Shown: piece by piece, positions 1 through 64,000 of the stretch
How positions within the stretch are numbered: the first letter of the stretch is position 1
Layout of the letters: every line of letters starts with the position of its first letter
DNA from: a virus
DNA: 64,000 bases
Reading direction: 5' to 3' (one strand)
IMG/VR virus record: IMGVR_UViG_3300026518_000007
Span: 1 to 64,000 of that record
Position numbers and translations under genes: made by a program
Notes under the pieces: model-generated
Told to the model about the DNA's origin: nothing
What the model saw: only the letters and a program-made list of their open reading frames with translations
Databases searched by the model: none

Positions 1-1375
1 GTTCTACTAATAAATCTGCAAAACTAGCTAAGTTAGTCTCATTAAACTTACCTGCTCCTAACACAGCTCCCGTATTAGAATCTCTTATAACTAAACCAAT
101 GCTATCATTACTACCACCTAATGCATCTGATGTATCTAATCCTATAGATAGGAATCTATTATTTTTAATTTTATCTAACTCATTATTAGTAATATACCAT
201 CTTATAATATAACCATACTTAGATATAAACGGATTAAACTCATTCTTTCTAGATGCTTCTATAATTTTTAATAGGTTTTTAGGGATAGGAGATGATATAC
301 CACCAGCTACCCACTTATTAAGATAATCAGATTCAGCAGCCTCGCCTTCCGATAAAGCAACTCTAATACGTTTAGCTAACCATTCATCAGAGTATCCTAA
401 CTGCTGATGATTAAACTCTAAAAGAACTACTTCAAATTTAGCTGTATTTTTAGATATGATATTATTAAGTTCATCTTCATTTTTAGCATCATAAAATTTC
501 TCTGTCCATCTCACGGATGAGTTATAAACTTCATAAGCGAATCTACCTTCTTTAGTATTTAGTTTACCAGGTGTAGTAGTTAATATAGTGTAATAAGGAG
601 CATTCTGTTCTTTAGCTTGCTCACGTGCGGCTACTGTAGCTGATAAGACAATAGGTAATGTTATATCTATATTATAAAAATATGCAAATTCATCTATGAA
701 GACTTGAGCAGTTGTTAGACCACGTCCTAAGTTATCTGCTGCCTTTTTATCTTTTTGTGCTACAGATATAGTTAACTCATTACCTAACTCTTTAACAGTT
801 ATACGTTCTGTATTCTTAATGTCTTTCTTAGATAATACTTGTAGATATGATGGTAATAGTTCTATTACTTCTTTAATACCTACGGCTGTTTTAGTTCTAA
901 GCTTATCATCTTTTGTTAATACAGTTATCTTAGTATTAAAAGAAGCTAAATTTAAAAAAAATCCTAATAGTTCTGTAGCTGAAACTGTTTTACCAGTTTG
1001 TCTAGGTTGTATAAGATAAGATGTTATATGGTTAAATGCTAACCATAGTAAAGCTATATTAGCTCTATTAGCTCTAAACTGTACAGGGTTAGAACCGGCC
1101 GCCGCTGGTACTCTAGCTATCTCTCTAAAAAAATACCAAGGGTTAAGAGCTATCTCTGTTATTATCATAATCTTCTGTTCATCTGTTAAGTTTTCGTCAT
1201 ATGGGTCTACGCCTTGTAAATCAGGATTATATAAAGATAACATAAAAGTATGATTTTTAATACCCATTATCCTAAGTAATCCAGCTACCCGTAAGAATGA
1301 TTTATTAGAAGTTTTTAAATCTACTATAGCAGACATATTATCTTCTTTAACCCAATCCTCTAAAAATAAAATCAT
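1..1375 (-). CDS. terL: Terminase large subunit (TerL), 3' end cut by window edge
   Basis: The ATPase and nuclease motor that packages DNA into the prohead. I translated the minus strand from ATG at 1375-1373; 458 codons are open to the window edge, so the C-terminus is missing. A Walker A loop reads QPRQTGKT (residues 123-130), Walker B reads VFIDEFAYF, and TTTPGK follows as the coupling motif. The RNase H-fold nuclease domain begins near SIGLDTSDA, where the first catalytic Asp is expected. The segment NPWYFFREIARVP is typical of T4/phiKZ-type terminases. A ribosome site AAAGGA lies 7-8 bases upstream. The gene is divergent from the small-gene operon that starts at 1854. Confidence 0.93.
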   Translation of the reverse strand, partial: MILFLEDWVKEDNMSAIVDLKTSNKSFLRVAGLLRIMGIKNHTFMLSLYNPDLQGVDPYDENLTDEQKIMIITEIALNPWYFFREIARVPAAAGSNPVQFRANRANIALLWLAFNHITSYLIQPRQTGKTVSATELLGFFLNLASFNTKITVLTKDDKLRTKTAVGIKEVIELLPSYLQVLSKKDIKNTERITVKELGNELTISVAQKDKKAADNLGRGLTTAQVFIDEFAYFYNIDITLPIVLSATVAAREQAKEQNAPYYTILTTTPGKLNTKEGRFAYEVYNSSVRWTEKFYDAKNEDELNNIISKNTAKFEVVLLEFNHQQLGYSDEWLAKRIRVALSEGEAAESDYLNKWVAGGISSPIPKNLLKIIEASRKNEFNPFISKYGYIIRWYITNNELDKIKNNRFLSIGLDTSDALGGSNDSIGLVIRDSNTGAVLGAGKFNETNLASFADLLVE

Positions 1376-1853
1376 TAATATTTTCCTTTAATATAGTATA
1401 ATAATCAGTTTAATTAAAATCTATCTAAATGAATACTTTTTACAAAGATATGTTTCATATTGATTTAAATACGCGAATAGATAACCATAGGTCTAAAAAC
1501 TTCATTACTATAATGGACTGCGATACTATGTATATATCAGTGTCTTAGCTGGGATGCACCTTTCTTCACGAGCCTACCTGAACTATCCTGCAGTTAGTAG
1601 CTGTGGGGTAGATGGTATCTATACTAGCCTACACTAGTGAAAAGAGGGTAGAGTTGGTTCTAAAGGCTGAGTGAAACGAAGACTAACCAGTGGTGGGTGG
1701 CGGGAAGTTAAAAAAATGAAGAAGAATAAAGAATGAGTTAGTTAAGATGTTATATGGTTATGAATAATAATATCCATAATAATATAACTATATATTACTT
1801 ATATAGATACTTAGGTAGTATCATATATAATAAATTAAAATAAGGAGTTAAAG
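1376..1853. other. Noncoding divergent region with GC-rich structured core
   Basis: No gene is seen between terL and the next gene. Bases about 1430-1715 are much richer in G and C than the rest of the window. Stems include 1583-1611 (11 pairs with some G-T, loop TTAGTAG), 1623-1638 (ACTAG/CTAGT) and about 1653-1687 (GTTGGTT/GACTAAC). A G-run cluster GGTGGGTGGCGGG lies at 1692-1704. A partial copy of the phage promoter-like motif (TATATTACTTATATAG) lies near 1791-1806, upstream of the gene at 1854. The core could be a noncoding RNA; it carries no recognisable tRNA T-arm. Confidence 0.6.
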
Positions 1854-2201
1854 ATGGCGTATGAAGAAAAACATCTAACTGAGTTAATAGGTTCAATACT
1901 TTTAAATACTAACGCTAAAGTATTAAAGAAAAAACAGAAGATAAGATTAAAGATGAATAATGGTGATTTAAAAATAAGTTATAGACGTAAGTTTAATAAA
2001 TGTAAAGATACAGTTACTTTAGGAGATGTATTATATACTAAATTAAACTTTAATTCTACCTGTTATATAAGTAAGATTAAGATTAATTTAAAGAAAGAGA
2101 AATTTGAATTTAATTTTACTATTAAAGGCAGTAATGAGAAGTTAGAAGGTTATATACGTTTTAGTGCGTTGAACTACATTAGTGTAGAATTTGATTATTA
2201 A
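1854..2201 (+). CDS. Hypothetical protein, 115 aa
   Basis: Function not recognised. It is a small, basic, lysine-rich protein with alternating hydrophobic strand-like segments in its second half. A good AAGGAG site precedes the ATG. It is the first gene of the rightward run of small genes and follows the GC-rich noncoding region and a promoter-like motif. Confidence 0.8.
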   Translation: MAYEEKHLTELIGSILLNTNAKVLKKKQKIRLKMNNGDLKISYRRKFNKCKDTVTLGDVLYTKLNFNSTCYISKIKINLKKEKFEFNFTIKGSNEKLEGYIRFSALNYISVEFDY

Positions 2202-2216
2202 AAAAGGAAATTAAAA

Positions 2217-2600
2217 ATGGATGTAATTAGAGAAATGTTAAAAGAGTTAGATGGTTTTAGTGTAACAACTAAAAAAATAGTAGAAGCTAAAGATACTAAA
2301 GGTAAATTAGAGTTCTTTAGTATGGGTAATGTAAGTGTAACAACATTAATAAATATTATAGATGAAGAAGGTGATGTTGATGTAGCTGAAAAGTTAAAAG
2401 ACATACAGTGTGGGATATGGGAAAAAGCAAGACAGTATCCTAGTGATATGATAAGTAGACAAGGATGTTTAATGATAGATGAACTATTTAACATAGATAG
2501 TAATGTTTCAGAAACTACTAAAGTTAAAGAAGAAGCTAAAATAGTTATGAAAGAGTATGATGGTGTATTAAATATATCTTTAAAGTATGAAATAGTTTAA
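2217..2600 (+). CDS. Hypothetical protein, 127 aa
   Basis: Function not recognised. It is an acidic protein, probably mostly helical. AAGGAAATTAAAA precedes the ATG, and the gene lies 15 bases after its upstream neighbour, so the two are probably one transcript. The overlapping minus-strand open frame is a shadow. Confidence 0.8.
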   Translation: MDVIREMLKELDGFSVTTKKIVEAKDTKGKLEFFSMGNVSVTTLINIIDEEGDVDVAEKLKDIQCGIWEKARQYPSDMISRQGCLMIDELFNIDSNVSETTKVKEEAKIVMKEYDGVLNISLKYEIV

Positions 2601-2612
2601 GGAGGAGTAGAG

Positions 2613-3014
2613 ATGGCTATAACTGTTAATAAAAAACATATGACTGTTAGATTATATAGGGATGGTGGATTCATAGTTAAAAAATTTGATTTTAATAATG
2701 AGGATGATTATGAAAGAGCATATAAAGAAGCCAGGGAGTTCGAATTAAATTTAGAACTAGTTAGTGATAAGAGTAATACTGGTTATAGATATATAAGTTT
2801 AATACATAGAAGTGATGGTATGGTGTTATTGAAAGGTACTATCATACGAGACGGTTTGAAATATTGTAAATGCAGAACCATCAACGATGTATCTGATATA
2901 GATAGATATCTTCCTATGGTTGTTAAATACGTATGGGATAAGATAAGTGATGATATAAACATGGACATAGATGCGACTGAAGCTAAAAAGACATATGTAG
3001 GATATAAGATATGA
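2613..3014 (+). CDS. Hypothetical protein, paralogue of the gene at 3193
   Basis: 133 aa. It shares with the protein at 3193 an N-terminal V-R-L-x-x-D-G segment, then SNTGYRYISL (around residues 54-63) and a strand-like stretch ending in R-T-I-N. The SNTG-Y-x-x-(I/V)-S-L block resembles short DNA-binding beta domains of AP2/integrase-N type, but that is only a resemblance. GGAGG precedes the start. Its stop overlaps the start of the next gene (ATGA). Confidence 0.8.
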   Translation: MAITVNKKHMTVRLYRDGGFIVKKFDFNNEDDYERAYKEAREFELNLELVSDKSNTGYRYISLIHRSDGMVLLKGTIIRDGLKYCKCRTINDVSDIDRYLPMVVKYVWDKISDDINMDIDATEAKKTYVGYKI

Positions 3015-3178
3015 GATATGCATATGAGTGTAATAATGAAAAATGTGATATGAAAAAAATAACCATAGAGAAACCTATGAGTGAAAGTGGAAGAATAGAA
3101 TACTGTAGCAAATGTAAACATGTCTTAAGTAGAGTATATAGTTTAGGGATATCTACTGGAGACGGATTTAAGTCTTAA
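3011..3178 (+). CDS. Small FmdB-like zinc-ribbon protein, 55 aa
   Basis: A short frame starting at ATG 3011-3013 and overlapping the previous stop. It begins MRYAYECNN and carries two cysteine pairs, C7-N-N-E-K-C12 and C-x-x-C (YCSKCKH, near residues 32-35), then a hydrophobic end. This is the layout of FmdB-type putative regulatory zinc ribbons, in which the N-terminal Y-x-x-x-C leads a CxxC...CxxC knuckle; here the first spacing is four residues rather than two. Role unknown; it may bind nucleic acid or act in transcription. Confidence 0.6.
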   Translation: MRYAYECNNEKCDMKKITIEKPMSESGRIEYCSKCKHVLSRVYSLGISTGDGFKS

Positions 3179-3192
3179 TAAGGAAATTAGAT

Positions 3193-3783
3193 ATGATAAT
3201 ATATAATAAAAATAGTGTAGTAGTTAGATTAAGAAAAGATGGCGAATTAATAACTACTAAATTTAAATATAAAACAAGTGATGAAGAAGAGGTAGCTAGG
3301 GTTAATGAAAAAGCTAAAGAGTATCATGATGAACTATATATAACTAGTAACAATAGTAATACCGGTTATAGACATGTTAGTTTACTTAAAAGTAAAAAAG
3401 GCCAGGTTAGGTTAAGTGGAAGTGTCGTAAAGAACGGTGAACAGTATATAATAACCAGAACCATTAATTATATTTCAGAGTACAGAACTACGTTAAAAGA
3501 AGTTTTAGAATACGTTTGTAAAATCCTTAACATGAAAATACCTATCACTATAGAGTGTGGGAAAGGCATTAAGACACTAAAAGGATTTGGAATTATTGAT
3601 GAGAAACTATATGTATATAGCTTAAACTATACTATGGTAAAAGATGACTATACGGTTATAGTAATCGCCAGTAATGAATATGAAGCATATACATTAACAG
3701 GTTTAGTAGCAGGGAAAATGAGTAGAATAGGTATAGCTGATGATGACCAGAAGGCTGGTGTATTAGGTATATTTAAAAAATAG
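3193..3783 (+). CDS. Hypothetical protein, longer paralogue of the gene at 2613
   Basis: 196 aa. The first 100 residues match the neighbour at 2613 in order: V-V-V-R-L-x-x-D-G, SNTGYRHVSL near residues 56-65, then T-R-T-I-N. A second domain (about residues 110-196) is unique to this copy. Tandem duplication with divergence is the simplest reading. AAGGAAATTAGAT precedes the ATG. Confidence 0.8.
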   Translation: MIIYNKNSVVVRLRKDGELITTKFKYKTSDEEEVARVNEKAKEYHDELYITSNNSNTGYRHVSLLKSKKGQVRLSGSVVKNGEQYIITRTINYISEYRTTLKEVLEYVCKILNMKIPITIECGKGIKTLKGFGIIDEKLYVYSLNYTMVKDDYTVIVIASNEYEAYTLTGLVAGKMSRIGIADDDQKAGVLGIFKK

Positions 3784-3800
3784 TATATAAGGAAAAGAAA

Positions 3801-4199
3801 ATGATATATGATAATGTAATTAAATTCATACAGGAAATGAAAGAGTATAGTTTTAAAACTACTGATTTAGCAGAAAGAACTGTAGTGGATAATGAGTTAG
3901 TTTACAAAATTAAAAATAATGTTAACCCAGGCGGTATAGCTATATTTGATTTAGATGAACATGAAGATGGTTATAGTTTAATGGAATTGATATCATTAAT
4001 ATATATGAATGTTGTTAAAGATACTAATGAAGATAATAATTTCATTAGAGATATTAAACGCCTAGATGAGATGGTGAAAAAATATATCCCAATAACATTT
4101 AATGTAGATGAACATACTGCTGTTAAACCATTATGTACTGTTAATATAGTACCTAAAGATGATAGATGTCGTATCGATATAGAGTTCGATGAAAATTAA
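3801..4199 (+). CDS. Hypothetical protein, 132 aa
   Basis: Function not recognised. It is an acidic protein with AAGGAAAAGAAA before the ATG. It is the last gene of the run 1854-4199 and is closed by the terminator at 4206-4245. Confidence 0.8.
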   Translation: MIYDNVIKFIQEMKEYSFKTTDLAERTVVDNELVYKIKNNVNPGGIAIFDLDEHEDGYSLMELISLIYMNVVKDTNEDNNFIRDIKRLDEMVKKYIPITFNVDEHTAVKPLCTVNIVPKDDRCRIDIEFDEN

Positions 4200-4205
4200 A
4201 TAAAA

Positions 4206-4245
4206 ACTATGCCTATTAACTTAGGTATAGTATTCTTTTTTTTTT
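4206..4245 (+). terminator. Intrinsic terminator
   Basis: The stem ACTATgCCTA/TAGGtATAGT (4206-4231) is followed by a run of about ten T. Confidence 0.85.
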
Positions 4246-4277
4246 GTATGAATGTTATTAAATAAGGATTTTTAAAA

Positions 4278-4895
4278 ATGAGTAATAAATATAGTATAAC
4301 GACATATAGAAATTTAATTAAAGAAGATATATATTTAAAAGGTATAATCGATATAGGCTATAGTTTTAAATATAAAGGACCTGTATATGTATGGGCTAAA
4401 TTAACTAAGAAAAAAATTAATAATAATAATATTAAAAAAAGACCTTGTTTCTATAGTGATAAAAGAATACCTAAACAGTATAGAAGTTATGTTAGCGATT
4501 ATTTAAATAGTGGTTATGATAGAGGACATTTAATAAGTGATGCCTCTTTCGATAATAATAAAGAGAATTTAAAAGCAGTATATAAGTTAAGTAATATAGT
4601 ACCACAGACACCATATCTTAATAGATATGTATGGAAAGGTATAGAACGTTATAGCAGATATGTCACTAATGTTTTAGGATATACCTATGTGATGAATATA
4701 CTAATATATAAAGATGGTAAGATAGGTAATGGCATAGGCGTACCATACATCATGTTTAAGTTAATAATGAATAACAAACATAAGTTTTTAAAGGTATTTA
4801 GAGTTAGACAGGATAATATTACTAAAGGTTTAAAATATTACTTGTCCGATATAGATAGACTTAAAAAAGATATTAAAAAATATAACCAAGGATGA
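4278..4895 (+). CDS. DNA/RNA non-specific endonuclease (NucA/EndoG type)
   Basis: 205 aa. It carries the family signature DRGH at residues 81-84, with His84 the expected general base, and a downstream NIVPQTPYLN block (residues 106-115) that supplies the metal-binding Asn, then W near 119. These enzymes cut single- and double-stranded DNA and RNA with Mg. No signal peptide is visible, so it probably acts in the cytoplasm. In a nucleus-forming phage, a free cytoplasmic nuclease could degrade host DNA while phage DNA stays shielded; that role is inference. AAGGATTTTTAAAA precedes the ATG. Confidence 0.85.
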   Translation: MSNKYSITTYRNLIKEDIYLKGIIDIGYSFKYKGPVYVWAKLTKKKINNNNIKKRPCFYSDKRIPKQYRSYVSDYLNSGYDRGHLISDASFDNNKENLKAVYKLSNIVPQTPYLNRYVWKGIERYSRYVTNVLGYTYVMNILIYKDGKIGNGIGVPYIMFKLIMNNKHKFLKVFRVRQDNITKGLKYYLSDIDRLKKDIKKYNQG

Positions 4896-4899
4896 AATA

Positions 4900-5112
4900 A
4901 TGAAATGGATAGAGCTTACTAAAGAGAAATCTGATAATATCGAAAGATATGAGAAAGGTATGGTGGTTGGTAATAACGTTATACTACATATAGAGACTAA
5001 ATTTAGTACAGTACAGGGAATTAGTATAACTTCTACTACTACAGTTATACCCGATGTTACTATAGTATTAAATAGTGGTAAATATAATATAATACCTAAA
5101 GAAGAGATATGA
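4900..5112 (+). CDS. Hypothetical protein, 70 aa
   Basis: Function not recognised. It is a small beta-rich protein. The ribosome site AAGG lies inside the end of the nuclease gene four bases upstream, and the stop overlaps the next start (ATGA), so translation of the three genes is probably coupled. Confidence 0.75.
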   Translation: MKWIELTKEKSDNIERYEKGMVVGNNVILHIETKFSTVQGISITSTTTVIPDVTIVLNSGKYNIIPKEEI

Positions 5113-5723
5113 AAATATTATTCTTAGATGTAGATGGCGTACTTAACATCATGAGTAGTAGTTATTATACATATGCACACGGTATTAAACTAGAAGACCA
5201 TCTCATACGTAGGTTAGAATTTATTTTTGAAAGAGTATCTAATTTATATATAGTTATAAGTAGTAGTTGGCGAACTGATGAGTTAATGTGTGAATTAGAA
5301 AAACATAATTTCAAATATTTAACAAAAATAATAGATAGAACATCTAGAGAAAAACAATATAGAGGCGAGCAGATATATGACTATATAGTTAATAATGACT
5401 TAATAGAAAATATGTGTATTTTAGAAGATGAACCGGATGATATTTGTGGGACTAGATGTAATAAAATAGATAAAGAATTTGTTGTTAGAGTTAATATGGA
5501 GGTCGGGTTAAGTCATACTGATACTATTAAAGCTATACATATCCTAAATGAGATAGATGATAATAGAGATGGGATGGATGTTAAGTATACTAATATAGGC
5601 TATGATACTTACATTAGTAAAGGATATAGACCACAAGTCATATATGACCCCATTAAAGATAACGGTAAGTGGAAATATATGAGACTAGATAATAAGAATA
5701 TGATTTTACACTTACATAACTAA
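5109..5723 (+). CDS. HAD-superfamily phosphatase-like protein
   Basis: 204 aa. It begins with HAD motif I, FLDVDGVLN, with Asp7 as likely nucleophile and Asp9 as acid. ISSSWR (about residues 50-55) is the motif II region, and ILEDEPDDI (about 104-112) is the acidic motif IV region. The SSSWR plus EDEPDD arrangement resembles the HAD domain found in RNA-repair (Swiss-Army-Knife) phage proteins. A polynucleotide 3'-phosphatase role is possible but not shown. The C-terminal 80 residues have no recognised domain. Confidence 0.75.
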   Translation: MKILFLDVDGVLNIMSSSYYTYAHGIKLEDHLIRRLEFIFERVSNLYIVISSSWRTDELMCELEKHNFKYLTKIIDRTSREKQYRGEQIYDYIVNNDLIENMCILEDEPDDICGTRCNKIDKEFVVRVNMEVGLSHTDTIKAIHILNEIDDNRDGMDVKYTNIGYDTYISKGYRPQVIYDPIKDNGKWKYMRLDNKNMILHLHN

Positions 5724-5744
5724 AATTAAATTAAGGAGTCTTTA

Positions 5745-6041
5745 ATGTGTAATATAGAAACTGATATGAAAACATTAAAAGATAAGATTAAAACATACAA
5801 TGGTGATAGTTTAATATATATTACTATTAATGAAGATTTTGAGGCTAATATAATTTCTTTAGAGATATCCATAGGGTATTTAACATATGAACTTAAATGT
5901 AATAATGGTTATGAATATAATAATGGTACTAGTGAAAATTTGATTAAAGAGATAACTAAACTTTTAAAAGAACAAAATATTAAATTTAAAAAGAAAAGAA
6001 ATCTCATAACTACTAAAGAAGATGATATATTCATTTTTTAA
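5745..6041 (+). CDS. Hypothetical protein, 98 aa
   Basis: Function not recognised. The N-terminus is acidic and the C-terminus ends in a lysine-rich patch (KFKKKRN). AAGGAG precedes the ATG with ordinary spacing. Confidence 0.75.
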   Translation: MCNIETDMKTLKDKIKTYNGDSLIYITINEDFEANIISLEISIGYLTYELKCNNGYEYNNGTSENLIKEITKLLKEQNIKFKKKRNLITTKEDDIFIF

Positions 6042-6085
6042 TAATATGCATATACTGAAAATATAATAAAAAAAGGAAATCTGAT

Positions 6086-6448
6086 ATGAGATACGTTAAA
6101 GATAAGGTAAATAAAATAGATGCTGTTATAGCTGATTTAAAAAATATTCAGGTATGGCATATTGAAAATGGTAAAGAGAAAAATCCTCTTATTAAATTTA
6201 ATATAGAATACGCTTCTTCTTTAAGAGAGTATTTGTTAACAGGTACAGTTAAAAGTCACTTAGGTAGATTAGGCGGTACTTATAAGTTTAAAAATGATGT
6301 AGAGCGCTATTATCTAATAGAAGATAGTGATAAGCGAAGTGTTAGAAGTTTCGTTAGAAAGATGAACCATATTGCTTTTGATAATTTCAGAGATATGGAC
6401 AGATTTAGAACATTGACAGTTAGAAGTATCGATACGTTTGATAAGTAG
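6086..6448 (+). CDS. Hypothetical protein, 120 aa
   Basis: Function not recognised. It is a basic protein, with R/K-rich helices in its second half. AAAAGGAAATCTGAT precedes the ATG. The terminator at 6447-6486 overlaps the stop codon and closes the unit. Confidence 0.78.
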   Translation: MRYVKDKVNKIDAVIADLKNIQVWHIENGKEKNPLIKFNIEYASSLREYLLTGTVKSHLGRLGGTYKFKNDVERYYLIEDSDKRSVRSFVRKMNHIAFDNFRDMDRFRTLTVRSIDTFDK

Positions 6449-6486
6449 TTAGTAGCTAACGCTACTAACTATGCTTCTTCTTTTTT
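6447..6486 (+). terminator. Intrinsic terminator
   Basis: The perfect 9-bp stem AGTTAGTAG/CTACTAACT is followed by CTTCTTCTTTTTT. Confidence 0.8.
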
Positions 6487-6593
6487 ACCAGTATATAGTT
6501 AATATGTAATTATACTTAAGGAAGTTTTAATACATAGCGGAATTTAATTTCATAGGTTTAACTTAATTGAAAATTTAATATAAGGATATGAAT

Positions 6594-7136
6594 ATGTGGG
6601 CCTACACTTTTAGTAAAATGAATGATGAGGATGAAGTTAAAGGGAGCTTAAGATTACAGATACCTGATGTAAATTTCTTTTTACAATATATAGATAAAGC
6701 TAGTATCATGGATGTACTTACATTTAACGTATACGGTAAAAAGAGCGTAATAGAACTATATAATACTATAGTTAATAACGCTGAATCTAGACATGCGCAA
6801 ATCGCTTTTAGACATGAACATGAGACTAAGCTCTTAAAAGATGATTTAAGAAAGCTTGAAGAGGAGTTAGAAAATTCTTTAGACTCGGTAAAAGCTGAAG
6901 AAGAAAAACGGGATGAGATGCGGGATATTGTTTTAAGCAAAGTAGATACTATAGATGCCTTAACTGCTAAGTTAGAAGATGCTAATGAAATGATTAAAAA
7001 ACTAACTGCTGAGAATTCCGAACTTAAAAAGAAGTTAAAAGATAATTCTAAAGTAGTTACTAAAAAAACTGTTAAAGTAAAACCCAGCAAGTTTAATACT
7101 ACAACTGTACCGTCTAAGAGTACCGCTAAAATATAA
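6594..7136 (+). CDS. Coiled-coil protein, possibly truncated before a helix-turn-helix tail
   Basis: About 180 aa. Residues 55-150 form a long charged heptad-like coiled coil (repeated L/E/K), and the tail is basic (VTKKTVKVKPSKF). I place the start at ATG 6594, because the AAGG ribosome site is only two bases from the other ATG at 6588. The first stop is TAA at 7134-7136, but the same frame continues for 58 codons and reads as a clean helix-turn-helix segment (next entry). The gene may be interrupted, or its product may be extended by readthrough. Confidence 0.7.
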   Translation: MWAYTFSKMNDEDEVKGSLRLQIPDVNFFLQYIDKASIMDVLTFNVYGKKSVIELYNTIVNNAESRHAQIAFRHEHETKLLKDDLRKLEEELENSLDSVKAEEEKRDEMRDIVLSKVDTIDALTAKLEDANEMIKKLTAENSELKKKLKDNSKVVTKKTVKVKPSKFNTTTVPSKSTAKI

Positions 7137-7313
7137 ACTAAAAAGATAGGTGTTAGAAAATTAAGTAATAGAGAAGTATTAGCTATACGTAAAGAATTAA
7201 ATAAAGATAAGCTTAAACGTATGAGTAGAAAAGATTTAGCATCTAAATATAAAATATCACTAGGTACGCTATCTAGAATAGCTAATAGAGTTACCTATAA
7301 GAATGTTAAATAA
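7137..7313 (+). pseudogene. In-frame helix-turn-helix extension lacking its own start
   Basis: It follows directly, in frame, after the TAA of the coiled-coil gene. The translation contains KLSNREVLAIRKEL, then SRKDLASKYKISLGTLSRI, a standard sequence-specific HTH with the turn at Y-K-I-S, then N-R-V-T-Y-K-N-V, and ends in TAA. The only in-frame ATG (near 7221) would give about 30 residues and has no clear ribosome site. Either one nonsense mutation or sequencing error splits a coiled-coil/HTH protein, or readthrough makes two forms. Confidence 0.55.
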
Positions 7314-7335
7314 TTATTTCTAAATTATTTTATAG

Positions 7336-7351
7336 ATATATTATTAATATG
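7336..7351 (+). promoter_or_regulatory. Phage promoter-like motif ATATATTATTAATATG
   Basis: An exact match to the recurring motif seen upstream of chmA and other genes. It lies just before the structured RNA region 7351-7575. Confidence 0.6.
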
Positions 7352-7575
7352 AGATAATACATCTCCTAAGTTTAGATATACTTAGTAACGTGTTCCAATG
7401 CGTATTAAAAAATCTACCTCCTCAGTTATGTTTAACTGGATTTTGATACTACCTCACTGTTATAGGAACTTATGCGACGGCTAAGTAACCTATAGCAACA
7501 TGTACGACAAAGCATGTCGTATAATATTCTACCGATATATATTAAAATATAAATATGTCGGTAGTTTTTTTTTTT
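7351..7575 (+). ncRNA. Candidate free-standing structured small RNA
   Basis: About 225 bases with no open frame, bounded by a promoter-like motif and a strong terminator. Six successive hairpins can be drawn: GAGAT/ATCTC (7351-7365), CTAAGT/ACTTAG (7366-7385), CAGTTA/TAACTG (7423-7438), a two-part stem TGTT-ATAGG-ACTTA / TAAGT-CCTAT-AACA (7458-7500), a perfect 7-bp TACGACA/TGTCGTA (7503-7521), and the terminator stem CTACCGA/TCGGTAG (7529-7564) with 11 T. It matches no RNA family I recognise. Confidence 0.6.
7529..7575 (+). terminator. Intrinsic terminator of the candidate RNA
   Basis: CTACCGA/TCGGTAG encloses an AT-rich loop and is followed by 11 T. Confidence 0.85.
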
Positions 7576-7577
7576 CT

Positions 7578-7627
7578 ATATCTAAGGTATATCTACTTTG
7601 GTAGGTATACTTCAGATATTTTTTTTT
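7578..7627 (+). terminator. Second terminator-like hairpin, directly before a gene start
   Basis: The stem ATATCT-AGGTATA-CTAC / GTAG-TATACTT-AGATAT, with small bulges and loop TTTG, is followed by about nine T. It ends only about 16 bases before the ATG at 7644, so it could be a backup terminator or an attenuator controlling the SLOG gene. Confidence 0.7.
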
Positions 7628-7643
7628 AATAAGGACATGAGTT

Positions 7644-8429
7644 ATGGGAATTAACGTAAGTGTAACTGGAAGTAGGTCTATTAAAGACAGGGCTATGGTG
7701 TTTAAAATTTTGAATACTATTAATGATATGTATACTATATCTAAAATAATACATGGAGGAGCATCCGGAGTAGATACTATAGCTAATGAATATGGTATTA
7801 ATAAGAATATACCTATTAAAATTATTAAACCTGATTGGGATACATATGGTAAAAGTGCAGGTATGATTAGGAATAATGATATAGTTAAAATAGGTGATTT
7901 AGTATTAGCTATATATGACGGTAGTAGTAAAGGAACGCTGAATGCTATAACTACAGCTATTCGTATTAAGAAAAATATAATGACATTTGATAATGAAGGT
8001 AAACTTAATAATAAATATTGTAGGAATATAAGAGATTTAAATTACGAGTATGAATGGAAAAGAGTAGTTAAAAGAGGAGAACCTTATTTCGAGTGTAGTA
8101 GTAGAGGTAATAAACACTATAGCGCTTTATATGCTAAAATAGATAATAAATCTATAGAGGAGATATATCAGTTAGATATTAAAGGATATAGAGGTAAAGT
8201 TGACCATTGGACTAAAGCTAAAGGTAAACCTACGTTAAATGATAATGAAGATACACTATATGAAGAGTATATTAAACTATGGCAAACATATTTTAAAAAA
8301 CATGATGATTTATATATGAATATATTAGAGAAAGCTAAAGGTAAAATTATAACAGATATGTTCGGGGTTAGACCTATTAATCAAGCTAGGGCTATATGCG
8401 ACTTATGTAATAATGGATACATATATTAG
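7644..8429 (+). CDS. SLOG-family (YspA/DUF2493-like) protein with extra C-terminal domain
   Basis: 261 aa. The N-terminal Rossmann-like SLOG domain shows TGSRS (residues 8-12), the GGASGVD loop (38-44) and AGMIRNNDIV (72-81), all typical of this nucleotide/ligand-binding family. Residues about 130-261 form a second domain with SSRGNKHYSALYAKI, then EEIYQLDIKGYR. SLOG proteins occur in nucleotide-signalling and defence conflicts, but no specific function can be assigned here. Two terminator-like hairpins sit upstream, with the second nearly touching the ribosome site (AAGGACATGAGTT), so expression may depend on readthrough. Confidence 0.75.
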   Translation: MGINVSVTGSRSIKDRAMVFKILNTINDMYTISKIIHGGASGVDTIANEYGINKNIPIKIIKPDWDTYGKSAGMIRNNDIVKIGDLVLAIYDGSSKGTLNAITTAIRIKKNIMTFDNEGKLNNKYCRNIRDLNYEYEWKRVVKRGEPYFECSSRGNKHYSALYAKIDNKSIEEIYQLDIKGYRGKVDHWTKAKGKPTLNDNEDTLYEEYIKLWQTYFKKHDDLYMNILEKAKGKIITDMFGVRPINQARAICDLCNNGYIY

Positions 8430-8462
8430 TATATTGAAAATATAATTTAAATAGGAGATACA

Positions 8463-8648
8463 ATGACTAAAAAAGAGTACGATACGACCATAGCTCCTTT
8501 CATTAGGAATATTAGTTTAAGAAAATTTGACTTAGATGAAAATGGCATTCTGTCAGATACATTTTTCAATAACGGTACATTAAGTCCACTAATTATGAAA
8601 GAGCTTTTAATCATAACTAAAAATTATTACAAATCAAAAACTATGTAG
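8463..8648 (+). CDS. Hypothetical protein, 61 aa
   Basis: Function not recognised. AGGAGATACA precedes the ATG. It follows the SLOG gene by 33 bases and ends at the terminator 8646-8686, so the two form a short unit. Confidence 0.65.
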   Translation: MTKKEYDTTIAPFIRNISLRKFDLDENGILSDTFFNNGTLSPLIMKELLIITKNYYKSKTM

Positions 8649-8686
8649 TAGATTAATTCTACTATATAGTAATATCTATTTTTTTT
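8646..8686 (+). terminator. Intrinsic terminator
   Basis: TAGTAGA/TCTACTA overlaps the stop codon, with a T run at 8679-8686. Confidence 0.65.
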
Positions 8687-8691
8687 CACAT

Positions 8692-8707
8692 ATATATTAT
8701 TAAAATA
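8692..8707 (+). promoter_or_regulatory. Promoter-like motif, weaker copy (ATATATTATTAAAATA)
   Basis: Twelve leading positions match the recurring motif. It lies about 45 bases before the gene at 8751. Confidence 0.4.
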
Positions 8708-8750
8708 GATACTAAGGTAGTATCAATAATTCGCCAAGGAGGAAAAAATA

Positions 8751-8978
8751 ATGCGAAACAGATTTAGTGATAAAAGAAGTTACAATAGTAAGAAATTAAT
8801 TGTATTCTTTTTATTGGAATTAATAGCAGTAGTGTTACTAGGAACTATACTAATATATTTCGTACCTAAATGGTTATTAGTTATAATATGTATTACATTA
8901 CTAATAAAACCATACGAACGTTTCATTATGAAGCTAGATGAAGCTAGAATTAAAGGAGATAGAAATGGCGTTATGTAA
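8751..8978 (+). CDS. Small membrane protein, 75 aa
   Basis: A basic N-terminus is followed by two adjacent hydrophobic stretches (about residues 17-37 and 40-53) broken by V-P-K-W, then a charged tail. This could be a holin-like or other membrane protein; it begins the run of small genes ahead of the lytic transglycosylase. AGGAGG precedes the ATG. Its 3' end overlaps the start of the next gene. Confidence 0.7.
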   Translation: MRNRFSDKRSYNSKKLIVFFLLELIAVVLLGTILIYFVPKWLLVIICITLLIKPYERFIMKLDEARIKGDRNGVM

Positions 8979-9249
8979 GGCAGTTATTAAAATACTCTAC
9001 TATCATGATGGTTTAGCATATTATGGAATTGACATAGTAGAAGGTATTTTAAAAGGTGATATGTCTAAGGAGTCCTACTATGTCACTAATAGTAAAAATA
9101 GGTTAAAAAGAATATTAAGTATGCGATACTTTAACGAAAACGTATATGAGGAATTTGCATTCTTTACAGGTACGTCGTTAGGTATAGGGATAGATATTAA
9201 ACGTAAGTTTAATATAGGTGATGAGATTTCATTCTTTAAACAAATATAA
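8965..9249 (+). CDS. Hypothetical protein, 94 aa
   Basis: Function not recognised. I chose ATG 8965 because AAAGGAGATAGAA lies just before it; an earlier in-frame ATG (8938) has no such site. It overlaps the preceding gene by 14 bases, which suggests coupled translation. Confidence 0.7.
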   Translation: MALCKAVIKILYYHDGLAYYGIDIVEGILKGDMSKESYYVTNSKNRLKRILSMRYFNENVYEEFAFFTGTSLGIGIDIKRKFNIGDEISFFKQI

Positions 9250-9264
9250 AATGGAGGACTAAGA

Positions 9265-9363
9265 GTGTTAATAACATTAATAAAGGAATCTTTAGGAGAT
9301 AAACCTAATAAAAAGATAGTAAGAAGTAAAGAGTACATTAAAATATTAGAGGAGAAAAAATGA
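9265..9363 (+). CDS. Tiny hypothetical protein, 32 aa (GTG start)
   Basis: The frame starts at GTG 9265 with GGAGGACTAAGA upstream. The product is basic and hydrophilic. Its TGA overlaps the ATG of the next small frame (ATGA). Length makes this uncertain, but the ribosome site and tight spacing support it. Confidence 0.45.
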   Translation: MLITLIKESLGDKPNKKIVRSKEYIKILEEKK

Positions 9364-9449
9364 ATGATGATATTATATACGCGTTAATACCAGCTATGTT
9401 ATTGTTAGCCCTATTGTTACATTTCATTAAACTACCTGGTGGCGTTTAA
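9360..9449 (+). CDS. Tiny membrane peptide, 29 aa
   Basis: It begins MNDDIIYALIPAM, followed by an unbroken hydrophobic helix L-L-L-A-L-L-L and a short tail. GAGGAGAAAAA precedes the ATG. A single-span peptide in this position could belong to the lysis set; that is inference. Confidence 0.5.
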   Translation: MNDDIIYALIPAMLLLALLLHFIKLPGGV

Positions 9450-9476
9450 CATATTCATATAGTTAAGAAAAAAATA

Positions 9477-9602
9477 ATGATGAATGTAGTTATAATATTA
9501 CTATCTTACATATCTAGAATAGATGCTACTTTACTAGTATGTATTATAATAATATTATTAAAGCTAATAAAAGAAAATACGTTAGTCCGAAGACAAATGT
9601 AA
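9477..9602 (+). CDS. Small membrane peptide, 41 aa
   Basis: Two hydrophobic stretches, VVIILLSYI and ATLLVCIIIILLKL, are followed by a basic tail K-E-N-T-L-V-R-R. It sits immediately before the transglycosylase start, and its TAA falls 20 bases upstream of the GTG. Size and topology would suit a small holin or antiholin. The ribosome site is weak. Confidence 0.45.
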   Translation: MMNVVIILLSYISRIDATLLVCIIIILLKLIKENTLVRRQM

Positions 9603-9622
9603 TACAAAAAAGGAAAATAAAA

Positions 9623-10207
9623 GTGAAAAAAGTAATATTATTTATATTAATGATAAGTCCGTTATTCAGTAGTACTAATTATAACCTCATAAGACATAGT
9701 AAAACGTATATTAAAACTATTAATAATATAGAACATTTAGACTATAGACAAAGAGAATCATTGTTATATCTATATGAAAAATGTTATGAGTACGATTTAG
9801 CTAATACATGTGTAGCCATAGGTTATAAGGAATCTAGATTAGGTAAATATATGTTTAATGACGTTACTGGTGATTATGGTCTTTTAGGAATAAATCTTAA
9901 AACATTCATGAATACTAATAACATTAAAAGAAGTTATTGGAAAGAGAGAGAGGTCGCTACTAGACTTATAACTGATAATGATTTTAATGTAAATGCATCC
10001 ATAGCTAACCTAATGTTTTGGAAAAAACAGTATAAAAATAACTGGTTAAAAATATGGGCTTCTTATAATGGAGGTTATAACCCTAACTACACATATGCTA
10101 AAGATATATTATTATACATTAAAGCATTTAAAGAGTTAATAAGAAATGATGAAGAACTCAGATATGAAGTTTTAAAAATAGAAAAAACATATACGCCGAA
10201 GCGTTAA
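9623..10207 (+). CDS. Lytic transglycosylase-like endolysin with signal peptide
   Basis: 194 aa from GTG 9623, which I prefer over an upstream ATG at 9539: AAGGAAAATAAAA lies just before it, and the product then starts with a clear signal/anchor (MKKVILFILMISPLFSS). The SLT-type fold is shown by KESRLG with Glu70 as likely catalytic acid, then GLLGIN (about 86-91) and SYNGGYN (about 147-153), the usual E-S, GLMQI and AYNAG motifs. It would cleave peptidoglycan after export. The small membrane peptides just upstream suggest a lysis cassette. Confidence 0.75.
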   Translation: MKKVILFILMISPLFSSTNYNLIRHSKTYIKTINNIEHLDYRQRESLLYLYEKCYEYDLANTCVAIGYKESRLGKYMFNDVTGDYGLLGINLKTFMNTNNIKRSYWKEREVATRLITDNDFNVNASIANLMFWKKQYKNNWLKIWASYNGGYNPNYTYAKDILLYIKAFKELIRNDEELRYEVLKIEKTYTPKR

Positions 10208-10234
10208 ATTATATTTTAAATAAGGAGAAACAAA

Positions 10235-11233
10235 ATGGAAAAAGTTATAAATGTCTTAGGACACGAAATAAAAGTTAATGAGGTATTCGAACCAAGAATG
10301 ATAGTAGGAGGAGCTAATAGTATAGAAAAGGCTTTACTGTGTAATGGACTAATAAAAAATCTTACTAATTGTACTTATAGTATAAGTAATTTAATATTAC
10401 TACAGGTAAAAAATGGAAAAGTTATAGTAGTAGAAAGACCAGATGAAAAAGTTAAGGATAAGATTCTTATAGTTAATCTTTTCACACAGGAAGGCGTTAC
10501 GTTAACTAAAAGCGATATTATTGAAATTAAAGAAAGTATTGAAAAATACATTAACAATAATAACGTTATAAAAGTAAAGCTGCACTCTATAGATAGATAT
10601 GATGAAATTGAAAATGTAGTAGTAACTGATAAAGCTAAGTCGGTAATCATAGGTGATTATACTCCTAAGTTATATGAAATTTGGAATAGGAAATCGTGTA
10701 ATATAGATGATGATGAGTTTAAATCGTATATAGAAACATTTGAAAAAACGTTTAATAACTTAACATTAATAGAATTTGTTAAAGATGAAGTATATGCATT
10801 TGTTCCTAAGAGTAAATTTCTTAATGAAGATGTTAAGATAATTTTAAAAGTAGTAGACCCTCATATAACGTTAACTAAAGATAATAGATTAATCTATAAT
10901 GGTAAGTATATAAAAATATATGAAGTTAAAAAAGCTTTAATAGAAAAAGCAGTTAATGTTTATAAACGCACTAAACCTAATATAGTTTTGACCTTTGTAG
11001 ACGCGATTAGCCCTACTGATAAACTTAAAGCTAAATTATTAGAGTTATCTAAAGATGATGGTACCTATATAGTTACATTAAATAATGAAACTTATAATCT
11101 TAAAAATAGTAGACTATTTAGAAAAGGAAGACATGGTTTCTTAGTGGAAAGTTTAACTGCTAATATTTTAAGTGAGATAACTGAAATATCTGAAATTAAA
11201 ACAATATGGAAATCTGATGAGTATAGATATTAA
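10235..11233 (+). CDS. Hypothetical protein, 332 aa
   Basis: Function not recognised. It is a mixed alpha/beta protein without obvious membrane segments or catalytic motifs. AAGGAGAAACAAA precedes the ATG. It follows the transglycosylase by 27 bases, and a small frame overlaps its 3' end. Confidence 0.8.
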   Translation: MEKVINVLGHEIKVNEVFEPRMIVGGANSIEKALLCNGLIKNLTNCTYSISNLILLQVKNGKVIVVERPDEKVKDKILIVNLFTQEGVTLTKSDIIEIKESIEKYINNNNVIKVKLHSIDRYDEIENVVVTDKAKSVIIGDYTPKLYEIWNRKSCNIDDDEFKSYIETFEKTFNNLTLIEFVKDEVYAFVPKSKFLNEDVKIILKVVDPHITLTKDNRLIYNGKYIKIYEVKKALIEKAVNVYKRTKPNIVLTFVDAISPTDKLKAKLLELSKDDGTYIVTLNNETYNLKNSRLFRKGRHGFLVESLTANILSEITEISEIKTIWKSDEYRY

Positions 11234-11396
11234 GAAAAGTCATGAAGGAATGTTTACTAAATGGTGTTTAGACCACGGGTTTAAAGGTGTTAATTGTTCA
11301 TGTGTTAAAAAAGCATTACTTGTAGGCAATACTCTATTAAAGAAACAGGCTAATTTCGCTAAGAATCTAGCATTGAAAGGTAAGTGTAATGACTGA
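11217..11396 (+). CDS. Small cysteine-containing protein, 59 aa
   Basis: The frame opens at ATG 11217 inside the end of the previous gene. It reads MSIDIKKSHEGMFTKWC, then a short cluster N-C-S-C, then a basic helix. An internal ATG near 11250 could be the real start. Below usual size cut-offs, so only moderately sure. A further 17-codon frame follows before 11439 and is not called. Confidence 0.4.
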   Translation: MSIDIKKSHEGMFTKWCLDHGFKGVNCSCVKKALLVGNTLLKKQANFAKNLALKGKCND

Positions 11397-11438
11397 TAAA
11401 GATTTTTTAGATTTGTGGTGGCCTTTTAGTAAAGGTAT

Positions 11439-11720
11439 ATGATGGCTAGGGCTAAAGAGGGGGATACCCCATTTAAAAAGAAAATTTATAGTTTTATAGA
11501 TTATCTAGTTAATGAAAAAGGTATAGCGTACGCTTCTATAGCTAGAGCTATAAATGCGCACGGTCATACCCATAGGATAAAACATAGAACTATAGGTAGT
11601 AAAATGTGTAATAATGTCATGAAGGCTTATAGTAATAATTACATTAATTGGTGTAATAAGAATAACTATGAAGTAGACTCTGAATTAACGGAGTATTTAG
11701 AAAAGTTATATGGAGGGTAG
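11439..11720 (+). CDS. Hypothetical protein, 93 aa, possibly DNA-binding
   Basis: It is a basic, helical protein. The stretch around residues 18-45 (YLVNEKGIAYASIARAIN) has the pattern of a helix-turn-helix, but the match is weak. AAAGG precedes two adjacent ATG codons. It is followed immediately by the next gene. Confidence 0.7.
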   Translation: MMARAKEGDTPFKKKIYSFIDYLVNEKGIAYASIARAINAHGHTHRIKHRTIGSKMCNNVMKAYSNNYINWCNKNNYEVDSELTEYLEKLYGG

Positions 11721-11723
11721 TTG

Positions 11724-11951
11724 ATGATAGAAACTGAAAAAGAAGAGATAGATTTTTCTAAAATAGAAAATCTAAGAGAACTAATGTTTAATGTTCCACG
11801 TACTTATAATTTAGCTGATTATGAGGAGTACTATGTTAGGGTTATAATTAAGAAAGCATTAAGCTATGCTAACAAAGAAGATTGTATTAACTATCTAAAT
11901 AATATCAGTCTTCTATATAAACGTAAATTGTTAAAAGTAATAGACATATAG
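11724..11951 (+). CDS. Hypothetical protein, 75 aa
   Basis: Function not recognised. It is acidic and helical. GGAGGG lies seven bases before ATG 11724; a TTG one codon earlier is less likely. It is the last gene of the rightward accessory run and ends at a perfect palindromic terminator facing the convergent gene. Confidence 0.7.
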   Translation: MIETEKEEIDFSKIENLRELMFNVPRTYNLADYEEYYVRVIIKKALSYANKEDCINYLNNISLLYKRKLLKVIDI

Positions 11952-11990
11952 GTTAGCTTAAGCTAACCTATATGCTTACTCTTTTTTTTT
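11947..11990. terminator. Palindromic terminator between convergent genes
   Basis: The 26-base perfect palindrome TATAGGTTAGC-TTAA-centred repeat (11947-11972) is followed by nine T on the plus strand. Confidence 0.85.
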
Positions 11991-13213
11991 TAATCTTTTA
12001 AACTTCTTAAAAATATATAATTAATATATATTAATGCTAATGTAGTTAATACCCAGCTAGTTTTTTTACCAGTACATATTTTAGCTTCCGTAGCTAGGTA
12101 ATCTTTTATATTAGTCATAGTCTCGTTTTTAACTTTACTAGATGAAAAATAATATCTTATAAGTATAAGAGCTTTAGGTATATATTCTCTTTTCTCTATA
12201 TTTATATCACTTCTTTGTAAATACTCGAATGATATAAGTATTATATCTTCAACTACTTTTAATAATTTATCTGTATCTTTTATCTTATCAGGATTAGATA
12301 TACATTTTAAGAATTTATATACGGTATCTTTTTCTATATTGTTAAATAATGAAGTTACAATATCAACTGTTTCTATATCTATAAAATCATTAGTTTGTAA
12401 AGCTATAGATTTTATATTATTAATATATCTACCAGCGCCTCCTGTTAATGATTTCATTTGTGTTTCATTGTTTTCACCGCCAGTGAATGTAGATGATTCT
12501 TGTATGACAGCAGATGACTCTTCAGTTACTTTAGCTAGTACTCTATAGATATATTTTATCTGTCCTCTAAGTTTAGTTTGTATACCTGATAATATGCGTA
12601 TACTATCTAAGGTATCTAATTTAACAAATCTTTTATACATAGGGTTTTTAGGATTTAAACAATTATCTACTCTATGCATAAACGCTTCTTGCCAGCTATT
12701 AACTTGTTTAATTAAAAACTTATGAGATAAATTATTATAGACTGTGGTAGCTATGCTTTCTGGTACTGTGAATTTAAAATTATTATAATAAAGAGAAGAG
12801 AACATTCTATATTGTATTAACAGGCAAATTTCTTTAATACCGGCATCTTTATCGTCTCTAGTTAACGTTTTATCTATTTCATATAGATGTCCTAAATACG
12901 TCAATGTTTGATAGATTATATTACTAGCTATTTTAAAGTTCTTCTTAACTCCGGGAACGTTATAGATATCTTTTTGTAATATATCTCTATTAGTAACATT
13001 TAAAACATCTATCATTAGCATATCGTCATCTAGCGCAGAGAACACTATCTTATGTACTCCTAATAGATTACTTCCTAAGAAATCTATATATTCATCGGAC
13101 TTAGTAGACCAATTTAATCTAAACTCTTTTAATTGTCTAGTCATCGATTTACTAGCTTTTAAATCAGGTACATTAGTTTTAAAAAACATTTTTATATCTT
13201 TATACTTACTCAT
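11990..13213 (-). CDS. Hypothetical protein, 407 aa, probable virion component
   Basis: Function not recognised. It is a helical protein with no membrane anchor or enzyme motif; one low-complexity stretch near residues 240-265 (S/T/G/E-rich) may be a linker. AAAAGGATATGT precedes the start. Transcribed alone on the minus strand between two plus-strand units, as is common for structural genes in phiKZ-like genomes; the virion role is a guess from that. Confidence 0.75.
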   Translation of the reverse strand: MSKYKDIKMFFKTNVPDLKASKSMTRQLKEFRLNWSTKSDEYIDFLGSNLLGVHKIVFSALDDDMLMIDVLNVTNRDILQKDIYNVPGVKKNFKIASNIIYQTLTYLGHLYEIDKTLTRDDKDAGIKEICLLIQYRMFSSLYYNNFKFTVPESIATTVYNNLSHKFLIKQVNSWQEAFMHRVDNCLNPKNPMYKRFVKLDTLDSIRILSGIQTKLRGQIKYIYRVLAKVTEESSAVIQESSTFTGGENNETQMKSLTGGAGRYINNIKSIALQTNDFIDIETVDIVTSLFNNIEKDTVYKFLKCISNPDKIKDTDKLLKVVEDIILISFEYLQRSDINIEKREYIPKALILIRYYFSSSKVKNETMTNIKDYLATEAKICTGKKTSWVLTTLALIYINYIFLRSLKD

Positions 13214-13310
13214 ACATATCCTTTTAAATATTAATTCAAAGAAAAAAGTTCAGTACCATAATTGATTGAAAATACGATTATTAATATAATAATCATTAAA
13301 GGATAACTAG

Positions 13311-15146
13311 ATGATACGAATGATAGATGGTAGGACTATTAGTGAAACTGAATTAATAGATGATTTAAAAAAAGATAATATAATTAAGAATGAGCCTGAT
13401 GCTGATTTATTCTCTTATTTAAGAAAATATTATACATCTTTTACACAACGTTCCATTATGGCTAATAGATTTAAAACTAAAGATAAATTAGACTTATACA
13501 TTAATACTAAATTAAATACTATTATAAGTAATGAGTTTATAGAAGATAAATTACCTTCTGTTAAAAAAGCCAGTGATGTACTTATAGATAATATAGTTAA
13601 CAATAGGTTAATAGTAGTAGCTACTGATTATGATGTAGACGGAGTTACATCAGCAGTTATAGCTTATAAGATGTTCAAGAATTTATTTAAATATGATAAT
13701 ATAGATATCATAGTTAATAAAAGAGAGCATGGTAATGGTATTAATAACTATTTAACTAATGAACTTATAGAGTATAATAAGAAGATACCTATAGGTATGT
13801 TATATACTAGTGACCATGGAAGTCATGATAGGGTTAATTTAACTAGATTAAAAGAAGAAACTGGCATAGGAGTAGTAGTAACAGACCACCATATGTTCGA
13901 TGATGAGGAAGCTCCTTTAAATATGGATGCATTCGTTAATCCTCAGATGTATGATAATGAATTTACAGATATAACTGGAACACATGTTTCTTATTTAGTA
14001 CTATTATACACATTAAGAAGATTAAAAGATGAACATCCTGAAGTAGAGATTAATTATAATGTAGATTATTATTATTATTTATTAATATATGTAGGCATGA
14101 CTACTATATCAGATTGTATGGATTTAAAATCTTATATAAATAGAAAAGTAGTTATAAAAGCATTAATAGATTTAAATAATGATACTATACAACACGATGT
14201 ATTTTGGAAGCATATATTAAATAAGGTTGTTACATCATACGTGGTGGATGAAAGTACGTTAAGTTATAATGTTATACCTATGCTAAACACACCTGGTAGA
14301 ATAGCTGACCCTAGATTATCATATGAACTTATGATATCAGAAGACCCTTTAAAAACTATAGATTTATATAACGATATAAAAGAGCTTAATGAAGAACGTA
14401 AAGATAAACAATCTATCGTAGTTAACTCTACTAAAAAAGAAGAGTATAGTAATGATGTAGTTAAGGTCATGATGATAGAAGATAGTGAAGGTATACAAGG
14501 TATAGTAGCTAATAACGTTATGTATAATGAAGATTATAAAGTAGTTATATGTTTTACTAAGAAGAAGACTAAAGATGGTTTCATTTATATAGGTTCTGGT
14601 AGAGCGCAAGATGAAGAGATAAATATTAATAATATTTTAACTAGTATAGCAGAGTCATCCGATATCATCATACAACATGGTGGACATAAAAGTGCCATCG
14701 GCGCTAAAATAAAACCTGATTTAAAAAGATTCTATGATGCCTTAGTTAGTGAGATAAATAAGAAGAAAATATCTAAGATAGAGTATACTTATGTAGATGA
14801 TTATATATACAGTATGAAGAAACTTATACTTAATATATTCGACATCATAGAGTTAGGACCTTATGGTATAGGATTTGAAAAACCATTATATGCTAGTGAT
14901 TTTATTATAGTTAGTTACCGTATATTTAAAAAAGGTAATTATTATATATCTATGAAAATAAAACTTAATAATAGCAGTAATAGTATTATAAGTGGTTTTA
15001 GTACTATTAAAGAAAAAGATTTAGATTATATAGAAGAAAACTTGTTGAAGAATAAGAATGTCAGATTAGTATATTCTTTAAATGTTAATAGCTACAGAAA
15101 CCTTAATAGTATACAGCTCAATATTGAGAAAATAATATTCATATAG
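13311..15146 (+). CDS. RecJ-like single-strand DNA exonuclease (DHH family)
   Basis: 611 aa. DHH-domain motifs appear in order: TDYDVDG (residues 105-111), SDHGSHD (167-173) and TDHHMFD (191-197). The DHHA1 domain motif HGGHKSAIG is at 456-464. In bacterial RecJ these residues bind two Mn ions and cut single-stranded DNA 5' to 3'. A likely role is end processing in recombination-dependent replication together with the UvsX-like recombinase at 33211. The length is close to bacterial RecJ. AAAGGATAACTAG precedes the ATG. Confidence 0.88.
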   Translation: MIRMIDGRTISETELIDDLKKDNIIKNEPDADLFSYLRKYYTSFTQRSIMANRFKTKDKLDLYINTKLNTIISNEFIEDKLPSVKKASDVLIDNIVNNRLIVVATDYDVDGVTSAVIAYKMFKNLFKYDNIDIIVNKREHGNGINNYLTNELIEYNKKIPIGMLYTSDHGSHDRVNLTRLKEETGIGVVVTDHHMFDDEEAPLNMDAFVNPQMYDNEFTDITGTHVSYLVLLYTLRRLKDEHPEVEINYNVDYYYYLLIYVGMTTISDCMDLKSYINRKVVIKALIDLNNDTIQHDVFWKHILNKVVTSYVVDESTLSYNVIPMLNTPGRIADPRLSYELMISEDPLKTIDLYNDIKELNEERKDKQSIVVNSTKKEEYSNDVVKVMMIEDSEGIQGIVANNVMYNEDYKVVICFTKKKTKDGFIYIGSGRAQDEEININNILTSIAESSDIIIQHGGHKSAIGAKIKPDLKRFYDALVSEINKKKISKIEYTYVDDYIYSMKKLILNIFDIIELGPYGIGFEKPLYASDFIIVSYRIFKKGNYYISMKIKLNNSSNSIISGFSTIKEKDLDYIEENLLKNKNVRLVYSLNVNSYRNLNSIQLNIEKIIFI

Positions 15147-15172
15147 TCTATAGAGCATTAGCTCTATAGACT
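15145..15172 (+). terminator. Perfect 12-bp hairpin overlapping the recJ stop
   Basis: AGTCTATAGAGC/GCTCTATAGACT with loop ATTA. No T tract follows, so it may stabilise the mRNA end or act as a weak terminator. Confidence 0.55.
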
Positions 15173-15211
15173 ATGATAATTTGAATTAAATAATAAAAAA
15201 GGTATGAAGAA

Positions 15212-17302
15212 ATGAACATAAAAGCAGGATTAGAAACTATCTTCGAAGTTCAGAATGATGATAGTTTTATAACAGTTTTAAAAGAATTATATGTTAATTT
15301 AAAAAACATAACCATAGACTATAATGTAAATGGTGTAATTACTAAAGGCGATTATGAAGAAGAGTTAAATACTATCATTAAGACATTTAAAGAAGACAGT
15401 ACTGAAAGATTTGGTACGCCTATTATCTTAAGAAGTAGTAATACATTTGCAGTTATGCCTATCATGAATATGGATACTATGAAAAGTGGAATGGTTAGCT
15501 TTAAAAAAGATAGTAAGAAAGCCATGAAACAAATCAATGATTTTAAAAAATGGATTAGTAAGAATGAATTAGAGATAGATATAAAAAATATTAAAATAAA
15601 TAATTTACCAGATGGTTTCTATTTTCCTTTATTTATAGATATTAAATCTATTTATACGACATTAGAAGAGGAGGAGTTTATAGCCATCATATTGCATGAG
15701 GTAGGCCATATCTTTACTCTATTAGAGATGTATAGTAAGACTACTGATACTATAAGTAAATTAATAGATAGTTATTTAAAAGATTTTAGTTTAGATAAAA
15801 CTATTACTAAGTTAAAGATAACTACTAATCCGTCTGATACTAAGTCAGATACTATATATAAAATTTATGAAGCTATTTCTGACGATATGGGTATAACTGA
15901 AATAAATAATGGTAAAAGTAATGACTTTACCGATAGTGAATATGAAGCTGATAACTTCGTAGCTTTATTTGGATATAGTGCTTATTTAACAACAGCTATT
16001 AACAAACTAACTGATATAGGAGCTTTAAAATATAGATACCTACCATTCTATCTTTTATTTGTTTTCTTATTAGATATATTAATAAGTTTAAGTTACCTAT
16101 TTGTCATATTAGTCATAACAGGAACAGCCGCACAAGGTTTAGCTTTAATATTTATGATAGTTAACTTAGCCGCTATAGCTAAAATAGTTACTACTATGTA
16201 TACAACTATAGAAGCACAAGGTAATAGAAACCCTACTGGTGATGAACATGGTGATGTTATGACAAGATATAAAAAAATAAGAATAGATATATTAAAAATA
16301 GTAAGAACACAACAGTTAGATAAGAAAGAATTAAATGCTTTAATTAAGCAATTGGATATAGTAGATAAATCTATAACTGAAGTAGAGCAAACTCTTTTAA
16401 GTAGCTTGTTAGGTAGCTTAATATCACCTTTATTTAATATAAATATAAATACTAGAGAACAGTTAGTTATGCTAATAGATAATTTAATCAATAATGAACA
16501 GCATCTCATGGCTAGTAAGTTTAAGAATGGATTAGAATATATGCGTGAGAATGTCATAAATGTATCTAATACTAAATATTATACAGAAGTCGATATATGG
16601 AGTGATTATATTAAAAAATTGCTTATAGGCAATATTACAGCTTTAGAAAAAATAAATAATAAAATAAATAAATATGGTTTAAGATTATTTTATAATAATA
16701 CTAAACTAATGATAGAGAGTAACAGCATTGTTAATATTAAATCAGGTATATCGGGTTTTGGAGTATGGAAGATGAAAGGAAATACTACTGATGTTAAATC
16801 TGTTGTGAGTATTACCATAGATAGTGATAAAGTAGTATGGCAATTATTAAATCCATATATTAAAGTATACGATATAGATTATATAGAAGTTAATAAAGTT
16901 AAAAATATGTATATAATGGAATTAGAATATCTATCTCCAGTATTAGATAAAAAACAAACTAAAGAGGTTTATGATATAGGTAAAGCTTTAGATAGTATTT
17001 ATACGGATATAGGTATTAAGAATATAGATGATACTATATCTGCTTATTTTAAGTATTTTAAAGATAATAAAATAAAACTTAGTAAAGAAGTAGAAGAACA
17101 GTTTAATTTAATAAAAGAAGTTATTAATAAATTAGATTTTAAAGATAGAGCATTAACATTAGATTTACATAAAGATAATTGGGGAATTAATGAGGATAAA
17201 AAGTTAGTTATGTTCGACCCTATATATGATAGAAACGGATTAGCGTTAGAAACTAATAATAAGATAGATTTAAAACAATATAGCGATAACTTAAGCAAAT
17301 AA
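15212..17302 (+). CDS. Membrane M48-type metalloprotease fused to a kinase-like C-terminus
   Basis: 696 aa. Residues 162-166 read HEVGH, a zinc-binding HExxH, and EYEAD at about 243-247 fits the third ligand in the M48 family. Two to three hydrophobic spans follow (about 275-330), the usual place for M48 membrane anchors. The C-terminal 200 residues resemble a protein-kinase C-lobe: DLHKDN at 651-656 (catalytic-loop pattern) and MFDP near 667-670 (DFG position). A paralogue with a lost zinc motif starts at 62619. The target is unknown; it could be virion-packaged and act on host membranes. Ends at a strong terminator. Confidence 0.65.
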   Translation: MNIKAGLETIFEVQNDDSFITVLKELYVNLKNITIDYNVNGVITKGDYEEELNTIIKTFKEDSTERFGTPIILRSSNTFAVMPIMNMDTMKSGMVSFKKDSKKAMKQINDFKKWISKNELEIDIKNIKINNLPDGFYFPLFIDIKSIYTTLEEEEFIAIILHEVGHIFTLLEMYSKTTDTISKLIDSYLKDFSLDKTITKLKITTNPSDTKSDTIYKIYEAISDDMGITEINNGKSNDFTDSEYEADNFVALFGYSAYLTTAINKLTDIGALKYRYLPFYLLFVFLLDILISLSYLFVILVITGTAAQGLALIFMIVNLAAIAKIVTTMYTTIEAQGNRNPTGDEHGDVMTRYKKIRIDILKIVRTQQLDKKELNALIKQLDIVDKSITEVEQTLLSSLLGSLISPLFNININTREQLVMLIDNLINNEQHLMASKFKNGLEYMRENVINVSNTKYYTEVDIWSDYIKKLLIGNITALEKINNKINKYGLRLFYNNTKLMIESNSIVNIKSGISGFGVWKMKGNTTDVKSVVSITIDSDKVVWQLLNPYIKVYDIDYIEVNKVKNMYIMELEYLSPVLDKKQTKEVYDIGKALDSIYTDIGIKNIDDTISAYFKYFKDNKIKLSKEVEEQFNLIKEVINKLDFKDRALTLDLHKDNWGINEDKKLVMFDPIYDRNGLALETNNKIDLKQYSDNLSK

Positions 17303-17303
17303 C

Positions 17304-17355
17304 ATTCATACACATTACCTGTGATGGGTAATGTGTATATGAATATTTTTTTTTT
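17304..17355 (+). terminator. Strong intrinsic terminator
   Basis: ATTCATACACATTACC/GGTAATGTGTATATGAAT with 11 T. Confidence 0.9.
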
Positions 17356-17658
17356 ACTATGTGTGTTAATATTGAATTAAATATTGTCGAAGATGACCAC
17401 AGTTAAATATAACATTATTGCATCAGTGTAGAAATATACTTGACCTAGTGTTGTTGCGCTCACTGCCATCTAGAGTACCTGTGAGGTGTATTCGTCCCAT
17501 GACATAGCTTGTAGCTTATATCACTGGTCCTTGGAAAGGGACTGGTGATATAAGTAGTAGCGATACAAGTATCAATTCCAGCAGTTACTGGAACAGTGGG
17601 GGAAACGGGGGCAGGGTTTAAATACCTTATGGGTGGTGGTTGGGCGCTGGTGGTGAGC

Positions 17659-17833
17659 GTTAAATATTAATGTTAAATATTAATGTTAATAATAGACAAT
17701 AGTCTAATGTTATTATAGTGTTAAATATATATGATAATAAAATAATGATATAAGAGTGATAATAGATTACTATTAGACTATTGTTAATAATATATGATAG
17801 ATAGATATAGACCAATATTAGACTATTGTTAAT
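17659..17833. repeat. Iteron-like repeats upstream of phuZ
   Basis: GTTAAATATTAAT occurs twice in tandem (17659-17671, 17672-17684). ATTAGACTATTGTTAAT occurs exactly twice in direct orientation (17772-17788, 17817-17833; 45-base spacing), with its 13-base core once inverted (17696-17708). Such clusters are typical of replication origins or partition sites. Confidence 0.7.
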
Positions 17834-18001
17834 GGTAATAATAAAGAATGGAAAGTTATTAAGATAATAGTTTAACGTTATTTAATATTATATAGTTTAA
17901 TATATACAAAGATATAATAGGTGTGAGATAATGATATATGTTATAGATAGTTTAGATGGTATATAGTGATACGGTATCTTAAGTTCTATAAGTATATAGT
18001 T

Positions 18002-18017
18002 ATATATTATTAAGATG
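18002..18017 (+). promoter_or_regulatory. Promoter-like motif ATATATTATTAAGATG
   Basis: One base differs from the recurring motif. It lies 83 bases before the phuZ start. Confidence 0.55.
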
Positions 18018-18099
18018 GGTACTTAGTATCTAAATTAAAAACAAAAGACTATGATAGTACAATACGTAAGTACTATATGGTTAGTAAAGGATATAGAAG

Positions 18100-19128
18100 A
18101 TGAGTGATAGAAGTAATTTACATTTGATAGCATGCGGTGGTGCTGGTATAAATATAGTTAGTGATATATATGGTAAGTTAAGTGGATTGGGTAAATCATA
18201 CGCTAATGTTAGTGTTAGGAGTATAGATACTACCATTAAAACCATACAGGCGCATCCTATGTTAGGGGATACTTTTACTAGGATAGTGTCTTCTAAGTTA
18301 TCTGGTAACGGGTTAGATGGTAGTGGTGGCGAAAGAGCTAACATGGACATCATAGATGAGATACAGGGTTCTGTTAAAGAGTTCATGGATGTAGGGTTGT
18401 CTAATGAGAAGAACGATTATTACGTGATAGTTACTAGTGCTAGTGGTGGTTCTGGTAACCATATAGCTGCTGCATTATTAAAAAATATGTTGGCATTGGA
18501 TTATAACGTTATAGTGGCTGCGGTTGGTGATGGTAGCAATGAGTTAACTCTTAATAATACTGTTAAAACATTAGCTACGTTTTATAAGGTGGCTGTAAAA
18601 GCTGGTGCTGCGTTGCCTGTTATATTTTATAATAATACATATAACGGTATGACTACGTTAAGTACTGAACAAGGTGTTAATGATAAGATAGCTAAGATGT
18701 TAACCATCATATCAGCATTCATATCCGGTAGTGTGCAGAACATAGATAACCAGGACATGATAAACTTTTTTAAGCCTACCAACTATAGAACTTTTAAGAT
18801 AGAACCAGGTATGTATAGTTTAGGTATCGCTAGAGGAGAGCTTAATGATGAGAATACGTTATTAGTAAGAACTCTTGTTAAAGAGGTAGCTGATGATGTT
18901 AAGATGTCTATAGTTCCTAGACATAACAAAACAGGTATAGTTAAAGGGGATATGGCTGATGATTTTGATATCTATCCTATATATCTATTATATAGAAAAC
19001 AGGTCATGAATGATGAGATGAGAAGACTTAAACAAGAGTTGGAGAGCATCAAACGACAACATGAGACCGAGTCTAATGAGTTCGATGAGTTCGATGATAT
19101 GGAAGATGATGATGGCATGGTATTGTAG
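18100..19128 (+). CDS. phuZ: PhuZ, phage tubulin/FtsZ-like cytoskeletal GTPase
   Basis: 342 aa. The Rossmann start ACGGAGINIV (residues 11-20) and the tubulin signature loop SASGGSGNH (113-121, equivalent to GGGTGSG) bind GTP. GVNDKIAKM, with N194-D195, fits the T7 catalytic loop. The tail is strongly acidic and ends E-D-D-D-G-M-V-L, nearly the same as the D-E-D-G-M-V-V end of Pseudomonas phage PhuZ, whose acidic tail is needed for filament assembly. In nucleus-forming phages PhuZ makes dynamic spindles that centre the phage nucleus and carry capsids. It sits alone after a long noncoding region and has its own terminator. A bacterial FtsZ or plasmid TubZ is less likely given the tail. Confidence 0.92.
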   Translation: MSDRSNLHLIACGGAGINIVSDIYGKLSGLGKSYANVSVRSIDTTIKTIQAHPMLGDTFTRIVSSKLSGNGLDGSGGERANMDIIDEIQGSVKEFMDVGLSNEKNDYYVIVTSASGGSGNHIAAALLKNMLALDYNVIVAAVGDGSNELTLNNTVKTLATFYKVAVKAGAALPVIFYNNTYNGMTTLSTEQGVNDKIAKMLTIISAFISGSVQNIDNQDMINFFKPTNYRTFKIEPGMYSLGIARGELNDENTLLVRTLVKEVADDVKMSIVPRHNKTGIVKGDMADDFDIYPIYLLYRKQVMNDEMRRLKQELESIKRQHETESNEFDEFDDMEDDDGMVL

Positions 19129-19167
19129 GGTAAAACCTACAGTACCATACTGCATGAATTCTTTTTT
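19117..19167 (+). terminator. Terminator overlapping the phuZ 3' end
   Basis: The 13-bp stem ATGGTATTGTAGG/CCTACAGTACCAT (one mismatch) is formed partly from coding bases; a T run lies at 19161-19167. Confidence 0.7.
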
Positions 19168-19212
19168 TAACATGGTGATTATACTGAATATACGGGGCTA
19201 TAAGGATGAAAT

Positions 19213-19596
19213 ATGGATGAGAAAATGTATAAGTTAGCATTAAGTTTATCTACAGTTATGGATGTTATAAAAACTTACTATATAGAAGATGTTATGTTAA
19301 CTATATGGATATATAACATCATAGAGGATTTAGAACTACCTATAGATATATGTTTAAATAAATATATAAATATGGATGATAGAATAAACAACTCTATATA
19401 TTATTCAAGCATATCTTTTTTATCTATGGTATATAAAAAGAATATTCCTGCAGCCGCTAGATTCAATAATAGAATATATCGTACATTATCAGATACGATT
19501 AATAATATTATTAATAAAGATAAGAAGGAAGTTATAACATTGGAAAATATAATCATTAAGAAAACAGAATTACATTTAGTTATAAAGGCAGTATAA
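19213..19596 (+). CDS. Hypothetical protein, 127 aa
   Basis: Function not recognised. It is a helical protein and the first gene of a four-gene unit after phuZ (19213-21296). Its TAA shares a base with the ATG of the next gene (TAATG), so translation is coupled. Confidence 0.78.
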   Translation: MDEKMYKLALSLSTVMDVIKTYYIEDVMLTIWIYNIIEDLELPIDICLNKYINMDDRINNSIYYSSISFLSMVYKKNIPAAARFNNRIYRTLSDTINNIINKDKKEVITLENIIIKKTELHLVIKAV

Positions 19597-20453
19597 TGGG
19601 CATTACAATATTACCAGATGGGGAGTTATTAGATAAAACTGTTATAAATAATAGTAGAGTACATTGTTTTAAAATAGACAATGGATTATTAGAGTTAAAT
19701 GATATTTTTAATAGATATAAAAGTATGGTGGTACCAGGGCTATATTTAAATAACTCGTTACACCCTTTCATACAGAGTAACACTATAATAGATAATACTA
19801 AAGGTAGATATGTTATATCAACAGTTAACGATTTCGTAAACTATATATTAGAAGATAACGAATATAAAGCAGATGAAATATTAATAACTAAGAATAACAT
19901 CGGCATAATAAAAAAATATATATCTACTGTATCTAAGTCTAACTTATTGATAGTGGAGTTATTAAGATTTTTAGAGGCTGATTTAATGATTAATGAGAAT
20001 GTAGAACATGAGTTGTTATTCAAAGATATTGCTAATATGAGTAATCATGTCTTATTAGAGAATCATTTATTTAAGGTGTATGATAATATAGTTAGTTATA
20101 TATTCTATATATTTAACATAAATATTAATTTACCTGAACTTGATGATTTCTTAAATAAGGTAGAAGATGTATATAGTGAGTTACGTAAAACTATATTAAA
20201 TAGCTTAACTAATAACTACCTATATAATTCAGTAAGTATAAAACTTACTAATATGAGTATAACAGTTACGGAATATGCTCCTCCATCTTCTAGACGTTAT
20301 AATATCAATAAGGATATACTTAGCGATATAATGGACGAAGATGACGGAGTTATAGACATAAATGAAGAAGTTATTAAAAGTTTAGGTGAATATGAAAAAG
20401 AAAATGCAAAAGATGAGGAAGATAGCTATGGAGGAACAAGCATATACTCTTAA
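19596..20453 (+). CDS. Hypothetical protein, 285 aa
   Basis: Function not recognised. Both the hydrophobic pattern and position suggest a soluble structural or assembly protein. The C-terminus is very acidic. It overlaps the next gene by 26 bases. Confidence 0.78.
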   Translation: MGITILPDGELLDKTVINNSRVHCFKIDNGLLELNDIFNRYKSMVVPGLYLNNSLHPFIQSNTIIDNTKGRYVISTVNDFVNYILEDNEYKADEILITKNNIGIIKKYISTVSKSNLLIVELLRFLEADLMINENVEHELLFKDIANMSNHVLLENHLFKVYDNIVSYIFYIFNININLPELDDFLNKVEDVYSELRKTILNSLTNNYLYNSVSIKLTNMSITVTEYAPPSSRRYNINKDILSDIMDEDDGVIDINEEVIKSLGEYEKENAKDEEDSYGGTSIYS

Positions 20454-20964
20454 TGATAGATTTATTAAGAGGAATATATTAAACCATAAAATAAAAGCAG
20501 AGTATTTAGTAACAGTAAACTATAGTATGCTGTATAAGGGTATGGGTAACTATATAGATATCGATGAAGTTCCTGATGAGTATAGGGATGAAGTTATAAG
20601 TAATATAGAAGATACATTATCAGTAGCTATCATAAGAGCACTTTTAATATATGGTATAGATAATGGTAGCGATGTTAACTATTTTAAATCTTATAAGAAT
20701 TTCGTACTTAACTGGTTGGAGAGTGATTTAGGAGCTAAACGTATATTAACATATATTAAATTAGATAAGTTAAGTAATGATGCTTTTTTAACAGAAGTTA
20801 TAACTGACGTAGTAGCTTCTATTTTAAAGACTATGTATGAGCATACTAAATCACATATAGAGATATTGGATTTCTTTAATCTTTTAGAGAGTGATTACTT
20901 AGAGAATGAATTTGTTATGCATCGTATATATAAAAATAATATACTATCTATATTAAAGTTTTAA
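20428..20964 (+). CDS. Hypothetical protein, 178 aa
   Basis: Function not recognised. I prefer ATG 20428 (MEEQAYTLND), which has GAGGAAG eight bases upstream, over ATG 20386, whose product would begin with an odd lysine/methionine-rich leader. It is helical and acidic, with C-terminal LLESDYLENEF. The next gene begins two bases after the stop. Confidence 0.75.
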   Translation: MEEQAYTLNDRFIKRNILNHKIKAEYLVTVNYSMLYKGMGNYIDIDEVPDEYRDEVISNIEDTLSVAIIRALLIYGIDNGSDVNYFKSYKNFVLNWLESDLGAKRILTYIKLDKLSNDAFLTEVITDVVASILKTMYEHTKSHIEILDFFNLLESDYLENEFVMHRIYKNNILSILKF

Positions 20965-20966
20965 AC

Positions 20967-21296
20967 ATGGGTATAACTATTAATATAAATGTAACTGGTT
21001 ATAGAACTTTTTTAAGAAAGGTATTATTAACAGAAGAGACAGAATGGTTCTTATTAAAGAATTTCAAAACACCGGGCATATCGGAAACAATAGAATCTTA
21101 TTATAAAGAGTTAGATAAAGTGAAACATGAGGCTGATTATGATTTAGGTAAAATATTTTATATAACAACAGTTATACATAAGATGTTATTAAAGAAAGCT
21201 CCTAATAAGAACCAGCTATTAATAGGTATCAGGTGCGATGATATCTTCTTTAAAGATAACGGAACATTTTTAAGAGTTACATATACATATGAGTAG
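20967..21296 (+). CDS. Hypothetical protein, 109 aa
   Basis: Function not recognised. It is basic, and its 3' end forms half of the following terminator. It could be a baseplate or head-completion component given the structural neighbours, but no motif decides this. Confidence 0.75.
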   Translation: MGITININVTGYRTFLRKVLLTEETEWFLLKNFKTPGISETIESYYKELDKVKHEADYDLGKIFYITTVIHKMLLKKAPNKNQLLIGIRCDDIFFKDNGTFLRVTYTYE

Positions 21297-21330
21297 GATT
21301 AAGTTCCTACTCATATGTATATATTTTTTT
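21281..21330 (+). terminator. Terminator overlapping a stop codon
   Basis: The 17-bp perfect stem ATATACATATGAGTAGG/CCTACTCATATGTATAT is followed by seven T. Confidence 0.9.
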
Positions 21331-21355
21331 AATGAAATATAGGAGAGTAATATAG

Positions 21356-21967
21356 ATGACAACATATGAACTTATTGAAGAGTGTAAATTATATTCTACT
21401 ATAATAAATAATGATTTATATAGCAGTATAGAAGAAGAGGATGTAATGCCACACTATATAAATAGTGAATTAGGTAGTATACGTATAAAAATTGTAGAGA
21501 TAGTTAACTTTATAATTAAAGAACTATATAAGGAGTTTGATAATAGTAATAAGATAGTTATTTTTAAATTAGTATTAGAGCATTTAATGTCATTAGAGAC
21601 TATATTATTTATAACGGACGTTAATGATATAGATAAATTTGAAGTTATAGAGGTCATGGATATAGTTAGTTATAACATAATATTAGATTTAATTAATATA
21701 AAAATAGGAACCATGTCTAATGCCGCTAATAGTGATATACTTAGTGAGCTATTAAAACAGGAATTAGTTAGTACTGTTATAAGTGTTCATTATGTAGATT
21801 TCTGTAAACGATTATATCTTTTAAATAGTGAATTAATAAGCGATGATGATTTTGTAGAAGTAGGACCATTAGTCTATAAAGTAATCTATAATTTAGAATT
21901 ACCAGAGCAGAGATGTGTATTATCTTTATGTTACGGCATAGCTAAAGGAGGAGGCGTTGAATATTGA
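21356..21967 (+). CDS. Hypothetical protein, 203 aa
   Basis: Function not recognised. It is an acidic, helix-rich protein. Its general composition resembles the next gene product (both about 200 aa, acidic, I/L/D/E rich), so the two may be distant paralogues. AGGAGAGTAATATAG precedes the ATG. It overlaps the next gene by 11 bases. Confidence 0.78.
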   Translation: MTTYELIEECKLYSTIINNDLYSSIEEEDVMPHYINSELGSIRIKIVEIVNFIIKELYKEFDNSNKIVIFKLVLEHLMSLETILFITDVNDIDKFEVIEVMDIVSYNIILDLINIKIGTMSNAANSDILSELLKQELVSTVISVHYVDFCKRLYLLNSELISDDDFVEVGPLVYKVIYNLELPEQRCVLSLCYGIAKGGGVEY

Positions 21968-22541
21968 AAACATACTTAATAAGTATCCATCAGTATCTAT
22001 GAATATACAATCACATATCCAAGAAGTAATCAATACTGAATTAGACCATGATGTAATTATAGTACAAACTATCATAGGTAGTTTAAAACACGACATAGAT
22101 GATATCATAATACTAATGGATGAGATATTAGATTATAGAATTCTAACGAATACTGAGAAGCATATGGTATATAAATTAATATTAGAATACTTAGTTATGT
22201 ATATAGATGATAGGAATGGTGTTGATTTTGAAGCTTATCTAGATATTATTTATATTAATATTCTTGAAGATTTAAGAGAGGTATTTAAATCAGATATATT
22301 AGATAACGAATTAAGTCATAAAGATAAAACTAAATTACTTAATATATTAAAAGAAAAGTTAATTTATCTATTTAGCTATAAAAATACTAATGATTTTTTA
22401 AGTAAGTTAGAATATCTTAGAGATATTAAAACTAAAGAAGAGTTCCTAGATAGTAAGAAATATATAATGCCGTATCTTAAAAGTAGTATTAATAATAATA
22501 ATAGTGTTATGGTTAGCATTCTCTTCATATATGTAATATGA
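21957..22541 (+). CDS. Hypothetical protein, 194 aa (TTG start)
   Basis: Function not recognised. The start is TTG at 21957, supported by a strong AAAGGAGGAGGCG site, so this is one of the few non-ATG starts in the window. It is an acidic helical protein. Its stop lies inside a hairpin (22521-22545). Confidence 0.75.
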   Translation: MNIENILNKYPSVSMNIQSHIQEVINTELDHDVIIVQTIIGSLKHDIDDIIILMDEILDYRILTNTEKHMVYKLILEYLVMYIDDRNGVDFEAYLDIIYINILEDLREVFKSDILDNELSHKDKTKLLNILKEKLIYLFSYKNTNDFLSKLEYLRDIKTKEEFLDSKKYIMPYLKSSINNNNSVMVSILFIYVI

Positions 22542-22584
22542 AGAGAGCGGTTCTTTCTTGAATAGAAAGATTATTTTTTTTTTT
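22521..22584 (+). terminator. Double hairpin terminator
   Basis: CTCTTCATAT/ATATGAAGAG overlaps the stop, then TCTTTCT/AGAAAGA with 11 T. Confidence 0.8.
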
Positions 22585-22595
22585 AAGGAGTTTAT

Positions 22596-23009
22596 ATGTT
22601 ATTCGATATTGATAATACTTATAATTTTAATACTATAAGTAAAAGTGTTCTTAAACCTAATTACGAAGGTTTAAAAGTTACAAGTTACTTAGGATTTAAA
22701 CAAGCTGTAAAATATACAGGTGTATTTAACGATGTAGTAACTGCTAATAGACAGTTACAGACTGAAACAGGTTTACCGCTACTAGACCCTACGCAGGTTA
22801 AATATGTACTGTTTGAGGATACCTATGGTAATGAGGTATTATTAGCGGAAGATTGGATAGACCCTGATAGTATTATATTAGTAGAAGGCATTAGCTTAAA
22901 TATACGCATAAACAATATAACAAGTGATGATGCGACTATTATTAAAAATATGATAGTAGCTATGAACTATACTGATATAGAAACAGATATCATAACTACT
23001 GGTGCATAA
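22596..23009 (+). CDS. Probable virion/baseplate protein, 137 aa
   Basis: It is a beta-rich protein containing YVLFEDTYGNEVLLAEDWID (residues about 70-89). Its pattern of a short strand, glycine turn and A-D/E-x-W-I resembles small baseplate-associated proteins encoded just before a large baseplate protein in myophages; that is a recollection, not a computed match. It lies two bases ahead of the next gene, so they are co-translated. Confidence 0.6.
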   Translation: MLFDIDNTYNFNTISKSVLKPNYEGLKVTSYLGFKQAVKYTGVFNDVVTANRQLQTETGLPLLDPTQVKYVLFEDTYGNEVLLAEDWIDPDSIILVEGISLNIRINNITSDDATIIKNMIVAMNYTDIETDIITTGA

Positions 23010-23011
23010 TC

Positions 23012-25108
23012 ATGGAAGATGATACAAATGTTAACATAGATAACTTATTTAAAAGTAATAGGGATGCTTCTAAAAAATATGATGATGAAATCTATTTTAC
23101 AGATGATGCTTGGGTAAGCGATAGGTTCATGGTTAATAGTTCAGATTTAGACGAACCATATAATACTAATAGATTTAATACATTAGTTAATAAGAAAATA
23201 ACAGATACTAGTTTAGGCGGTAGTGTAGCCATTAATTGTTTTCCTCAGTTTACTAGATACGCTGACCCTAGAAGTAAAGGAGCCTTATTAGATAGGAATG
23301 ATGTAAGAGTGAATGACTTATCTGGTAATATAGGCATGGGTAGATATTATGGAGAGGCCATAGATGATAACGCAACAGATGTTTATTTCGAATTCGGTGT
23401 TAGAGAATTTAATAATATACTCTATTATTTAATATCTGCTGTAGATTATAAGAAAGCAGTTATAGCTAATACTGGTAGAAATCCTCTATTTTATGACGCT
23501 GGTTATGTATTTGGTTTAGGTGCTTTATTTTTAGCATTTCCTTTAATAACCATAGGACTATTAGTAGCTAAAACAGTTTTTAATGTAGCTACTAATGTTT
23601 TAGCGTCTCCTGGTAAATTTGACCATTATTACTTAAAACCAACTATGTTCTTATATTGGAGTACGGTTAACTCATTAGTAACTATGATGTCTACTGAGTT
23701 AGGTATATTAAGTCCTATATTCTTAGATGATAAAGCTGACCCTAATAAAGTAGGACAACCTATGACTATCCATAATGATGACTTAGATGCTATGCGTGAG
23801 ATAATGCCTGGGTTAATAACAACTGGTAATGCTATTAATGTGCAAGCTATGGTATGTAAAACTCAGATGTTACATAGTAAAATGGTAGAGCAGAAATTAA
23901 AAGCTGCTGTTACACTAGAATCTATGCATCTAGATAAAGATGGCAGGTTACCATTAGAAAAAAATACTAGTGATATACCTGAAGATTTATGGTCAAAGTT
24001 AAAAGGTAAATTAGATAAAGATGAGAATTATAAATCTAAAAAGAAGACTAATGATTTAGGTAAATTAATAGATGAACTTAAGACTGATGCTAATGTCACA
24101 TTAGATAAATTATTTGGAAGTGCTGATGATGGTACATATGATAGAAAGGCTAGAAAAGAAGATAGTGATAGTTGGTTAAGTAAAGCATGGGATACTCAAA
24201 AAGCAGTAGCTAATGAAGGTGCTAGATTTGCAGTATTCAGAGTTGACCATTTACCTAGTACTAGTGAGTCATTTAGTAATAGTACAACTGAGACATCTAT
24301 AGGTTCTACTGTTAATAACTTAGGCTCTAAGTGGAGAGAGATGGAATTTAATTTAGGCGGAGGTGAGATACCTGGCGTTAAAGATGCAGCTGACGCATTA
24401 TTAAGTTTTGCTGTAGGTGCATTAGATGGTGTTACATTAGGTGTTAGTAATGCTGTTGCAGGATTCTTATCAGGCGCTACTATAGAAACTAATAAAAGGT
24501 GGGATAAAAGTAATGCTAGTTTTCCATCTTTAAATTTTAGTATGGATTTAGTATCGCCGTCAGCACACCCGTTAGCACAGTTAAGAAATATCTATATACC
24601 ATTAGCATCTATTCTAGCAGGTACATTACCGCTAGCAACTGGTCCTAAATCGCACACTAGTCCATTCTTATGTAATATGTTTGTTAGAGGTAGACAGCGT
24701 ATAAGTTTAGGTATGATAACTAATGTTAATATAACTAGAGGAACTAGTAATCTACCTTTTAATAAACAGAAAAGACCATTAGCAGTTAAAGTAACATTCA
24801 CAGTAACTGATTTTTCAGAAGTAGTAGCTGCTCCTATAGTAGATGACTTATTGAGTTCTGGTAATGTTATGTTCGATGATGAATCTGGTATTAGTAGATA
24901 TATACAATCTTTATGTGGTAGGGACTTATATTCAACTGTTCATGTTTTAGATAAAGCTAAAATAAAAATAAGTAGAGGATTACAAGAAGCTTCTGTTATG
25001 ATGACTCCAGAATATTGGGGTAGTAAAATAGGAGATATGACTACTAACACTGGTATATTCTCAGTTCTAGGTGATAAGAATGCTGTTAACTATAGCGAGC
25101 TATATTAA
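23012..25108 (+). CDS. Large virion protein, probably baseplate
   Basis: 698 aa. A hydrophobic stretch at about residues 165-195 is followed by a charged, lysine-rich linker (about 315-400). The C-terminal region has the layout common in large myophage baseplate proteins: SAHPLAQLRNIYIPLASILA, then SPFLCNMFVRGRQRISLGMI, then a strand block KVTFTVTDFSEVV. A short basic arm and glycine-rich turns precede it. It is co-transcribed with the 137-aa gene and closed by a hairpin. Confidence 0.6.
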   Translation: MEDDTNVNIDNLFKSNRDASKKYDDEIYFTDDAWVSDRFMVNSSDLDEPYNTNRFNTLVNKKITDTSLGGSVAINCFPQFTRYADPRSKGALLDRNDVRVNDLSGNIGMGRYYGEAIDDNATDVYFEFGVREFNNILYYLISAVDYKKAVIANTGRNPLFYDAGYVFGLGALFLAFPLITIGLLVAKTVFNVATNVLASPGKFDHYYLKPTMFLYWSTVNSLVTMMSTELGILSPIFLDDKADPNKVGQPMTIHNDDLDAMREIMPGLITTGNAINVQAMVCKTQMLHSKMVEQKLKAAVTLESMHLDKDGRLPLEKNTSDIPEDLWSKLKGKLDKDENYKSKKKTNDLGKLIDELKTDANVTLDKLFGSADDGTYDRKARKEDSDSWLSKAWDTQKAVANEGARFAVFRVDHLPSTSESFSNSTTETSIGSTVNNLGSKWREMEFNLGGGEIPGVKDAADALLSFAVGALDGVTLGVSNAVAGFLSGATIETNKRWDKSNASFPSLNFSMDLVSPSAHPLAQLRNIYIPLASILAGTLPLATGPKSHTSPFLCNMFVRGRQRISLGMITNVNITRGTSNLPFNKQKRPLAVKVTFTVTDFSEVVAAPIVDDLLSSGNVMFDDESGISRYIQSLCGRDLYSTVHVLDKAKIKISRGLQEASVMMTPEYWGSKIGDMTTNTGIFSVLGDKNAVNYSELY

Positions 25109-25119
25109 TTAAAATACAT

Positions 25120-25160
25120 CATATATGACTTTTGTCATATATGAGTATCCATTTATTTTC
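25120..25160 (+). terminator. Hairpin terminator
   Basis: CATATATGAC/GTCATATATG with loop TTTT and a moderate T-rich tail. Confidence 0.65.
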
Positions 25161-25164
25161 ACCG

Positions 25165-25181
25165 ATATATCATTAATATAG
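25165..25181 (+). promoter_or_regulatory. Promoter-like motif ATATATCATTAATATAG
   Basis: Close to the recurring motif; 62 bases before the ATG at 25243. Confidence 0.5.
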
Positions 25182-25242
25182 ATATGTGGTAGTGTCTTGT
25201 TAAGTATCCTCGTATGATACCTCTAACTATAAGGAGATAACT

Positions 25243-25644
25243 ATGTTAAACATAATCGAAGCTATAGAAAAAGCTATGGTGGTTGGGAATATCAAATTCG
25301 CTGAGTCTAATATTAGACCAGGTGAAAGTTTTGGTATTGGTACTAATAATGCAGTATATACTAAAGTAAGTGTTGTTGATTTAAACGGCACTGATGTTAT
25401 AGTGTATACCCTTCCTATGGTTAGTAGTACTATCTATGCTACTGATTCATTAGAGGAGTTCCAAGCTACGCTTTTAAATGAGTATAACTTGGTAGTACTT
25501 GGCAGTAATCGTAAAGGTAATAGAAATAAACTTTCTATAGAACATTTACGCGAGTTGCAAAATCATTCAGGTATTTGTAATACTGATTATGGTTTTGTAG
25601 GGAATACTGAAGCTACTGAGATTTTATCTCAGTTAGCTTCTTAA
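25243..25644 (+). CDS. Hypothetical protein, 133 aa
   Basis: Function not recognised. It is a beta-rich N-terminal domain with a basic helical end. It has its own promoter-like motif and an AAGGAGATAACT site. It is followed by a 41-aa gene. Confidence 0.75.
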   Translation: MLNIIEAIEKAMVVGNIKFAESNIRPGESFGIGTNNAVYTKVSVVDLNGTDVIVYTLPMVSSTIYATDSLEEFQATLLNEYNLVVLGSNRKGNRNKLSIEHLRELQNHSGICNTDYGFVGNTEATEILSQLAS

Positions 25645-25655
25645 AGGAGTATGTT

Positions 25656-25781
25656 ATGACTTATAAACAAATGAAAGCATTTAGAATATATTTAGAAGGT
25701 AAAGGTATACCATTATGTTTTTTAACAGTAAGCGAGTATGCTAAAATTTGGAACCAATATAAAAGAATCTATAGTGTATAA
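25656..25781 (+). CDS. Small hypothetical protein, 41 aa
   Basis: ATG 25656 follows AAAGGAGTATGTT; the ATG at 25651 stops at once. The product begins MTYKQMKAFRIYLEGKG and is basic and aromatic-rich. The stop codon lies inside the terminator stem. Size keeps confidence moderate. Confidence 0.55.
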   Translation: MTYKQMKAFRIYLEGKGIPLCFLTVSEYAKIWNQYKRIYSV

Positions 25782-25806
25782 CACTATAGACTCATTCTTT
25801 TTTTTT
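25769..25806. terminator. Terminator between convergent genes
   Basis: CTATAGTGT/ACACTATAG overlaps the stop of the 41-aa gene and is followed by nine T. Confidence 0.8.
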
Positions 25807-25807
25807 G

Positions 25808-26905
25808 TTATGCAGCTATTAAATTACTTAATGGATTTTTAGCTTTACCCATTTTTATTACTTTATCTAACATGCTTATTTTTTGTCCTTTATTAACAAC
25901 ATTTCCAGTTAACCCACTAATTCCTAATTGACTCTCTTTACTAGCTTGTTTAGCATATTTAGCTATATTCGTAGTATGTGTCCTACTAACTAGGTTAGCA
26001 TCGCTACCACTTAACTCTGATGCTAGTTTTAATGTACTATTCTTATCAGTAGTCTTACTATCTTCTTTAGCTATTTTAAATATATCCCCAGCTGATTTAT
26101 TACTGCTTTTAATAGTATTTTTAAGAGACTGTTTTACTTTTTTATTAGTTAACAAGCCTTTAGCGGATGCCACATTAAACTTACCTCCTACTAAAGAAGA
26201 TGATATACCTGTTAATAATGAATTAGTATTACTAGATAACTCATTAGTATCAGATGCTATAGTATCCATATCTTTAAGACTTGATGAAGTAGCTTCTTTA
26301 GGACTCTTACTACAAAGCGTTGTGTCCATTAATGCTTTAACGGCTTTAGTGCCTATATGGGGACTATTTAAACCAGCGGTAGCGTCTAAACAATTTATGT
26401 TATTTAGTTTACCGAAATCATGTTTATATTTTAAACTTTTATTTTTAGGATTTAAATCAGCTTTTATAGAACACTTAAAGTTAGTATCTAGACCTTTAAG
26501 CTTAAGTCCATTAAATTTACCTTTAAACCAATCAGTATTTATAGGGCTATGTATATCAGGTAGATTAAATTTACCTATATTCATATCTAACTTACTGAAA
26601 GCTGGTAAATTCATATCTGGTAATTTCCATTTAGGAATATCCATATTTGGTAAATCTAGCATAGTGAAGCTAGGAAGGTCTTTAGAGTTGAACATACCTG
26701 ATATATTAGGCATACAGTCTTTAGTGCTTATAGTAGGCTTATAATAACGTATAGAGCTATCTATATCTATCTTACTATTACCATTAACTATTTTGTTTAA
26801 CTTAACCAATGTTTTGTCAGGTGTACTATTAATAGAACCTTTTAACGGATTAGTTATTTTACTAGTATTGAAACTAGGTATCTTTTGTGATATACCTAAA
26901 CTCAT
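25808..26905 (-). CDS. Repeat-containing structural-like protein, 365 aa
   Basis: Function not recognised. Residues about 75-120 hold a short irregular repeat with a proline every five to eight residues (LPNMDIPKWKLPDMNLP pattern). The rest is rich in S, N and K, and the C-terminal half looks helical. No membrane anchor. AAGGAGTACCAT precedes the start. It may be an extended virion or tape-like component; that is inference from composition and position. Confidence 0.7.
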   Translation of the reverse strand: MSLGISQKIPSFNTSKITNPLKGSINSTPDKTLVKLNKIVNGNSKIDIDSSIRYYKPTISTKDCMPNISGMFNSKDLPSFTMLDLPNMDIPKWKLPDMNLPAFSKLDMNIGKFNLPDIHSPINTDWFKGKFNGLKLKGLDTNFKCSIKADLNPKNKSLKYKHDFGKLNNINCLDATAGLNSPHIGTKAVKALMDTTLCSKSPKEATSSSLKDMDTIASDTNELSSNTNSLLTGISSSLVGGKFNVASAKGLLTNKKVKQSLKNTIKSSNKSAGDIFKIAKEDSKTTDKNSTLKLASELSGSDANLVSRTHTTNIAKYAKQASKESQLGISGLTGNVVNKGQKISMLDKVIKMGKAKNPLSNLIAA

Positions 26906-26971
26906 ATGGTACTCCTTATATTAAAAATAATCAATCGAAGTTAAATATTTTAATTCTAAAAAAAGTTATAC

Positions 26972-26987
26972 ATATATTATTAACGTG
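26972..26987 (+). promoter_or_regulatory. Promoter-like motif ATATATTATTAACGTG
   Basis: Two bases differ from the recurring motif; 83 bases before ATG 27070. Confidence 0.5.
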
Positions 26988-27069
26988 AGACAATAGTCTT
27001 GTATACAAAACTAAACATAAAGGATTCGTTATTTTAACAATACCTAATATCGACCTAAAGGGTCTGTTA

Positions 27070-27429
27070 ATGGAAAAACGTAAAATCGTTATTAAAGAAA
27101 ATGAGATTGTCATTAATGATTTCATACATATTAATACACCTTATCTTTATAAGGAGTGTATGCATATACTCACAGAAGAATGCGAGTATGATGATTTCTT
27201 AGATGCTGATACACAATCTTTAATAGAACACCTACACTCTAGAACCTTTATGTATCTAGATGTAGGTGCATCTAAGACTATGGTTAATCTGGTTATTAAT
27301 AATATACTATCTAATACGGTAGGTATGAAAATATCTGATATTAAAACTATAGCTAAATATAAAGTAATGTATAACAGCATTAAGAAGGTAACGCACGATG
27401 ATTGTATATCTGTGTATTCATGGAGTTAA
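27070..27429 (+). CDS. Hypothetical protein, 119 aa
   Basis: Function not recognised. It is an acidic to neutral alpha/beta protein. The ribosome site is poor (AAAGGGTCTGTTA). It sits between two promoter-like motifs and precedes a highly expressed gene. Confidence 0.7.
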   Translation: MEKRKIVIKENEIVINDFIHINTPYLYKECMHILTEECEYDDFLDADTQSLIEHLHSRTFMYLDVGASKTMVNLVINNILSNTVGMKISDIKTIAKYKVMYNSIKKVTHDDCISVYSWS

Positions 27430-27449
27430 ATGAAAAAAACTTTACATAG

Positions 27450-27463
27450 ATATTACTAATATG
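27450..27463 (+). promoter_or_regulatory. Promoter-like motif ATATTACTAATATG
   Basis: Same core as the copy nearest chmA; 40 bases before the next gene. Confidence 0.6.
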
Positions 27464-27502
27464 AACCTATAAAAGGTAAATCAAAAACATAAGGAAGAAC
27501 GC

Positions 27503-27979
27503 ATGAAAAATGTAACTAAAGAAGAAGTAGTAGAAACAGCAGAGGTAGCATTCGATGATATCGAATTTAAAGTAGAAGCAGATGGCGAAAAAGCATCTAT
27601 GACACTTAAAGATGAAAAATACTTTCCTGAAAAACTTAAAGAAGCTGGTATCGATAAAAAGACATTTGAAGCAGTTGCTGCATTTGAGAAAAAATACTTG
27701 AACCAAGTAACTGATGCTGCGATTAAAGAGACTGGTAAAGTCTTTAAAGATAACAAAGATGTTAAAGTTGTTAATGGTCATCTATCATTCGGTTATAACA
27801 AATCAGAAGCTATTAAGCTTAATGTCGTTAAAGAGAAAACATATCCTATCCCTAACAGTGGCGGTAAAACAGTTACTAAACCTGCTGTTAATATTGCAGT
27901 TGAAACTCCTCGTTATTATATCCCAAAAGCACAGCGTAATCGTATGCGTGATGCACTTGCAGAAGCAATCGCTAAGTAA
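27503..27979 (+). CDS. Probable abundant protein of unknown function, 158 aa
   Basis: The gene has its own promoter-like motif and its own perfect terminator. It uses codons unlike most neighbours (more CGT, ATC, GTT, CTT; few AGA/ATA), as chmA, tail tube and sheath do, which suggests strong expression. The product is lysine/glutamate rich, with a basic C-terminal helix (YYIPKAQRNRMRDALAEAIA). No domain recognised; a DNA-binding or virion coat accessory role is possible. Confidence 0.75.
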   Translation: MKNVTKEEVVETAEVAFDDIEFKVEADGEKASMTLKDEKYFPEKLKEAGIDKKTFEAVAAFEKKYLNQVTDAAIKETGKVFKDNKDVKVVNGHLSFGYNKSEAIKLNVVKEKTYPIPNSGGKTVTKPAVNIAVETPRYYIPKAQRNRMRDALAEAIAK

Positions 27980-27995
27980 GCGGTAAAGAACATAG

Positions 27996-28040
27996 TACAT
28001 ATAGGACTTAAGTCCTATATGTATCTATATCTTTTTTTTT
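27996..28040. terminator. Perfect palindromic terminator between convergent genes
   Basis: The 28-base palindrome TACATATAGGACTT-AAGTCCTATATGTA is followed by a T run. Confidence 0.9.
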
Positions 28041-28966
28041 TATTTTACATCTGCGGCAGATTTAACACCTTCGTAGTAAATAGCTTCATCTGGAGTTGAT
28101 GCTATAGAAGGGTCTACGGATTCTACAGGTAGTAAAATCTCTTCAGGGTCTTTAGACCATAGCTCTAACTGTTCTATAGTAGCAGTAGCTAACTTATGAA
28201 CGCGTTTGTTAGTATGTGGTACAGCGAAACCACCTAGCTCTAAAGAAATCTCTTTAAGCTCTCTTCCACTATTTTTATCTTTTTTACCGATTATATCCGG
28301 GTTACTAGTTGGAAACATATTAGAAACTAACCATGAATGGATAGGTTTTCTATACATAACATCCGGCTCTATAAAAATAGCAGACATTGAATACCAATCA
28401 GCAGTCCAAGCTTTAGGAAGTTGGTCAGCAGAAGCAATACGTGTAATTAAAGGAGCTTTTAAATCAGGGTCCATCATACCGTATCTAATCCATACGTCTA
28501 AAAGAATCTCAAATGGTATACCATATTTTTCTTGTAATGTAATAGATACGCTTGTAGCTTCTCTTTTAACATCAGAAATCTCTTTAAATGTAGCACCACT
28601 TAATCCTAGTTCATGCTCAGTAGTATCTACCGTTAATGAACTATTAAGTCCATCAATAGTTTTAGCATGTACTTCAAGCATAGCTTTAATAGCTTCTTTC
28701 CAATCTTTAGAATTAGGCATTAAATCGAACATACGCGGTACTTCTAAAACAATAGGGATGATATCACGTTTAAGATAAGCTTGTTCATGCATCCATTCGT
28801 GGATAGGCTTCTCAGCACTAACACCACCTATACGAGGCAGTAACCCCCATTGTCCACCTAATCTAAGGTCAATGGTAGGGATATCATTTGCGCTATATTG
28901 GTCAGTATCATTAGCGTCCACATATTCATTGTTGACGTTAACTAATTTAACATTTTCACTTGGCAT
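28040..28966 (-). CDS. Tail tube protein (phiKZ gp30-like)
   Basis: 308 aa, immediately downstream of the sheath gene on the same strand. In phiKZ-like myophages the sheath is followed by a tube protein of about 290-310 aa, and size, order and strand all agree. The sequence has beta-rich repeats and expressed-gene codon use. It forms the inner tail channel. I rely mainly on context and overall pattern, as no short signature exists. AAGGATTTACA precedes the ATG. Confidence 0.7.
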   Translation of the reverse strand: MPSENVKLVNVNNEYVDANDTDQYSANDIPTIDLRLGGQWGLLPRIGGVSAEKPIHEWMHEQAYLKRDIIPIVLEVPRMFDLMPNSKDWKEAIKAMLEVHAKTIDGLNSSLTVDTTEHELGLSGATFKEISDVKREATSVSITLQEKYGIPFEILLDVWIRYGMMDPDLKAPLITRIASADQLPKAWTADWYSMSAIFIEPDVMYRKPIHSWLVSNMFPTSNPDIIGKKDKNSGRELKEISLELGGFAVPHTNKRVHKLATATIEQLELWSKDPEEILLPVESVDPSIASTPDEAIYYEGVKSAADVK

Positions 28967-29011
28967 TGTAAATCCTTATTTATTTATTTATTTTTAATAG
29001 ATAAGCAAACC

Positions 29012-31141
29012 TTAAAGGTCTGCTTTATTCCATGCTTCGATGTAGTGAGTCATGACAGTTTTCATAACGTTACCACCAAGTTTACTTACAACAGTCCAGC
29101 TGTATCCGCGTTTAGCGTCATAATCAGAGATAAGTGCTTTAACGGTAACAGTGATTACTTGTGCAAACTTATCACCGAGTTCATTATTCATATATGTTTC
29201 AACAGCATCTATGAACTCATTAGGACTCATTGATGTATCGCCTGTAAACTTACGTTGTGCAGCAGCGGCTACTTTGTTAGTTACAGTTAATGCTAAAGCC
29301 ATAAAGATATTATTTAATACAGAAGTATCATTATCATAAACAGACTGCATTGCTGGAAAATGGTAAGCTCTTTCATCATAAGGTTGTGCCCAAACGATTC
29401 CTAAATTCCATAAATCAGGTTTAATTCCACCTGGAATAAATTCAGGCTGAATATCTTTATAGTTAAGGATGATGTTTTTATCACCTCTATCAAAGATAAG
29501 CTCTTTTTTCCATTTAGCACCACCCATCATACGAGCAGCTTTATATGCGATATCTAGAAGAAGACCATAACGAGTTTCAGCAGGGTCTAAGATATCTATA
29601 CCAGAACCAGCTACTACGATAGCACGTGTTACTGGAGTACCGAAGAAAGTAGACTCAGGAGCTAAAGCTAGTCTAGCTTTTAAATTAGCAGCTATAGCTC
29701 TATCAGTTACTAAATCAGCATATTTATCACCTAACTTTTGAATACGAGTAGATAGGCCTAGGAAAGTATCTTTTCTAACAGTAATGAAGTTAACTAAGTC
29801 TTTTTTAGTAGGAAGGTCAAAACCTGAATCATAGAGAGCATTCTCTAAGTTAACGGCTAAATCCATAACTTCACTATTTTTATCTAAATATTTATCCATC
29901 CACGCAGAAACACCAGCTTCGTAGTTAGCATCAGATAGAGTACCATCTTTACCAGCTCCTAAGTAAATAGGCGTAGAACCAGAAATATAAACTTCTTTAA
30001 TTTCGTCACCACGAATTGCAGCAGGTGCATTATCTATAACGTATGTAAAAGCAGGAACGCGTTTGGTAGACATAGCGTTAAAAGGATTAATAATTCCGAA
30101 TTGTTCAGACGCAGGTACATCAGTAACAAAATCCATCCATTCAGCAGTATTAACGATTGTATCTTCTACAGTAGTAACATCAGCATTAACGTACTCAGCT
30201 TCAACTTCCATTATGTTTTTATTAATTAAATCTAAGTTACTATAATAAACATATGGTTTTTCAATATTAGGATATACTAAATCCATAAGAGGACTTGTAA
30301 GATTAGACCAATCTCCAAGAATACTTTCTAAGTTAACTTTTCTATTAGTACTAGGGTCTTTAGCATCTTTTTTAAATACGAATTGTTCTTTCTCCATACC
30401 GAAAAGGTTTTTGATAACTGAACCAGATGTTGTAGCATTAGGACGCTTGAACATAGTGAATTCAAATGGTAGTGCTAAGTTACCTTTAATATAACCTTCG
30501 TTAACAGTGTCGATAGTAGGTAAGTTAAGAGCATAACCTATATTGTTATATTTACTACCTTTATAACTACCGCGAACTTCAAGTATAGGATACATAGTAG
30601 AAGTATTACCATCAGCATCAGTCATATAACCAGGTCTTGATGTTTTAATGCCTACCGGAGTAGTAACATCATCTTGGTAAACTTGAGCTAGAACTTTAAG
30701 TTTATAACCTTTAACTGTTTTATCAACGATAGGATTTCCATCAGCATCATATGCTACTGAGCCATCTTCATGACGTTTATAAACATCAACATCATCTTTT
30801 AAAACATCTAGGTATAAAGTACTATTAGCAATAGTGTCATTATCTTCAGGTATGATTCTAACGAACATCATCGCATTACCCGCAGCTGCCATTAATTCAG
30901 CAACTCTAGCACCATGTGTGAAGTAAGGTAAGTTTCTATCAAAAGTTTCTTTACCGTATAGACCCATAAGTCTACCACCATCTACTAATGTTTTAGTAGC
31001 AGGACCACTTGCAGCATAACCGAATATTAGAGGAGTATGCGTAGGTATAACAATAGGTCTTGGAGGAGTCGGTTTAAGACTCATATCTTTAGCACCTAAG
31101 TTAATAATCTGCGGACTCGCATTAACTATAATATTATTCAT
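29012..31141 (-). CDS. Contractile tail sheath protein (phiKZ gp29-like)
   Basis: 709 aa. The N-terminal part (P-T-H-T-P-L-I-F-G-Y-A-A-S-G-P, residues about 33-47) is the usual sheath opening strand, and the C-terminal domain (KFTGDTSMSPNEFIDAVETY, then SDYDAKRGYSWTVVSKL) fits sheath folds that interlock between subunits. Length is close to the approximately 695-aa phiKZ sheath. Codons are of the highly expressed type. AAGGAATAATT precedes the ATG. Transcribed first, with the tube gene 45 bases behind. Confidence 0.8.
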   Translation of the reverse strand: MNNIIVNASPQIINLGAKDMSLKPTPPRPIVIPTHTPLIFGYAASGPATKTLVDGGRLMGLYGKETFDRNLPYFTHGARVAELMAAAGNAMMFVRIIPEDNDTIANSTLYLDVLKDDVDVYKRHEDGSVAYDADGNPIVDKTVKGYKLKVLAQVYQDDVTTPVGIKTSRPGYMTDADGNTSTMYPILEVRGSYKGSKYNNIGYALNLPTIDTVNEGYIKGNLALPFEFTMFKRPNATTSGSVIKNLFGMEKEQFVFKKDAKDPSTNRKVNLESILGDWSNLTSPLMDLVYPNIEKPYVYYSNLDLINKNIMEVEAEYVNADVTTVEDTIVNTAEWMDFVTDVPASEQFGIINPFNAMSTKRVPAFTYVIDNAPAAIRGDEIKEVYISGSTPIYLGAGKDGTLSDANYEAGVSAWMDKYLDKNSEVMDLAVNLENALYDSGFDLPTKKDLVNFITVRKDTFLGLSTRIQKLGDKYADLVTDRAIAANLKARLALAPESTFFGTPVTRAIVVAGSGIDILDPAETRYGLLLDIAYKAARMMGGAKWKKELIFDRGDKNIILNYKDIQPEFIPGGIKPDLWNLGIVWAQPYDERAYHFPAMQSVYDNDTSVLNNIFMALALTVTNKVAAAAQRKFTGDTSMSPNEFIDAVETYMNNELGDKFAQVITVTVKALISDYDAKRGYSWTVVSKLGGNVMKTVMTHYIEAWNKADL

Positions 31142-31194
31142 AATTATTCCTTATCTTTTTATTGTTGTGATTAAAAAATCATCAGTGTATATGT

Positions 31195-31237
31195 AAAAAA
31201 AGCATTATCCGTAGTATAGGTCTAAGACCTATACTAC
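31195..31237 (-). terminator. Minus-strand terminator before the sheath gene
   Basis: GTAGTATAGGTCT/AGACCTATACTAC, followed on the minus strand by TTTTTTT. It separates the 31254-33092 gene from the sheath operon. Confidence 0.8.
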
Positions 31238-31253
31238 TTATGCAAATGTCTAA

Positions 31254-33092
31254 TTATGAAAATATCCAAATCTCTTTTTTATCGTCTAATACTAAACCAT
31301 TAAGAATATATCCATTTCTAAGAGTAGTGATATTACTAATAACCCCACTGCCATTATATAATAATTTTTTAACTTTAAAAGAATTATCACTTATATCTAA
31401 ATAGAAATAATCTAATGTTTTATCAGTATCTTTTCTTTTAGTAGCTTTTATATCGCCATTACTGAGAGTAGTAAGATATAAATCTTTATTTCTAAAATCT
31501 GATGGTATTACTAAAGAACTAACTATAGTATTATCATTAACGGAATATACATATGTTTTAATCTCACTAGATTTATTAGGAACTATTAAAACTTTATCTG
31601 TACCTAAATTAGTACTAGAAACTGATGTGGCTGATTCTACCATAGTTAAAGATTGTTTTAGTACTAGCTCATGTATATAACTTTGATTTACTGTATCTAT
31701 ATAGAACACTAATTCATAAACATCAATTTGTTTATCATTGTCTTTATTAAGTACTGTTACGAAATAACTATCCGCTACTTCAGAAACAACATTTAAATCC
31801 CCTGGATGTACATGAGGAGTTTCTATTGTAAGTGTCTTTAATATATAAATAGCATCTCTAATAGTATCATAATAGAATAAATCTAATTTAACTAGTTTAT
31901 TATCGGTATCTACGGTTTGTAAGAAGCCCAAGTTACTATTTAGAAGACGTATGGTAAAATCAGAATTAACTGTTAAGTTAGTATCAAATGCCTTAGCATA
32001 TAGTTTTTCTACTTTATCTAAGATATAAAGAGATAGGTTATTAGTATATATATCTACTAAAGGAATCAGGTTAGTAGCAAACTCTTCTGTATTAAATGCT
32101 AAATCAGTATTTATTAAATCATAAGGTCCGTCTTTATCTACTTCAGCAAACTTAGATATAATATAGTTATATGTGATATTTTCATTTATGATTTGTTCTT
32201 CTATAGTATTCATAGTTGATATTACGACAGTGTAATCTATAGTATCAGTATTACCAGTACTATTAATATATGTTAATAGTAATTTAACTTTATAACTCTC
32301 ATTGTATTCTAAATCTACAGGTAATGTTATTGTGTTATTAGATACGGTACACTCTTCTATAAACACATCTCCCATATTGAAAACTTTAGCAGACGTTACT
32401 GTTATACCTATATTACTAGTAGATTTTATAGTTATAGTATTCGGAGTTCTAGGGTCTAAATTAAATGTATTACCTATTACATCGAAATATACTTTTTTAA
32501 GATAAAGTGTTTCTTTATAAACAGGAGAGACAACTGAATGTAATCCACTATGTGCTATAACTATGGTTACCTTATTCTCACTATTAAAATCTAAATCGTC
32601 AGAAGTTATAGATATAACATTCTCTGTTTCACGTATATCGAAAAACTTAGTTAGTATATATTCTCCATTACCATTAATAATAGATAATACAGTTTTTTCA
32701 TAACCTATGTTACCATTATATGGAGAAAGTGTTATAGTTAACGACTCACCAGGCACATACGATAAGTCATCTATATATGGTGTATCTATGGTAAACTTAG
32801 GTGCTAAGTAGTCATTAACGTTAGACTCTTCGTTAAATACTGGTTTAGGACCAATCCATTTTGTATTATTAATGTCATTACCATCACTATCTTTTAAATG
32901 TCTTAATGCTTTTATATACCAAATTTCACCAGTAGGTATAATAACATCATTCTCCCAAGCTAATAAAAAATCACTACTTTTATCAACTTCTTCCTCAATA
33001 GTTATACAATCTTTATCTTTACATAATGCCCATGTAGTTGCATAATGCGTAACATCACTATCATCGGGCCATTTAGGTATATTAAATATCAT
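31254..33092 (-). CDS. Virion protein with Ig/FN3-like beta domains
   Basis: 612 aa, almost wholly beta. The N-terminal 100 residues follow a fibronectin-III-like pattern (T-W-A-L-x-x-D...F-L-x-A-W-E...I-W-Y-I-K-A-L-R) also seen in the small gene at 62163. Two or three Ig-like repeats follow (about 110-300), and the C-terminal half is a series of short strands that could form a propeller or fibre. Probably a tail fibre or baseplate adhesin. AAGGAGTTCTGTTT precedes the start. Confidence 0.6.
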   Translation of the reverse strand: MIFNIPKWPDDSDVTHYATTWALCKDKDCITIEEEVDKSSDFLLAWENDVIIPTGEIWYIKALRHLKDSDGNDINNTKWIGPKPVFNEESNVNDYLAPKFTIDTPYIDDLSYVPGESLTITLSPYNGNIGYEKTVLSIINGNGEYILTKFFDIRETENVISITSDDLDFNSENKVTIVIAHSGLHSVVSPVYKETLYLKKVYFDVIGNTFNLDPRTPNTITIKSTSNIGITVTSAKVFNMGDVFIEECTVSNNTITLPVDLEYNESYKVKLLLTYINSTGNTDTIDYTVVISTMNTIEEQIINENITYNYIISKFAEVDKDGPYDLINTDLAFNTEEFATNLIPLVDIYTNNLSLYILDKVEKLYAKAFDTNLTVNSDFTIRLLNSNLGFLQTVDTDNKLVKLDLFYYDTIRDAIYILKTLTIETPHVHPGDLNVVSEVADSYFVTVLNKDNDKQIDVYELVFYIDTVNQSYIHELVLKQSLTMVESATSVSSTNLGTDKVLIVPNKSSEIKTYVYSVNDNTIVSSLVIPSDFRNKDLYLTTLSNGDIKATKRKDTDKTLDYFYLDISDNSFKVKKLLYNGSGVISNITTLRNGYILNGLVLDDKKEIWIFS

Positions 33093-33210
33093 AAACAGAA
33101 CTCCTTGTTATTTTTTAATTAATCATCAAATTAACGATTAACGTACTCTCTTTAAATACATATTTTAACTAATACACTAAGATGAATAGAGTAAATTTAA
33201 AGGATAAATT

Positions 33211-34635
33211 ATGAATATAAAAACACCAAATCCGATGTTTAATAGACCGTTAATAAATGTAGGAGCATTATTAGATGTACCTACTGGTTCTTTTGTAAAA
33301 GGAGCTAAAGGTGAGATGATATTAAACGGAGGATTAAGTGGGGTAGAAGGAGTATTAGGCGGAGGCAATACATTTAAATCAACTTTCCAACACTATATGA
33401 TGTTATCAGCCGTTAACCGTATGAACTACTCGGGTATAGATACTGGGTTACATACATATGATACTGAAGATAACATGGCACTTAATATAGAAAAGCTTAA
33501 TAAACTAAGTAATAACATGGATTATATACCAGATGAACCGTTATACGATGAGTCAGTATGGAGTGTCATCCCTAAGTCACAAATGAATGCTGATAAATGG
33601 ATAAACTTTATATATGATTTTGTAGAGAAAAAGAATAAGTCTAAGAAATTAATAAAATATGAAGCTTTCTATAATAGGGTTTATAAAAAGATAACAGAGT
33701 TACCTAAACCTAACTTCATAGAGATAGATAGTTTTACAGAATTTGAACCAGCTTCTACTATAGACGTTTTAGAAAAAGGCGATATAGAAAATAGTAATAC
33801 ACTATTTATGAAACAAGGTCTTTTTAAAACTAAAGTATTAAAAGATTTACCTAGGATATCTAATACATCTAATGTATATTTCTTTTTAACAGCGCATGTC
33901 GCTACTAAGATAAATATGGCTACTGGACCATTCGCTTTACAACCTAAAAAAGATTTACAGTTCATGAGAGCAGATGAACAGGCTAAGGGAGTAACAAGTA
34001 AACTATATTTCCTAACAACGCACTTATGGCAATCTACTGGCGCAACACCTCTTATTAAAAGAGAGACTAAAACTCCAGAATATCCTGTTAATGATAATGA
34101 CGTGGAAACTGATTTAAATATATTAAAAATCAAAATGCTTCGCTCTAAATCAGGTCCATCAGGTTTTGTTTTAGAATTAGTAGTCAGCCAACGTGAAGGT
34201 GTATTACCTGCATTAACGGAATTTGATTTTATTAAAAAATCTAAAGAAGGATTAGATGGTAATCTTAGATTTTATAACTTAGACATATATCCAGATGTAA
34301 AATTAAGTAGAACAACTGTAAGGAACCTTATTGGCAACGATAAGAAACTTAGAAGAGCTCTTAATATAACAGCAGAGCTTATACAAATGAAAAATTATAT
34401 GCCACAGTATAAAAGTCTATATTGTACTACTAAAGAACTTTATGAAGATATTAAAGCATTAGGATATGATTGGGATGATATATTAGAGAACACTAGAGGG
34501 TGGTGGACTATTAATCAATATGACCCTAAACTTAAATTAAAATTTCTATCTACTTTAGATTTATTAAGAATGAGGGCTCGGTTATACACACCATACTGGT
34601 ATAAAAAAAATGATAAGAAAAAGGAGAGTAAATAA
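33211..34635 (+). CDS. RecA/UvsX-like recombinase
   Basis: 474 aa. The P-loop reads LGGGNTFKST (residues 49-58), a phage variant of GxxxxGK(T/S). GLHTYDTEDNM follows, where RecA proteins place the residues that coordinate ATP. VYFFLTAHVATKI resembles the RecA L1-region strand, followed by a large segment ending GFVLELVVSQREGVL, and FDFI fits the RecA block (F-D-I-x-Y-G-x-G). It would catalyse strand exchange for recombination-dependent replication and repair, alongside RecJ and the SNF2 helicase. The stop shares a base with the next start. Confidence 0.7.
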   Translation: MNIKTPNPMFNRPLINVGALLDVPTGSFVKGAKGEMILNGGLSGVEGVLGGGNTFKSTFQHYMMLSAVNRMNYSGIDTGLHTYDTEDNMALNIEKLNKLSNNMDYIPDEPLYDESVWSVIPKSQMNADKWINFIYDFVEKKNKSKKLIKYEAFYNRVYKKITELPKPNFIEIDSFTEFEPASTIDVLEKGDIENSNTLFMKQGLFKTKVLKDLPRISNTSNVYFFLTAHVATKINMATGPFALQPKKDLQFMRADEQAKGVTSKLYFLTTHLWQSTGATPLIKRETKTPEYPVNDNDVETDLNILKIKMLRSKSGPSGFVLELVVSQREGVLPALTEFDFIKKSKEGLDGNLRFYNLDIYPDVKLSRTTVRNLIGNDKKLRRALNITAELIQMKNYMPQYKSLYCTTKELYEDIKALGYDWDDILENTRGWWTINQYDPKLKLKFLSTLDLLRMRARLYTPYWYKKNDKKKESK

Positions 34636-35012
34636 TGGATACTGAAAAAATGTCTAAGGACGAGTTAGCGATAGCATCTATTAAATTAGGTGCTAAGTTA
34701 TATGAAAATAATAATGGTGAAGGAGATTTGATACATAAAGTATTTAACCCTATAGCTGATTCGCATCCTGAAATTTTAAATAAATTAAAAGAGTATTTAC
34801 CAGATGATTCTGTTTATAAAAAAGATAACCTTTTCCAAAAGATAATCTTGAATCACTTGTTTGTCTCTATTCTTCTGAAGAGACGCAGTGAGTCCGGTGA
34901 CAATGTTGTTAATCTTATAGTTTACTGCGATAACAATTTAAAAAACGATATATGGCTAGACGGCATTAATAAAGTAGTCATGCCTTATATATTAAAAATA
35001 CTACAAGGATAG
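34635..35012 (+). CDS. Hypothetical protein, 125 aa
   Basis: Function not recognised. It is helical and translationally coupled to the recombinase (overlapping TAATG), so it may be a recombination accessory factor; no motif supports a more exact call. Confidence 0.75.
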   Translation: MDTEKMSKDELAIASIKLGAKLYENNNGEGDLIHKVFNPIADSHPEILNKLKEYLPDDSVYKKDNLFQKIILNHLFVSILLKRRSESGDNVVNLIVYCDNNLKNDIWLDGINKVVMPYILKILQG

Positions 35013-35016
35013 ATAA

Positions 35017-35745
35017 ATGAGACTAGCTGATAAAGTTAAGGTACAAATAAGAAATGGTGATGTAGATACTAGTGATGTTAAAGTTAATTCTAGAAATAGA
35101 AATGTTTTACCGCTATTAGTATTAACCGATGATTTTGTTAATAATAAAAAGATTAATGAAGTAACGGTAACGTCTACGGAGCCTAGTAATAAACCTTATT
35201 ATAGTACTACTGATGAAGACGGTAATGTTACTAATACAGATTTAACATTCTTACTAGAGTTAACTACTAGCGGCGGTAGACATAATGTCTTCTATCATGA
35301 CGATAGATATAATACCTTAATATCGATACCTCTAGTGACTGATATAGAAACTAAGTATTGGAAAGATAGAGAGATTAATATAAATAGTGTTGTCTATGGT
35401 TATAGTAAATATACACAGGATAGCTTTAATCTAACCTTTATGAATGACGATACCAACTATAGTTTACCTAAACCTACAGCATCCCTTAATAGTGTTAAGA
35501 TTATAGATTTATCAATCAGAGGCATTAAAACAAATAATCCAGTTCATAGGGTTAAAACATCGCAAAATGTACAAGAGTACATAGATATGGATATTGTTAC
35601 AGTCATAGAGATAAATACTGCTGATATTGGATGGGATAATGCTTTACTTCCATTATTTACAATTTTACAAGATACTGAAGTAACACACACGTTAAAATAT
35701 ATTGGTTCTGCTAAAGTAGATAAAGTTTATATACCGCTACCTTAG
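35017..35745 (+). CDS. Probable virion protein, 242 aa
   Basis: Function not recognised. It is a beta-rich protein with R-Y-N-T-L-I-S-I-P-L-V and several strand-turn repeats, resembling small neck or tail-completion proteins. It lies four bases after the previous gene. Structural role inferred from composition. Confidence 0.65.
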   Translation: MRLADKVKVQIRNGDVDTSDVKVNSRNRNVLPLLVLTDDFVNNKKINEVTVTSTEPSNKPYYSTTDEDGNVTNTDLTFLLELTTSGGRHNVFYHDDRYNTLISIPLVTDIETKYWKDREININSVVYGYSKYTQDSFNLTFMNDDTNYSLPKPTASLNSVKIIDLSIRGIKTNNPVHRVKTSQNVQEYIDMDIVTVIEINTADIGWDNALLPLFTILQDTEVTHTLKYIGSAKVDKVYIPLP

Positions 35746-35780
35746 TAGTCGGTATATATTATAAAAAAGGTTTTTTGGTT

Positions 35781-36443
35781 ATGAAAAATAGAAAAAAAGT
35801 AGAAGACTTTATTTTAAAATGGATAGAGAAAATAACTAAGAGTAAAGAAAATGTAGAACTATATAAAAATACATTTAAAAAAATGAATGATAAAGAATTC
35901 GATATCTTTATGAATAAATTAAGAGGCGGTGATATACTTAATGTTATCATTAATCATGACTTATCTAAAAACATAACTGTAGAAAATAATTTAAAATTGG
36001 CTAAAGAGCTAGGATTTGCTTTCTTTCAAAAAGTATCTTTTAAAACTAATGATGATTTACCTAGAGTTTTAAGTAATGAAAAAATGTTTATTTCATTAAT
36101 GCCTTTTCGTAGAACTAAACAAACTTCTGATAAAGGTATATCTGTTTCTGAAAATAGTAAAAAAGTGGATTTACTAACAGGTCAGGTTACTGGTGATAGC
36201 AGGAGCTCTAAGATATCATTCCCTGAATTACAGTTACTTAACGGTATGGGTATGAAAGATAGTATTAAAGAACTAACTATATATAGAAGTGGTGATACTG
36301 GAGCTATGAGAGCTATGAGACAATCTATGCTTAAATTTGGTAGAGTTAATAGCGACGTTATAGAAAACTACAGCACTGGTACTGTTGGCTCTAAAACACT
36401 TAAGTCATATTTTACAGCTATGCATTTAAAAATAAACTTATAA
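35781..36443 (+). CDS. Possible RNA polymerase beta-subunit C-terminal fragment
   Basis: 220 aa from ATG 35781 (a TTG two codons earlier is less likely). Residues about 105-170 read FISLMPFRRTKQ, VDLLTGQVTGDSR, KISFPELQLLNGMGMKDS and KELTIYRSGD. This is parallel in order and spacing to the bacterial beta C-terminal region (YMLKLNHLVDDK, VTQQPLGGK, RFGEMEVWALEAYGAA, ELLTVKSDD). In phiKZ-like phages beta and beta-prime are split over several genes, so a short fragment is expected. The match is by eye; a virion protein remains possible. Confidence 0.45.
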   Translation: MKNRKKVEDFILKWIEKITKSKENVELYKNTFKKMNDKEFDIFMNKLRGGDILNVIINHDLSKNITVENNLKLAKELGFAFFQKVSFKTNDDLPRVLSNEKMFISLMPFRRTKQTSDKGISVSENSKKVDLLTGQVTGDSRSSKISFPELQLLNGMGMKDSIKELTIYRSGDTGAMRAMRQSMLKFGRVNSDVIENYSTGTVGSKTLKSYFTAMHLKINL

Positions 36444-36487
36444 CATATATGAGTCTAATGACTCATATATGTATTATATTTTTTTAA
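36444..36487. terminator. Terminator between convergent genes
   Basis: CATATATGAGTC/GACTCATATATG with loop TAAT, followed by eight T. Confidence 0.85.
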
Positions 36488-39409
36488 CTATTTAATAGTA
36501 TATAGTAAATCTACTTCTATATCTTCTACATTACCTATAAAACCATCATTCTTTAATGTTTTGTTGCTTATATTATCGCTTACTAGTTCTATACTAACAT
36601 CATCACTATTTAATGCTTCTGTAGTATTGCTATCTGTGGTATAAGTAGGTAATAAATGTTTATTATAACTATCAGGTGCATATGTTTCAATATCATCTTT
36701 ATTAATGTATGTTCTAGTATTATAATTAGGAGTAGTAGTCATTAAATTTTTATCTCTTTCATTAGCATATAATGCGTTTTGTCCAGCAGATGTTGACCTA
36801 AACGATTTTGTTCTAACATTTTCACCATAAGCTATTTGCGGCATAATGACAGCTAAAGGAGTATTATTTATAGATTCTACGTCTGTTATAAATGTTTTAA
36901 GGTATTCTATATTAGAATTAACTAAATGTTTTTCATTACTATTACTAGTTAATATATCATTCTTCATATATTCAGATTTCACATTAGTTTTATACATATT
37001 TCTATAAGCTGGTAGATTAGCCAATAGCGTAAAATATGAAATATCTCCGTTATCTATCATCACACTATCGTCATTTATTCGTGAGCTATTAGTAACCTTA
37101 TCGTTATAATTAGTTATCATTAAATCATCAGCTACTTCAACGCCATCGTCATAACTGATTCCTCTAGTACCATAATTATAACCATATGCTTTATACGGTA
37201 AAACAGCACCTAATGACTCAGTATTAATACTATCTGCGAATGGTATATATGTTTTAATTTCTTCTATTTTATTATTTAATAATTTATTATCAAATTTACC
37301 AACATAAACATCATCATTAGTGTAGTCGGTAGATATTAAATTAGGCCTATATAAAGGTTGGTACTGTAGGTTATTGCCTAATATAGGTATACCTGTTATA
37401 ATGTCATTATACTCTACATAGATAGGTGATTTGTCTACTTTAATAGTATCTACTATAAAATCTTCTTTATTAACATCTAAATACTCATCTTTAAAACCTG
37501 CTGATGTTATATAATAATCAGCTTCTTCTAAAAGAGTATAATACGCTTGTTTAACTTCTAGATATGATTTATAACTTAAAGATACATTATTTAAAGTATG
37601 GTTATTAATAAACGTATCTTTAAAGTTTATATCCATAAGAAGATTAACAGTATAAGATGTAGTATCATTAAAGAAATTTATTACCTTAGTAAATCTAGCT
37701 ATAACTTCTTCTAAATAGTTAGTGATTAAACCAGTGGTATTAAGAAGTAACCGTTCTAAAGTATGTTGTAGTAATCTATCTATAGTAAAACTACCTAAAT
37801 CATTATCTTTAATATTATTCTCTAAATCAGTTTTAGTATACGTATACTCTTTTTGTATTAACAGATAATTTACTATTTTACGTATATCGTTTTTAGCAGT
37901 CAAATCGGTTATATTAGATAAAAGATACCATGCCTTAATCTCAATACCTCTAATAGCTTCCATATATTTTTTAAGAGTATCATCATCGGTTATATTTATA
38001 CTTAAATTAACATCACTTATTAGATAATCATAAATATTACTTAATTTCTCTTTATACCAAGTATTAGCTAATATAGTATCTTTATCAGGGTTACCTATAT
38101 AAATACCTGATGTACCTATGGTAAAGTTTTCAGTAGTTATATTTTTTAATTTATAAATAATGTATACTAATAGTTTTTCTAAAGCTTCAGGATTAACTTT
38201 ATATATTTTTAAACTAGTCATACTGTATAGTGTCACTACGTAATTGATTCTTTTACTACGTATTAGATATATTAGATTACTTATACCTCTAACAATATTA
38301 TTAGTTTCCGCTACTCTGATTTTTTCAGGTTGGTCTAATAGTAACATCTTAGTTTTACTATTATTTATAATAGAATCAGAAAGAACTCTATTATATTTCT
38401 TATTATCTACATATTTATCATTAATAGTTAAATCATTTTTAAAAAATAAATTCTGTATAGTTTCTAAATCATACTTAACATTTAATATATTAAATACCGT
38501 GTTATTGGCTCTTTTAACTACGAAGTCTACATCTTTTTCATAGAAGCCTTTACTTATATTACTATAAGCGCCGTCTATTAAATACGGCTTATTACTATTC
38601 ATCTCCATAGCACCTACACCATATATATTAGTATCTAAAACAGAAACTAAAATTTCATTCAATGTTTTATTCTTACCTATATTATGTTTAAGTCTATCTA
38701 TATTACCATATAGCCAAATGTTAGTAGGATAGTCAAAAACAGTTGTGTTATTATAAATGTGTTTATAAGACAATAGTTTATTACCTAAATGAAACTCATC
38801 TACTTTATTAGTTAAAACATTATTAAATTTTAAAGATATAGTATATAGAACTAACCCGCTATAAAGATTACTTAAAAGAGCTGGTAGGTATAATTCGTCT
38901 ACCATGTATTTAGGATTATGATAAGCAGCCATAAAGTTACTTATATACTCTTCTAATTTAGATATAATAGATAACTCATTGTCTTGCAAATACCCACTCT
39001 TATAAGATAATATACTATAATTCTCACTAGCTAAAATTGATTCTAAAGAAAAATCATTTAAAACCCCTCTTATATAATCAGACATACCAGGGTTATCATT
39101 TATTAATTTATTAAATGTTTTATCGAATTTTAATAATTCTTTTTTCATATATGGTTTATCTAGTAACAATTGTTTATTAAATAATACCGGATTGATTTCA
39201 TTAGGTACACTAATATAGACATCGTTATCTAAATTTATTTTATTACCAATCATATTCTGATAATACTTACTAAGATGTATCTCAGGAGGACGTTGGTTAT
39301 TACTTACATATGTGTAATAATCATATTGTTTTCTAATTTCATCTATTTTAATAGTTAAACTATTTATAAATATTATAGTTGCTTTGAAATAATCTTCTAT
39401 GTTTAACAT
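36488..39409 (-). CDS. Very large virion protein, 973 aa
   Basis: Function not recognised. It has a helical N-terminal half (about residues 1-620), a short beta block (about 660-720), then a long low-complexity C-terminal region rich in N, D, S, T and Y with two loosely repeated modules (NTESLGAVLPYKAYG... and NNTPLAVIMPQIAYGEN...), suggesting internal duplication. No membrane segment or enzyme motif. Its neighbours are structural. AAAGGGTTAAATA precedes the start. Confidence 0.7.
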   Translation of the reverse strand: MLNIEDYFKATIIFINSLTIKIDEIRKQYDYYTYVSNNQRPPEIHLSKYYQNMIGNKINLDNDVYISVPNEINPVLFNKQLLLDKPYMKKELLKFDKTFNKLINDNPGMSDYIRGVLNDFSLESILASENYSILSYKSGYLQDNELSIISKLEEYISNFMAAYHNPKYMVDELYLPALLSNLYSGLVLYTISLKFNNVLTNKVDEFHLGNKLLSYKHIYNNTTVFDYPTNIWLYGNIDRLKHNIGKNKTLNEILVSVLDTNIYGVGAMEMNSNKPYLIDGAYSNISKGFYEKDVDFVVKRANNTVFNILNVKYDLETIQNLFFKNDLTINDKYVDNKKYNRVLSDSIINNSKTKMLLLDQPEKIRVAETNNIVRGISNLIYLIRSKRINYVVTLYSMTSLKIYKVNPEALEKLLVYIIYKLKNITTENFTIGTSGIYIGNPDKDTILANTWYKEKLSNIYDYLISDVNLSINITDDDTLKKYMEAIRGIEIKAWYLLSNITDLTAKNDIRKIVNYLLIQKEYTYTKTDLENNIKDNDLGSFTIDRLLQHTLERLLLNTTGLITNYLEEVIARFTKVINFFNDTTSYTVNLLMDINFKDTFINNHTLNNVSLSYKSYLEVKQAYYTLLEEADYYITSAGFKDEYLDVNKEDFIVDTIKVDKSPIYVEYNDIITGIPILGNNLQYQPLYRPNLISTDYTNDDVYVGKFDNKLLNNKIEEIKTYIPFADSINTESLGAVLPYKAYGYNYGTRGISYDDGVEVADDLMITNYNDKVTNSSRINDDSVMIDNGDISYFTLLANLPAYRNMYKTNVKSEYMKNDILTSNSNEKHLVNSNIEYLKTFITDVESINNTPLAVIMPQIAYGENVRTKSFRSTSAGQNALYANERDKNLMTTTPNYNTRTYINKDDIETYAPDSYNKHLLPTYTTDSNTTEALNSDDVSIELVSDNISNKTLKNDGFIGNVEDIEVDLLYTIK

Positions 39410-39452
39410 TATTTAACCCTTTATACTTAATTTCAAATCAAAAAGGACACTT

Positions 39453-41816
39453 ATGAGAAAAATGAAAAAACCGTCTAAAAATATAGATGCTAGGAATAGT
39501 TTATTAAAATCAGCACATGGTTTTATTAATACTGACCAAAATAGTTCTGTAAAGGCTAAAGACTTAGCTTCTATACAGCAACATAGTAGAAATATATCAG
39601 GCATAGTATCCGATATAACGGAGATATTCCCAGATATAGAATTAGTAATAGAGATAATGACATCTTTAATTATATCACCCAACGATATGCAGAATAATGG
39701 GGTTTATTGTAAACTAAATAATTTTAAACTTCCTGTAAATGTGCAAAATATAATAATGGATGTAAGTAGGACGTATATTAACGGGGAATATGATTATCTA
39801 GATAAATTAGATACCATCATTTCTGAAACCCTATATACACAAGGTTCATATGTGGAATTAAATATACCACCTAGTAATATAAAGAAACTTCTAGATACTA
39901 TTAAGAAAACGCCTACTTCCGGGTTAGAAGATATTATGTCATCCAGTAAACCTATTTTTAGCGAATCTATATCTACATATAAAGAACCTAAAGATAGTCC
40001 TATAGAATTTTCAGATAATCCTTTAAATATATGCAGTGATATTTTAAACGATACTATGATTAAAGTAGGAAATGAAGCTTCGTTATTTAACACAGCATAT
40101 AATGAAACTACTATAGCTTTAGAGAGTATGTTTATAGATAGTAATGGTTATGGTGTTATGGACGATACTGACATAGACTATAATAAACCTATCATTAAGA
40201 AAATGGATAGCTTTAACGTAATACCTGTTTGCGCTAAAAATGACCCTAATAAACATTATGGTTATTTTATTTTTCTAGACGATAATGGACTACCTATTAA
40301 AGAAACTACATTAACGGTAGATGAGTCTGTTAACATATTTAAAAAAGTAAAACATAATATAAAAGGTATAGCTAAAGATACACCTAATATTTCTAACATA
40401 GATGATGTTAGGAAAATATTCTTAGGTAATAAACTTAATAGTTATTTAAAAGAGAGCAAATATAAAAATTTGATAGATAGTAATATAGAAATAGATAATG
40501 GACTTCTCTTATCTATAGCTGATACTATTTTAAGCGAAAGTAAGCTTAAGATTATTTTTATGCCGGAAGAGCTTGTTAGTTACTATGCCATTAATTATAG
40601 GAGTAACGGAACTGGTGAAAGTCTTTTAGAAAGAACAACTGTCCTAGCTAGTATAAGAGGTATTATACTATTTACGAACCTTTTATCATATATTAAAAGT
40701 AGTACAACTACTACTGAAGTTAATGTAGATTTAGACCCAGAAGACCCTAATTTTAGAAAAACATCAGAGATGATAATGGGTAACATTATTTCTAATAGAC
40801 AGGTTAGTCTACCTATAGGTATGCTAAAAGCAGATGACTTCGTAGACTGGACACATAAATTAGGTTATAGTTTCAATTTTAAGCATCCTAGTGCTCCTGA
40901 TGTTAGCATAGATATAGATGAAAAAAGTGTAGATATAAGTCCTGTAGATAGTGACTTAAAAGAAAACATAGATAAACTACTTATAACTAGTTTATATTTA
41001 ACTCCTGAAATATTAGATAATAGCTATAGTCCTGATTTTGCTACAACTGTTATAGCTAATAATCTATTACTTAGTAAGAGAGTATCTAAACTGCAGAGAA
41101 AGTTTAATATACTTATAACAAAAGATATTAGAAAGAAATTATTATTAGATGGTAAATTTAAAAATAAAATAAAAGATATATTAGAAACTGAAATTAAAAG
41201 TATTAGAAAGTATATATTAAAATCTAATAATCCTAATGTAGATACTGAAATTATTAAGAAAGTATCTGATGATGTTCTAATAGAATGGTTAGCTAGTACG
41301 ACTATTAAACATTTAGTAATAGAATTACCTAAACCTGAAGTTACTGATGATAGTAATAGTAAGGATTTATTAGATGATTTTATAGATGAAATAGATAAAA
41401 TAACAGATATATTAATGAGTACTGATGCTATACCTGATGATTTAATAGGTGATTTTGGCGATAAGATGGATGATGCTAAAGCAGCTATTAAAGTAATGCT
41501 AACTAAGCGTTATATAAGCGAAAATAATATACTACCTGAATTAACTAATATATTAACATTAGACGAAGATGGTAATCCTAATAATAATATATTAGAAGAG
41601 TTTACATCACATATAGATGTTTTAACAAAACTGATATTACCATTTGTAAAAGATACTAATAAGACTAAGAAAATCTTAGATGAAAAAATAGATAAATTAG
41701 ATAACGCTGAAGATGAGGCTGATGAAGATAACGATAATGATAATGTAGAAGATAATGTAGAAGATAATAATGATAACGATACTGAAAATAGTGGAGATGA
41801 AACTGATGAGTTATAG
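39453..41816 (+). CDS. Portal-like virion protein
   Basis: 787 aa. The layout matches large myophage portals. An N-terminal helical wing comes first. About residue 270 comes YGYFIFLDDNGLP, a beta hairpin typical before the stem. Then IFMPEELVSYYAINYRSNG and GESLLERTTVLASIRGIILF form the stem helix region with S-L-L-E-x-x-x-x-L-A-S-I-R, followed by a clip-like domain and a very acidic C-terminal tail (residues about 750-787, D/E/N repeats). The portal is the dodecameric DNA entry channel at the capsid vertex. Identified by pattern only. Confidence 0.6.
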   Translation: MRKMKKPSKNIDARNSLLKSAHGFINTDQNSSVKAKDLASIQQHSRNISGIVSDITEIFPDIELVIEIMTSLIISPNDMQNNGVYCKLNNFKLPVNVQNIIMDVSRTYINGEYDYLDKLDTIISETLYTQGSYVELNIPPSNIKKLLDTIKKTPTSGLEDIMSSSKPIFSESISTYKEPKDSPIEFSDNPLNICSDILNDTMIKVGNEASLFNTAYNETTIALESMFIDSNGYGVMDDTDIDYNKPIIKKMDSFNVIPVCAKNDPNKHYGYFIFLDDNGLPIKETTLTVDESVNIFKKVKHNIKGIAKDTPNISNIDDVRKIFLGNKLNSYLKESKYKNLIDSNIEIDNGLLLSIADTILSESKLKIIFMPEELVSYYAINYRSNGTGESLLERTTVLASIRGIILFTNLLSYIKSSTTTTEVNVDLDPEDPNFRKTSEMIMGNIISNRQVSLPIGMLKADDFVDWTHKLGYSFNFKHPSAPDVSIDIDEKSVDISPVDSDLKENIDKLLITSLYLTPEILDNSYSPDFATTVIANNLLLSKRVSKLQRKFNILITKDIRKKLLLDGKFKNKIKDILETEIKSIRKYILKSNNPNVDTEIIKKVSDDVLIEWLASTTIKHLVIELPKPEVTDDSNSKDLLDDFIDEIDKITDILMSTDAIPDDLIGDFGDKMDDAKAAIKVMLTKRYISENNILPELTNILTLDEDGNPNNNILEEFTSHIDVLTKLILPFVKDTNKTKKILDEKIDKLDNAEDEADEDNDNDNVEDNVEDNNDNDTENSGDETDEL

Positions 41817-41833
41817 TAAATTATAGTTAAATG

Positions 41834-41872
41834 GATACATGGTCTTATGACCATGTATCTCTAACTTTTTTT
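41834..41872 (+). terminator. Intrinsic terminator
   Basis: GATACATGGTC/GACCATGTATC with loop TTAT and seven T. Confidence 0.85.
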
Positions 41873-41876
41873 AGTT

Positions 41877-41892
41877 ATATATTATTAATATG
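41877..41892 (+). promoter_or_regulatory. Promoter-like motif ATATATTATTAATATG
   Basis: An exact copy of the motif; 74 bases before ATG 41966. Confidence 0.6.
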
Positions 41893-41965
41893 CAGAAATG
41901 CTATATATATAACATTTTTAAGTTTTTTTCATTAAAAAAACTAATTAGAAACAAAGGAGTTCTTT

Positions 41966-42700
41966 ATGAACACTAACAGACAACCGCAGCTCACGCCCGT
42001 TGGAATAGACAACGCTACAGGACAACCCTGGCTATGGCGTAATGTTGATGGGCGTTTTTATAGGCTTGACGCTAATCAAAATCTTATAGAAACAGATAAC
42101 ACAGGAAGACCGCTACAAGCAAATATGATGGGAGGACAGATGCCACAACAGCAGCCTAATCTAACTCCTATTAAAAATGACGCATATGGTAATCCAGTAG
42201 CATGGACAGATAACGCTGGTAAATTTTATAAGAATGACGGTAATGGATACTATGAAGTTGACCAATATGGAAGACCTTTACAGCATCAGCAACCTAATAA
42301 TCAGTATACCGCTTTTAACCAAAATACTGCAACAGTAGGATTTAATAGTCCTAGAAATTATAATAATGATACTGCTGTGAATGACTTAGGCTTTGGTAGC
42401 AGCGGTAATGCTAATAGAGGGTCACATGGAGTTAAAGTGCCTCGTACTTATATCGATGAGTTAGAAGCTTTTAATAATAATGCAGAATCCGTCGATAGAC
42501 CTATGAGTGAACAGTATGAGCGAGTTATGACTAAACCTGAATTAAAAGCCGAATCATCATTATTGGTGTTAAGTGAAGATGAAGGTTGGGTACCAGAGGA
42601 AACTGATAGCCCGTACTTATACGATGAAGAAAAAGAAAGATTAGAGCTTATCTTAAATAGAGATGCTAAAACTTTCAAATATATAATAGTTAATAAATAA
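41966..42700 (+). CDS. Q/N-rich protein with internal duplication, 244 aa
   Basis: Function not recognised. The N-terminal region holds two similar units of about 45 residues. Each runs L-T-P-(V/I)...G-x-P-x-x-W...G-(R/K)-F-Y...GRPLQ, and they are joined by a Q/P-rich linker. The middle is N/T/G rich and disordered-looking; the C-terminus is acidic and helical. The first codons are unusually GC-rich. It has its own promoter-like motif and AAAGGAG site and is followed closely by the gene at 42712. An assembly or scaffold-like role is possible. Confidence 0.7.
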   Translation: MNTNRQPQLTPVGIDNATGQPWLWRNVDGRFYRLDANQNLIETDNTGRPLQANMMGGQMPQQQPNLTPIKNDAYGNPVAWTDNAGKFYKNDGNGYYEVDQYGRPLQHQQPNNQYTAFNQNTATVGFNSPRNYNNDTAVNDLGFGSSGNANRGSHGVKVPRTYIDELEAFNNNAESVDRPMSEQYERVMTKPELKAESSLLVLSEDEGWVPEETDSPYLYDEEKERLELILNRDAKTFKYIIVNK

Positions 42701-42711
42701 AAGGAAAAAAT

Positions 42712-43467
42712 ATGTTAATAGTAAAATCTATACAAGAGTTAAGAGAAGTGAGTGAAAAACATAACATTACTGATAGTGAAAGTAAGTTACTAGATGTAGT
42801 TATTTTAAATACTAAATATGTAACTGGTTCTGGAAATATCGTAACGTTGAAGGATGCTATCGAATTTGTAGATGATGAAAAGCTACCTATAGTTAAGGAG
42901 AGCCTACGTAAAGATGTTTATGATTATTATAATGCGCAGCTTACTAATTATATTAACTTTAAGTTAATTAATGCTGTTTGTGATATTGCGACTAATGAAA
43001 ATCATGAAATCTTCCAATATCCTATCTTTACAGAAAGTTATATGCTAGACAGAGAAGAACTCTTAGAGATGGGCGAATCAGAAACGCGTATAGCTGTGAT
43101 TCTAAAAGAGATTGATTGGAAAGAGCTATATGAGCTAGCTGATAAATTAGCTAACGCAGAGGAAGCTATGGTCGAAGCACCTGGTGATAATATGGATGTT
43201 TTAACATTTGCATATCCGGTATCAGTCACAAAAACAGATAGACTTAAATTACCTACTAATGAAAGATTAGTACAAGGTCATTTACTAACTACTAATAAAC
43301 CAGAAGAGCATTTGTCTGGAACTGGTATAAAAGTAGGTAATCTAAAAGATGTTATAATGTTTATAGGTGACGATACTTATATCATCAGACATAACTTCTT
43401 AAAAATGGCTACTATCCGTAAGAGTAATCTTATAGAGTGTTTTGCGCAAAATATTCATAAATACTAA
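42712..43467 (+). CDS. Hypothetical protein, 251 aa
   Basis: Function not recognised. It is an acidic alpha/beta protein in an operon with the Q/N-rich gene, 12 bases apart. Residues about 110-150 form a charged helical region (EELLEMGESETRIAVILKEI). Confidence 0.78.
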   Translation: MLIVKSIQELREVSEKHNITDSESKLLDVVILNTKYVTGSGNIVTLKDAIEFVDDEKLPIVKESLRKDVYDYYNAQLTNYINFKLINAVCDIATNENHEIFQYPIFTESYMLDREELLEMGESETRIAVILKEIDWKELYELADKLANAEEAMVEAPGDNMDVLTFAYPVSVTKTDRLKLPTNERLVQGHLLTTNKPEEHLSGTGIKVGNLKDVIMFIGDDTYIIRHNFLKMATIRKSNLIECFAQNIHKY

Positions 43468-43475
43468 AATACATA

Positions 43476-43521
43476 CATATGTGTCTATTAAGACACATAT
43501 GATGTTTAGTTTTATTTTTTC
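43476..43521. terminator. Terminator between convergent genes
   Basis: CATATGTGTCT/AGACACATATG with loop ATTA, then a T-rich stretch. Confidence 0.8.
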
Positions 43522-44960
43522 TTTTTAGGCATTTTTTTAACTATTTTATTAGCATATAAAGATGCTGAAAAGATATAGTCATCATCATTAGTATTAACTA
43601 TAGTAAAATACTCTATAAGTGGTCCTCTATCTTTTATTACAAGAATTACTTTAGGAGTTTTACTCTCAAATCTTTTTAATGTATTTCTAGGAGGTAAATC
43701 ACTATTCATATGTATCTTAAGTTTAAACGTATCTGCTTTATATTCTATTTTAACTTTATCGTTTATTAACTCAGGCTGTATTATACATTTACCTTTAGCA
43801 TTACTAGTATAAATCATATCTGTTATATCTATATACTCTATCTTTTCTTTTTCTGTACCATTTACGTAATCAGCTAACTCTTCCTCGAACCCTAGCATAT
43901 TCTCCATAAGCATGGCTGATAAACCAGGTGGATTTAACTCTCTAGCTACTTCTATATTATTAATAGTCATGAGACTTAAAAAAGGTCTTTTAATAATGCG
44001 TAAGAAATCTTTACCATATTTAAAATAATCTCTTAATATATCTTTACTTAAAAGATTACGCAAGTTAATGACATATGGTACATGATGTGTGCCTAAAGTA
44101 TCTCTAATAATTTTAAGTATATCATTAATTAACTCATCGCCTTCGCGTAGGTTAACTAAAGTATATGTTATATAATTTATATGTTTACCAAAATCAGATA
44201 ACTCTTTATAGTTAACCCCATAATAAACTTTATTTTTACTTTGGTTTTCTGGAAAGAAATTAAATAATTGTTTAAAATAAAATGTATCTACATCTATCTT
44301 AACGTCACTCCAATATTTATCATCGAAGTGCATAACTTTCTCTTGTTTAATATCTGTTACGGTAACATCTTTATTTCTAAAAATACCCATAGTAGCTAAT
44401 GCATCAGCTTTATTATTACCTACATTAACATCATGCGCTAGAACTTTATCTATTTTAATATTAAAAGCATGTTTAAAAGCATTTACTATTTCAGCTAGTC
44501 TTATAACTAAATCTTTATTAATAGTCACTTCATTAATACTTAAAGTATCATTAAGTATCTTGTTAACATAATTGATACTATATGTACTATCTGATAATAT
44601 AAGAATATCTTCTATTTCAGCATCATGTTTATCAGCTACCTCAGTAGCTTTTTCTAATGCAGTTATAATAGCTTGTAGCTCAGCCATGTTGTTAGTATTT
44701 AATCTTTTATCAAACCCTATGATATCAGTATAGCCTTTAGCTACCATCAACTTTAAATCCTGATTAGCTTTATATTCAGTCTTAGTTTTATAACCCATAT
44801 CTGTTATATGATTATTACCTAAAACTAATTTAGGTTTACCTTTATTAGTAAGTATACAAAAATGTATACCATAGCCACTGCTACCTGGATTTGGTCTAGC
44901 TCCGCCGTCTGTATATATTACTAATTTATTATACTCTTTTTCTTCTATCTCTTTACTCAT
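43512..44960 (-). CDS. RNase HI-like protein with C-terminal extension
   Basis: 482 aa. The first 190 residues are a complete RNase HI domain: YTDGGARPNPG with Asp18, NNMAELQAI with Glu94, LSDSTYS with Asp124 and NNKADALA with Asp186, the full D-E-D-D metal-binding set. It removes RNA from RNA-DNA hybrids, for example replication primers. The remaining 290 residues have no recognised domain and are typical of the longer phiKZ-like form. AAAGGCTTAAATT precedes the start. Confidence 0.85.
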   Translation of the reverse strand: MSKEIEEKEYNKLVIYTDGGARPNPGSSGYGIHFCILTNKGKPKLVLGNNHITDMGYKTKTEYKANQDLKLMVAKGYTDIIGFDKRLNTNNMAELQAIITALEKATEVADKHDAEIEDILILSDSTYSINYVNKILNDTLSINEVTINKDLVIRLAEIVNAFKHAFNIKIDKVLAHDVNVGNNKADALATMGIFRNKDVTVTDIKQEKVMHFDDKYWSDVKIDVDTFYFKQLFNFFPENQSKNKVYYGVNYKELSDFGKHINYITYTLVNLREGDELINDILKIIRDTLGTHHVPYVINLRNLLSKDILRDYFKYGKDFLRIIKRPFLSLMTINNIEVARELNPPGLSAMLMENMLGFEEELADYVNGTEKEKIEYIDITDMIYTSNAKGKCIIQPELINDKVKIEYKADTFKLKIHMNSDLPPRNTLKRFESKTPKVILVIKDRGPLIEYFTIVNTNDDDYIFSASLYANKIVKKMPKKKK

Positions 44961-45024
44961 AATTTAAGCCTTTATATTTCATCTTTTTCATTAGATGAGT
45001 ATAACACCAAAAAGGATATAACGT

Positions 45025-45633
45025 ATGGATTACATAATACCACCTATAAATTTAGTAGGACAATTTAAATTAAAGCAACCATTAACACCTATACTAAATG
45101 ATAACGTAACATATACCGTAACTAATATACAAACAATACCTAATCTATTAAACGATGATATAGATGTAGAGCAGTTAATATATTTAGACCAAGGATTAAC
45201 TAGTGACGATTATAATAACGCATTAATTAATAATATACCTATTATAACCTTAACTACTGAAGGTGATAGTGTTTTTAACATACCTAGTGATTATATAGAA
45301 AATATACCACAAGTAGTAGGTAAAGTATTTATAAATAAAGCTTTACTTGTTAACTTAGATTATTTACCAGATGATATAAATGTAGATTTTATTAAAGATG
45401 AAGTAAATGATTTAATAGCCACACTAATAGGTATAACTCCTACTTCTGAAATAGAAGAGATATCTGGTAAATATATAGCTAGTTATGAGGAAGCAGATGT
45501 ATTCGAAGCTAAACGCTTAGCTAATATTAGAAATAATAAAACATGTAGGAGTATGCTAAAAGAAATTACTAAAACACTACAGGAATATAAAGATAAGAAT
45601 AAATTACTTATACGTAAAATTGAGAATATCTAG
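45025..45633 (+). CDS. Hypothetical protein, 202 aa
   Basis: Function not recognised. The N-terminal 150 residues are acidic and beta-rich; the C-terminus is a basic helix (KEITKTLQEYKDKNKLLIRKI). Possibly a virion component. Confidence 0.75.
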   Translation: MDYIIPPINLVGQFKLKQPLTPILNDNVTYTVTNIQTIPNLLNDDIDVEQLIYLDQGLTSDDYNNALINNIPIITLTTEGDSVFNIPSDYIENIPQVVGKVFINKALLVNLDYLPDDINVDFIKDEVNDLIATLIGITPTSEIEEISGKYIASYEEADVFEAKRLANIRNNKTCRSMLKEITKTLQEYKDKNKLLIRKIENI

Positions 45634-45668
45634 TAGTTGGTTTAAACCAACTACTAGTATGCTTTTTT
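45630..45668 (+). terminator. Perfect palindromic terminator overlapping a stop
   Basis: CTAGTAGTTGGTTT/AAACCAACTACTAG, then GC and seven T. Confidence 0.9.
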
Positions 45669-45710
45669 TCTAACTAATATATTATATTAACTCTATTTCT
45701 TTTTGTGCGT

Positions 45711-45724
45711 ATATTACTAATATG
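45711..45724 (+). promoter_or_regulatory. Promoter-like motif ATATTACTAATATG
   Basis: Same core as at 27450 and 54754; 41 bases before ATG 45765. Confidence 0.6.
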
Positions 45725-45764
45725 ATATCGAGTTACGTAACATATAATATTAAAAGGAGCATGT

Positions 45765-46841
45765 ATGATGATGAACCCCATGATGTCTTTTCCAGGCATA
45801 TATGAACTTAAACAAATACACGGAGAATATACATTAAATTATGTATCGTTTAAATTTAAAGAGCCAGAAAAGCTATATGGCAAATTACCTAAGTATATTA
45901 ATTTCTACTGGAATGCATTCGTAAGAAGAAAATTTAATAGCGGGGTAATATTAACGGGCCAAGCAGGAGCTGGTAAATCTGAGATGGCTAAAATTTTATC
46001 TAACTTATGTGTAGAGAAAAATGCCATGAAAGTTATTTTACTATCTAATATACAATTCAATCAGAAACTTATAACATATCTAGACTTAATGGATAATGTA
46101 GTATTTTTCTTCGATGAGTTCGGTAAATCATTTAATACTAGTCAACAGGATAAAATGCTGACTATGCTTTCTAATACTTTAGGAATGAATAGGATAGTTA
46201 TAATAACAGAGAACCATAAAAATAGGATATCTCCGTTTATACTTAATAGACCAGGTAGGATAACTTATGCTTTACATTTTGGTAAGTTAGACGTAGAGAC
46301 TATTACCGAGTACTGTGAGGAATTTAAAGTACTTAGTGATTTCTACGATGATTTACTAGACGCTTATAGGGGGTTAGTAACTTTTACAATAGACCACCTT
46401 AAAGCTATAGTAGAAGAACATATATCGAATAGGGATATGAAATTAAAAGAGTTATTAGAATTGCTTAATTTAGATTTTATATCTGGTAATGATATACTTA
46501 AATTATATAAGTTAGAAGAGATAGGCGATGAGGATGAAGTTAAAATAGAGTTCGATTTCACTAAACTTAGAATATACCCTAATGAGATACTTATGAGTCA
46601 TTTAGAACTACCTAGATTTACCATAAATTTAGATGGTTTTGTTATAGACCCTACTATAGAAATGAAGGAAGAAGATAATGAAGCTAAACCAAGTACGCCT
46701 TTTGGTAATAGTCAAATACGAAAAAATGAACGTAGGATTGATATTGGTTTAAATAATAAAAATATCTTAGACTTAAATAGTGAATTCGTTGTATTTAAGA
46801 AAGATAATTATAAAATAACATTTAAAATACTTAAAGGATAA
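45765..46841 (+). CDS. AAA+ family ATPase
   Basis: 358 aa. Walker A reads GQAGAGKS (residues 65-72) and Walker B reads VVFFFDEF (112-119, with Asp117-Glu118). A sensor-like strand RIVIITENH follows, and the R-P-G-R-I segment fits the Arg finger and post-sensor position of AAA+ proteins such as Bcs1. The C-terminal third has no recognised fold. The substrate is unknown; a remodelling or clamp-loading role is possible. It is co-transcribed with the RNA polymerase beta-prime fragment two bases downstream. Confidence 0.82.
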   Translation: MMMNPMMSFPGIYELKQIHGEYTLNYVSFKFKEPEKLYGKLPKYINFYWNAFVRRKFNSGVILTGQAGAGKSEMAKILSNLCVEKNAMKVILLSNIQFNQKLITYLDLMDNVVFFFDEFGKSFNTSQQDKMLTMLSNTLGMNRIVIITENHKNRISPFILNRPGRITYALHFGKLDVETITEYCEEFKVLSDFYDDLLDAYRGLVTFTIDHLKAIVEEHISNRDMKLKELLELLNLDFISGNDILKLYKLEEIGDEDEVKIEFDFTKLRIYPNEILMSHLELPRFTINLDGFVIDPTIEMKEEDNEAKPSTPFGNSQIRKNERRIDIGLNNKNILDLNSEFVVFKKDNYKITFKILKG

Positions 46842-46843
46842 AT

Positions 46844-48277
46844 ATGCCAGTTATACAGAATATAATAAGTCTAGATGATTTACACTCTAGAGTAGAGAAG
46901 AAGATAATGCTAAATGATTTAAAGTTAGAGGAGAGCGGCATCAAGGATTTAATATACTCTACCTATGATGACGAGATATCATTGATACCCCAGTGCTCAT
47001 GCGGTCATTATGCTAAAGGTTACTTATTAGACCGGATATGTCCTGTATGCGGTACGCCTGTTGTAGATATGTCATCTTCTATAGACCCTATCTTATGGGT
47101 TAGAAAGTTTGATGATGAGTTACCTTTTGTTAATCCTAAATTCTGGGTTGATTTAACTAAACTTATTAATACTAAAGTAGACAGTCTACGTTGGCTATCA
47201 GATAGTAGTTATAATCCTCCTAAAGTACCTCCTGTTTTACATAATATAAAAGAACTTATAGGAGGTAGGGAATATATCAATGTTATTAATAATTTAGAGA
47301 AAATCATCATCTATCTTAAACATAACAGTCAGTTCAAAGCTTTTAATAAGCAGATGAAACTTGAGAAATTACATAAGTATTTCATTAAGAAGAAAGATGA
47401 TATATTTTCTACTAATCTACCTCTTATTAATAAGAAACTGTTCGTAGTTGAAAATACTAATAAAGGTAATTATACTAACCTACTATTAGCAGATATCATA
47501 GATTTAGCACTACTAGCTATAACTACTAACACTGATGTCAATGCTACTAAGAAAAAGTTAGGTAGGAATACAGCTAAACTTATATCATTATCTGCTAATC
47601 TTTATGTGGATTATGTTAAGAACTTTGTTAGTAAGAAAGGAGGATTATCTAGAAAGAATATATTCGGTACTAGAGCACACTTCACATTTAGAACAGTTAT
47701 CTCAACATTACGTTCTGAATTTGAATATGATACTATACATGTACCATGGGATATAGGACTAACTACTTTTAGACCACATGTGCTAAATAAACTTTATGCA
47801 TTAGGTTATAATCATAAAGATGCTAGTGCGTTAGTGTATGAATCTACATTTAACTATAACGAAGTTATAGATAAAATTTTACAGGAACTCATAGATGAAT
47901 CTCCGTATAAAGGAATACCTGTTCTAGCTAATAGAAATCCTAGTTTGGGTGTAGGTAGTATAGTTAAAGTTTTTATAACTAGATTTAAGACTAATGTACA
48001 TGACCATACTACAGGTTTTCCATTACCGCTGATGCCATCGTTAAACGCAGATGTGGATGGAGATGAATTAAACTTTACAGTATTAACGGACAATATGCTA
48101 GCAGAGTTGGCTGAGGCATTTAACCCATTTAGAAATGTACCAGAGTTGGATATATACAAAATAAGTGGTAACCTTAATATAGCTAAAACTTCTATATTAA
48201 CACTTATGTCTTACTTGGATACTAATGAAGAAGCTGAGGATGAAGAAGACTTAGTTTATGACATGTTAACTATGTGA
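46844..48277 (+). CDS. Phage RNA polymerase beta-prime N-terminal fragment
   Basis: 477 aa. A zinc knuckle reads C51-x-C53...C66-P-V-C69. KKGGLSRKNIFGTRAHFTFRTVIS parallels the beta-prime segment [29 protein letters not shown] parallels the template-binding NRAPTLH. NADVDGDEL (residues 401-409) is the catalytic NADFDGD motif, with all three Mg-binding Asp (403, 405, 407) kept and Phe changed to Val. In phiKZ-like phages beta-prime is split, and this piece would form part of a virion or non-virion polymerase; which one cannot be decided here. Confidence 0.85.
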   Translation: MPVIQNIISLDDLHSRVEKKIMLNDLKLEESGIKDLIYSTYDDEISLIPQCSCGHYAKGYLLDRICPVCGTPVVDMSSSIDPILWVRKFDDELPFVNPKFWVDLTKLINTKVDSLRWLSDSSYNPPKVPPVLHNIKELIGGREYINVINNLEKIIIYLKHNSQFKAFNKQMKLEKLHKYFIKKKDDIFSTNLPLINKKLFVVENTNKGNYTNLLLADIIDLALLAITTNTDVNATKKKLGRNTAKLISLSANLYVDYVKNFVSKKGGLSRKNIFGTRAHFTFRTVISTLRSEFEYDTIHVPWDIGLTTFRPHVLNKLYALGYNHKDASALVYESTFNYNEVIDKILQELIDESPYKGIPVLANRNPSLGVGSIVKVFITRFKTNVHDHTTGFPLPLMPSLNADVDGDELNFTVLTDNMLAELAEAFNPFRNVPELDIYKISGNLNIAKTSILTLMSYLDTNEEAEDEEDLVYDMLTM

Positions 48278-48280
48278 CGT

Positions 48281-48323
48281 ATAGTACAGCCTAAGCTGTA
48301 CTATATGGACATCTCTTTTTTTC
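48281..48323 (+). terminator. Intrinsic terminator
   Basis: ATAGTACAGC/GCTGTACTAT with loop CTAA and a T run. Confidence 0.85.
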
Positions 48324-48355
48324 TTTGAATAAATATAAGAAAAGGATTTTAAATC

Positions 48356-49468
48356 ATGCTAGATAGAAAAATAGATTTGAAGATAGAGCCTGTTATTAAA
48401 CAGAAAACTATGTTGCAAGAAGGTAATGAGATTATAGATGATTCTATAGAGAATTACTATAAAGCCGTTAGTGAAAGTAATGATAAAAGTATAAGCGTTA
48501 CTAGTGACACTGATACCGGTAGCGTATCCGATGATACTGAAGAGTATACTAGTTATAACGATGACTATACTACCTATACTAATGGTCAAGAAGCATTTGA
48601 GTTTATAGATAAGGCTTTTTATAAAGTAGATAAAGCTTTTGAAAAAGGTGTATCTGGTATCATGGATTACTTTAACACTATGAATATAGCGATAGATGGA
48701 CTCATAGATTATAAAACTAAAACTCCTAATATAAAAGACTTATATGTAGCTAGAACTACATTAGTGACACATATGAAGAACGGTTTTAAATTCTATAAAA
48801 TAGCAGATAAGAAATCACCTGTTATGTTAGGATTAAATGTAACGTTACCAGAACTATATAATATCGTTAATGATAACAGTTATTTTGTTAAAAGTACATT
48901 AACAGTTTTAGATAACTTTAATAGTCTACTAGATGATATCTTAGATAGTAAAGCTGATAGTATATCCGTTAATATAGATAAGAATGAATTACACTCTCTT
49001 AATAAAGCAGTTGTAGCTATGAATAAAAATTTAGATAAGGTAACTTCTAATAAAGTTTTAGTAGATAGAAAACCCGTTAAAGAGTTAGTTAAAAATCTTA
49101 ATGAATTAAATACATTAACTAAAAATAACTTACACTTAGGTAGTAATTATAGAATGGAAGATTTAGAAGATATATACAGCATGAATGAAACTATCTTAGT
49201 TAAATTAAAAGCTATATATGATAGTATTAATAAAAACAAAGGAGCTATGGATAGAGCTACTCTTAATATGTTTTCTGATTATATAAGTAATGTAGCTAAA
49301 TACATAACTGCAGTCGCTTATAGTAACTATGTATATTACCAGTTAATAAATATGAACATAGCCGTTATTAAAATAATGGATATAACTAAAGAAGACCATA
49401 CTGTTATAGATACTTTAGCATATGGTATACGTGATGGCTATAATGTAATCAAAGATATTTTTAAATAA
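48356..49468 (+). CDS. Probable virion protein with acidic N-terminal leader, 370 aa
   Basis: Function not recognised. Residues about 35-80 are acidic, S/T/D/Y rich and disordered-looking, then a long helical domain. In phiKZ-like phages several inner-head proteins carry such N-terminal propeptides removed by the prohead protease, so an inner-body protein is plausible. No protease site can be proven by eye. Confidence 0.65.
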   Translation: MLDRKIDLKIEPVIKQKTMLQEGNEIIDDSIENYYKAVSESNDKSISVTSDTDTGSVSDDTEEYTSYNDDYTTYTNGQEAFEFIDKAFYKVDKAFEKGVSGIMDYFNTMNIAIDGLIDYKTKTPNIKDLYVARTTLVTHMKNGFKFYKIADKKSPVMLGLNVTLPELYNIVNDNSYFVKSTLTVLDNFNSLLDDILDSKADSISVNIDKNELHSLNKAVVAMNKNLDKVTSNKVLVDRKPVKELVKNLNELNTLTKNNLHLGSNYRMEDLEDIYSMNETILVKLKAIYDSINKNKGAMDRATLNMFSDYISNVAKYITAVAYSNYVYYQLINMNIAVIKIMDITKEDHTVIDTLAYGIRDGYNVIKDIFK

Positions 49469-49469
49469 T

Positions 49470-49497
49470 CTCTATAAGGTCATAAGACCTTATAGAG
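49470..49497. terminator. Hairpin between convergent genes
   Basis: CTCTATAAGGTC/GACCTTATAGAG with loop ATAA; a weak T tract on either side. Confidence 0.75.
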
Positions 49498-49503
49498 TTA
49501 TCT

Positions 49504-51669
49504 TTATTTTTTAAATATTATTTTCTTCATAAGTGTTTTAATAAGGTTCTCTTTACTATCATCATTTAGATTAACATTTAACTCTTTAACCATATCTATA
49601 TTTATAAATGATGTTAATCCTTCTTCTATCTCTTCCTCTATCTCCTCTATGATTTCATCTTCTACATTCTCCTCTAACTCTAACGGTATAACTTGTTCAG
49701 GTATATCTATAGATTTTTCATTACCTGTTATATCGACTACGTTCATCTGGCTAGTATTTACTATGTATAAATCTCTCTCTGTTATATTAAACTTATTACC
49801 TGTATCTAATTTAACCATGAAAACAACAACATCCTCATCATTACCTATACGCCATGCTCTAGCTATAGCTTGTTCTAAAAGATAACTTCTTAATGCAGTA
49901 TCTATTAAAATAACTACATTAGCACTAGTTAAAGGGACACCGGTACTTAAAGATTTATAAGTAGCTACTATAGGGTTAGAGGGGCTATCTAAATTATTAA
50001 AGTCTTTAACGGTATTAGTTAAATCTTTAGTATTATCACCATAAACTCCAACTGGTTGATAACCTTCTTTAATAGTGCGTTCTATAACTGTTTTACAGAC
50101 TGATACATAGTTACTAAATATAAGACCTTTCTTATTAGTTAAACTTAATAAGTTTTTATAGGATAGCTCTTTAGCTAATGCGTTATAACATTCTATCCTA
50201 GAGCCTAATAGTATTTTACCTAATGCTTCTCCTAAAACTTTAAGCTCTGGATATTTTATAATAGATTTAACATTATTAAAAGCTTTAGTATCACCACTAC
50301 TTAAATATTTAGTTATGATGTTTTTTTCCATTAACGTAGTCTCTGTTAATATATCCTGTATCATATATAGTTTTTTAGATTTACTATGTTGTTGTATTAC
50401 TTTTATATTAGATTTATAATCTCTTATAATATTATTAATATCCCTATGTTTATATCCTTTATTAAGCATATTCATTTTCATATTCTGTAACAATGTTTCG
50501 AATTGACTTTCATATAGGTCATAAGAGTCCCATATCTCCATCATACGCTTATTTTTATAATCTTCCATACGTTTACGTATATTAGCTATAGTGAACCTCT
50601 CAGCGTCCTCTATGCGTAATTTATATTCACTTATAGTAATATTAGGCATATTAGATTTATCTTTAACTATTCTCTCTTTATATAAACCAAATCTATAATG
50701 TAACATATCTTTTTTAATAGGAGTTAATCTTCTATAAAAATCATCAAATCTATCTACCACTGGAGGGAACTTATCATCTAGTATATATAACATAGGTTTA
50801 AGTTCTGTTAAACTCATTTTTATAGGCGTACCTGTTAATAAAACTATATCCTCTAATCTCATGTATGTGACTAACTCTAAAAGCTTTTGTGTCCTCATAG
50901 ACGTTATCTCGTTAAAGTTATGGAACTCATCTATGATTAACATAGGTTTCAGTTTTTTCAATCTCCTCATAAGCTTCTTATCTTCTAATATTTTACTTAT
51001 ATACTCATAATGCGTCACAATGAATTTTTCACCATGATATACATCATTCTTAGCATCCAGCTTGATAACGCTCTGAGGGCTCTTAAATAGACTCTCAGTA
51101 ACACTTTTAACCCATACCTCATCTAACGTAGCTTTAGGAGCTAATATAATAAAATAGTTATACTCTAAAGCTTCCCCTAAACTTAAACTCATATAGGTCT
51201 TACCAACGCCAGCTTCAGCATCTAATAAATATCCTCTTAAATTACCCATACGTTTAACTTCTTCATATTTCTTATAACTCAACATCTGATGTTCTAATGG
51301 ACTATATTTCATATATCTTATTATATTACCCTTATTAAGAACTTCCATACTAGTATTACTATATCTATCACTAACCCAACTTCTCTTTCTTATAAAACCT
51401 AATAAATCATTTATAAAAGGACCACCTAACAACATCCCTAAGTCAGGTCTACTATCTTTTAATTCTCTTAATAAAAATTCTAACTCTAATAAGAAGAATT
51501 CGTATATATCAAAACTACTCTTATTTACTTTAACCATTATAACATTACAACTACTCTTACCTATTAGTTTACTTATAACGTTAAACAGTTCTAAGCTTTT
51601 ATTAGTTAGTATAGTATATCTTTTAGTTCTACTGCCATAACTGTATTTAATACTTCTATATTTATCCAT
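49504..51669 (-). CDS. SNF2/UvsW-like superfamily 2 helicase
   Basis: 721 aa. Motif I is AEAGVGKT (151-158), motif II is IIDEFHNF (DEFH variant of DEAH), and motif III is LLTGTP. In the second RecA lobe come GLIFSNYVS, GVYGDN, and LIDTALRSYLLEQAIARAWRIG carrying the motif VI arginines (QxxxRxxR-like). A very acidic linker (about 665-700) precedes the end. It could remodel replication forks or protein-DNA complexes. AAAGGATATGAACTT precedes the start. It is divergent from the gene at 52222. Confidence 0.88.
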   Translation of the reverse strand: MDKYRSIKYSYGSRTKRYTILTNKSLELFNVISKLIGKSSCNVIMVKVNKSSFDIYEFFLLELEFLLRELKDSRPDLGMLLGGPFINDLLGFIRKRSWVSDRYSNTSMEVLNKGNIIRYMKYSPLEHQMLSYKKYEEVKRMGNLRGYLLDAEAGVGKTYMSLSLGEALEYNYFIILAPKATLDEVWVKSVTESLFKSPQSVIKLDAKNDVYHGEKFIVTHYEYISKILEDKKLMRRLKKLKPMLIIDEFHNFNEITSMRTQKLLELVTYMRLEDIVLLTGTPIKMSLTELKPMLYILDDKFPPVVDRFDDFYRRLTPIKKDMLHYRFGLYKERIVKDKSNMPNITISEYKLRIEDAERFTIANIRKRMEDYKNKRMMEIWDSYDLYESQFETLLQNMKMNMLNKGYKHRDINNIIRDYKSNIKVIQQHSKSKKLYMIQDILTETTLMEKNIITKYLSSGDTKAFNNVKSIIKYPELKVLGEALGKILLGSRIECYNALAKELSYKNLLSLTNKKGLIFSNYVSVCKTVIERTIKEGYQPVGVYGDNTKDLTNTVKDFNNLDSPSNPIVATYKSLSTGVPLTSANVVILIDTALRSYLLEQAIARAWRIGNDEDVVVFMVKLDTGNKFNITERDLYIVNTSQMNVVDITGNEKSIDIPEQVIPLELEENVEDEIIEEIEEEIEEGLTSFINIDMVKELNVNLNDDSKENLIKTLMKKIIFKK

Positions 51670-52221
51670 AAGTTCATATCCTTTAATATTATATTCAGTA
51701 TATCATCTTTCTCTTATAAGATATGTATATACTAGAAAGAAAGAGAAGCAGATAGCCAAGCAGCTTCCGCCGCCTGACCATCGCTGAAAAAAAAATTTCC
51801 TTTAAAACACTATTCTTCTATTAGACTACCGTCAATCTTCTTAACGTTTTTGTAAAATTAAAATTTAAAATTAAAAAATAAATCTATAAAAATAAATCTT
51901 AAAAAATTAAAAAAAAAATAGTTGACTTAAAAATTTTAATTTTTAAAGTCATCCTCAATATATATATAATATAAAGAGGAGGCTTCGCCTCCTATACAGG
52001 TTTCTAATATTCCTTCACTTACGCTCGTTCCGTTGGCTCGCTTCAGTTCATCCATATATAGGGTGCCCCAATGAAAAGGTCATTGGTCCTGTATACCCGA
52101 AATATATATTAACTGTTAATAAACTATTTATATACTATTTCATATAATAGGTTAATATAATAATAATAACAATAATAAGATAGTAATAGATAATAAGTAG
52201 ATGTTAATAGATTAAGGTTAA
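51670..52221. other. Noncoding divergent region with hairpins, candidate origin or RNA
   Basis: No gene in about 550 bases. It holds a GC-rich island near 51755-51785, a very AT-rich stretch with a near-perfect palindrome (TGACTTAAAAATT/AATTTTTAAAGTCA, about 51924-51952), the hairpin GGAGGC/GCCTCC (about 51978-51992), repeated TCGTTC/GCTCG/GCTTC-like bases (52020-52050), and the perfect stem CCAATGA/TCATTGG (about 52068-52086). AT-rich DNA unwinding sequence beside stem-loops is typical of replication origins. Confidence 0.5.
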
Positions 52222-53388
52222 ATGTTTTTTTTTAATTTAAAAAATAATAAGAAGAAAGTTAGAATAACAATCAGCTATAGTACAGATGATGTATTGAATA
52301 ATATATTAAAGGAGATAACAATAATGTTACAGTTATTCCATTTAACAGATACTGAAGATATTAGAGTTAAATATAAGTATCCACATTATGATAGAATAGA
52401 ACATTATCTAAATACATATCTATACGCTATAAGAGATTATTATAGTAGTAATGGTTTATATGTTAAAAGACCTAATGTTTTAGTTACACTTATAGAGAGT
52501 TTAGATGTCGATATGAATATAGATATATTAGAACTATATAACATATTAGATAGTGATGGATATTACATATGTAACCAGTTAGGAATAACTACTAACAATA
52601 ATAATAGTAAACCATTTGAAAATACTATACTAGATGATGTTAATGAATATCTATATTATACTAGAGAGAGTTTTGATATATATGAAACAGATTATAGAAA
52701 GATAGTAGGTTGTTATATGTTACATACTTCTATAAGTGATATATTAATAACACATCCTAAAAGATATGACCATGGTAACTTCATGGATATAGGTATATAT
52801 GCTATAGACCCAGTTAAGTTAGGTATACAGTTCAGGCTTTGGTATAAGGAGCAGTTAGAAGAGGATAAGGATGTTGATGCTGCTAGATTCGTATATGAGG
52901 TAGTATTGGTTAATATCATACCTAGTATAATAGAGAAAACGTCTATAAGTAGATATATGAATATAAGAGATGATGTATATGTTAGTAAATATTATAATTA
53001 CAATCCTTTTACATTACCAGATATAGGTAAGCATATAGATGAGATGTTGAAGTGGTTTATGGATAATTTTAAAAAGCATAATAGGATAACTTATAAAGAG
53101 TATCTTAAAACTATCATAGCTCCTACTGGAGAGGATTTCTTAAGTATAGAACAATTACCTAACGATAGGGTTAATAGAAAGAATGCTTGGCTTATATGGC
53201 TATCTAGAATAGATATAATCATACACCTATTAAAATATATAGATGAGAAGATGAATAAGGATGTTATAAATGAAATAAGATATGCGCTTAAGTTGGCCAA
53301 CCGAAACAAATATTTTGAAGTAGACTATTTTTTAACTAAAGAAATACTAGATGAGAAAATAGATAAACTAAATGAAATATTAAAATAG
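52222..53388 (+). CDS. Hypothetical protein, 388 aa
   Basis: Function not recognised. It is a helical, tyrosine-rich protein. The start is uncertain: ATG 52222 opens into a run of Phe codons, whereas ATG 52324 (MLQLFHLTD) has AAAGGAG nine bases upstream. It lies 10 bases before the next gene; virion role plausible from neighbours. Confidence 0.75.
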   Translation: MFFFNLKNNKKKVRITISYSTDDVLNNILKEITIMLQLFHLTDTEDIRVKYKYPHYDRIEHYLNTYLYAIRDYYSSNGLYVKRPNVLVTLIESLDVDMNIDILELYNILDSDGYYICNQLGITTNNNNSKPFENTILDDVNEYLYYTRESFDIYETDYRKIVGCYMLHTSISDILITHPKRYDHGNFMDIGIYAIDPVKLGIQFRLWYKEQLEEDKDVDAARFVYEVVLVNIIPSIIEKTSISRYMNIRDDVYVSKYYNYNPFTLPDIGKHIDEMLKWFMDNFKKHNRITYKEYLKTIIAPTGEDFLSIEQLPNDRVNRKNAWLIWLSRIDIIIHLLKYIDEKMNKDVINEIRYALKLANRNKYFEVDYFLTKEILDEKIDKLNEILK

Positions 53389-53398
53389 GAGTTAGAAA

Positions 53399-53647
53399 AT
53401 GAGAGATGCTAAAGGTTTTTTTAATGGGTCATTAGTTAACCCAAGTGCCTTATATAAAACAGGTGATGTTGTTAAGTTGTTGAAAGTATTAAGACATGAT
53501 TATTCTATAACTAGTAATACTAATGATATTAGTAATTTACCAGTTAAATATGTTATGGAGAATTCACGAGGTGAGTGTGAGTTGTTAAATGTTCTTAATG
53601 CAATTATACCTAACTGTTATTTCCAACATTGTAATAAGGTAGCATAA
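53399..53647 (+). CDS. Hypothetical protein, 82 aa
   Basis: Function not recognised. It is cysteine-containing (three Cys in the C-terminal half, including CYFQHC). AGGAG precedes the ATG. Its stop shares a base with the next start (TAATG). Confidence 0.72.
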   Translation: MRDAKGFFNGSLVNPSALYKTGDVVKLLKVLRHDYSITSNTNDISNLPVKYVMENSRGECELLNVLNAIIPNCYFQHCNKVA

Positions 53648-54447
53648 TGTCTGCCGTTAAGTATGCCTTAGATAGATTATCTTTAGAGATACCATCTGAG
53701 ATATTGAATTTAGCTTTTATGCGTAAAGCTACAGTTTATAGCATACCTACGACTTTAGAGAAACAGATAACTGATTTAGTTATAGAACCTATCGTTTTAA
53801 AAGACTGTAATCTTATAGGAGGTATAGAATTAACTATACCTGTTAATGGATGTAATGTAACATATTACGAACACGCTATGAATCAGAGAAACTTAGTCAT
53901 AAGCGTTCCTTATGAACTTACTAATAATAAGAAGGTATTAAATGCATTATCATTAACAGCTAATGTTACATATACTAATATGACTAATACATCTGGTAAC
54001 CCACTTATTAATAGTGCTAATAATGTAATGTACCATATGGGTAGTGTCGGCTCGTCTACAGTTATAACTAACTTGGAGCTTATAGCGCCTAACGTTATAT
54101 TAGTACATGATAACGTAATGGCTATAGCGAACGGGTTCCTAAGAATCATAGTTGAGAATAATAGTAACCTTAGTAATTTACAACCATCTTCTTATATAGC
54201 ATTTTCTGAATTAGTAACATATGCTGTTAAAGCTTTTATTTATAATAAGTTAGTTATAGCTTTAGATAAAGGTGAGTTATATAACGGTCATGAACTAAGT
54301 AAAGTTAGTGATATAGTTGATGATTACTCCTCTGCATTAGAGGATTATAAAACATTCTTAAAAGAGAAAATGGCTAAGATACTATTTATGAATAATTCGG
54401 TATCTATGTCTAGATATATACAAGGTATGGTTAGCCCATTTATTTAA
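53647..54447 (+). CDS. Probable virion protein, 266 aa
   Basis: Function not recognised. The N-terminal two thirds are beta-rich with many N/T turns, and the C-terminus is helical. It is coupled to the 82-aa gene. The unit 52222-54447 ends at a strong terminator just ahead of the chmA control region. Confidence 0.7.
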   Translation: MSAVKYALDRLSLEIPSEILNLAFMRKATVYSIPTTLEKQITDLVIEPIVLKDCNLIGGIELTIPVNGCNVTYYEHAMNQRNLVISVPYELTNNKKVLNALSLTANVTYTNMTNTSGNPLINSANNVMYHMGSVGSSTVITNLELIAPNVILVHDNVMAIANGFLRIIVENNSNLSNLQPSSYIAFSELVTYAVKAFIYNKLVIALDKGELYNGHELSKVSDIVDDYSSALEDYKTFLKEKMAKILFMNNSVSMSRYIQGMVSPFI

Positions 54448-54448
54448 C

Positions 54449-54490
54449 AGTGTATGTCCCATATGGGACATACACTATGTGTATTTTTTT
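54449..54490 (+). terminator. Intrinsic terminator upstream of chmA
   Basis: AGTGTATGTCCC/GGGACATACACT with loop ATAT and seven T. Confidence 0.88.
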
Positions 54491-54511
54491 AATCTCTATA
54501 GTTATATAGCT

Positions 54512-54527
54512 ATATATTATTAATATG
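54512..54527 (+). promoter_or_regulatory. chmA distal promoter-like motif
   Basis: Exact ATATATTATTAATATG, about 290 bases before the chmA ATG. Confidence 0.55.
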
Positions 54528-54753
54528 TGCACATGTTCTTTTTAATATATAAATATATTTTTTATACATATATATTACTATTGAACAAATAAATAAAAAA
54601 CATCTTTTAGCGAAGATGTTAGGTTATAGTATACAGACAAAGATATACTATTATTTGAATAAACTATTAAAGTTAATAACTAACCCTAATAAGGTTAGTT
54701 AGTATATACTCTAGTATAGTAGTAACTTTTTAATTCGAAAATAATTTAAAGAG

Positions 54754-54767
54754 ATATTACTAATATG
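54754..54767 (+). promoter_or_regulatory. chmA proximal promoter-like motif
   Basis: ATATTACTAATATG, 48 bases before the chmA ATG, followed by AAAAGGAAGTCCAA as ribosome site. Confidence 0.62.
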
Positions 54768-54814
54768 AGAGTTAGGAACTCTAATAGAAAACATAACATT
54801 AAAAGGAAGTCCAA

Positions 54815-56626
54815 ATGGCAATTCAAAGAGGAATTAAAACAGGCGTAGAAACAGAAGTAAATGTAGAACAAGCAACTGCAGCACAAAACAATTTAGAAGA
54901 TATGTTCGTAGATGACCAACGTACAGATAACGGTGAGCAGTTTCAAGATTTGATTAGTCTTGATAGTATCCTTATCTCTGATAAAGCGGATGGTGAAGTT
55001 TTAGAAGATGCGGGTAAAGCATTTTTGAAAGGTATCGAGTCTAAAAAGATTGATGTTAAAATAGCAACTATTAATAAAGATGCATATGACTTAGGTTATT
55101 CATTCGTACTTATGTATTATAAAGGAAGTAATGGTAAGGTTTACTACTTCATGTCACTACTTGAAGCTACAGGTCGTGCGCCAGTTACAGTTAAACAAAT
55201 CATTGCAGAAATGAACATTAAAAACAGTATTGCTATCCTTGTAACATCTGATGCATTTAATGATTATCTATATGAGCAAATTGAAAAGACTCTTAGAAAA
55301 GAGTTCAATGATGCACCACTTGTATCTTTAGAGGGCGTAGTTATCCCTACTGATGCTAACATTGAGACAACATGCGAAATCATTGCTAAATATGGCCATG
55401 ACCTTATCGCTCTTAAAGAGCTAGTTGAAACTGGTAAGGCTAGAGATATCACTGCTGCTGATATTCGTAAAGTAACTTCAAACTCAAATCTTACACTTGA
55501 TGTAATCATGAACACTGGTCTTACTATCAATAAGTTAGGTAGAACGGTTCGTACAGATTTCAATGTTGAAACTAACGTAGTCCGTAATGGTAATGTTCGT
55601 GATTTTCACGGAACTAACTCTAGAAAAATGCTTGCTACAACTGCTGGTTATTTAGAGTATATCATTTCTGAAGATGTTATTCCATATACACAACAAATCA
55701 AACGTACAGCAAAACCAATGATTATACTTAATGAGTTCTTAGGTAAAGCTCCAACTATGGGTTATACTTTACTATCTCTTATCAATGCTGCAACATTCAC
55801 TAACAGACAACAACTAAGTGCTCTTATCATTGAGAAAGATGCTGGCCCACTTAACTACTTGTTTAACTATAAAGGTGATGGTGCTGGTTTTGGAGATAAG
55901 CTATCTTTTAAAGACCCTAAAGCTAAACCTGAAATCATCAATGATATCATTCGTACGCATATCAGCTCTTCTCCTATCTTCGCAGTTGAAGTTGAATTAT
56001 ATGGTGCAAGTTATTCATATATGACTCCGTTCGTAGGTTTAAGTATTCCAAGTGCTACACAACGTGCTACTAATGATATCTTATCTGCTGCAGAACGTTT
56101 AGTCGGAAGTAAGTTTGAAACTAACGCAGTTGCAGCTAATGAAGGTTTCTTAGTACCTATTGGTAACTATGTAGATGCTGATGGTAATACAAGAGATATT
56201 CGTGAAATCGATACAACATTTATCGCTAAGTATACTAATGAACCAGCGTTGATTTTTGAATGGATTTTCTCTAACTTACCATCTCACATTTGTGAAAGTC
56301 ATACTGGTAAACAACCTTATATTCTTAAATTAGAAGTGATTGATAAAATTGCTACTATTCTTAACTTACAGGTTACTATTACTGGTAAAGCGGTACGTGT
56401 TCCACTACATGGTAGATTTGTAGAAGAGTTAGTACAAAAAGCTATGGCTGCTGGTTATGCTCCAAGTACTGAAGGTAATCCAATCGGTTATAACGATTTC
56501 AATAACTTACAATTTGTAGCGCAAGCATACAACGGTGCTTCTGTATCTAATACAGGTTTCGCAGCACAGCAAATGGGTAGCGCAGGTTTCATGGGTAATT
56601 TCAATAACATGAAATATCGCGGTTAA
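54815..56626 (+). CDS. chmA: Chimallin (ChmA), phage nucleus shell protein homologue
   Basis: 603 aa; known chimallins are about 600-630 aa. Compared from memory with Pseudomonas phage 201phi2-1 chimallin, landmarks occur in the same order. VVIPTDANIE...HDLIALKEL matches its IPADLVL...CDDILAL. VRTDFNVETNVVRNGNV matches its RADIVVTTQRVRRNGQ. FLVPIGNYVDADGNTRDI (about 445-462) matches its QVIDLGNWFDGDEKRD. VTITGKAVRVPLHGRFVEEL (about 520-540) matches its VTYTGKAERCTYNAKFIEAL. The C-terminus is flexible and G/N/Q rich, as in chimallin tails. ChmA lattices enclose phage DNA away from host nucleases. Codon use (CGT, ATC, CTT) points to very high expression. A major capsid protein was considered and rejected. 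Confidence 0.85.
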   Translation: MAIQRGIKTGVETEVNVEQATAAQNNLEDMFVDDQRTDNGEQFQDLISLDSILISDKADGEVLEDAGKAFLKGIESKKIDVKIATINKDAYDLGYSFVLMYYKGSNGKVYYFMSLLEATGRAPVTVKQIIAEMNIKNSIAILVTSDAFNDYLYEQIEKTLRKEFNDAPLVSLEGVVIPTDANIETTCEIIAKYGHDLIALKELVETGKARDITAADIRKVTSNSNLTLDVIMNTGLTINKLGRTVRTDFNVETNVVRNGNVRDFHGTNSRKMLATTAGYLEYIISEDVIPYTQQIKRTAKPMIILNEFLGKAPTMGYTLLSLINAATFTNRQQLSALIIEKDAGPLNYLFNYKGDGAGFGDKLSFKDPKAKPEIINDIIRTHISSSPIFAVEVELYGASYSYMTPFVGLSIPSATQRATNDILSAAERLVGSKFETNAVAANEGFLVPIGNYVDADGNTRDIREIDTTFIAKYTNEPALIFEWIFSNLPSHICESHTGKQPYILKLEVIDKIATILNLQVTITGKAVRVPLHGRFVEELVQKAMAAGYAPSTEGNPIGYNDFNNLQFVAQAYNGASVSNTGFAAQQMGSAGFMGNFNNMKYRG

Positions 56627-56640
56627 TTATTATAAATATG

Positions 56641-56674
56641 CATAGACTTAATTGTCTATGTGTATTTATTTTTT
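56641..56674 (+). terminator. Terminator after chmA
   Basis: CATAGAC/GTCTATG followed by a T-rich stretch. Confidence 0.7.
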
Positions 56675-56717
56675 CATCGTAATAAGTAATATGAATTAAA
56701 TAAATAAGGATAGAAAG

Positions 56718-57266
56718 ATGGATATATATACATACGTAGAAGAGGCTAAGAAAACTGAGTCTATTAAACAACCACTTAAAGAATTAGTTGTAGAAGATAC
56801 TGGATTAACGAATCGTATGTTGCATTCGATTATGGGAATTGTTACAGAGTCTACTGAAATAATGGCAGCAGCACGCGCTAATGATAGAGTTAATTTTTTA
56901 GAAGAGTGCGGTGATACATTTTGGTATCTAGCTATTTTAGCAGATGAGTTAGATATTGTAAGTGAGCTAGAAAATATAGATGATTTTGAACCAGCTGTTA
57001 AAGAGAGAACTGATTTATTAGATGTTTGTAAAAAAGCTCTATTTTATGGCTCTAAAGTAAATTTAGATGTTTTTAAACTAGAAACTATTAAAATGTATAA
57101 AGGCATTTGCTCATCTGTAGAGATAAATGGCGGAGATGTTGAAACTGTACAACTTACCAACATCAAAAAATTAAAAGCTAGATACCCTGATAAGTTCACT
57201 GATAGAGATGCTGAAAATAGAGATTTAACTAAAGAGCGTGAGATACTTGAAGACGGTCTTAACTAA
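56718..57266 (+). CDS. MazG-like nucleotide pyrophosphohydrolase
   Basis: 182 aa. The metal-binding acids of the all-alpha NTP pyrophosphatase fold are visible: TESTE (residues 43-47) and EECGDTFWY (62-70), the E-x-x-E...E-x-x-D pattern. The ending KLKARYPDKFTDRDAENRD is typical of phage MazG-like proteins. They remove non-canonical or excess nucleotides, or adjust the alarmone and dNTP pools. It sits 12 bases before thyX, fitting a nucleotide-metabolism pair. Confidence 0.85.
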   Translation: MDIYTYVEEAKKTESIKQPLKELVVEDTGLTNRMLHSIMGIVTESTEIMAAARANDRVNFLEECGDTFWYLAILADELDIVSELENIDDFEPAVKERTDLLDVCKKALFYGSKVNLDVFKLETIKMYKGICSSVEINGGDVETVQLTNIKKLKARYPDKFTDRDAENRDLTKEREILEDGLN

Positions 57267-57278
57267 AGGACATATGTA

Positions 57279-58319
57279 ATGTATATAATATATAAGCAGA
57301 TATTTGAAGAAGGTTATGTTAGAGAGATTTCTAATAAATTAGGTTTGGAATATGCAGAATTTAATTCTTCCGAAGATAACCGTATACGTATAGCTACGAG
57401 TATAGCGGCCGTTAGTAGAGGTAAAGATAATGCTAATAGCCCTAAAAAAAGATATAGTAGCTTATTAGCAGAAGCAGCGCCTAATATATCTATTAATGAT
57501 ATAGAAAAAAGTAATAAGACTATTAGTAATAAAGCAGGTAGACCTATAGAATATATTCCCGTTATCCTAGATGCTAGGTTAAGTAAAAAAGTAATAGGTG
57601 ATGAAAATGAAGTATTCTATTTATTATCATCTACCGATATAGAAAATTTTGATGAGCCTATACAAGTTTCTTTAGATGTATTCCTAAATGAGATAATGCC
57701 GTATAGTTATTTAGAAGGCAACATCCTATATACTAATCTAAGAGCTTTAGTAAACGCGGGTATAGACTATGAACTTATACCATATGGTGAAGTATATAAT
57801 TATAGAGCCGTAGAAGTAAAAGCTCCATATTTTGTATTCGCACAAATAAGAACGCATTCTAGAATATCACAGATAGCTCTTTCTGAAAGAGTAGTAACTG
57901 AAGATGAGTATTGGTTACCTGATGATATTTTAGTTAGGATTAAAGATAGATTAGATATTTCATTTATAGAAAACAATAATCTAAACTGTATAGGTTGTGA
58001 AAATTGTAAATATGGTAAACGTTTATTAGATGCTAGAATTATTGAAGATGTGGTTGATATATTCTTAGAATTATCCCCTAAATTAGTACAGAAAATAATG
58101 AAGCATTTAGGTTATCATAAAGAGATATATAATAGGTGGCCTAACCATCTTAAGTATAAAACATGGATAATGGGCGGTTATACTAATGACCCTAAAGCAT
58201 GGGGACATTTCCTATTAGAGAGAGAAGTATTTCCAGATATCTGTAAATCATGGGTTCAAGCTGAAACAAAAATAACAGCTGAAGCCATAGGTGACATTAT
58301 AATGGGCGATATAGATTAG
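57279..58319 (+). CDS. thyX: Flavin-dependent thymidylate synthase (ThyX)
   Basis: 346 aa, longer than most ThyX (about 220-260). The core motif RTHSRISQIALSER (191-204) keeps the S-x4-S-x-R part of RHRxxSxNxxSxR, with small changes at its start. APYFVFAQI leads into it, as in the family, and YKTWIMGGYTNDPKAWGHFL near the end fits the C-terminal helix that carries the FAD-binding residues. It makes dTMP from dUMP for phage DNA. An odd inserted cysteine cluster CIGCENC (237-243) could bind a metal. The stop lies inside the terminator stem. Confidence 0.8.
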   Translation: MYIIYKQIFEEGYVREISNKLGLEYAEFNSSEDNRIRIATSIAAVSRGKDNANSPKKRYSSLLAEAAPNISINDIEKSNKTISNKAGRPIEYIPVILDARLSKKVIGDENEVFYLLSSTDIENFDEPIQVSLDVFLNEIMPYSYLEGNILYTNLRALVNAGIDYELIPYGEVYNYRAVEVKAPYFVFAQIRTHSRISQIALSERVVTEDEYWLPDDILVRIKDRLDISFIENNNLNCIGCENCKYGKRLLDARIIEDVVDIFLELSPKLVQKIMKHLGYHKEIYNRWPNHLKYKTWIMGGYTNDPKAWGHFLLEREVFPDICKSWVQAETKITAEAIGDIIMGDID

Positions 58320-58354
58320 GTTTTCCTAATCTATATCGTATAACTCTTTTTTTC
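58308..58354 (+). terminator. Terminator overlapping the thyX stop
   Basis: GATATAGATTAGG/CCTAATCTATATC with loop TTTT and seven T. Confidence 0.9.
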
Positions 58355-58384
58355 TTTTGAATAAACAAATAATAAGGATTTATA

Positions 58385-59338
58385 ATGTTAAATATATACG
58401 ACGGCACATTAGGTATGCTGGCCAATATGGATAAAGTAGAGCACGAACTAAATAAATATATATCATCTACTACTGATGATTTATCTTACGAGATTAAAGA
58501 AGATAAATCTAAAGTAGTTATCATCACTGGTAAGAATGAAGAAGAGAAAGAATTACCTATATGGGGTAATCCATTAATCTTTAAAGATGTTAGAGGTAAT
58601 GATGTCGTAGCTGTCGACCTTAGACCATATATGAAAGCTAAGCTGGACGATATGATTGTAGTAACCGATATGCTACAAGATAAATATAATGGCATGATGC
58701 AGTTATATAGGTTAGTATTCACTAAGCTTATGTTAGATGATGATATAGCATGGTTATCATCTGTTAATCTTTTTATAGAAGAGTCATTCGCATCTATAAT
58801 AACAACAACTACGACTATGATGACATTTGATAATTCTATAGCTGATAAAGTTAATATAATAGCTAAGCTTCATTATTTAACTATGGATGAAGAGGAGCTA
58901 TCTAAGATAGAGGACTACATATATAGATTACCTAAGAGTGACATAAATGCTTTAGTTAAAGGAGACCTTAAAGATTTAGGTAATGCTTTAATAACTAAAT
59001 TCAGAGCAGGTGAACTTATGTTTCCTAGTAGAACTATTGGTTCTTTAGTAGAGAATATTAAAGTACTGTTAGATACTCCTAGAACAGATGGATTAGAACC
59101 CGATTTATATTTACAGACATTAAGTAGAAGTTTCTATAGTATGGATAGTAAAAGTTTAAGTATAGGGTTTATAGAAAATAAGCCTACACTATTAGCTGTT
59201 CTGATTATGGTTACTACAGAAGGTATTAATAGTAAATCTAGTTTACGTAAAATACTTAATAGTAATAAGCGCGCATGTAAGCCGAATGAAACAGCCAAAA
59301 CATTAATGGAAGTATATAAAGACCAGATACTGAGTTAG
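58385..59338 (+). CDS. Hypothetical protein, 317 aa
   Basis: Function not recognised. It is an alpha-rich protein; a T-rich stretch TTTTTMM near residues 140-146 is the only unusual feature. AAGGATTTATA precedes the ATG. It stands alone between two terminators, just before the DNA polymerase gene. Confidence 0.75.
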   Translation: MLNIYDGTLGMLANMDKVEHELNKYISSTTDDLSYEIKEDKSKVVIITGKNEEEKELPIWGNPLIFKDVRGNDVVAVDLRPYMKAKLDDMIVVTDMLQDKYNGMMQLYRLVFTKLMLDDDIAWLSSVNLFIEESFASIITTTTTMMTFDNSIADKVNIIAKLHYLTMDEEELSKIEDYIYRLPKSDINALVKGDLKDLGNALITKFRAGELMFPSRTIGSLVENIKVLLDTPRTDGLEPDLYLQTLSRSFYSMDSKSLSIGFIENKPTLLAVLIMVTTEGINSKSSLRKILNSNKRACKPNETAKTLMEVYKDQILS

Positions 59339-59372
59339 TAAGACTATGTCTTACTAACTAGTATTCTTTTTT
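59333..59372 (+). terminator. Terminator overlapping a stop
   Basis: AGTTAGTAAGAC/GTCTTACTAACT with loop TAT and a T run. Confidence 0.88.
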
Positions 59373-59417
59373 ACCCGATTATTCTTAAATGAATATAGAT
59401 TTTTAAAGGCGAGATGA

Positions 59418-61544
59418 ATGAAAAAAATAAGCAAGTATTTTAAAAATAAGCCAGAATTTTATGTGAATGATGTTGACCCAATAAGACATTATTTAGAAAT
59501 AGGTAATTACTTTTTAAAAACTATGAAAGATAGTACATTAGATTATAAAGATAAAATAAAAACTTTTATTAAAGAAATAAAAAGCTTTAAAGACCCTACT
59601 GTCTATTTTTACGAACGGGATATTAATGGTAAAAAGAATAAAAGTAAAACATCTTTATCTTCATATATTAAATATGTTAAAGATACTGGTGATATCATAG
59701 TACCGTCATTTACGGTATATTTTAGTAAGGATAAGAAAGCTTCACTACACGCTGACTTTATTGGGAACAATATTAAAGAGCGCTCTAAACATAAAAAGCT
59801 TGCGTTTAAATACAAGATGAATAAGCAATTCGAACAATTCGAGTATCATAATACCATACAGAAAGTTAAGAAGATTTTTAATAACTCATTATCAGGAGCA
59901 TATGCATCAGCGGGTACTGTTTTAAATAACCCATCTGCACATTATACATTAACATCTATAACAAGATGTGTTTCAGGAATAGGTAATGCATTAAGTGAAT
60001 CTATCATATCTGGTAATAAACATTATAAGGACCCTGATGTTACATTAGAACATTTAGTAACCATAGCTTATTCAACTCCTACTGAAGAAGTTGAACGAGT
60101 CATACATAAATATAATATTCATATACCTACGGCAGATGAGGTCATGGCTTCAGTTATTAAATCATCTAGTAAGTATTGGAGGAATTTAGAAAAAGAGAGA
60201 ATAATATTTGATTTTTTAAATAGAATAGACGGATTTAAAAGAGCATTTATTTTATATAGTAATGACATGTATCATTTTAGAACATATAACCCTGACTTAA
60301 TGAGAGGAGTTATAGCAGAAGCTACTACAAAAGTCCTTATAACCAAAACAGAAGAAGAGTATGATGATATTTTAAACTTAACGGATGAATGGATTTATAA
60401 TACTGCTGCTCTAATGTGTATTAGTGATTTAAGAGGTAAGAAAAGGGATGATTTTACTTTAGTAGATAAACGTAATATGGCTTCAGCTATAATTGGTTTT
60501 ACTAATACTATAGATAAGTATGGTGATATATTTAAATTATTTTTAGTAACTAATATATTTCCAGTTTCTATAACCGATATTAAAGATATGGTTAGGGAAG
60601 CTATAGTATTATCAGATACAGATAGTACTTGTTCCAGTTATGGTAGCTGGGTAGATTGGTATTTTAATAAACCTACATTTAGTGATAATGGGTTAGCCGT
60701 TAGTTCAGTTATCATTGCGTTAGTTACACAATCTATGGACCATTACATTAAACTATTTGCAGGTAACATGAACGTTAAGTATGAAGATGCTCAATCTTTA
60801 GAAATGAAGAATGAGTTCGTATGGGATGTTTTTGTTAATACTAATGTCTCTAAACATTATTTTGCTAATGTAGTATCTCAAGAGGGTAACATTTATGCTA
60901 TAGATTTAAAGAAATCATTAGAGCGTAAAGGCGTTAACTTAATAGCGCCTAATGCATACCAGCCTATACGTGATATGGCTGAAGAGATGATGATAGATAT
61001 CATGAACACTACATTTAAAAAAGAGACGGTTCCATTAACTAAATATCTTAATAAAGTATTAGAAGCAGAAGAGATTATTAAAGACCTAGTATATAAAGGT
61101 TCGCCTGATGTTTTAAAACTTGAAAAGATAAAGGATGCTAAAGGTTATAAGAAAGGGGAATTAGAATCTCCTTATACACACTATATTTTATGGAATAAAG
61201 TTTTTAAGCCATTATACGGAGATGCACCTAAACCTACATTTATGGCTGTTAAATTTCCTACTACCATAAATAGTAAAAATGATATGAATATATTCTTAGA
61301 TAGCTGCGATGAAGAGTTCCGTAATAACTTTAAAGATTACTTAACATTAAGTGGTAAAAGTGAGATTAAGGTTTTTAGACTACCGTTAATAGTAACGCAC
61401 ACTAAAGGTATACCTAAAGAGTTACTACCTATTATATCTACAGATAGGGTTATCATAGATAATTGTAGAGTTCTTTATATGGTATTAGAGACATTAGGAT
61501 TTTTTATAAAACCTGATGAAACTTTAACTAATATGTTAAAATGA
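59418..61544 (+). CDS. Family B DNA polymerase, palm/thumb part of a split enzyme
   Basis: 708 aa. Motif B is visible as KKIFNNSLSGAYASAG (residues 151-166), the K-x3-N-S-x-Y-G-like block. Motif C is LSDTDSTCSS (398-407), with Asp400 and Asp402 as Mg ligands. Thumb-like K-M/K-x-K and ERKGVNLIAPNAYQP follow. No 3'-5' exonuclease motifs or clear motif A occur here, so the exonuclease and motif A must lie in another gene outside this window, as in phiKZ-like phages with divided polymerases. It would be the replicative polymerase in the phage nucleus. Confidence 0.8.
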   Translation: MKKISKYFKNKPEFYVNDVDPIRHYLEIGNYFLKTMKDSTLDYKDKIKTFIKEIKSFKDPTVYFYERDINGKKNKSKTSLSSYIKYVKDTGDIIVPSFTVYFSKDKKASLHADFIGNNIKERSKHKKLAFKYKMNKQFEQFEYHNTIQKVKKIFNNSLSGAYASAGTVLNNPSAHYTLTSITRCVSGIGNALSESIISGNKHYKDPDVTLEHLVTIAYSTPTEEVERVIHKYNIHIPTADEVMASVIKSSSKYWRNLEKERIIFDFLNRIDGFKRAFILYSNDMYHFRTYNPDLMRGVIAEATTKVLITKTEEEYDDILNLTDEWIYNTAALMCISDLRGKKRDDFTLVDKRNMASAIIGFTNTIDKYGDIFKLFLVTNIFPVSITDIKDMVREAIVLSDTDSTCSSYGSWVDWYFNKPTFSDNGLAVSSVIIALVTQSMDHYIKLFAGNMNVKYEDAQSLEMKNEFVWDVFVNTNVSKHYFANVVSQEGNIYAIDLKKSLERKGVNLIAPNAYQPIRDMAEEMMIDIMNTTFKKETVPLTKYLNKVLEAEEIIKDLVYKGSPDVLKLEKIKDAKGYKKGELESPYTHYILWNKVFKPLYGDAPKPTFMAVKFPTTINSKNDMNIFLDSCDEEFRNNFKDYLTLSGKSEIKVFRLPLIVTHTKGIPKELLPIISTDRVIIDNCRVLYMVLETLGFFIKPDETLTNMLK

Positions 61545-61565
61545 AATTAATTAAGGAGTTATAAA

Positions 61566-62135
61566 ATGGATATTAAAATCATTTATGTCGTAATGGGCTG
61601 GTCTAGATTAGCTAATACTAAAGTTACTAAATATTTACAAGGTAGATTAACTTCGTTAGGATATAAAGTAAAATATCCTGACCCTGACAAAGTAGTGTTT
61701 TACTCATTATCTAAATTATTAGGTATAGATGTCGGAGAAGTAGAGTCTGCCTTAAAAAGAGATGATTATTTTACCTTCTATAGTAAATTCACTAATATGG
61801 AAGATATTTTTAAAATACATAAAGAAGTATTATATACTTTACATTCTGATATATTCATTAATGCTATAATAGATTCTATTAAAAAATCTACTCTAGATAA
61901 TGCAGTTATCATAGATAAACTTAACACATATTCGGAATATGAAAAACTAAAAGCTTTTTGCATTAATAACGATATAACTATTAAGCTACTTAACCCGCAT
62001 TCAGAGCACGGTAATGAAAGAAATATTATTAATCATACATTATCACTAGTTAAGCCGGATTATAGGTTCAACGTTGCTGAGAATGACGATTACATGCTTA
62101 AGATAGATGATATAGTAGATGAGAATAAAATATGA
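61566..62135 (+). CDS. Nucleotide-kinase-like protein with a degenerate P-loop
   Basis: 189 aa. The overall order (N-terminal strand and P-loop position, a lid-like helical middle, IIDKLNTYSEYEKLKAF as a base-binding-like turn, and a C-terminal nucleotide pocket region) resembles deoxynucleoside monophosphate kinases. Where GxxGxGK(S/T) is expected it reads VVMGWSRLANTKVT, lacking the normal glycine-lysine loop. It could be inactive, use a changed loop, or be another P-loop-like fold. It follows the polymerase in the same unit. Confidence 0.4.
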   Translation: MDIKIIYVVMGWSRLANTKVTKYLQGRLTSLGYKVKYPDPDKVVFYSLSKLLGIDVGEVESALKRDDYFTFYSKFTNMEDIFKIHKEVLYTLHSDIFINAIIDSIKKSTLDNAVIIDKLNTYSEYEKLKAFCINNDITIKLLNPHSEHGNERNIINHTLSLVKPDYRFNVAENDDYMLKIDDIVDENKI

Positions 62136-62136
62136 T

Positions 62137-62178
62137 GATACATACGACTTATGCCGTATGTATCACCAGACTCTTTTT
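62137..62178. terminator. Terminator between convergent genes
   Basis: GATACATACG/CGTATGTATC with a short T run. Confidence 0.75.
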
Positions 62179-62534
62179 AACCCATTTTCAGTTATATTAT
62201 ATTCCCCTATAACCTCTCCTTTAGGATTAGTTAATTTTATATTATTTATTCTATCTTTATTAAGTTCAGCTATAAACCAATCGCTTTCGCTTATAACATT
62301 ATTATTATTAGAATATATTTTAACTCTAACAAATAGAGGGTCGTTTTCAGTATAGAAATCCCAGTTATCTAATCTATGTAATGGAGTATGCCACATAGCG
62401 ATATCGTCAGTATTATATATAGTTTCATCTACTATAAACTTAAATTCACTATCTAAAGATATTTGCCAACTAACTGCTATTATATCATTAAAACTATTGA
62501 ACGATGCATAATCTTTTAAATAAAATTTAGCCAT
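62163..62534 (-). CDS. Small FN3/Ig-like protein, 123 aa
   Basis: I place the start at the internal ATG (62534, MAKFYLKDY), which has AAAGGTTAATAAT upstream; an earlier ATG has none. It is wholly beta, with the pattern W-Q-I-S-L-D-x-x-F...V-D-E...D-x-F-Y...L-F-V-R-V-K-I-Y...S-D-W-F, shared with the N-terminus of the 31254 protein. Probably a tail or fibre-associated adhesion domain. Role not proven. Confidence 0.6.
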   Translation of the reverse strand: MAKFYLKDYASFNSFNDIIAVSWQISLDSEFKFIVDETIYNTDDIAMWHTPLHRLDNWDFYTENDPLFVRVKIYSNNNNVISESDWFIAELNKDRINNIKLTNPKGEVIGEYNITENGLKRVW

Positions 62535-62618
62535 ATTATTAACCTTTGTATATATTTTCAAAATAACAGCTGTTGAATTAATGTTAATAGCTTGAATTTA
62601 ACATCTAAAGGAGCCGAC

Positions 62619-64000
62619 ATGTTAACACAAGGCATCGAAAGCATTAATACACAAACAAATACTAAATTTATATTAAGACTAAATAAAGAAGCTACAGAAC
62701 TTTTTGATGAGATTAGATTAACGCTACCTGATATAGTAGGAACTAATTTCGATAGTAAGAAAACATATAAAGAGTATGAGCATTATAAAGCAACTATGAA
62801 GGTAGATATGATATCTAAGAGATTAACTAAGATAAGTGAAATACTTAAAGATAGATTTGGTCTTAACGTAAATATAGAAAATTCTAAAAGAAATCTTAAT
62901 AGTATAACATATTTAGTAACACCTCCAATGAACTATAAAGTAATTAATATGGCTATGGATAACTTAGATAGTCTTTTTCCTAAAAAAAGAGCTAATAATA
63001 TAATATGGGAGACTCTAGCTACTAAAGCAGAACAAAATAGTTATAATACTTTAAATAATTTAAAAACAGCTATATCAGAAGGTAAGTTTAAATTAGATTT
63101 TAAAAGAGCATATGTTACTGGTTTAGAAAGTTCTATTTTTACTATAAGAACAGATGTATTAGCCGCTACTGTTGTTAATCTTAATCCTGATGAATTTATT
63201 TCATTATTATTAAAAGAGATAGGTTATCTATTTTCTTATTTAGAATATATGTATACTAGTACTAGAAATACATTAAGTCTATTAGATAATTTTATAACAG
63301 AGAAATTCTCTAAGAATAAGAATCCAATAGAGAGCTTATCTATAGCTTTAAAGAAATCAGGAACAGATACTGAGAGCGATACGGCTATAGGAGTATTAGA
63401 AGAGTTAGATGTATTTATATTAAAAACATATAGGATAGATAAGAATAAGAACTCTGTTAAATTAGATTTACAACAAGAGTCAGATAAGTTTGTAGTTAAA
63501 TTAGGATTAGCGGATACATTATCATCAGCGCTAGTTAAGATTTCTACACTAGGTACTATACGACCTAATGATACTAATTATAAAGAGATAGATAATCCTA
63601 TATTAACTTTCTTATATACAGTAGTAGGATTAATAGTATTTGCTATATCGGTAGCTATATTTTCTATATTCGGTATTCTAATTTTACTATTAGTAGCTGG
63701 TGTTAAAATAGTTAGTTTCTTTTTTAGTTATTTAGCTAAGATGGTATTAACTATCTTTAATAGAATATTTAATAATGACATAGACCAAAATATAACCTAT
63801 AGAGATATAGGTAAGAGGCTTAAGAAAATAAAATTACAACTTATAAAAGAGTTACGTAGTGATGATTTAGAGAACGAAGATAAGAAATATATAATGGAAC
63901 AAATAGATAACGTAAATAAGTCTATATCATTAATAGATGAACGTTTTTCTATATTAGGAAGATATGGTGATTCAACATTATCACTTAACTCTACACATTA
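62619..64000 (+). CDS. Inactivated paralogue of the M48-type membrane protein, cut by window edge
   Basis: 460 codons are open to the window end. It aligns with the protein at 15212 over its length: both have a K/D-E-R-F-G region, then a long helix, then LLKEIGYLFSYLEYMY (from residue 197) against IILHEVGHIFTLLEMY, two hydrophobic spans at about 327-370, then a shared charged coiled coil. The zinc motif H-E-V-G-H is here K199-E-I-G-Y203, so both zinc-binding His are lost and it is almost surely not an active protease. It may be a partner or structural copy. AAAGGAGCCGAC precedes the ATG. Confidence 0.75.
   Translation, partial: MLTQGIESINTQTNTKFILRLNKEATELFDEIRLTLPDIVGTNFDSKKTYKEYEHYKATMKVDMISKRLTKISEILKDRFGLNVNIENSKRNLNSITYLVTPPMNYKVINMAMDNLDSLFPKKRANNIIWETLATKAEQNSYNTLNNLKTAISEGKFKLDFKRAYVTGLESSIFTIRTDVLAATVVNLNPDEFISLLLKEIGYLFSYLEYMYTSTRNTLSLLDNFITEKFSKNKNPIESLSIALKKSGTDTESDTAIGVLEELDVFILKTYRIDKNKNSVKLDLQQESDKFVVKLGLADTLSSALVKISTLGTIRPNDTNYKEIDNPILTFLYTVVGLIVFAISVAIFSIFGILILLLVAGVKIVSFFFSYLAKMVLTIFNRIFNNDIDQNITYRDIGKRLKKIKLQLIKELRSDDLENEDKKYIMEQIDNVNKSISLIDERFSILGRYGDSTLSLNSTH

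Follow-up and report, generated by a model that had tools for sequence, protein, structure and literature searches.

PhuZ is an established family of tubulins encoded by viruses. In bacteria infected with certain giant phages, these proteins move the nucleus-like compartment that the phages build. Characterised members form different arrays, including the spindle of Pseudomonas phages, the vortex of Goslar and the five-stranded tubes of RAY (PMC10299810, PMC12908238), the last of which were tentatively assigned (PMC10299810). PhuZ is encoded by an accessory gene, present in 66% of chimalliviruses and absent from about a third (PMC10299810). For the PhuZ of 201phi2-1, the D190A variant abolished filament dynamics (PMC4244570), and two salt bridges, R217:D305 and E225:R290, were reported to be essential for assembly (PMC10299810). 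The same salt bridges are absent from RAY PhuZ, which still forms filaments in vivo (PMC10299810).

Analysis of the window, which comprises the first 64,000 nucleotides of a 99,325-base IMG/VR fragment, revealed an ORF at 18100..19128 (+), beginning with ATG and encoding 342 amino acids, that is almost certainly the phuZ gene of an uncultivated chimallivirus with AT-rich DNA (28.5% GC), encoding a PhuZ-family tubulin. The protein matched PHROG 4733 ('tubulin PhuZ') over its full length (residues 4-342 of the protein's 342 aligned to model positions 3-323 of 323) with E=3.4e-44, a match far beyond chance, as is also indicated by relatives of 38-50% identity in other contigs with conserved neighbours. 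A phmmer search of the PDB with the single sequence recovered PhuZ of 201phi2-1, phiKZ and Goslar (9pm9), and the same search gave no match at E<=1 to FtsZ, TubZ or tubulin. With a profile built from the clade described below, PDB matches to PhuZ scored 39-53 bits, and the next protein, gamma-tubulin, scored about 12 bits (maximum 12.4, E=0.64). An AlphaFold model computed from nine clade sequences (mean pLDDT 82.8, pTM 0.85) showed a GTPase domain, helix H7 (residues 187-208), an activation domain, a helix at residues 302-329 and a disordered tail. When this model was compared with known structures using Foldseek, five PhuZ structures occupied ranks 1-5, with Goslar PhuZ the best (E=1.2e-19), followed at lower ranks by CetZ (1e-10), FtsZ (1e-9) and TubZ (1.8e-9).

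The sequence motifs agree with this assignment. The T1/G-box residues CGGAGIN lie at positions 12-18, the T4 GTP-binding loop SASGGSG at residues 113-119 (18436..18456, +), and the T7 loop, NIDNQDMINFF, carries the catalytic aspartates D216 and D219 (18745..18756, +), equivalents of 201phi2-1 D187 and D190. The sequence-only reading, which had reported a tubulin/FtsZ GTP loop and a T7-like loop, was thus right on both. In an alignment of 15 PhuZ of cultured phages, G13, G14, G116, G119, D216 and D219 were invariant, and the two aspartates showed no variation in any of the 45 aligned PhuZ (45/45). Immediately 5' of phuZ, about 800 bp (17303-18099) lacked any ORF of 60 amino acids, and a promoter scan of the upstream region gave no signal above that of shuffled sequences. 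A symmetrical 13-pair stem at 17307-17339 marks the end of the gene preceding phuZ.

Although the assignment to PhuZ is firm, the protein is distant from all described members. Its best matches in cultured phages were 22-29% identical, and characterised PhuZ proteins just 19-25%. A direct scan of IMG/VR with the PhuZ protein alone found no relative, a Megablast of 24 kb against phages gave no match, and the DNA polymerase on its own had no match in GTDB genomes. Relatives were instead reached via the DNA polymerase and then a clade alignment, the 15-member PhuZ alignment being too diverse for search patterns; scanning the GTDB genomes with the clade alignment returned two Mariprofundaceae MAG contigs (L154 and L155). 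These two loci, whose PhuZ are 31-34% identical to that of the window, and five IMG/VR contigs (L156-L160; 30-50%) are the nearest relatives, seven in all, with an overall range of 29-50% identity. Two further PhuZ matches, in L117 (G043) and at G009:33250-34182, were each broken by one TAA and could represent pseudogenes, frame errors or an alternative code.

In a maximum likelihood phylogeny of 46 rows, which included E. coli FtsZ and left out TubZ, the window PhuZ and its seven relatives formed an eight-row clade inside PhuZ with support of 100/100. The clade has a long stem (1.24 changes per column) and lies far from the phiKZ/201phi2-1 (Pseudomonas) group. These data bear on the possibility that the ORF is instead a host-derived FtsZ or a plasmid or phage TubZ, recruited for example for division inhibition or DNA partition. 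Such an origin would be consistent with the superfamily fold common to all of these proteins, with the weak signal from the general Pfam tubulin/FtsZ model (18.6 bits, under its cut-off) and with the matches of the model to TubZ and FtsZ at E ~1e-9, but PhuZ came ahead in each profile, PDB and fold comparison, and a search of 72,556 plasmids returned nothing, even with the threshold relaxed to E<=10. Moreover, E. coli FtsZ fell outside all PhuZ on a very long branch in the tree, and the Mariprofundaceae MAGs that contain PhuZ also encode a distinct FtsZ, 54-57% identical to that of E. coli. We therefore regard recruitment of FtsZ or TubZ as barely credible. The profile search against PhuZ, FtsZ and TubZ proposed by the sequence-only reading favoured PhuZ over both others, and the grouping with host FtsZ or plasmid TubZ that was to count against that reading did not appear, FtsZ being set apart by profile, fold and tree, and TubZ by fold and profile. 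The gene is a genuine but distant PhuZ in a poorly known AT-rich phage branch, and thus widens a known family rather than representing a new kind of system.

The C-terminus also conforms to the family. The AlphaFold secondary structure predicts a long C-terminal helix at residues 302-329 (19003..19086, +), corresponding to the H11 helix described in phiKZ and 201phi2-1 PhuZ (PMC3678025), followed by a disordered acidic tail at residues 330-342 (19087..19125, +), DEFDDMEDDDGMVL, the equivalent of the PhuZ acidic knuckle. Model confidence was low across residues 328-342 (pLDDT <50). The final 20 residues include 10 acidic and no basic ones, and no other of the 59 non-overlapping ORFs in the window has a C-terminus as acidic. 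The protein terminates in EDDDGMVL, exactly as the sequence-only reading had stated. That reading had also taken the tail to match Pseudomonas phage PhuZ, but the match is not specific to those phages. An end motif G-[MLIFW] within the last six residues was present in 36 of 45 PhuZ, compared to 4 of the 93 remaining ORFs examined in the window's own record, and a terminal G-[ML]-[VI]-[LVF] is found family-wide, indicating that the tail characterises the family as a whole rather than the Pseudomonas phages; the tree position, far from the Pseudomonas clade, points the same way. For example, 201phi2-1 PhuZ ends in DEDGMVV, that of phiKZ in TSSGLVFD and that of Xanthomonas phage LucasX in GDDGMIL, and many metagenomic PhuZ also carry the end motif.

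The genes surrounding phuZ place the contig among the chimalliviruses. The window encodes a divergent ChmA nuclear shell protein (54815..56626, +; phrog_4795, E=1.6e-27), only 21-22% identical to those of the nearest cultured phages; the phrog_4795 model had no matches in 14 control genomes. Also present are orthologues of the phiKZ gp50 DNA polymerase (59418..61544, +; phrog_2927, E=3.7e-162; phmmer E=2.9e-78) and of the phiKZ gp55 non-virion RNA polymerase subunit (46844..48277, +; phrog_2987, E=1.3e-105; phmmer E=5.5e-51). Further along the contig, positions 81148-92417 hold orthologues of phiKZ gp65, gp66, gp68, gp69, gp70 and RNAP in phiKZ order, gp69 being PicA (PMC12571901); within this block PicA, the sigma-like gp68, gp70 and RNAP span 84457-92417. 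The co-occurrence of ChmA, the DNA polymerase, RNAP subunits and the gp65-66-68-PicA-gp70-RNAP block identifies the contig as a chimallivirus fragment and, together with the profile, fold and tree results, bears out the earlier proposal that the ORF is the PhuZ of a chimallin-encoding phage. Of 50 virus records related through the polymerase, many of which are fragments, 40 contained ChmA and 35 PhuZ, the latter in line with the published frequency of PhuZ in chimalliviruses.

Gene order around phuZ is partly retained. The phiKZ gp49 orthologue (phrog_3235; 22596..23009, +), a conserved PhuZ neighbour, lies a few genes downstream of PhuZ in the window and in all seven relatives, as gp49 itself does in phiKZ, indicating that the PhuZ neighbourhood is conserved. 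L154, L155, L159 and L160 share with phiKZ a DNA polymerase gene placed after phrog_3235, whereas in the window the two are 36 kb apart. Likewise, the phiKZ gp42 orthologue (phrog_3179; 53647..54447, +) adjoins PhuZ in most cultured phages examined but adjoins ChmA in the window. Three other features of the contig were noted. A MazG-like pyrophosphatase gene (56718-57266) lies directly 3' of ChmA. A 213-amino-acid ORF without a PHROG match (G000 83794-84435; L020:4294-4935) occupies the ChmC position between the gp66 and gp68 orthologues and is a candidate divergent ChmC. Finally, in a helicase ORF beyond the window (phrog_16; L020:15930-18191, contig ~95430-97691), residues 120-228 also matched terminase, primase and helicase-loader families; these additional matches fall at unrelated profile positions and probably reflect an intein.

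Most likely, and by analogy with characterised PhuZ (PMC4244570, PMC3678025, PMC12908238), the monomer would bind GTP through its N-terminal domain and polymerise head-to-tail, with D216 and D219 of each subunit completing the active site for GTP hydrolysis in the subunit that follows. Contacts along the adjacent subunit, made by the long H11 helix and the acidic tail, would stabilise the protofilament, and the filament would owe its dynamics to GTP hydrolysis. During infection, such filaments may position the phage nucleus within its ChmA boundary, rotate it, or do both, and bring capsids to it. GTPase activity, polymerisation and nucleus movement are thus predictions carried over from characterised PhuZ. 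The sequence-only reading had gone further, viewing ChmA and PhuZ as a complete nucleus-spindle system. ChmA is indeed present, but completeness would be an extrapolation, as arrays differ among PhuZ and a sequence search of the contig for ChmC (phiKZ gp67) gave no match.

The subunit interface is where the window PhuZ departs from the 201phi2-1 model. By alignment, uncertain by a few residues in the R217 region, the two 201phi2-1 bridges map to E247:D332 and N252:R319, so that one residue of each pair is changed (R217 to E247 and E225 to N252) and assembly may differ. Loss of these residues, and the fast evolution of the clade evident from its stem, could be read as a PhuZ without filament dynamics that serves another role, such as a static scaffold or a capsid-handling protein. 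We consider this highly improbable given that both T7 aspartates, the GTP loop and the tail are retained, and that RAY PhuZ forms its filaments without the same bridges. A dynamic filament is therefore the preferred reading, and the 201phi2-1-type salt bridges are not family-defining. The changed bridge residues, taken with the RAY precedent, indicate that strand number and array shape are not predictable from 201phi2-1.

In both Mariprofundaceae MAG contigs, L154 (JAUZQM010000048.1) and L155 (JAUZQU010000026.1), PhuZ was found with a chimallivirus DNA polymerase; ChmA was not found elsewhere in the two MAGs. These sister loci could belong to nucleus-forming phages of Zetaproteobacteria, and through their binning they hint weakly at hosts beyond Gammaproteobacteria. 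The two contigs have a GC content of ~42%, compared to 28.5% for the window. A bolder proposal, to which we attach little confidence, is that the window comes from a deeply branching, AT-rich lineage of chimalliviruses with hosts outside the usual Gammaproteobacteria, a different PhuZ subunit interface and an array unlike the three- and five-stranded types.

In sum, these results leave the concept of the phage nucleus and spindle unchanged, and widen the known range of both PhuZ and chimallin by a divergent lineage, with seven additional PhuZ relatives. These relatives separate universal PhuZ traits, namely the GTP loop, the T7 aspartates and the acidic G-M/L-V-L tail, from the lineage-specific salt bridges of 201phi2-1, and would help to test which residues determine strand number and array shape. 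Compared with known systems, the window PhuZ is closest in fold to Goslar PhuZ (TM 0.77/0.80), which also gave the best PDB sequence match when residues 1-287 or the clade profile served as query and has the GTP loop and T7 aspartates in common with it, despite ~20% identity. With 201phi2-1 gp59 (3R4V) and phiKZ gp39 (3ZBP/3ZBQ) it shares full-length homology, H11 and the acidic knuckle tail, but it differs from them in the non-conserved R217 and E225, a longer T3 region and a distant tree branch. In contrast, TubZ (of c-st phage and B. thuringiensis) and FtsZ/CetZ share with it the tubulin/FtsZ superfamily fold, but match its fold roughly ten orders of magnitude more weakly than PhuZ does and gave no single-sequence match.
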